Positions 1 through 22,842 of a stretch of 22,842 bases of DNA are shown in pieces. The notes beneath the pieces were generated by a model. The model worked only from the letters and a program-made list of their open reading frames with translations. It ran no database searches and was not told the origin of the DNA. Positions within the stretch are counted from its first letter, which is position 1. Each line of letters opens with the position of its first letter. The position numbers and the translations under genes are program-made. Source of the stretch: a virus; the IMG/VR virus record IMGVR_UViG_3300022221_000028, positions 1-22,842 of that record, one strand, 5' to 3'.

Positions 1-965
1 ATCGTATCGGTATCTGATGCTTGTCCAACATCAACGCCATCTTCATTAACGTCCGATGAAGATTTTTTGAAATAACTTTCTTTCAAAGTTTTAAGTTCAG
101 TTTTGAATTGATCTTCATCTACATATTTCACAGATTCAGCAAGACCTTTAAATTTTTCCTTTTGAGATTCTGCAAGACCTTCAGATGCATCACTAATTAA
201 ACTTTCTTTAGTTGATTCCACAATTTTTGATGTCAATTCAACCGATTTATTAATTTCTTCATCCAGTTGTGATTGAAGATCATCGACGCGTTCTGCAAGA
301 CCTTCAACAACGTCATAACGTTCTTCCGGAATATGAACATAATGATCTTCAAATAGACCTTTTAAACCTTCCAGAAATTCTTCATTCATTTCAGATTTAA
401 TGCCTTGATCAATTGCCAGTTCATTTTCCTTAACCCATTCAGCAACAACGTAATCCAGATATTTATCAATATTTTCATTGATTTCTGTAGTTGCTTCTTC
501 GAGTTTTGCTTCATAAACTGTGTCGTATTGTTCTTTAATACCATCCAGCTTTTCTTTAACTTTTGTTGTTACAGCCGCTTCGAAAATAGTTTTCGCTTTA
601 TTTTGGAAGTCTTCAGATAGTGTTTCACCTTCAAACAATGCAGAAACGTCTTCCGAAACATCAACGGTATAATCAATTTCGATGTCCTTTACAGATTCAT
701 TTTTGTCGTCACCATCGTCATCGTCATCGTCATCTTCACCATCTTCTTTTTCAGAATCGGCTTTTCCGGCATCGTCATCGTCATCTTTCTTTTCAGCTTC
801 AACCATTAATTGAGCTTCTTCTTCTGTAACGATTCCGACAAGTTTGCCATCGTCAAATAATTCTTCGGCTTCATTGATAGTTAATTCGTGATCGCAAGAT
901 TCGCAAACATGCTTGTCCTCAATTAACGACATAACTGTTTCACATTCATTGCATTTATATTGCAT
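1..965 (-). CDS. 22: Prohead core scaffolding protein, gp22-like (3' end cut by window edge)
   Basis: Minus-strand frame open from ATG at 965 to the window edge (321 codons, no stop). The start follows a good GAGGAA ribosome site and a late promoter. Residues about 95 to 300 match T4 gp22, the scaffold that fills the prohead core and is later degraded by gp21. Shared features are a helical region with YLDYVVAEW and NELAIDQGIKSE, the segment GLFEDHYVHIPEERYDVV, and a late AESQKEKFKGL motif. Before this, residues 1-28 hold a zinc-ribbon-like pattern (C5-x2-C8-x12-C21-x2-C24), and residues about 59-90 form an Asp/Glu-rich linker with two poly-Asp runs. As I recall it, T4 gp22 has neither part. 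The major capsid gene 23 would be expected just beyond the left edge. Family assignment is strong; the role of the N-terminal addition is unknown. Confidence 0.9.
   Translation of the reverse strand, partial: MQYKCNECETVMSLIEDKHVCESCDHELTINEAEELFDDGKLVGIVTEEEAQLMVEAEKKDDDDDAGKADSEKEDGEDDDDDDDGDDKNESVKDIEIDYTVDVSEDVSALFEGETLSEDFQNKAKTIFEAAVTTKVKEKLDGIKEQYDTVYEAKLEEATTEINENIDKYLDYVVAEWVKENELAIDQGIKSEMNEEFLEGLKGLFEDHYVHIPEERYDVVEGLAERVDDLQSQLDEEINKSVELTSKIVESTKESLISDASEGLAESQKEKFKGLAESVKYVDEDQFKTELKTLKESYFKKSSSDVNEDGVDVGQASDTDT
713..785. repeat. Hexamer microsatellites encoding the poly-Asp linker of gp22
   Basis: Two tracts of CATCGT repeats, about 3.7 units at 713-734 and 2.7 units at 770-785, encode runs of aspartate on the minus strand. 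Copy-number slippage would change linker length in frame (two residues per unit). Confidence 0.6.
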
Positions 966-1005
966 TTGGTATTCCTCTTTTTTAGGATATTATTTTTATA
1001 TTAAA

Positions 1006-1013
1006 TATTTATA
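1006..1013 (-). promoter_or_regulatory. T4-type late promoter for gene 22
   Basis: A perfect TATAAATA octamer on the minus strand, the T4 late promoter core recognised by a gp55-type sigma factor. It lies 40 bases before the gene 22 ATG, leaving room for a leader of about 35 bases with a GAGGAA ribosome site. Confidence 0.75.
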
Positions 1014-1047
1014 AAAACGCGTTTTTTAAAATTGGTATTGTTTTTAA

Positions 1048-1326
1048 TTACTTATTATACAATTTAATTTTTTTCATTATTTCTTGAAAATCTGAACGGT
1101 TTTTAAATGATCCATCATTAATTTCATCAATATCAATGAATTTAAATTCGCCAACTTGAATCGATTTATTACGTCCGTGGAGTTTTGTTGTGTAGTATAG
1201 GCGTGAATTTCCATTACCATCTCTACCCTTTCCTGTAATTAAAATATTATCACCGACAGATAAACCACCATTTTTCGCCTTTTTCATTTTGACGCCTTCT
1301 GTGATAAATTCTTTATAAGTTTTCAT
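1048..1326 (-). CDS. Putative capsid-targeted internal protein (CTS leader), 92 aa
   Basis: The protein begins MKTYKEFITE-G, almost the capsid-targeting sequence of T4 internal proteins IPI, IPII and IPIII (MKTYQEFIAE-A), which the gp21 protease cuts after the Glu of an (I/L)-x-E site. Here I-T-E gives predicted cleavage after residue 10. The mature part is small, basic and Gly-rich at first, with no family I recognise. ATG at 1326 has an AAGGG site upstream and lies two bases after the gene 21 stop, between protease and scaffold genes, as expected for a prohead core component. What the mature protein does is unknown; packaging is inferred from the leader and position. Confidence 0.8.
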   Translation of the reverse strand: MKTYKEFITEGVKMKKAKNGGLSVGDNILITGKGRDGNGNSRLYYTTKLHGRNKSIQVGEFKFIDIDEINDGSFKNRSDFQEIMKKIKLYNK

Positions 1327-1328
1327 TA

Positions 1329-2213
1329 TTATATTTTCCCTTCGTAACCGATAGCTACATCGCCTTGGATTAATTCAGCATCATCCGCATATTTTTTGTT
1401 GACAATAACGATTGTCTTACCTTTATGTTTAATGCGAAAATGTGGTACTGGAGAAAATACAAAATCAATATCCTTTTTAGTGAATATAGATTCTAATGGT
1501 TTTCTCATATCAACAATGTTCTTACCCGATACGGTAGATGCAATTTTGCTTATTGTTGGATCGACACTACCTTCGAATATATTCTGGAATTGATTTAGAA
1601 ATTCAGCTTCGCCTATATTCTTAATAACCTGAATCTTACGTGCTTGTTTGTTGATTTGTTTTTTCATCCCTTCAAGGTGTTTTTCGACTAATATGCCGTT
1701 ATCCCACACCCATTCAGCACCTTCCATGATTCCATTAACAAATGCCGATGGAGCCGATGGATCAGCCACAACATCCACACATTTAATTTTAAAATCTGAC
1801 TGCACGACACCTTCATGCACCGTACCTAGTCCACGAGTAGACACACCCATCGACACATTGTCTTCCAATAGTCCACGAACAACATTACCCATTGGAGTAT
1901 TTAAAACTTTGGCTTTGCCGTACCAGTCATTACCCTGTTCCACTAGAGATGTTATTAAGTGACTTGCACGCTCTGGATTGACTACTGGTGAAGGAGGATG
2001 ATTTAATTCTCCCAATGCTCGACGCGTATCAACATATTCTTTAATATATTGTTCCATCTGCGAAGACAAAACTTTTTTTGGATATACGCGTTTGTTACGA
2101 TTACGAACTTCCGATTGCGCAAAAATACCCTCAATGAAATATTTCTTTTTTCCGCCAACTTCTTCGACAATCGCCTTTGTTGTTTCGGTTAATGTTTCTG
2201 TTATTAATAGCAT
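1329..2213 (-). CDS. 21: Prohead core protease, gp21-like, with C-terminal extension
   Basis: This is the serine protease that matures the prohead by cutting scaffold, core and capsid proteins at (I/L)-x-E sites. Visible family features are an N-terminal YFIEGIFAQSEVRNRNKRVYP segment split around residues 25-45, GELNHP with candidate catalytic His72, and MGVSTRG with candidate nucleophile Ser125, matching His85 and Ser140 of T4 gp21. The N-terminus MLLITE-T contains its own I-T-E site, consistent with self-processing. It is 294 residues against about 212 in T4; residues from about 205 form an extra domain with a beta-rich segment around FRIKHKGKTIVIVNKKYADD. ATG at 2213 has an AAGGAA ribosome site. 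The family call is secure; the extra domain is not identified. Confidence 0.92.
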   Translation of the reverse strand: MLLITETLTETTKAIVEEVGGKKKYFIEGIFAQSEVRNRNKRVYPKKVLSSQMEQYIKEYVDTRRALGELNHPPSPVVNPERASHLITSLVEQGNDWYGKAKVLNTPMGNVVRGLLEDNVSMGVSTRGLGTVHEGVVQSDFKIKCVDVVADPSAPSAFVNGIMEGAEWVWDNGILVEKHLEGMKKQINKQARKIQVIKNIGEAEFLNQFQNIFEGSVDPTISKIASTVSGKNIVDMRKPLESIFTKKDIDFVFSPVPHFRIKHKGKTIVIVNKKYADDAELIQGDVAIGYEGKI

Positions 2214-2226
2214 TTGTTATTATTCC

Positions 2227-2529
2227 TTATGCTTTATAGTTTATTAATTTATCGTATATTGTACCGGCGTGGGTTTTCCCTAATGTGGTTAACGCGCCTC
2301 GTGCATTGATATATTTTTTACCTATCAAATTCTGTTTAGCTGCATCCCATTGATCAGATGAAATTCCGGTATCCTTATTCGCTTCATGGAAACGGTAATT
2401 TGAAATTCCCGCATAACTGGATTTTAATCCCCTAGTCGCAATCATCACGATTTTTTCGTGATCTGAAAGTGCTTTGAATCCATCAGAAGTTGTTGAAGCT
2501 TCGATGATAAATTCCTTGTAAGTTTTCAT
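2227..2529 (-). CDS. Putative capsid-targeted protein with winged-helix-like body, 100 aa
   Basis: It begins MKTYKEFIIE-A, a near-perfect T4 capsid-targeting leader with predicted gp21 cleavage after residue 10 (I-I-E then A). The mature part has a layout I associate with small winged-helix proteins: helix (SDHEKIVMIATRGL), a GISSDQWDAAKQNLI recognition-like helix, then a wing-like KYINARGALTTLGK. This suggests a DNA-binding protein packaged in the head, but the fold is inferred by eye. The ATG at 2529 overlaps the stop of the upstream gene (ATGA), so translation is probably coupled. Confidence 0.75.
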   Translation of the reverse strand: MKTYKEFIIEASTTSDGFKALSDHEKIVMIATRGLKSSYAGISNYRFHEANKDTGISSDQWDAAKQNLIGKKYINARGALTTLGKTHAGTIYDKLINYKA

Positions 2530-2849
2530 GATGTTTTTAACCCTAGTAATGAACCACCCATATCACCTTGTGCTACGGATACTTTTCCATTTTTTCTATA
2601 TAAGAAATATTTCGCGGTTTTCGCTGCACCTTCTGGCGTTAATGAAATCTTCTCAGAGTTGTATTTTTTACTTACAGATTTCCTACCAACGATAAATGTT
2701 CTCCATTCACCTTTTCGCGAAGACATTACGAATTGCGCCCACATGTCAACCTTTTGTTTTGACTTTAATGAATCAAAAATTTTGTTGAAGTCATCCTGTG
2801 ACATACTAGGTACAGATTCATTCAAAACGAATTCGCGATAAGTTTTCAT
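2526..2849 (-). CDS. Putative capsid-targeted internal protein (CTS leader), 107 aa
   Basis: It begins MKTYREFVLNE-S, another variant of the T4 capsid-targeting leader, with L-N-E as the likely gp21 cleavage site after residue 11. The mature body is basic, with FIVGRKSVSKKYNSEKISL followed by a C-terminal VSVAQGDMGGSLLGL; I do not recognise a function. ATG at 2849 immediately follows the TAA of the upstream gene, with an AAGG-type site. It sits between the portal and protease genes with other leader-bearing genes, supporting a prohead core or cargo role. Confidence 0.75.
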   Translation of the reverse strand: MKTYREFVLNESVPSMSQDDFNKIFDSLKSKQKVDMWAQFVMSSRKGEWRTFIVGRKSVSKKYNSEKISLTPEGAAKTAKYFLYRKNGKVSVAQGDMGGSLLGLKTS

Positions 2850-3179
2850 TTATAAACCTTGACCTTTACGCTTCTTCAATGCTTTATTACGCAATTTAGT
2901 CGTTTTACGCGCAGCACCTGCACCTTTGGCTTTTTTAGTTTTCGATGCTTTACGATGTGCAATCTTAATTGCTAATTTTTCGGATGCAGCTTGAACGACA
3001 CATTTTGTACCATCCCATTTCTTGCCGGGTCCACAAACAACCTTCTTACGCCTTGCACCTTTGGCATTAACTTTCACTACCAGTTTGCGTTCCGTGATGA
3101 CATCAGATGCCTTCTGCTTTAAAATATTCTTAATATCTTCTTTCAGTTGAGATGGACTTTTAAAATTGAATGTTTTCAC
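2850..3179 (-). CDS. Basic prohead core / internal protein, 109 aa, GTG start
   Basis: Very basic protein: the C-terminal half is rich in Lys, Arg and Ala (AHRKASKTKKAKGAGAARK), which would suit DNA binding or charge neutralisation inside the head. A short CGPGKKWDGTKC loop holds two cysteines near residues 49-60. The N-terminus MKTFNF is leader-like, and SDVITE-R at about residues 25-31 offers an I-T-E cleavage site, so the first 30 residues may be a propeptide. Start is GTG at 3179 with AAAGG upstream, overlapping the previous gene by 20 bases. Position fits the T4 gene 67/68 region, but I see no clear match to either protein. Confidence 0.7.
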   Translation of the reverse strand: MKTFNFKSPSQLKEDIKNILKQKASDVITERKLVVKVNAKGARRKKVVCGPGKKWDGTKCVVQAASEKLAIKIAHRKASKTKKAKGAGAARKTTKLRNKALKKRKGQGL

Positions 3180-3570
3180 TCATGTACCTTTTTATTTTTG
3201 CTTTTTGACATAGTTTCTTAAATTCATCAAAATTCGTATTGTTGAATATCTGAATTGTACTAAGAATGTCTTCTAACGATAATGTTCCCAAATACGTGAT
3301 CAATTTAGAAGCATCATTCTCGGTTATTAAAATTGTTCTATCAGTAAATTCATATTCTGCTGAAATATTTATATTTTTAAGAAAGTCGTAAAATTGCTTA
3401 TGCCGCAAATCCTTGGTTTTGACTTGCGCAAATCCCTTTCCTGTTCTAACCACAAATGAGTTATCCATTTCTTGAACGAGGCTAGATACAATACCATCCG
3501 CCTTATCAGGTAGATCGACATCGTATCGTTTTGAGTTTAGGATTTTGACCTTATCTCCCGGCTTGAACAT
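3160..3570 (-). CDS. Hypothetical protein with KOW/SH3-like N-terminus, 136 aa
   Basis: The opening MFKPGDKVKILNSKRYDVD and following FVVRTGKGFAQVKTKDLRH read like a small SH3/KOW-type beta barrel (about residues 1-55). The C-terminal half is helical with no motif I know. ATG at 3570 directly follows the upstream stop and has only a weak ribosome site. It lies in the row of small genes between portal and protease, so a prohead-related role is possible but unproven. A late promoter octamer lies inside it. Confidence 0.6.
   Translation of the reverse strand: MFKPGDKVKILNSKRYDVDLPDKADGIVSSLVQEMDNSFVVRTGKGFAQVKTKDLRHKQFYDFLKNINISAEYEFTDRTILITENDASKLITYLGTLSLEDILSTIQIFNNTNFDEFKKLCQKAKIKRYMSENIQF
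3366..3373 (-). promoter_or_regulatory. Possible internal late promoter before the core-protein/protease group
   Basis: A perfect TATAAATA on the minus strand inside the preceding gene, 186 bases before the GTG of the 2850-3179 gene. It could boost core protein, CTS protein and protease expression. Chance occurrence in AT-rich coding DNA cannot be excluded. Confidence 0.4.
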
Positions 3571-3777
3571 TTATTTCTTATTATCCGGTTTTAATAAATT
3601 CTGCGCCATAGCCTGTTTTTTATATGCTAATGCCGCTCCAACTTTATTGAACAATGATGTTGATATAAATTCTTTAAAACCAGCTACACTGAAATTTTCA
3701 GATTCTGATAACTTTTTGATTTCATCTTTTTTCATTTTCTGTTTTTTCTTACCTTTGACTGTGAATATATTTTTCAT
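3571..3777 (-). CDS. Small basic protein, possible gp67-like prohead core protein, 68 aa
   Basis: I place the start at ATG 3777, which overlaps the upstream stop (ATGA); ATG at 3783 is an alternative. The N-terminus is very Lys-rich. The C-terminus, FISTSLFNKVGAALAYKKQAM followed by AQNLL, resembles the helical end of T4 gp67-type core proteins (helix with a KK-x-A-x-(A/N)-x-L pattern), and the gene lies where T4 has 67 and 68. This is a weak similarity by eye. Overlaps suggest translational coupling with both neighbours. Confidence 0.5.
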   Translation of the reverse strand: MKNIFTVKGKKKQKMKKDEIKKLSESENFSVAGFKEFISTSLFNKVGAALAYKKQAMAQNLLKPDNKK

Positions 3778-4091
3778 TCCCATGGACCCCAATGTTCATA
3801 TTTGTTGAGCATTTTTCTGGTTTCTTTTGACGAATAACGTTTCTGTTTTTTGTGGTCTATCTTACCTATCGAATAATACAATTCTTTTGGTACAACCAAT
3901 TTTCGATCATTAGAATAATCCAAAACATTACCTTTTTTGTCTTCCACCCATGCATGACCATATACGACCCCTTCCAATTTCCCTTGACCAGTAACAAATC
4001 CATGTATTAGTGTTAAGGATATCTTCTCTCCTAGAAAATCTGATTCTATAATGAGTCGAGCCGCTGCTTCGTAACAATCACCCTGTGGCAT
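3774..4091 (-). CDS. Small transglutaminase/papain-like protein, 105 aa
   Basis: A compact protein with an arrangement typical of the transglutaminase-like (papain-fold) superfamily: Cys6 at the start of a helix (GDCYEAAARLI), then YGHAWVE with His46, then VLDYS with Asp58. Order and spacing fit a Cys-His-Asp triad, though in a shorter form than most family members. The C-terminus ends in HWGPWE. ATG at 4091 shares bases with the upstream stop (TAATG). It could be a peptidase, a crosslinking enzyme or an inactive relative; no substrate can be deduced. Its place between portal and protease suggests late expression and perhaps a head-related role. Confidence 0.65.
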   Translation of the reverse strand: MPQGDCYEAAARLIIESDFLGEKISLTLIHGFVTGQGKLEGVVYGHAWVEDKKGNVLDYSNDRKLVVPKELYYSIGKIDHKKQKRYSSKETRKMLNKYEHWGPWE

Positions 4092-4288
4092 TATTGCGCA
4101 TCATAATATGTCTTAGAAAGTTCACCGCGATTGGCAATGGCCTTCCCTGATAAATCTTCACCGGCAACTCTCACACCAACATACACTTGAGAACCATCTG
4201 AATTAGTTCGGATACCTAATACACCACCATAAGTCGTTAATGTGTTATCGTATTCCCAATTTGTTCCTGTAATTAAAACCCATGCCAT
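4091..4288 (-). CDS. Hypothetical small protein MAWVLITG..., 65 aa
   Basis: I choose ATG at 4288 (MAWVLITGTNWEYDN), with an AGGTGG site about 8-10 bases upstream, over a GTG at 4300 that would be too close to that site. The sequence looks beta-rich with Gly and aromatic residues and no membrane segment. I know no function. A late-promoter-like AATAAATA (one mismatch) lies at 4308-4315. It is coupled to the next gene through TAATG. Confidence 0.55.
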   Translation of the reverse strand: MAWVLITGTNWEYDNTLTTYGGVLGIRTNSDGSQVYVGVRVAGEDLSGKAIANRGELSKTYYDAQ

Positions 4289-4310
4289 TATTCCATCCAC
4301 CTATCCATAT

Positions 4311-4583
4311 TTATTTGGTTAATACATTCATTTGATTTTGATATCGTTCGAGTAGTGCTGCATCCAATGCAGTTCCTTCGCCACTCTGAATTTTAAATTG
4401 AAGAGAGAAAATTTTATCTTCCAGATCAGATATACGATTAGCATCGATCTTTTTTTCGAGTTGTTTCAATTCACCGGCATGTGCGTACCGATTATCAATA
4501 ACTGCAAAACCGGCATAAGACATTCCCACTATTGTGAATATTCCGATCAATGTTGTAATTTTTGTGTTAAGCGAAAACGGCAT
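4311..4583 (-). CDS. Small membrane-anchored coiled-coil protein, 90 aa
   Basis: A single hydrophobic segment at about residues 10-29 (TTLIGIFTIVGMSYAGFAVI) is followed by a charged helical region, residues about 36-70, likely a coiled coil. The layout is that of a single-pass membrane protein with an exposed coiled coil. The start codon shares bases with the portal stop (TAATG), so it is made along with the portal. Role unknown; it might help place the initiator complex at the membrane, but nothing in the sequence proves that. Confidence 0.6.
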   Translation of the reverse strand: MPFSLNTKITTLIGIFTIVGMSYAGFAVIDNRYAHAGELKQLEKKIDANRISDLEDKIFSLQFKIQSGEGTALDAALLERYQNQMNVLTK

Positions 4584-6217
4584 TACTCTTCATCCTTTTT
4601 TTCAGGTTTTTCCTTTTCTTCAGGTTCTGGCTCTTCCTCTTCCTCTTCAGGTTCTCCTTCTTCGCCACCCATTCCTAATTGAGCCATTGCTACATCATTT
4701 GGATCAAGATCAGCAATTTCACCTGCTTTCTTTTCTTTCTCCATCTGTTTCTTTTCTTCTGCAATTTCAAGTTCGGTTTGATTTAGAATGCGCTTTTGAA
4801 CGAATTGAAGACTGAAGTATTTACCAACATAATTATCAATTTCACCCAATTGTTCTAACTGACCACTGAGTAATTCTGTGTCTTTTAATTTCTCGAAGTG
4901 TAAATCTTGATTGAATCGGAAAGTGATCTTTTCCCTCAATTCTTTCCAGTCTTCCAGCGTAACAATATTCTTTAGTATCAATTGAGTCTTCAATAAATCC
5001 ATAAACATGAAAGCAAAGCGTTTTCTCAACTTGCCTATGAATTTAGCGAATTTAACTTCATCACGACTAATTTCCGCTTGTCTACCAGCATTAAATTGTG
5101 ATTCTTGTTCGAGACGTGATAGTGGTATATGAAGTGCTTTATATAATTTGCGTCTGAAATAATCTAAATCTTCAATGTCACCTAGATTTTGACCGCCGGG
5201 TAATGTCTCAACTTCTGTACCCTTTGAACCTTCTCTTCGTGGTAACCAGATATCTTCCAACATACTCATTTGATGAGATGCATCTTTCACATTACCGGAT
5301 TGAGAATCGTAGACCATTTTATTTTTGTATTTGCTAATGATCGCATTCATATATGCTTCGGCGTTTGTTTTCGGAAGCGTTCCAACATCCACATAGAATA
5401 TTCTTCTTTCTGGTGCACGCGATAAACGATATATGACAATTGAGTCTTCAATTAACGATAGCTGATTCCATGGCTTTACCGCTGAATCAAGAAATGATAA
5501 TATGACACTATTACCTTGTGAGTCTTCATCAATAATTCCCGAATTACAATATGTGATCGATTCCTTGGGAATTTTAATCATTTCCTTTTGTGGACTTTGG
5601 TGGCCAACTACATCAAATCGTGGATTATCATATAGAAAATATTCATCTATACCTGTGATAATTTCGACACCCTTATCATTCGGTTCAGTTTTGTATTCGC
5701 GAACCTTTTTAATGAATCTAGGGTCAATTTGACGCAATTCCTGAATACCATTTTTGGTCTTATTTTCATCAACTATAACGTGATAAAATAATCGCCCATC
5801 AACGTACCACTCACGAAATATTTTGTCACCGTACGCATTGAAATCTAGAAGGCGAAGAATATTTTCAAATTCATCCTGAATTTTATCTTTGAATTTATCT
5901 GAGTATTCAACTTCGTCAAGAACAATTTCAACAGGACTTCCCTGATCCTCAAATGACATGGCTTCATTAACGATTTCATCGATTGAAGTTTCAATCTCTG
6001 AATGTAATGACATCTTACGATATTTTTCGATTAATTCTTTTTCGTTATTGTAACCGAAACCAAAATTGACACCGTATGTGAACGTACCACCGGAATTGAG
6101 CGCACTATCAATTTTGATAGCGGCATCTTGATCTGTCGGATGAACGAACGATTGATTTTTTGCTAAATCTTCGTCATTCTTCCTAGATATTTTAAAACCA
6201 AAAAATTCAACAGCCAT
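4583..6217 (-). CDS. 20: Portal vertex protein, gp20-like
   Basis: This 544-residue protein matches the T4 portal (524 aa), the dodecameric ring at the head vertex through which DNA is pumped. Family segments include RRIFYVDVGTLPKTNAEAYM, KNKMVYDSQSGNVKDASHQM, SMLEDIWLPRREG, EVETLPGGQNLGDIEDLDYF and RDEVKFAKFIGKLRKRF, in the T4 order. The C-terminal 25 or so residues are a Glu/Pro/Lys tail. ATG at 6217 lacks a clear ribosome site. A perfect late promoter lies 30 bases before it. Gene order 19-20-(small genes)-21 matches T4, with more small genes than the two (67, 68) of T4. Confidence 0.95.
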   Translation of the reverse strand: MAVEFFGFKISRKNDEDLAKNQSFVHPTDQDAAIKIDSALNSGGTFTYGVNFGFGYNNEKELIEKYRKMSLHSEIETSIDEIVNEAMSFEDQGSPVEIVLDEVEYSDKFKDKIQDEFENILRLLDFNAYGDKIFREWYVDGRLFYHVIVDENKTKNGIQELRQIDPRFIKKVREYKTEPNDKGVEIITGIDEYFLYDNPRFDVVGHQSPQKEMIKIPKESITYCNSGIIDEDSQGNSVILSFLDSAVKPWNQLSLIEDSIVIYRLSRAPERRIFYVDVGTLPKTNAEAYMNAIISKYKNKMVYDSQSGNVKDASHQMSMLEDIWLPRREGSKGTEVETLPGGQNLGDIEDLDYFRRKLYKALHIPLSRLEQESQFNAGRQAEISRDEVKFAKFIGKLRKRFAFMFMDLLKTQLILKNIVTLEDWKELREKITFRFNQDLHFEKLKDTELLSGQLEQLGEIDNYVGKYFSLQFVQKRILNQTELEIAEEKKQMEKEKKAGEIADLDPNDVAMAQLGMGGEEGEPEEEEEEPEPEEKEKPEKKDEE

Positions 6218-6247
6218 TTATTTATTATTGTTTATATAAGTATTTAA

Positions 6248-6255
6248 TATTTATA
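6248..6255 (-). promoter_or_regulatory. T4-type late promoter for gene 20
   Basis: Perfect TATAAATA on the minus strand, 30 bases before the gene 20 ATG, in an intergenic region after the gene 19 hairpin. A one-mismatch TATAAACA at 6229-6236 is closer to the start. Confidence 0.7.
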
Positions 6256-6327
6256 CATAAAGAAATATTGCACAATTGGGATTAATGCATTAATATTAAT
6301 AAATAATGTGTTCGATCTGAAATGAAA

Positions 6328-6357
6328 TGTGCGCCTCTTTTAATGTTGAGGCGCACA
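6328..6357 (-). terminator. Hairpin terminator after gene 19
   Basis: A perfect 10-bp GC-rich stem (TGTGCGCCTC with GAGGCGCACA) around a 10-base loop, ten bases after the gene 19 stop. It is the strongest hairpin I found in the window. The downstream minus-strand sequence is only moderately T-rich, so it may act as a terminator or a 3'-end stabiliser. It separates gene 19 from the gene 20 late promoter. Confidence 0.7.
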
Positions 6358-6366
6358 ATAGTGTGA

Positions 6367-6855
6367 TTAAACTCGTGTCCAATAATCGTATGCGATGGTT
6401 ACCGTGAATTCGGAAACCGTATCATTTGACTCGAATGACACTTCCACCGGAGATACTTCAGTAGGAAATGCGCCTACTAATTGATATTCCGCGATGATTT
6501 TGTTATCGACACCTAATTGCATGATTTGTCCATCTTCTTTTGATGCTTCGACCGATGGAGAACCAATATTTGCAATTTCGTGGTTAATACGCTGCATCCA
6601 GTCATCGAAGTAATTCTTGAGATTGAAGGTATCATCATTCATGATTGTGATGGTCCATTCAGGATAGATTCGATCACCGGGAACTTTTATCTTACGTCCC
6701 ATGTACGGAACTTCAATAACACCCAATGTTGAAGGTGGAAGCTGTGCAGCTTTACACATAAATTCCAGTTGTCGATCCGCACCGAAACCTTGAACTTTGA
6801 ATAAAGTCGGTTTCGCAAGGTGAGTAAAACTACCTTTAAAATCTGTTATGTTCAA
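6367..6855 (-). CDS. 19: Tail tube protein, gp19-like (TTG start)
   Basis: 162 residues, the size of T4 gp19 (163 aa), the subunit of the inner tail tube. Matching features are KPTLFKVQGFG near the start, CKAAQLPPSTLGVIEVPYMG then RKIKVPGDRIYPEWTITIMND, and a C-terminal FTVTIAYDYW. The only start that keeps the conserved N-terminus is TTG at 6855; no in-frame ATG lies upstream and the next Met is near residue 34. A GGGAGT ribosome site sits at suitable distance. The gene follows the sheath gene closely and ends just before a strong hairpin. Confidence 0.93.
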   Translation of the reverse strand: MNITDFKGSFTHLAKPTLFKVQGFGADRQLEFMCKAAQLPPSTLGVIEVPYMGRKIKVPGDRIYPEWTITIMNDDTFNLKNYFDDWMQRINHEIANIGSPSVEASKEDGQIMQLGVDNKIIAEYQLVGAFPTEVSPVEVSFESNDTVSEFTVTIAYDYWTRV

Positions 6856-6871
6856 TTTATTTTACTCCCTA

Positions 6872-8443
6872 TTATACTAAGATTTCTTCGAACGTTACGC
6901 CAGCATTCACAGCAACAAAGTTCAAGTAAATGAAATTAATAGCTCTGGCTGGTTTGATGTAAATATCCGAAACAAATTCGTTATTCGACAATACCTGATC
7001 GGTGTTATTCGTTCTATCTGCAATAACTTTGAAATCGTATATTCCACGTCTCCCTTGAATATCACGCAGATACGGCTCAACCATGTTGCGGAACAAGTTG
7101 CGTGTGAAATCATCATTGATTTCGAACAATTGTTGATTTGCTGCTGTTGCTATTGCTTTTTCGATAACAATAAACAAACGTCTCACATTGATTCGATCAA
7201 ATGCAGATGCTGTAGTTGCTAACGTCTTGTCACCATAAAGTATTGTTCCTTTGCCGGGGAATGATGCAATTGGATTAATATTTTTCTGATATAAAGCATC
7301 TCGATTTGCTTGAGAAGATGCATATGCAGATTTAACAACATTTTTGATTTGACCACGATTGAATCCCGCTGGTGAATACCATGGCTCTGCAATCTGATCT
7401 GTGTATGCCATTAATCCAGCGACATCACCTGTATAATTCACCCATCCGTAAATATCATTATATTTGTCATATTGATATTTGTAATTGCTAACTGCAATTC
7501 CATATGTAGATAGATTGGATAGAGTTGTGATGAAAGTAATTTCATCCGCGACCGCTGTAGCAGAACCGACAGATGTTGCACTATCTGCTGATACTAAAGC
7601 CAAAACATCTCTGCGTGTTTTCGCGATATTTAAAATATTATCGACAACGGTTGACTGTGATGTATAACCGCCACCATGAAATAAGAAATTGATATCAATC
7701 TCATCACCATTCGCGAATAAATCCTGTGCAGTTAATATTTCAGCATCGGTAGGTGAATCATCGACACCATTCGCTAGAGTGAATGTATTCGCACCCGCTG
7801 CAATTGCTGTGTCAATATCGATCCAGACATATTTTGATTGATCCGCGATTACGGTTTCGATGAAATTTGTTTTACCAAAGCCATCAAGTGATCCCGGCGT
7901 TTCATCGGCTAAGAAAGTTTCTACAATTTTACCGTCATATAAAACGACAATTGCTAATTCAGTTCCAGTCGGTGCGTAGTTGAAATTACTTTCATATGTC
8001 CATCCCGTAAATGCAGTTGAATCACATGTGTGAACAACTATTTTATTCCCGAATGTGCCGGGATATTTAGCAAAGAATGTGTGACCACCCGCAAATGTGC
8101 TTGCTGCCTGTATGTCGAAATCATCACGATTTTTGATTAAGTGGAAGGTAACTGCACCATCACTCGCATTTTTAGCTGCTGCACCAACAGCACGAGAGAT
8201 ATATAACGCATTTGAGTAAGAAAGAAAATTCTTACATACCATCCAATCTTCCCAATTCATTGCGGCATTCGGAGTTGAAAACTTTTCAACTAATTCGTTT
8301 TCGCTAGAAATAAGTATGCGTTCTCCGACTGGACCCCACATAAACTTACCAGCAAAGCCACCAATGGAAGTGGAAACCGCTGGTATTGTTGCAGTTAGAT
8401 CAGTTTCTGTAACTAATACTGAAGGTGATACTGAGAATCCCAT
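6872..8443 (-). CDS. 18: Contractile tail sheath protein, gp18-like
   Basis: 523-residue sheath subunit that surrounds the tube and contracts on infection. The N-terminus SVSPSVLVTETDLTATIPAV with SIGGFAGKFMWGPVGE is typical of T4 gp18, as are the C-terminal RRLFIVIEKAI, NDDFTRNLFRNMVEPYLRDI, YDFKVIADRTNNT and ARAINFIYLNFVAV segments. It is shorter than T4 gp18 (659 aa), probably with fewer or smaller surface-exposed middle domains. ATG at 8443 has an AGGGA site. A late promoter lies 43 bases upstream. Confidence 0.95.
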   Translation of the reverse strand: MGFSVSPSVLVTETDLTATIPAVSTSIGGFAGKFMWGPVGERILISSENELVEKFSTPNAAMNWEDWMVCKNFLSYSNALYISRAVGAAAKNASDGAVTFHLIKNRDDFDIQAASTFAGGHTFFAKYPGTFGNKIVVHTCDSTAFTGWTYESNFNYAPTGTELAIVVLYDGKIVETFLADETPGSLDGFGKTNFIETVIADQSKYVWIDIDTAIAAGANTFTLANGVDDSPTDAEILTAQDLFANGDEIDINFLFHGGGYTSQSTVVDNILNIAKTRRDVLALVSADSATSVGSATAVADEITFITTLSNLSTYGIAVSNYKYQYDKYNDIYGWVNYTGDVAGLMAYTDQIAEPWYSPAGFNRGQIKNVVKSAYASSQANRDALYQKNINPIASFPGKGTILYGDKTLATTASAFDRINVRRLFIVIEKAIATAANQQLFEINDDFTRNLFRNMVEPYLRDIQGRRGIYDFKVIADRTNNTDQVLSNNEFVSDIYIKPARAINFIYLNFVAVNAGVTFEEILV

Positions 8444-8486
8444 AATTTAGTTTCCCTAAGTTTGTTAATTTTTATAAGTTTTGAAA

Positions 8487-8500
8487 TATTTATATAAATA
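8487..8500. promoter_or_regulatory. Late promoter for gene 18 within a perfect palindrome
   Basis: TATTTATATAAATA is its own reverse complement and holds TATAAATA on both strands (minus 8494-8487, plus 8493-8500). The minus-strand copy drives gene 18, with a leader of about 37 bases. The plus-strand copy would point into gene 17, antisense to it. Confidence 0.7.
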
Positions 8501-8511
8501 ATGATTTCGTA

Positions 8512-10092
8512 TTAGTAGGGGTATCTATTTGTAAAATCTTCTGTACCATCTGTAATTACAGGTAGCGGTAGCATGTTTTCCTCATTGTCTACTACATTTC
8601 CAGCAAACATTTTTTTACCAATATTGTGATTGGATATATCTTCAAATAATTCGCGACCTGTGAAATATGAGAAATTAACTAATGACATTACTAGATCATC
8701 AGTGTAGCCATCGTCGGCTTCGTATGAATGACCCGATTCAACAAATCCAGATAACTCTTGAAGTGTTCGAAAATCTCTCACAATGAGCTGATTTTTCTCG
8801 ATCAAATCTTTAAGATTGCTACATCCAGATGCTTTAGTTGCCTTAGTTGTTCGTATTCCCAATTGATATTTTTCTTTGTTGGTTTTCAGAGTGACAATAT
8901 TTTCATATTCCAATTCATAATTTAATGTGGTTAAGACTTCTTTTCCGACATCATTACTTTCAACTAAGACATATGCATTGTTATATGCCTTGCCATATTT
9001 TTCGATTAATAATGGGTATTTAAGATATGTGGTTTTGTTGTCTCTGAATGAACAAACTTGCTTGAAAGGATATTCAGTGATATCAATAACATTGAATGCT
9101 TGTGCGTCTAGTCCTATCCCTTCGGCCACATCCGCTGATAAAACATAGACATGATTTTTAATTGGTTTTTCGAACACAAATAATTTATTATTTTCTAATT
9201 GTATTGCTGGATCGTCATATGATATTGACATTAATGCTGTATTTGAAATCAGAGTTTTCGAACCACCTAGGAACGTATTTTCATGCTCTTGGCTAAATTG
9301 TTCTTCTGAAGTATTTGCAATCGTTTCCCGTTTCCATTCTTCTGTTCGTGTCGGTACGGCATCCCATTTGACTTCGAAATATGCATAATCAGATCGACCT
9401 TTTCTGGCGTCCTCAATTATTTTGTAATAATGATTCATACCATTGGCCGTTGAGACCATGATAATTTTAGTTTCTAAACCGGAAGATACTGTCGGATATG
9501 TTGAGTTGTAGAATTCTTCCCATAAATTTGAATCGATGAATGCTGCTTCATCAATAAACAATAATGATAATGAATCACCTCGCGCCGCATCTCCGGATGT
9601 CGAACTTGCTTCAACGATACATCCATTGTCGAGTTCGATAGAGCCTTTATTCCATTCAACCACACCTTGTTGTAACCAGTGGGGTAAATTTTCAAAGGCC
9701 AGTTTTAATTTAGCTAAAACCTTTCGCGCCGATGCACCTTTATTCGCGATAATACCAACTCGCTTATAATCATTGAATAGAATAAAATGTAGGATATAGG
9801 CAACAGTCGTGATTGATTTACCGACCTGCCTAGAGCACAATACAGAGCTGAATCGATTATCATTGAGATGATTAACCAGATCGGCTTGGAAATCCCACAT
9901 ACCAAATGGAATTAGACCTCGATCCACGTGAACAATTTTGATATAATTTTTACAGAAATATACAATGTCATCGCGACACTTTTTATATTCTTCGATCATT
10001 TCCTGATCGAATTCCATTTGAATATCTGCTTTTTTTAGTTTTTGTTGACCGAGATAGCAACTCGTTTTTGGTAGCTTAATTCCCTGTATCAT
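8512..10092 (-). CDS. 17: Terminase large subunit, gp17-like
   Basis: ATPase and nuclease that cuts concatemeric DNA and pumps it through the portal. Visible parts are Walker A SRQVGKS (residues 87-93), Walker B LLFIDE (177-182, catalytic Glu182), a VSTANG coupling motif near 213-218, and nuclease acidic residues Asp321 (LSADVAEG), Glu378 (LVESND) and Asp465/466 (YTDDLVMSL). The segment KKCRDDIVYF aligns with T4 gp17, but the roughly 80 residues before it in T4 are mostly missing, giving 526 aa against 610. The ATG at 10092 overlaps gene 16 by 17 bases, implying coupled translation. Confidence 0.97.
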   Translation of the reverse strand: MIQGIKLPKTSCYLGQQKLKKADIQMEFDQEMIEEYKKCRDDIVYFCKNYIKIVHVDRGLIPFGMWDFQADLVNHLNDNRFSSVLCSRQVGKSITTVAYILHFILFNDYKRVGIIANKGASARKVLAKLKLAFENLPHWLQQGVVEWNKGSIELDNGCIVEASSTSGDAARGDSLSLLFIDEAAFIDSNLWEEFYNSTYPTVSSGLETKIIMVSTANGMNHYYKIIEDARKGRSDYAYFEVKWDAVPTRTEEWKRETIANTSEEQFSQEHENTFLGGSKTLISNTALMSISYDDPAIQLENNKLFVFEKPIKNHVYVLSADVAEGIGLDAQAFNVIDITEYPFKQVCSFRDNKTTYLKYPLLIEKYGKAYNNAYVLVESNDVGKEVLTTLNYELEYENIVTLKTNKEKYQLGIRTTKATKASGCSNLKDLIEKNQLIVRDFRTLQELSGFVESGHSYEADDGYTDDLVMSLVNFSYFTGRELFEDISNHNIGKKMFAGNVVDNEENMLPLPVITDGTEDFTNRYPY

Positions 10093-10525
10093 CTTTTAGC
10101 ATAGCCAACATATCTTTGGTTGATCCTACAAACATGTTATTATTTGTGGTTGTTTTCGTTATATTTTTATTTTCTGGTACTCGTGTTTTATTGATTTCCG
10201 CGAGTGTTTTGTGAAGTGATATCATATCCTTAGTGACATCAGATATCGTTTTGATTAGAATAGGAACGATACCAAAATCTCTAGGAATATCTGATTCGTC
10301 GGAAAATTCAACGATGTCCGTTAACGCCTTTTCACCTTGCTTGACAAGTCTTTTAAGTGTTTCGCGAGCATCGTTGAAATCTGTTAACATCCCCGCATCT
10401 TCTTTGAAATCGATAGGCTCAATTTCAATCGGGGAGGCCATTACCAATGAAGTTGATTCATTGACTTCTTTTGCTAAACCCAATACTTCATTGAGTTTAT
10501 CCATTTGTGTTTTATGTTTCGACAT
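10076..10525 (-). CDS. 16: Terminase small subunit, gp16-like
   Basis: 149-residue partner of gp17, thought to form a ring that recognises DNA and regulates the large subunit. The family pattern is DFNDARETLKRLVKQGEKAL, a second helix with FGIVPILIKTISDVTKDMI and LHKTLAEI (forming the central coiled coil), and a C-terminal NNMFVGSTKDMLAML. I use ATG at 10525 (MSKHKTQ) because the late promoter octamer ends only five bases before it; a longer frame from 10561 would start upstream of the promoter. No ribosome site precedes this ATG, so the late message may be leaderless. Confidence 0.88.
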   Translation of the reverse strand: MSKHKTQMDKLNEVLGLAKEVNESTSLVMASPIEIEPIDFKEDAGMLTDFNDARETLKRLVKQGEKALTDIVEFSDESDIPRDFGIVPILIKTISDVTKDMISLHKTLAEINKTRVPENKNITKTTTNNNMFVGSTKDMLAMLKDDTGN

Positions 10526-10530
10526 AACAA

Positions 10531-10538
10531 TATTTATA
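10531..10538 (-). promoter_or_regulatory. T4-type late promoter flush with gene 16
   Basis: Perfect TATAAATA on the minus strand with five bases between it and the gene 16 ATG. In T4 the octamer spans about -13 to -6, which would place the first transcribed base on the A of the ATG. Confidence 0.7.
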
Positions 10539-10545
10539 TAAGTTA

Positions 10546-10582
10546 AAATTAGTGTTGACATTTATATACAAATACATATAAT
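10546..10582 (+). repeat. 37-base promoter repeat, copy 1
   Basis: Identical over 37 bases to 10800-10836. It contains the whole TTGACA-N16-TATAAT early promoter plus nine bases upstream. Confidence 0.9.
10555..10582 (+). promoter_or_regulatory. Early sigma70-type promoter, flush with first island gene
   Basis: Consensus TTGACA (10555-10560), 16-base spacer beginning TTTATAT, consensus TATAAT (10577-10582). Six bases separate the -10 box from the ATG at 10589, which puts the start codon at the expected +1. Confidence 0.9.
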
Positions 10583-10588
10583 TATTAA

Positions 10589-10801
10589 ATGAAAAGAAAA
10601 TATCAAAGATTAGCTGAAGTGTTAGGTTACGAGCTAGGCATGGTGAAATCTGGCATAAATTTACCAGCCCACAAAATTCAAGATATAGCAAAGAGACAGG
10701 CTAATGTGCTTTGGCCTAATGATTCAGTCCGAAGCAAAAATTTACGTAGTCGGTTTGTTAGCGATGTTGTGTGGTATTCAGGTGTTAATGACGAAGTATA
10801 A
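10589..10801 (+). CDS. Hypothetical early protein, 70 aa, possibly leaderless
   Basis: Basic, mostly helical small protein with no family I recognise (MKRKYQRLAEVLGYELG... to VNDEV). It is the first gene of the plus-strand island between genes 16 and 15. No ribosome site precedes the ATG, which sits at the predicted transcription start. A second, identical promoter begins at its stop codon, so this gene is a stand-alone early unit inserted between two copies of the promoter. Confidence 0.65.
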   Translation: MKRKYQRLAEVLGYELGMVKSGINLPAHKIQDIAKRQANVLWPNDSVRSKNLRSRFVSDVVWYSGVNDEV

Positions 10802-10836
10802 ATTAGTGTTGACATTTATATACAAATACATATAAT
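10800..10836 (+). repeat. 37-base promoter repeat, copy 2
   Basis: Exact copy of 10546-10582, carrying the same early promoter; the sequences diverge immediately on both sides. Confidence 0.9.
10809..10836 (+). promoter_or_regulatory. Early sigma70-type promoter, second copy
   Basis: TTGACA (10809-10814), 16-base spacer, TATAAT (10831-10836), identical to the promoter 254 bases upstream. Unlike that copy, it is followed by a normal 30-base leader with an AAAGG ribosome site before the ATG at 10867. Confidence 0.9.
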
Positions 10837-10866
10837 AGTTATATAAATTAATTAAAGGTAGAAATA

Positions 10867-11109
10867 ATGAATATATATGAGGAAGTGATTAAGCGAGGCA
10901 TCGAGCACGATAATCATGCTTCTGATCTGTACATTCCGGTTAATGACGAAACGAAAGAATTAGTGAATTCATATCGGAATGAACACCATGTCACCACATT
11001 TAAGAACAATAAAGATGGTAAGCCATGGTTTGACATTCCTTTCGCCTTCGAACCATTTTGGGATAAGGCCGAAAAACATATTGACACATGGGTAAAAGGT
11101 AACGTATGA
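10867..11109 (+). CDS. Hypothetical early protein, 80 aa
   Basis: First gene of the operon behind the second early promoter, with an AAAGGTAG ribosome site. Acidic N-terminal half, aromatic-rich C-terminal part (KPWFDIPFAFEPFWDKAEKH). No recognised domain. Its stop overlaps the next ATG (ATGA), indicating translational coupling. Confidence 0.7.
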   Translation: MNIYEEVIKRGIEHDNHASDLYIPVNDETKELVNSYRNEHHVTTFKNNKDGKPWFDIPFAFEPFWDKAEKHIDTWVKGNV

Positions 11110-11375
11110 GAGCTTATCGATCTAATGATCCTAAAAAGATGCATCAATATAATGTGATGATGGAGCTGGCGAATGATCCAACTTCAACATTGTATAATGC
11201 AGATGGATCATTTAATCGTAGTGCATCACATCGAAATAGTTTCTGGAATGGATATGTTCATGGTTTTAAATATCCCAATCTTGTTCCTACACCAAACATG
11301 ATTAATTACTGTATATTTCGTGCTGGCATAGATTTCAAAGCACAACAAGGCAAAGTTTCCATTGTGGAAACGTGA
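11106..11375 (+). CDS. Hypothetical early protein with HRNSFWNGY motif, 89 aa
   Basis: The central SASHRNSFWNGYVHG and following VPTPNMINYCIFRAGIDF resemble a pattern I have seen in small phage proteins of unknown function (H-R-x-x-F-W-x-G-Y ... A-x-R-A-G). Start overlaps the upstream stop (ATGA) with AAAGGTAA before it. The end of the gene encodes a perfect 7-bp hairpin just before the next ribosome site. Confidence 0.7.
   Translation: MRAYRSNDPKKMHQYNVMMELANDPTSTLYNADGSFNRSASHRNSFWNGYVHGFKYPNLVPTPNMINYCIFRAGIDFKAQQGKVSIVET
11355..11371 (+). other. Short hairpin overlapping gene end, before the next ribosome site
   Basis: GTTTCCA-TTG-TGGAAAC, a perfect 7-bp stem with a 3-base loop, ends three bases before the GAGGTGA ribosome site of the next gene. 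No T-run follows, so it is not a classical terminator. It might modulate ribosome access or RNA processing. Confidence 0.4.
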
Positions 11376-11389
11376 GGTGAATAATAATT

Positions 11390-11950
11390 ATGGAACAATA
11401 TCAAATATTAGGTAAACGATATTTACAGAGCAATGCTTGCGGAACAATGGATGGATCAATGAAAGCAAAAACACACGAAGCATTGAGTATTTTATTTGTG
11501 TCCGAGCGATTGGGTCTTTCCGCGAATGAAGCTTCTATGATTGAATACGACCATGATCGGTTGGTGAATCATGTCAGAGAAGCTACGCGAACATTAACTG
11601 ACAACCTAGATGAAATGATTGGGTTACCATTGGATAAAGCGCCAAATTATAAACGGTTAACACCTATCTTTGTTGGGAAGTTTATTCAACTTGCAACCGA
11701 CTGGTTTGATGAACAGACATGTTTGATGAGTGATACTGAATTAACCGCAACTTTGGAAGAGATTTGTAGATATAAACATTCCATGATGCTGACAGCATTG
11801 GAGTCATACGGTTTCGAGTTTCGGGATGGTATCGTTGAAGAATTCTTAACAATGGAATCCAAAATTGGTCAGGTTGTTACTGTGAAACCAAACAATTATT
11901 TTGGATGTAATTTTGAATTGGTTAAATCTTTAACGAAAAGAGGTGAGTGA
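11390..11950 (+). CDS. Hypothetical early protein, 186 aa
   Basis: One of the larger island proteins, mostly helical, with no motif I recognise. ATG at 11390 has AGGTGA ten bases upstream. It ends in KSLTKRGE, where the coding sequence doubles as the ribosome site (AGAGGTGAG) of the next gene one base after its stop. Co-transcription with its neighbours is clear; function is unknown. Confidence 0.7.
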   Translation: MEQYQILGKRYLQSNACGTMDGSMKAKTHEALSILFVSERLGLSANEASMIEYDHDRLVNHVREATRTLTDNLDEMIGLPLDKAPNYKRLTPIFVGKFIQLATDWFDEQTCLMSDTELTATLEEICRYKHSMMLTALESYGFEFRDGIVEEFLTMESKIGQVVTVKPNNYFGCNFELVKSLTKRGE

Positions 11951-11951
11951 A

Positions 11952-12287
11952 ATGGGAGTTGCCGCATATAACCGAGGATCACAGTCTATTGCGAATGGAA
12001 TCGAACGAGATTTTCCGATTCGTCCAGTATGTTTTGATATTATGGATCGTGTTAATAGTATTCCGAAAGTTAAAAACATCAACATTGAATATTCTAGCGA
12101 TTATTCAATTAGACCATTTTCCGATAAATGTGCCATTATTTTCTCACACGGTGTGTGGTGGTTATTTGATTCGGAAGAGGTTGACGGATTTGGCTATTGG
12201 TATCCTTCGCTTGAAAAATTAATATCGGTTTGGGATATTTACCTGACCGAGTATAATGAAACCACTAATATATGGTACGCAGAATGA
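11952..12287 (+). CDS. Hypothetical early protein, 111 aa
   Basis: I start at ATG 11952 (MGVAAYNRG), well spaced from the AGAGGTGAG site, rather than at the GTG at 11943 inside the preceding gene. Aromatic-rich protein (SHGVWWLFDSEE, GFGYWYPSLEKL) with no family I recognise. Overlaps the next gene by ATGA at 12284. Confidence 0.65.
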   Translation: MGVAAYNRGSQSIANGIERDFPIRPVCFDIMDRVNSIPKVKNINIEYSSDYSIRPFSDKCAIIFSHGVWWLFDSEEVDGFGYWYPSLEKLISVWDIYLTEYNETTNIWYAE

Positions 12288-12712
12288 ATATTACAATTGT
12301 AAAATATCGAGCTAATGGAATCGATACTTGTCGTGGATGTCTCGTGGGTTCTTCAGATTCTGATCATGAAATTTATGTCACGGATGATGAAGATGATGCA
12401 GCCAGATCAATTGCAGAAAAATTATTTGAAGATCGAAATTCAAATAGTGAGTTTTGTAATTGGGAAATTACTATTTTATTTAATGGATTAGATTCTAATT
12501 CTGAATTTTATAATGATAATTTTGAACATATTATAAACAAATTAGCACACGAAAAATTAACTGAAATGATTCAACGTGAGAAGGAGCTGGCCAAACGTGA
12601 AGAAGCGAAAAAGGCCGAACAAAGGGAAATCGACAAATTCGTAAAGGAACGGTTAACAGTTGCGGATGAGCTGGCACAATTAGCCGCACTTAAATTAAAA
12701 TACGAGAAATAA
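12284..12712 (+). CDS. Hypothetical early protein with C-terminal coiled coil, 142 aa
   Basis: Start taken as ATG 12284, overlapping the upstream stop (ATGA); ATG at 12272 would add four residues, and neither has a clear ribosome site. N-terminal part is acidic and mixed. Residues about 90-142 are a highly charged helix (REKELAKREEAKKAEQREID), probably a coiled coil. No function can be assigned. Confidence 0.65.
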   Translation: MNITIVKYRANGIDTCRGCLVGSSDSDHEIYVTDDEDDAARSIAEKLFEDRNSNSEFCNWEITILFNGLDSNSEFYNDNFEHIINKLAHEKLTEMIQREKELAKREEAKKAEQREIDKFVKERLTVADELAQLAALKLKYEK

Positions 12713-12714
12713 TT

Positions 12715-13035
12715 ATGTTTGGTGATGAAGGATTGGACGTGATGAAATTTTATTATGGACAAAATTTAGTCCATGTTCCGATGTGGATGATTGCTCAGGA
12801 TCAAGGTGACACGACTGTATTTGTTGGTGCAACTCGCAATGACGATATTCGTTATAAGTCAAAAATGACGCATCAATTAATTTTAGGTGAAATGTTTATT
12901 CGACCTCATGTGGTATCAGAGAGTGAACACCTCAAAGGAAGTGGAATCAGTGCAATAGCGCGTAGTGGTGCAGACATGGAATCATGGGTAAATCACGGTA
13001 ACATTATTCTCGATCCAATGGGTAAATTCAGATGA
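12715..13035 (+). CDS. Hypothetical early protein, 106 aa
   Basis: ATG at 12715 follows the upstream stop by two bases; ATG at 12742 (MKFYYGQN), with AAGGA ten bases upstream, is an alternative giving 97 aa. No domain recognised. The stop overlaps the next ATG (ATGA), in keeping with the coupled layout of this operon. Confidence 0.65.
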   Translation: MFGDEGLDVMKFYYGQNLVHVPMWMIAQDQGDTTVFVGATRNDDIRYKSKMTHQLILGEMFIRPHVVSESEHLKGSGISAIARSGADMESWVNHGNIILDPMGKFR

Positions 13036-13508
13036 ATAAATACGAATTTTCACTCTATAAGGGTGATGGATGTGGAACGAGCAAACGTATCATCGAAGCG
13101 GAAAATTATGATGCAGCTTGTGCAAGGGTTGGGACTGATTTATTGCCACCGGGTTATATTTGGTCAATTGAACCAATCAGTGATGAAACGGTAATTGAAG
13201 ATGAGATTGTGCGTTTAAATTCCCTTCTTAATGAATATAAAGATGCTGAATGTCGAGCATTGAAAAGAGAAGCTGAATTGAACGGACGTATCGAATTGGC
13301 ATTATTAATGTATGATCATTCTGTTGGTTTTGTTAAGGATGCTCTTCTTGGACATGATATCCCCGCGTGGGTATTGAACCGAGCAAAGCGAACAATCATT
13401 GAACAAGATTGTGTTCATAACTGGGTATGTGGTGATAATGATTTTGTCTCTGGTTGTGAAATTTGTACTCAATGTCATCTCGTTCGAACTAAACCGATTG
13501 AGGAATAA
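13032..13508 (+). CDS. Hypothetical early protein with C-terminal Cys cluster, 158 aa
   Basis: N-terminal part is mixed alpha/beta, with a helical middle (about residues 60-95). The last 33 residues hold a Cys/His cluster (C-V-H-N-W-V-C, then after eight residues C-E-I-C-T-Q-C-H), probably a structural zinc site. Start overlaps the upstream stop (ATGA). No enzyme motif seen. Confidence 0.65.
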   Translation: MNKYEFSLYKGDGCGTSKRIIEAENYDAACARVGTDLLPPGYIWSIEPISDETVIEDEIVRLNSLLNEYKDAECRALKREAELNGRIELALLMYDHSVGFVKDALLGHDIPAWVLNRAKRTIIEQDCVHNWVCGDNDFVSGCEICTQCHLVRTKPIEE

Positions 13509-13513
13509 ATGTT

Positions 13514-13729
13514 ATGCATATAAAGGAAATTTTAAAACAACATCGAAGAGATTTCACGGCTATCTACATTTGTGAACACTGCGATAATGAAGAAGAGCTT
13601 ATCGGATATGATGATGAACATTTTCATCGAAATGTCATTCCTAAAATCGAATGTGGGGAATGTGGGGAACGTGCATCGGATAGTTATCGACCGTTAGCGC
13701 CGAGATATTCTGATGGATTCACGATTTAG
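13514..13729 (+). CDS. Small zinc-finger protein, 71 aa
   Basis: Two knuckles, C20-x2-C23 (YICEHCD) and C47-x2-C50 (ECGECG), flank an IGYDDEHFHRNVIP segment. This layout (CxxC, GYDD-x-x-F-H, VIP, CxxCG) recurs in small phage proteins that bind zinc but have no known role. AAAGG-type ribosome sites are not obvious. It ends the first part of the island; a new promoter follows. Confidence 0.7.
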   Translation: MHIKEILKQHRRDFTAIYICEHCDNEEELIGYDDEHFHRNVIPKIECGECGERASDSYRPLAPRYSDGFTI

Positions 13730-13732
13730 GTC

Positions 13733-13762
13733 TTGAAACCCTGTAGCTTGTGTGTATATAAT
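13733..13762 (+). promoter_or_regulatory. Candidate early promoter
   Basis: TTGAAA (13733-13738) with TATAAT at 13757-13762 (18-base spacer) or TATATA at 13755-13760 (16-base spacer, like the other early promoters). It precedes a strong TAGGAGG ribosome site. Confidence 0.5.
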
Positions 13763-13787
13763 TCGGCAAAATTTTAGGAGGCTGGGT

Positions 13788-13982
13788 ATGGCATATGCTA
13801 AGATATATTCTGTGTATGATATCGATGATCATGGAAGATGGGTTGAATTAACTCATCCGCTTGATCGATTGATCATCAATCCAGAAATACATCAAGACGA
13901 AAATGCGCACGCAAGGGATTGTTTTCCCAATGCAACGGATAATTTAAAAACATGTCTGGTTAAATCTATATGTCTGAAATAA
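13788..13982 (+). CDS. Hypothetical early protein, 64 aa
   Basis: Start set at ATG 13788 because TAGGAGG at 13775-13781 lies six bases before it, the best ribosome site in the island; a longer frame from a GTG at 13752 would begin inside the promoter. The sequence MAYAKIYSVYDIDDHGRWVE has no recognised family. Its end overlaps the next gene by 13 bases. Confidence 0.65.
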   Translation: MAYAKIYSVYDIDDHGRWVELTHPLDRLIINPEIHQDENAHARDCFPNATDNLKTCLVKSICLK

Positions 13983-14413
13983 AAAATTTATTTGATCTAG
14001 GTGGATTGAGCATTTTATTATGGGATAAACACAATTTACCTAAAATAAATTTGTCTAATTACGGCATGTTTGCTTATAGATATTATGATGCTGCTACCGG
14101 ATATTGGGATTATGATCATGATGGTGAGCCTACACATTATCAGAAAACCGGCATAGAAATACATTTAGAAGTTTATAAAGTATTGAGATTTACACCCAAA
14201 GGATTTATTATAGAAAGATTTGGTGAGAAAGATAAATTCATAAACCATAGCTGGCGTAAAAAGTTCGCGCATTTGAGTTTACAACAAGCCATGGAATCTT
14301 TCGTTGCCAGAAAAAAATCACAGGTACGGAAATTGAGTGCACAGTTAGAAACCGCAAATGCTGCCTATCGACAAGGATTAATCGAATTAACTGAAATGTC
14401 TATGGCGATGTAA
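13970..14413 (+). CDS. Conserved phage hypothetical protein, 147 aa
   Basis: Features recall a phage family of unknown function: IHLEVYKVLRFTPKGFII, then a basic WRKKFAHLSLQQAMESFVAR segment and a C-terminal helix (KKSQVRKLSAQLETA). I recall such TPKG...RKxFA...A-x-x-S-F-x-x-R-K proteins from other phages, but not their function. Start overlaps the previous gene. It is the last gene of the first island and converges on gene 15, overlapping it by 14 bases tail to tail. Confidence 0.7.
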   Translation: MSEIKNLFDLGGLSILLWDKHNLPKINLSNYGMFAYRYYDAATGYWDYDHDGEPTHYQKTGIEIHLEVYKVLRFTPKGFIIERFGEKDKFINHSWRKKFAHLSLQQAMESFVARKKSQVRKLSAQLETANAAYRQGLIELTEMSMAM

Positions 14414-15158
14414 TTGTCTCAACTACGGTATGAACATCATCGGGACCAGCCGAAGTTGGAACGACTTGAGATTGTAACGTTTCATCAATCAAGAAATCTC
14501 CCAGATCATTTTTGTTCGTTCCCAAATTAACAATAGCAGTTTTGATCACTGCACTATCTTTAGATGCTCCGACCACCCATGCACGAGCGGTAAATGATAA
14601 AGACCATGCCACCAATCGATTAGCATTAAATCCATCATCGGCATTATCTTCTGGTGCTAATGAATTAATCAGAAATGAAACATCACGCGTTTCTTCATCA
14701 GTAAATTTTATAGGCATATTAAAATCTGGTGTGAAGTACGGCACTATCTGTTCAACGATTTGAAGAGAATCTTCTATATTCTTAGCAACAATATTCACTT
14801 CAAAATCCATGTTATATGGTATGAATGTATTAGTTTGTACAACAAAATTGTTATCCGTTGCGTGTGGTTTTGTTGTATATCGCAAAGGTGATATTTGACG
14901 TTCTGAGTCATATTGAAAACCTTCAAATGAAAAACTCATTCGTGGTAATATCATATTCACATTCGGAGTTGATCCAGCCAGATCATCATTCAACTTAGCT
15001 ATGAAATGTTGCTTTTTAGCATACGATATGGGTACTGGGATCGTTTTGATTAACGCGCCAGTTGTGTCATGTTGATTAATTGAAATCTCATTGAATAGAT
15101 TCCCGACCGAAGTCACGACACGTCTGATTGATTGATTGTAAAATGTTGTTCCTAGCAT
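14400..15158 (-). CDS. 15: Tail sheath terminator / stabilisation protein, gp15-like
   Basis: 252 residues. T4 gp15 (272 aa) caps the tail and joins it to the head neck. The N-terminus MLGTTFYNQSIRRVVTSVGN aligns with the YN-x-S-x-RR start of gp15, followed by VPISYAKKQHFIAKLN, LPRMSF, NIEDSLQIVEQIVPYFTPDF (gp15: DDMFQIVEQILPYFQPHF) and VAWSLSFTARAWV. This alignment fixes the start at ATG 15158, not at 15188, which lies before the late promoter. There is no ribosome site. The gene stands alone on the minus strand between the two early islands. Confidence 0.92.
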   Translation of the reverse strand: MLGTTFYNQSIRRVVTSVGNLFNEISINQHDTTGALIKTIPVPISYAKKQHFIAKLNDDLAGSTPNVNMILPRMSFSFEGFQYDSERQISPLRYTTKPHATDNNFVVQTNTFIPYNMDFEVNIVAKNIEDSLQIVEQIVPYFTPDFNMPIKFTDEETRDVSFLINSLAPEDNADDGFNANRLVAWSLSFTARAWVVGASKDSAVIKTAIVNLGTNKNDLGDFLIDETLQSQVVPTSAGPDDVHTVVETITSP

Positions 15159-15162
15159 GATA

Positions 15163-15170
15163 TATTTATA
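15163..15170 (-). promoter_or_regulatory. T4-type late promoter flush with gene 15
   Basis: Perfect TATAAATA on the minus strand ending four bases before the gene 15 ATG, so transcription would begin at or within a base of the start codon. Confidence 0.7.
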
Positions 15171-15182
15171 TGAAAATGTTGC

Positions 15183-15210
15183 TTGCAATTTATATAAAAA
15201 TCGATATAAT
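15183..15210 (+). promoter_or_regulatory. Early sigma70-type promoter of second island
   Basis: TTGCAA (15183-15188), 16-base spacer starting TTTATAT, consensus TATAAT (15205-15210), then six bases to the ATG at 15217. Same architecture as the promoter at 10555. Confidence 0.85.
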
Positions 15211-15216
15211 GATCAC

Positions 15217-15429
15217 ATGAATAAATTAAAGAATAAAACGATCACTAAGGAATACCGAATTACGAACTGGGTAGAATTTACTGAATGTCCAGTGGGTAAT
15301 GTGAAAGGTATGGAGAAAGAGATTATTCACTCTGTTATGGGTAACCATCCAGTGAAGATCACATCGTGGTGGGCCGACGATGGTACTGGTTTTGAGCGTA
15401 GAGAATTCACTGTTGAGGATATCAAATGA
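15217..15429 (+). CDS. Hypothetical early protein, 70 aa, possibly leaderless
   Basis: I start at ATG 15217 (MNKLKNKTITKEYR); a longer frame from 15157 would run through the promoter. The ATG lies at the predicted +1 with no ribosome site. The protein has a Trp-rich C-terminal part (ITSWWADDGTGFERREFTVE) and no known family. Its stop overlaps the next start (ATGA). Confidence 0.65.
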   Translation: MNKLKNKTITKEYRITNWVEFTECPVGNVKGMEKEIIHSVMGNHPVKITSWWADDGTGFERREFTVEDIK

Positions 15430-15614
15430 ATATACAGAAGGCTATTAATATAGCAAAGAGTAGTGCCGTATTGACTGGAATCTGGTTTTATGTGGTGAAA
15501 GTGAATGCCGATGATCCAGAGTCGTATGATGTTGGTACAGAGGATGATTTGAATACTACTTTCCATGGTATCAATCCAAGATATTCTATTGGACCTAAAG
15601 GTGAAATCAATTGA
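15426..15614 (+). CDS. Hypothetical early protein, 62 aa
   Basis: Starts by ATGA overlap with the previous gene and ends by TTGA overlap with the next. A hydrophobic stretch (SSAVLTGIWFYVVKV) near residues 12-26 is too short and mixed to call a membrane segment. No family recognised. Confidence 0.6.
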   Translation: MNIQKAINIAKSSAVLTGIWFYVVKVNADDPESYDVGTEDDLNTTFHGINPRYSIGPKGEIN

Positions 15615-15853
15615 AAATTACACCAGAGCATTTTGAAGTCATCAAATCACACGTGGAATCAAGTCCGATTTTCCCTTTACTAACCAATTATCTGAAGGCA
15701 GGATTGAGTGCAAAACGATATCGATGGGATTGCTTATGGAAAAGTGGTTTGAAGATTGGTGATGGATGTGGAATGACTGGTTTACCGATTTACGCCTATG
15801 CCGATGATGATCATATTGATACCGCTTTGCGAAAAATTACCGGAACATCCTGA
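15611..15853 (+). CDS. Conserved small phage protein (HIDTALRKI family), 80 aa, TTG start
   Basis: The KITPEHFEVIKSHV start, the GLSAKRYRWDCLWKSGLKIG centre and the YAYADDDHIDTALRKI end match a small protein that occurs in many unrelated phages; its function is unknown to me. The start is TTG at 15611, overlapping the upstream TGA, with AAAGGTGA seven bases before it. Its stop and the next start share TGATG. Confidence 0.75.
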   Translation: MKITPEHFEVIKSHVESSPIFPLLTNYLKAGLSAKRYRWDCLWKSGLKIGDGCGMTGLPIYAYADDDHIDTALRKITGTS

Positions 15854-16059
15854 TGATTAAAATGACTGAGATTTGTTTATCTAAAAAAATGGTTTATGTT
15901 CAGCAATTAGTGAAGAGATATGATGGTCGATTTCACAATTTATCCAAGGAACATATTGATCGATCTAAAAATTTGCTGGTAGCCTTATCATTTGAAGATG
16001 GTGATAATTTTAGATTATTTTGTGTGATGAAAAGAATTATCGACCAATCTTACTTTTAA
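15853..16059 (+). CDS. Hypothetical early protein, 68 aa
   Basis: Start at ATG 15853 by TGATG overlap with the upstream stop; ATG at 15862 is an alternative. Basic, helical, with no recognised family. Confidence 0.55.
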   Translation: MIKMTEICLSKKMVYVQQLVKRYDGRFHNLSKEHIDRSKNLLVALSFEDGDNFRLFCVMKRIIDQSYF

Positions 16060-16087
16060 TAACCTGACATATGTGGCGCGTTAAATT

Positions 16088-16453
16088 ATGAAGAAATCAA
16101 CCAAAATGGCAATTGAAAATCTCGATTATAATGATCCCGATTATCAGTATATGGAAGCTGGTATCAAAATGCTCTCAAAAAACGGATATGAAATTGGTGA
16201 ATATAATCCACATTGTGTATCGGCATGGTTAATCATTAATGATCATGTTGTTGGTATTGCCATCGGATCGAGTGAACAGGAAGCAATTGATTCTATTGTT
16301 GACGCGGGTGGTTGGGATAGTTTGAAAATGTCGGATGAGGATTATCGGGAATATGATTATGAGGGATGGACTGACTCCTATATCTATGCAGGTAATGCCA
16401 GTGAAGCTTTTTGGAGTGAGAATCTTTCAATTAAAAAGTTGGTTCAGGCTTAA
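16088..16453 (+). CDS. Hypothetical acidic early protein, 121 aa
   Basis: Acidic protein, beta strand and helix mixed (VSAWLIINDHVVGIAIGSSE, then helical QEAIDSIVDAGGWDS). No ribosome site is evident before ATG 16088. It ends in QA and is followed at once by the first copy of a 60-base promoter cassette. No function can be assigned. Confidence 0.6.
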   Translation: MKKSTKMAIENLDYNDPDYQYMEAGIKMLSKNGYEIGEYNPHCVSAWLIINDHVVGIAIGSSEQEAIDSIVDAGGWDSLKMSDEDYREYDYEGWTDSYIYAGNASEAFWSENLSIKKLVQA

Positions 16454-16456
16454 AAG

Positions 16457-16516
16457 AAGGCTTGCAATTTATATTCATATCACTATAATGGATGTATAGA
16501 TAATTGAACTGAGGTA
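16457..16516 (+). repeat. 60-base promoter-plus-leader cassette, copy A
   Basis: Matches 18291-18350 with two mismatches in 60 bases (positions 10 and 26). It covers the -35 box, spacer, -10 box, leader and the GAGGTA ribosome site. Upstream similarity extends further, including the GCT-TAA stop of each preceding gene, with one indel. Confidence 0.9.
16462..16489 (+). promoter_or_regulatory. Early sigma70-type promoter (cassette A)
   Basis: TTGCAA (16462-16467), 16-base spacer starting TTTATAT, TATAAT (16484-16489), followed by a 33-base leader to the ATG at 16523. Confidence 0.85.
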
Positions 16517-16522
16517 GACATT

Positions 16523-16744
16523 ATGAATAAGGTTAGAGCACAGATCGGGAAAAACATCATGGATGCTATGTATGAAGCAAACATGTCAGACATTTCTGAG
16601 GGTGAAGGCGTAAACGATCTACCCTACTATTCATGCCATGACAGTAACTTGTATGGAACACTAAGGACCGCACTCGAACAGTTAGGTTACGGTGATGAAT
16701 ATCAGCAATGGTTAGAAACCGGCGATAGACCAAAATTCGAATAA
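16523..16744 (+). CDS. Hypothetical early protein, 73 aa
   Basis: First gene behind cassette A, with GAGGTAG ten bases before ATG 16523. Small acidic helical protein (MNKVRAQIGKNIMDAMYEA) with no recognised family. Confidence 0.65.
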   Translation: MNKVRAQIGKNIMDAMYEANMSDISEGEGVNDLPYYSCHDSNLYGTLRTALEQLGYGDEYQQWLETGDRPKFE

Positions 16745-16759
16745 CGGGAGAATGTAGAA

Positions 16760-16969
16760 ATGTTAGCATCAGATGTGAATATGAGTTATTGCGATACTGT
16801 TACTAAATGTGTCGAAGCCATGGATAAAATTGAAGCCGATCCGCGCAATTATAGTGGTGGTGCCAAAGCATGGAATAGTGGTAGCCATACACCATTGAAA
16901 GCTGGTGCTGAAAGAAAGATGAAGAGTCTTTATAAAAAGATGTGTAAATTCGATTTAGATGATGAATAA
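16760..16969 (+). CDS. Hypothetical early protein, 69 aa
   Basis: ATG 16760 follows a GGGAG site. The middle, YSGGAKAWNSGSHTPLKAGA, is Gly/Ser-rich and the end is a charged helix with KKM. Three cysteines. No family recognised. Confidence 0.6.
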   Translation: MLASDVNMSYCDTVTKCVEAMDKIEADPRNYSGGAKAWNSGSHTPLKAGAERKMKSLYKKMCKFDLDDE

Positions 16970-16972
16970 ACC

Positions 16973-17001
16973 TTGTAATAATATAGTCAATATGATATAT
17001 T
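16973..17001 (+). promoter_or_regulatory. Weak candidate early promoter
   Basis: TTGTAA (16973-16978) and TATATT (16996-17001) with a 17-base spacer, in a 60-base gap before the next gene. Weaker match than the other early promoters. Confidence 0.35.
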
Positions 17002-17032
17002 ACGTGTATAAATTAAATAGGAAGAAATTATT

Positions 17033-17563
17033 ATGCCTTATATGACCTTAGCAACCTCGCTTGTCGGAGAAAAGAAAGTCATGACTGAAATTTTGAAAGT
17101 CATGCCACTGATTGAAGAATACCTTAAACCACTTGATGGTGAAAAGGCATTGATTGCTTCTGGTATGAATGCCAAATTCAGAAAGGTATTTAAAGCATTC
17201 AAAGAAGCTTGTTCTGAAGTCTCGGATGCAAATATTTACCTCAATTCAACAGGTATGTCCCTGTGGCTTGAAACAACCAAGTATGTGAAAGCACTCGAAA
17301 GTGATTGTTCAGGAGATTATTTCAAAGAATCACGATACATTGGTAAATTCGATACGGGTGATTGGAACAGGGAAGGTACTGGCGCATTTACATACGAATT
17401 TGATGCCGCTGAATGTAAATCGATGATCAATCGAGTATTGAACACTGATATTGAAGAAATGAACGCAGCTAAAGCGAAAATTGCAGCGATGAAAAAAGAG
17501 ATTGAGAGTCTTGCTGATAGTTTTCATTATAGCTTTAAAGACTATCTGATTGGAAGGAGATAA
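17033..17563 (+). CDS. Hypothetical early protein, 176 aa
   Basis: Mostly helical protein with a Lys/Ala-rich helix near the end (MNAAKAKIAAMKKEIESLAD), likely a coiled coil. ATG 17033 has an AGGAAG site. Its last codons form the AAGGAG ribosome site of the next gene. No family recognised. Confidence 0.65.
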   Translation: MPYMTLATSLVGEKKVMTEILKVMPLIEEYLKPLDGEKALIASGMNAKFRKVFKAFKEACSEVSDANIYLNSTGMSLWLETTKYVKALESDCSGDYFKESRYIGKFDTGDWNREGTGAFTYEFDAAECKSMINRVLNTDIEEMNAAKAKIAAMKKEIESLADSFHYSFKDYLIGRR

Positions 17564-17564
17564 C

Positions 17565-18080
17565 ATGGTGGATTCAAATAAGAATAAAACTCTGTGGAGT
17601 GTCAAAAATCTGATCGATGACATTACACCAATGAATCAGGATAATTTCTATAAGTGGTTGAATGAACGCACTGAGCGACCGACAAGTTTTCATTCTTCCC
17701 TTGATGCTTATCTGACTCCCATGGGATATGATGTCGAAAAGCATTTTCTGGATAGTGATGAATTCACTAGACTCAATTATATCTATGATGCCTTTCAGGA
17801 TATGTGGACACCATATAAACCACTGGCGCTTAATAAATTACTGAGACCAGTTGACGAAGGTGAAGAAGGCTTTTGGATAATGTCATCAATGAACAAAGAA
17901 AGATATAAACCTACTGGTTTATTGAGAGCTGCGTTAAAAGATATGAGTTTGATTCATGACCTTAATCCAAGAAATTTTTATTTTGAAATTATCAATGGAT
18001 ATCTTTTTATCAAATACCAGACGATCATTGGTTCTCGACGTATTGCCAAATTGATACCGGATACTGAGGTGAAAGCATGA
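17565..18080 (+). CDS. Hypothetical early protein, 171 aa
   Basis: Start set at ATG 17565, six bases after AAGGAG; a TTG at 17550 is inside the previous gene. The protein is mixed alpha/beta with many aromatic residues and no recognised domain. Overlaps the next gene by ATGA. Confidence 0.65.
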   Translation: MVDSNKNKTLWSVKNLIDDITPMNQDNFYKWLNERTERPTSFHSSLDAYLTPMGYDVEKHFLDSDEFTRLNYIYDAFQDMWTPYKPLALNKLLRPVDEGEEGFWIMSSMNKERYKPTGLLRAALKDMSLIHDLNPRNFYFEIINGYLFIKYQTIIGSRRIAKLIPDTEVKA

Positions 18081-18289
18081 AAGACTTAATTGACGCACTT
18101 CAGATATTTTTAAAGTATGGTAATCCGGCGTTTCCGACACATTGTGAACACGATGTGATGTACATATGCGGTATCGATCCCGATGACGTGAGTGATGAAG
18201 ATAAAGTAATGTTAGGTAATTTGGGATTTTATGTCAGTACGGAAACGGGTGAACCCCTGTTTCAATCAATTAAATTTGGAAGTGCTTAA
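18077..18289 (+). CDS. Conserved small protein (KYGNPAFPTHCEHD family), 70 aa
   Basis: The segments LQIFLKYGNPAFPTHCEHDV, ICGIDPDDVSDEDK and the C-terminal SIKFGSA match a small family I recognise from phages and bacteria, of unknown function. His/Cys residues in THCEHD could bind a metal (inference). Start overlaps the upstream stop (ATGA). A second promoter cassette starts right after its stop. Confidence 0.75.
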   Translation: MKDLIDALQIFLKYGNPAFPTHCEHDVMYICGIDPDDVSDEDKVMLGNLGFYVSTETGEPLFQSIKFGSA

Positions 18290-18290
18290 A

Positions 18291-18350
18291 AAGGCTTGCT
18301 ATTTATATTCATATCGCTATAATGGATGTATAGATAATTGAACTGAGGTA
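18291..18350 (+). repeat. 60-base promoter-plus-leader cassette, copy B
   Basis: Near-identical to 16457-16516 (58 of 60). The similarity stops right after the GAGGTA ribosome site, so the unit is exactly promoter, leader and ribosome site. Confidence 0.9.
18296..18323 (+). promoter_or_regulatory. Early sigma70-type promoter (cassette B)
   Basis: TTGCTA (18296-18301), 16-base spacer, TATAAT (18318-18323), and a 32-base leader to ATG 18356. Confidence 0.8.
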
Positions 18351-18355
18351 ATGAT

Positions 18356-18718
18356 ATGGTTGCAAATGGTGATACGTTATATGGTGTTACAAAAAACTCA
18401 CATATATTGGAACTTGAAGTTCATTCGACGGTATTTGATGGTGTGTTTATCGATTTTGAAACAGACTTGTTGAATAAAACATCGAACAACAAAATTCACC
18501 ATGATAAATATTTTGGAGGCACGTTCTTCGATACGGATGGGGGTACATTTCACCCCTCTTCTATCTTTGTCAATATTGAAGATGCAACAACTTATGCGAC
18601 TGCTTTATTAGATGATAAAATTAAAGTTTCGAGCGAGAAAATCAAAGAATGTGAAGAAAGGAAATCGATGCTTCTTAAAACTCTCCGAACGGAGAAGATT
18701 CGGAAAAATCTTGAATAA
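18356..18718 (+). CDS. Hypothetical early protein, 120 aa
   Basis: Single gene behind cassette B, with GAGGTA before ATG 18356. N-terminal part is beta-rich; the C-terminus is a charged helix (SSEKIKECEERKSMLLKTL). No family recognised. Its last 44 bases overlap the end of gene 14 on the other strand. Confidence 0.65.
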   Translation: MVANGDTLYGVTKNSHILELEVHSTVFDGVFIDFETDLLNKTSNNKIHHDKYFGGTFFDTDGGTFHPSSIFVNIEDATTYATALLDDKIKVSSEKIKECEERKSMLLKTLRTEKIRKNLE

Positions 18719-19289
18719 GATCACCTTCTGTTTCTAAGAAATCATTTTCATTGAAAGGTGCAATGTCATCTAGTTCAACCTGAATATCGTCAAAGGTCTC
18801 ATCTGTTGTATTGAATTGTTCGTGTGAATAATCGAACAATTCACATCTCAATTCAAATACAGGTAAAGCATTCACCGGATAAAATGGTTGCTCATCTTCG
18901 ACAAATTTGATTTCGAACAGGCCATTAGATAATGGGAAGTATATTAAATCACCCTCCCTAGGTTTGACCATATTAGTTGCTTCTAAGAATCGCTTTGTGG
19001 ATACGGATAGGCGAATTTCATCCTTGACCTGTAGACCGAATTTGGAAAGGAAATCACCTTCCCCATCAAATTGATCAACTGAATCAACATACATTTCAAT
19101 TTCATATTTGTCATCGAATGATGATAAAATATCTTCACCAAACAATTGATCTTCTTTGTTGATTGTTCTCGGTAAATAGAAGAAATCAAATCCATTCATT
19201 TGAATACATTCAGCCGCAAGATCACGCACCAAATTTTGCTCATTGGTGTTTGTTCGGCTTGCTACTGAAAAATATTTATTGACTGGCAT
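18675..19289 (-). CDS. 14: Neck protein, gp14-like
   Basis: 204 residues; T4 gp14 (256 aa) with gp13 forms the neck that closes the filled head and receives the tail. Matching features are LVRDLAAECIQMNGFDFFYL then PR, LFGEDILSSF, FLSKFGLQVKDEIRLSVSTK, REGDLIYFPLSNGLFEIKFV and a C-terminal ESSPFGEF, which parallels the SSPF ending of T4 gp14. The middle-to-C-terminal part is shorter than in T4. It follows gene 13 after one inserted gene. No late promoter lies directly upstream, so it is probably read from the promoter at 21078. Confidence 0.92.
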   Translation of the reverse strand: MPVNKYFSVASRTNTNEQNLVRDLAAECIQMNGFDFFYLPRTINKEDQLFGEDILSSFDDKYEIEMYVDSVDQFDGEGDFLSKFGLQVKDEIRLSVSTKRFLEATNMVKPREGDLIYFPLSNGLFEIKFVEDEQPFYPVNALPVFELRCELFDYSHEQFNTTDETFDDIQVELDDIAPFNENDFLETEGDLIQDFSESSPFGEF

Positions 19290-19295
19290 TAGGTT

Positions 19296-19790
19296 TTAAA
19301 ATAATTGTTGATTTCGGTTATCAGCTAATTTTTCGATTCTCTTATATAATTTGGAAAGATCAGTATGAATTTTCTGAAGACCTTTAACATTAACTTTATC
19401 CGAATTGACTTTCGAAAAACTAGCATTTACACTCGCGATGTCATCTAGTTGAATTCTGATGTCATGCATCACCTGCTTTAGTTCTTCTTTTTTTCGTGGA
19501 TCATTCGTTTTTATTTGAGGCGCTTTTGCAGCTTCATCAATAGTTGATTCTACTAAATCAATACTTTTAATAAATGGACCAGCCGCAGCCCAGTCATCCT
19601 TTTTAACACCGAGTTTCATCACAGCTTTTTTTGCCGCTTCCGATGTGTTTCGTGCAACTATTTCTAAATGTTGATTCTGGAATTGAATTTTATTGAAAGA
19701 ACCTTTCTTAAAGGTTACTTTCCATTTCTTAAACCCTTCATCCAATTGTTTAGCATCATCCAACTTTCGATATTCTTTCAATGATTTCAT
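19296..19790 (-). CDS. Putative capsid-targeted protein inserted between genes 13 and 14, 164 aa
   Basis: The N-terminus MKSLKEYRKLDDAKQLDE-G is a longer variant of the capsid-targeting leader, with L-D-E as a candidate gp21 cleavage site after residue 18. The mature part starts with a basic, strand-rich segment (FKKWKVTFKKGSFNKIQFQN) and continues with helices that may form a coiled coil (residues 100-160). ATG 19790 has a strong AAGGAG site. T4 has no gene between 13 and 14, so this is an insertion. Function unknown; packaging is inferred from the leader alone. Confidence 0.65.
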   Translation of the reverse strand: MKSLKEYRKLDDAKQLDEGFKKWKVTFKKGSFNKIQFQNQHLEIVARNTSEAAKKAVMKLGVKKDDWAAAGPFIKSIDLVESTIDEAAKAPQIKTNDPRKKEELKQVMHDIRIQLDDIASVNASFSKVNSDKVNVKGLQKIHTDLSKLYKRIEKLADNRNQQLF

Positions 19791-19802
19791 TTCTTTTGCT
19801 CC

Positions 19803-20543
19803 TTATGCGATAAAAAAGTTGACAGGCAACTCATATGTATTTGCAAACTCTTCTTCGAGTTTTGTAATTTCGGCATCCGCTTCACTCCAGATCGTTTGAC
19901 CGGAGACGGTTACACCACCCGGCAATTGAACACCATCAAACTTTTTAGTGTTTTCTCCCCACTGTCGTTTAATTAACGCGGTAACGTATTTTTTCATCCA
20001 CATATTATTATAGATGTCTTCGTATAAATCCACGTCTAAAGCTTGATATGCGCGATATACAACAATGTTGCCAGCTTTGAGTGCATCCACCGGATCAAAT
20101 TTATGTGAAATCGAATTGAAAGAGAATGATCTTCGTGGCGTAAATATCTGATTGATTAAATCGATATGTTGTCGTGTTAAATAATATTCAACAGTCGTAT
20201 TCGCACTACCTAAAAAATCCACGATGTCGGATTGTGCGATGTGATAATTCAATCTAGATAATTCTTCTGATCCACTACCAGCATCACCAATTGAATACAA
20301 TTCAGTAATCGCAACAATGTCATCCTTGACAATAATATATCCCCTTGCTGCATCACGATCTGTTACTGTGTGTTTGAGATATACTTCATCGACACCATCA
20401 AAATGACGTTCCACAAATAATTGAATTGCGTCATCAATACGATCATCAATTTGAGTGTCATCAATCTCGATGTTGATTACTGGTGATCCTAATCGACGTA
20501 AAGCATAATTCTTTAAATCGTCGGGTGATGCAAGTTTGTTCAT
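19803..20543 (-). CDS. 13: Neck protein, gp13-like
   Basis: 246 residues; T4 gp13 (309 aa) is the neck ring that binds the portal after packaging. The N-terminal LKNYALRRLGSPVINIEI, the DRIDDAIQLFVERHFDGVDE helix and the C-terminal KRQWGENTKKFDGVQLPGG with VTVSGQTIWSEA and KLEEEF are typical of the family. The start at ATG 20543 has no good ribosome site and lies six bases after the upstream stop, so coupling is likely. Confidence 0.93.
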   Translation of the reverse strand: MNKLASPDDLKNYALRRLGSPVINIEIDDTQIDDRIDDAIQLFVERHFDGVDEVYLKHTVTDRDAARGYIIVKDDIVAITELYSIGDAGSGSEELSRLNYHIAQSDIVDFLGSANTTVEYYLTRQHIDLINQIFTPRRSFSFNSISHKFDPVDALKAGNIVVYRAYQALDVDLYEDIYNNMWMKKYVTALIKRQWGENTKKFDGVQLPGGVTVSGQTIWSEADAEITKLEEEFANTYELPVNFFIA

Positions 20544-20549
20544 TTATAA

Positions 20550-20780
20550 TTAATCCAGCGGAACGAGTTTTCCACCCATACCTTTAATTTGTTTCTTGAA
20601 TGCTGTTAACTGTGATGATGATAATTCTGCTAAATCCATTAATTCTGAATTACCATTGGCCAATACCATAACCGCTGGAGTTTTCATTTTTGATCTTTCC
20701 TTGGCAAATTTTTGTTTCAATTTGGATACTGAATTGGCATCTTCATTGATACGTTTCATCAATTCTGAGAATGATTTCAT
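20550..20780 (-). CDS. Putative capsid-targeted small protein upstream of gene 13, 76 aa
   Basis: It begins MKSFSELMKRINE-DANS, a weaker capsid-targeting-like leader with I-N-E as the candidate gp21 site after residue 13. The rest is basic and helical. ATG 20780 has an AGGTAA site. It sits just upstream of gene 13 in the late transcript. Function unknown. Confidence 0.6.
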   Translation of the reverse strand: MKSFSELMKRINEDANSVSKLKQKFAKERSKMKTPAVMVLANGNSELMDLAELSSSQLTAFKKQIKGMGGKLVPLD

Positions 20781-20792
20781 TTAAAATTTTAC

Positions 20793-21050
20793 CTATGGTG
20801 TTCTAAAATAATTATCAGTGAGTTTGGCCAGTATTCCACAAATAGCTGGAATAGTAATGGCACCAAATGCCGACATTGCAGCCAACTTCCAATCCGATAC
20901 ATTTTCAGAATTGATCAATATAAAATACTGTATTGATATAAAAGTGATATACCATCCAGCAAATATATAATATACAAACATTAAAATTCTAGGAACAACT
21001 CGCAATTTATTTATCACGTCACCTAAATTCAACCAATATTCCTTATCCAT
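20793..21050 (-). CDS. Holin-like membrane protein, 85 aa
   Basis: Two membrane segments are visible, at about residues 21-44 (PRILMFVYYIFAGWYITFIS) and 58-75 (MSAFGAITIPAICGILAKL), with short charged ends. Size, two-span layout, late promoter and nearness to spanin-like genes suggest a holin that permeabilises the inner membrane at lysis. T4 instead uses the unrelated holin T, so this is an inference from architecture. It could be another small membrane protein. Confidence 0.55.
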   Translation of the reverse strand: MDKEYWLNLGDVINKLRVVPRILMFVYYIFAGWYITFISIQYFILINSENVSDWKLAAMSAFGAITIPAICGILAKLTDNYFRTP

Positions 21051-21070
21051 ATCTCAATTCTTTTTTATAA

Positions 21071-21078
21071 TATTTATA
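21071..21078 (-). promoter_or_regulatory. T4-type late promoter for holin-like gene and neck genes
   Basis: Perfect TATAAATA on the minus strand, 20 bases before the ATG at 21050, leaving a leader of about 14 bases. It likely also drives the downstream genes to gene 14, since none has its own octamer. Confidence 0.7.
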
Positions 21079-21103
21079 CATATTCCATGTGCGTGCAACT
21101 TCA

Positions 21104-21346
21104 TCAATTTCCGATTTCTTCAACGATATCACAATTCATGAATCCATCCATACCCGATACTATCTCACATCTTTTCGCTATTGATATTGTAAATTCAAAA
21201 CAGACAGTATGCGAGGCATCCGTTAATATACATGATAAAATTGTTTGACTATCATCACTTAAATACATGTATGCTACTGTCGGGTCAGTGTAACCATATG
21301 CGGTATTTGATAATAAAAGTATGATTCCCAGAACGAGTTTTTTCAT
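21104..21346 (-). CDS. Small secreted Cys-containing protein, 80 aa
   Basis: Classic signal peptide: MKK, a hydrophobic core (LVLGIILLLSNTA) and likely cleavage after AYG at residue 18. The mature 62-residue protein has four cysteines (39, 49, 60, 72), enough for two disulfides in the periplasm. Start shares bases with the upstream stop (TAATG). Function unknown; its position between structural and lysis genes suggests late, periplasmic activity. Confidence 0.65.
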   Translation of the reverse strand: MKKLVLGIILLLSNTAYGYTDPTVAYMYLSDDSQTILSCILTDASHTVCFEFTISIAKRCEIVSGMDGFMNCDIVEEIGN

Positions 21347-22047
21347 TATGCTATTGTTGTACTTGAAAATGTATCGGTAACGGTCCCAATTGTTAAAATC
21401 GAATCCACCTGCGTATTATTGATTGCCGATGCTGTGTGTCTAACGCGAATTACATCATTCAATTTCACGGTATCAGCGGAAGATTTATAATCACCACCAT
21501 TAATTGAATATTCGGAACTTGCATCACCTGCAATTGTGATTGCCGAAGGAAAATTGATTCCCTTGACGATGATTGCATCGGATATAATTTCTGATCCTAA
21601 AGAAACATCTGTTTGGTCAACAAATGTAAATTGAGTCGGTGTAGTGTCTACAGCGGTCGATACGACGACATCTTCGATTATCTTCACCATGCCATACATT
21701 AAAGTTTTAACCTCTATAGGAGTCGTTCCTTCAATCACACGATGTATTGCGTAGTGGTATTTACCTGCTTCGATTAATGCTGTGTCGATGGATGGAAGAA
21801 CAAGGTGCATAACACCATCTACAACAGAATCTAAAACATTATCACCTGCTGTATTTTTTATTAATAATGCAGCCGCGCCATCTTCATCATTTAAATCGGA
21901 TTTGAATGCAATCCAGAGAGACCAATCTGCGATGTTTATCGGATTGGGAGGGATATGCAATGTTGGGTCACCACCATCATCAAATACAAATTTGTATGAT
22001 ACTGTGTCACCTCTAACGATATCTCTGAGATTTTTCTTTTCAGCCAT
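21346..22047 (-). CDS. Structural protein with baseplate-like N-domain and C-terminal Ig-like domain, 233 aa
   Basis: Residues about 1-125 look like the beta-rich N-terminal domain of phage upper-baseplate/BppU-type proteins (RGDTVSYKFVFDD, WSLWIAFKS, then IEAGKYHYAIHRVIEG near its end). Residues about 150-233 look like a bacterial Ig-like repeat, with EYSINGGDYKSSADTV and LNDVIRVRHTAS followed by ILTIGTVTDTF, as in surface adhesins. A virion surface or fibre-attachment role is likely. A late promoter lies 27 bases before the ATG, with an AGAAG site. No T4 protein occupies this position. Confidence 0.65.
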   Translation of the reverse strand: MAEKKNLRDIVRGDTVSYKFVFDDGGDPTLHIPPNPINIADWSLWIAFKSDLNDEDGAAALLIKNTAGDNVLDSVVDGVMHLVLPSIDTALIEAGKYHYAIHRVIEGTTPIEVKTLMYGMVKIIEDVVVSTAVDTTPTQFTFVDQTDVSLGSEIISDAIIVKGINFPSAITIAGDASSEYSINGGDYKSSADTVKLNDVIRVRHTASAINNTQVDSILTIGTVTDTFSSTTIA

Positions 22048-22074
22048 GATCTTCTTATAAAATTGTGTATTAAA

Positions 22075-22082
22075 TATTTATA
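22075..22082 (-). promoter_or_regulatory. T4-type late promoter for the Ig-like structural gene
   Basis: Perfect TATAAATA on the minus strand, 27 bases before ATG 22047. Confidence 0.7.
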
Positions 22083-22106
22083 ATACTTGAGACCGTAGAA
22101 ATAATT

Positions 22107-22316
22107 TTACCCGAAAGATATATTTATTGTATTTTCTATGGTTTCAAACGAGAAGTTGAGTGAACTTTCTGGTATAATGAACGATGGATCAACGTCTGAA
22201 AATATATAAGAGTCTCCATTTTCATCATGCATGGAGACGTAATATTCATTGTCAAGATCATATCGAAATCGTATAAACCCCTCTTCCTCTTTAGGTTTAA
22301 CTTTATCGTGCGCCAT
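22107..22316 (-). CDS. Hypothetical acidic protein, 69 aa
   Basis: Acidic, beta-rich protein (FIRFRYDLDNEYYVSMHDEN) with no recognised family. Start overlaps the upstream stop (TAATG), so it is translated with the spanin-like genes. Confidence 0.6.
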   Translation of the reverse strand: MAHDKVKPKEEEGFIRFRYDLDNEYYVSMHDENGDSYIFSDVDPSFIIPESSLNFSFETIENTINISFG

Positions 22317-22591
22317 TATTTACCGCTTATTCTTTCGATAATCTTTTCAAGTTTTTTGCTGTAATCCTTTAATTGGATAATCGTTATTGGATACGCACGA
22401 AAAACTTCTTTCATATTCGTTACATCGATGTTATTCAATTCCAATTCTGGTCGAATAAATTCATCCACGACTGGACATTCTTTAACGGGAATTTTCACTT
22501 CTTGCACCTTAACACGATATCTGATGACCTCCTTTGTGCCACACCCTGATAATGCAATCACAACAATAAATGATATTAAAAATTTCACCAT
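22316..22591 (-). CDS. Putative outer-membrane spanin (Rz1-like lipoprotein), 91 aa
   Basis: The N-terminus has a lipoprotein signal with lipobox LSGC (Cys17), predicting acylation and anchoring in the outer membrane. The remainder, with KECPVVDEFIRPELEL and a C-terminal helix (ITIIQLKDYSKKLEKIIERI), fits a small periplasmic lipoprotein. It overlaps the end of the upstream coiled-coil gene by seven bases, the usual Rz/Rz1 layout. Together they would fuse inner and outer membranes at lysis. The call rests on lipobox, size and arrangement. Confidence 0.65.
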   Translation of the reverse strand: MVKFLISFIVVIALSGCGTKEVIRYRVKVQEVKIPVKECPVVDEFIRPELELNNIDVTNMKEVFRAYPITIIQLKDYSKKLEKIIERISGK

Positions 22592-22842
22592 GACTTTAGC
22601 TCCGGTACATAATCCTTTAGTAACTGTAAACCATCATCACATGTAGTGAATACCTTTTCCTTGATGACTTTAATTTTCTCGACCGTCTCAATTTCGGGAG
22701 GTCGTTTCATCAAATCATCAATTTCAATTTGTTTTAATTTCAATATCGTGTTCTGTTTATCAATCTCATCATTTCTAGCATTGATAGAATCAGTTAATTC
22801 TTGTTTGTCTGTAATCAATAGAGCATTTTCGACATTAGCATC
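22585..22842 (-). CDS. Putative inner-membrane spanin (Rz-like), 5' end cut by window edge
   Basis: The frame is open from the right edge to the TGA at 22585 (85 residues visible); the start and expected N-terminal membrane anchor lie outside. The visible part is a charged helix (about residues 1-50), probably a coiled coil, then a PPEIETVEKIKVIKEKV segment and a C-terminal LLKDYVPELKSW. With the overlapping lipoprotein gene downstream, this fits an i-spanin. Without the N-terminus the call is tentative. Confidence 0.55.
   Translation of the reverse strand, partial: DANVENALLITDKQELTDSINARNDEIDKQNTILKLKQIEIDDLMKRPPEIETVEKIKVIKEKVFTTCDDGLQLLKDYVPELKSW

Follow-up and report, generated by a model that had tools for sequence, protein, structure and literature searches.

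Three small genes around the prohead protease gene of this phage encode, with high probability, internal head proteins of the T4 type. The window, i.e., the whole stretch of 22,842 nucleotides that was analysed, contains the leaders, the cut motifs, the gp21 gene and a head-operon placement with late-promoter consensus. By homology to T4, the leader of about ten residues would dock each protein in the prohead core, and the neighbouring gp21 would cut it off after L/I-X-E. The mature bodies, small and basic at about 9-11 kDa, would then be retained in the head alongside the DNA and would probably exit with it at infection. Packaging of the three products into the head is very likely. We are confident, short of certainty, in the joint reading, in which leader-docked, gp21-cut and DNA-retained proteins of this type carry bodies that are interchangeable cargo modules.

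Leader-bearing genes in the head operon

The following features, in which a slash marks a predicted cut, make up the operon.

1..965, minus strand: gp22-like scaffold protein, extending past the window end
1048..1326, minus strand: predicted CTS (capsid-targeting leader) cargo gene 1, 92 aa; leader MKTYKEFITE/G at 1297-1326, mature body of 82 aa
1329..2213, minus strand: gp21 prohead protease (S77) of 294 aa, extended at its C-terminus; PF03420 Peptidase_S77 1.9e-39, phrog_207 4e-69
1332..1571, minus strand: 80-aa C-terminal extension of gp21, delimited by alignment with five relatives; homologues on other carriers
2227..2529, minus strand: predicted CTS cargo gene 2, 100 aa; leader MKTYKEFIIE/A at 2500-2529, mature body of 90 aa
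2526..2849, minus strand: predicted CTS cargo gene 3, 107 aa; leader MKTYREFVLNE/S at 2817-2849, mature body of 96 aa
2529..2816, minus strand: body-3 module common to mosaic proteins of marine T4-like phages (tblastn, profile search, AlphaFold2)
2850..3179, minus strand: basic protein resembling prohead-core/scaffold proteins, GTG start; from residue 28 on it matches phrog_3503 (head scaffolding, 3.9e-19), similar to scaffolding proteins of Ackermannviridae
3366..3373, minus strand: match to the T4 late-promoter consensus, TATAAATA, lying upstream of the run of scaffold-like, CTS and gp21 genes
4583..6217, minus strand: gp20 portal protein, by nucleotide similarity to annotated portal genes

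Genes 2 and 3 are thus situated between gp20 and gp21, and gene 1 between gp21 and gp22. The preliminary description had reported three genes with near-perfect T4 capsid-targeting leaders and a gp21 protease gene among them; the S77 matches listed above bear out the latter, and the former was confirmed by a pattern search. With up to two mismatches allowed over the whole window, ATGAARACNTAYMRNGARTTY was found only as exact matches at 1306-1326, 2509-2529 and 2829-2849. The reversed pattern, used as a control, had no match in the window, and MKTYxEF was absent from 200 first-order Markov windows, as against the three occurrences observed. The codons of the three leaders differ synonymously (TAT/TAC, AAA/AAG); therefore, the leader is conserved at the protein level.

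In T4, ten residues of the CTS are enough for packaging, mutations at residues 4 and 7 affect targeting and those at 8 and 10 affect processing, while gp21 cleaves after L/I-X-E (PMC9026906). Y4 and F7 are retained in all three leaders of the window, and each leader closes with the gp21 motif, namely ITE at residues 8-10, IIE at 8-10 and, displaced by one residue in gene 3, LNE at 9-11. The earlier suggestion that the leader is a gp21 substrate agrees with this motif and with the S77 protease gene in the same genome. The predicted mature bodies of genes 1, 2 and 3 (9.1, 10.0 and 10.7 kDa; net charge +8, +5 and +10) are small and basic, resembling T4 internal proteins in this respect, and comparison of the bodies with one another revealed no evident similarity, as had been claimed. 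Gene 1 matches phrog_2667, 'internal head protein', through its leader only, and its body had no homologue in phages or viral contigs. For the body of gene 2, no homologue was found in phages, viral contigs or genome contigs; weak winged-helix-like matches were obtained, and its structure model (pLDDT 48) was unusable for fold assignment. With no homologues of either body, what argues for genes 1 and 2 is confined to leader, size, charge and position.

The late-promoter consensus occurs ten times in the window against 3.0 matches expected, nine of the ten being on the minus strand, and these include, besides the one at 3366..3373, those at 1006, 6248 and 8487. The scaffold-like protein at 2850..3179 possesses an N-terminal segment ending in VITE/R. 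Two more candidates were noticed in the neck region by direct reading of the sequence.

19296..19790, minus strand: candidate cargo polyprotein, start MKSLKEY..QLDE/; MKSLKEYRKLDDAKQLDE/GFKK...STIDE/AAKA
20550..20780, minus strand: weak candidate CTS gene, start MKSFSEL..INE/; MKSFSELMKRINE/D; may be a chance match

Homologues of the former were looked for and none was found. Elsewhere in the window, a small protein at 3774-4091 (minus strand; GDCYEAA...HGFV...HAWVE...DYS) looks transglutaminase/NlpC-like by eye (Pfam match 0.31), and two overlapping ORFs (22316-22591 and 22585-22818, minus strand), one lipobox-like (MVKFLISFIVVIALSGCGTKE) and the other, upstream of it, coiled, may form a spanin pair.

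As a positive control, the leader pattern with up to two mismatches recovered ipI, ipII, ipIII and gene 61.1 in T4. Gene 61.1 (NC_000866, 18966-19130) has a CTS-like start, MKTFKEFIKE, and is annotated as hypothetical. A scan of IMG/VR for MKTY[KQ]EF starts yielded at least 123 distinct translations; among the matches listed, 61 non-redundant genes are of at least 50 aa, and the cut motif falls at residues 10-12 in only 36 of these 61, a point against the joint reading given above. Three helicase-like proteins with MKTYQEF starts (L026, L065, L073) do not resemble head cargo and were excluded from the CTS set. Clusters of three to four leader genes are common among the matches listed (L119, L066, L047, L123), examples being four genes in 8.9 kb, four in 4.9 kb and three in 1.3 kb. 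Such clusters in other T4-like phages, together with the four T4 genes recovered above, mean that the three genes of the window are not an enlarged set, contrary to what had been proposed. The set had also been called undescribed, which is true of these particular bodies; the principle of one leader on diverse proteins in T4-like phages has been described already (PMC9026906, PMC3012670). What goes beyond this knowledge is the occurrence of body 3 in mosaic proteins and the mobile extension of gp21, neither of which had been noticed in the preliminary description.

Body 3 and the gp21 extension on other carriers

By tblastn, the body of gene 3 matched a part of long hypothetical proteins in Methylophilales phage Melnitz (H5P1; 1e-9) and phage C48C1 (2e-6). 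The Melnitz mosaic is QZI94974.1, in which the candidate cut site is IEIDE/MKMD. A profile search found 106 relatives, of which 80 loci were retained. The relatives, some of which are 31-38% identical to body 3 and lack the window leader, sit in ORFs of up to about 1000 aa, where gp21-like sites flank the module. Of 54 distinct contexts, 45 have a [VILM]-X-E glutamate immediately preceding the first residue of the module, while the next best offset reaches 13; the strict L/I-X-E occupies this position in 39. Close to the module end, the motif is present in 48 of the 54. These contexts are related sequences rather than independent events, and kinship inflates the counts. The upstream neighbours of the module form 18 dissimilar groups, 16 of which have the border motif, while in the remaining two L-X-E lies a few residues from the border. 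In the window, the predicted CTS cut of gene 3 (LNE/SVPSM) upstream and the stop codon downstream coincide with both borders of the module as it appears in the mosaics. In L127 and L128, a mosaic with the body-3 module is located between gp20 and gp21, which is also where gene 3 lies in the window.

Modelled with AlphaFold2 (mean pLDDT 83 for the whole chain), the gene 3 protein shows disordered first ten residues (pLDDT 44) followed by a folded body, predicted as a helix and a six-strand barrel. Compared with PDB and viral structures, the model had no match at E<=0.001; its best viral structural match was a protein of phage KP15, and among the 203-aa KP15 ORFs listed none carried a CTS-like leader. 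KP15_152 of this cultured Klebsiella phage (NC_014036, 102169-102957) has a FKEFLTE/ leader and DLNE/A and PMDE/A sites, looking multi-module-like. Adjoining body-3 mosaics in L185 (1721-4603, phrog_3041), L169, L171, L190 and L193 are cytidyltransferase-type proteins with an MKTF start and C-terminal strings of modules.

The second recurring element is the gp21 extension, which in the alignment with five relatives begins directly after NIFE/G at the native C-terminus of the latter. Its homologues were found in L241 as a separate gene whose start, MKFKEYLKLDE/, is CTS-like (69% identity in the matched stretch), in the large contig L242 as another gene of its own (55%), and in L243 as the C-terminal half of a protein that resembles gp67 and is encoded between gp20 and gp21 (52%); in L243, the gp67-like assignment relies on PF17634 (0.0048, below the curated cutoff) and phrog_1064 (6e-5). 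L241 also holds a 966-aa portal ORF with an intein-resembling insert (4258-7158), and the idea of a giant-phage S-X-E leader in L242 was dropped, as only two copies occur in the record. The extension is a mobile cargo-like module; together with body 3 it appears to represent interchangeable modules recurring on CTS-like genes, on gp67 and on long mosaic proteins.

The sites at the module borders could also be acidic linkers of virion proteins that are never cut, with the border match produced by linker-mediated recombination. The linkers of the mosaics are generally acidic (EEVELDE), and the kinship noted above inflates the border counts in favour of a cut-site interpretation. However, the stand-alone gene of the window has its predicted CTS cut at the very same border, and the gp21 extension starts immediately after NIFE/G. 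Moreover, in 43 mosaic proteins internal alignments start within three residues of [VILM]-X-E in 43% of cases and end there in 41%, compared with 13% for random positions. We regard the linker explanation as plausible yet doubtful.

A rather improbable alternative is that the three proteins belong, like IPIII and gp67/gp68, to the head-morphogenesis core or scaffold, being needed for the prohead and not injected as cargo. The genes do flank gp21 in the vicinity of gp20 and the scaffold-like gene, a CTS gene next to gp21 is also present, among the matches listed, in L019, L090, L098, L110 and L115, and loss of IPIII disturbs head assembly in T4 (PMC9026906). Against this, bodies 1 and 2 are not kept even in related phages, and body 3 resides inside mosaics mostly remote from gp21, which was near them in only 2 of 54 loci. 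Finally, the origin of the three genes as recent paralogues with bodies diverged past recognition, instead of one leader placed on different bodies, is unlikely, its probability being very low in our estimate: the genes are adjacent and tandem duplication is common in phages, but synonymous differences separate the leader codons even now, body 3 has relatives without this leader, and the predicted secondary structures of the bodies differ (the second model being poor).

Comparison with known systems and virion proteomes

Internal head proteins of the T4 type are the preferred reading, and IPI, IPII and IPIII of T4 (ipI, ipII, ipIII) are the nearest counterparts: three genes with a CTS of about ten residues, a gp21-cut L/I-X-E and unrelated small basic bodies. 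These bodies are, however, unrelated to those of the window, one of which is a module of mosaic proteins, and the T4 genes map apart at 65-66 kb (ipII/ipIII) and 73 kb (ipI), whereas those of the window flank gp21 in the head operon. T4 gp67 and gp68 enter the prohead core, as the proteins of the window would, gp67 being cut by gp21, and gp67 is linked to the window by the fused relative of the gp21 extension in L243; unlike the proteins considered here, both have a scaffold role and are no CTS cargo. The polyvalent proteins that Iyer et al. (2017; PMC5512222) described from phages and conjugative elements are similarly multidomain, mosaic and presumed to be injected with DNA. Their processing, however, is ascribed to metallopeptidase or assemblin-like domains of their own, while the mosaics related to body 3 have at their borders motifs of gp21, a separate protease, and show few Pfam matches and no metallopeptidase. 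Moreover, each polyvalent protein unites several effector domains that can be recognised as such, whereas the genes of the window are single-domain. In giant phages of the SPN3US/phiKZ type a prohead protease also removes propeptides and many proteins are ejected, but the motif is A-X-E and the propeptides are far longer (PMC7411985).

Packaging of leader-bearing proteins could be compared with the virion mass-spectrometry proteome of cyanophage S-CREM2 (PMC10665884). The pattern ^M[KRQN].[FYL]..[FY][VILMF].E matched 6 of 219 proteins: five belong to a set of 28 that were detected and are not in the list of 24 structural proteins, and one is among the 167 undetected (Fisher 2.4e-4), in a comparison that is not blind because its residue classes were fixed after some sequences had been seen. 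The same pattern, applied afterwards and unchanged to S-SCSM1, gave two matches only, one detected (the NMNAT ORF91) and one undetected, which say nothing by themselves. The S-CREM2 virion proteins with a leader include ORF6 (S-AdoMet_lyase, PF23780 2.3e-19) and the cytidylyltransferase ORF154; these and ORF91 share with the window a CTS-like leader, here on virion-detected proteins, and differ in belonging to identified enzyme families, with bodies unrelated to those of the window. In S-CREM1 (OP535465), two leader-like starts (137282 and 138886) were noticed between terS and terL. Matches to S-AdoMet_lyase were also obtained for 5 of the 58 non-redundant leader-bearing proteins among the matches listed. 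The T3 member of this family counters restriction. Its presence among leader proteins is a lead and no evidence on the bodies of the window.

Putative role of the bodies and a possible module pool

The most likely putative role of the bodies is that of a host-directed effector or counter-defence protein. A broader possibility, to which we assign slightly less than an even chance, is a pool of interchangeable head-cargo modules, shared by T4-like phages and bordered by prohead-protease sites. Each module could occur as a gene with its own leader, as part of a polyprotein that is cut inside the prohead, or as a fusion with either a core protein or the protease. In this way several injected proteins would be loaded by a single targeting event.

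If the basic reading alone holds, the locus adds another T4-type internal-protein cluster. Should the L/I-X-E borders prove to be genuine cut sites, many unannotated long proteins of marine T4-like phages would become readable as strings of cargo modules, and the mosaic proteins could be divided in silico and their modules examined singly. It would further account for the presence in virions of enzymes like the SAM-lyase-family protein or the cytidylyltransferase, and would provide a simple sequence rule for spotting injected host-directed proteins.
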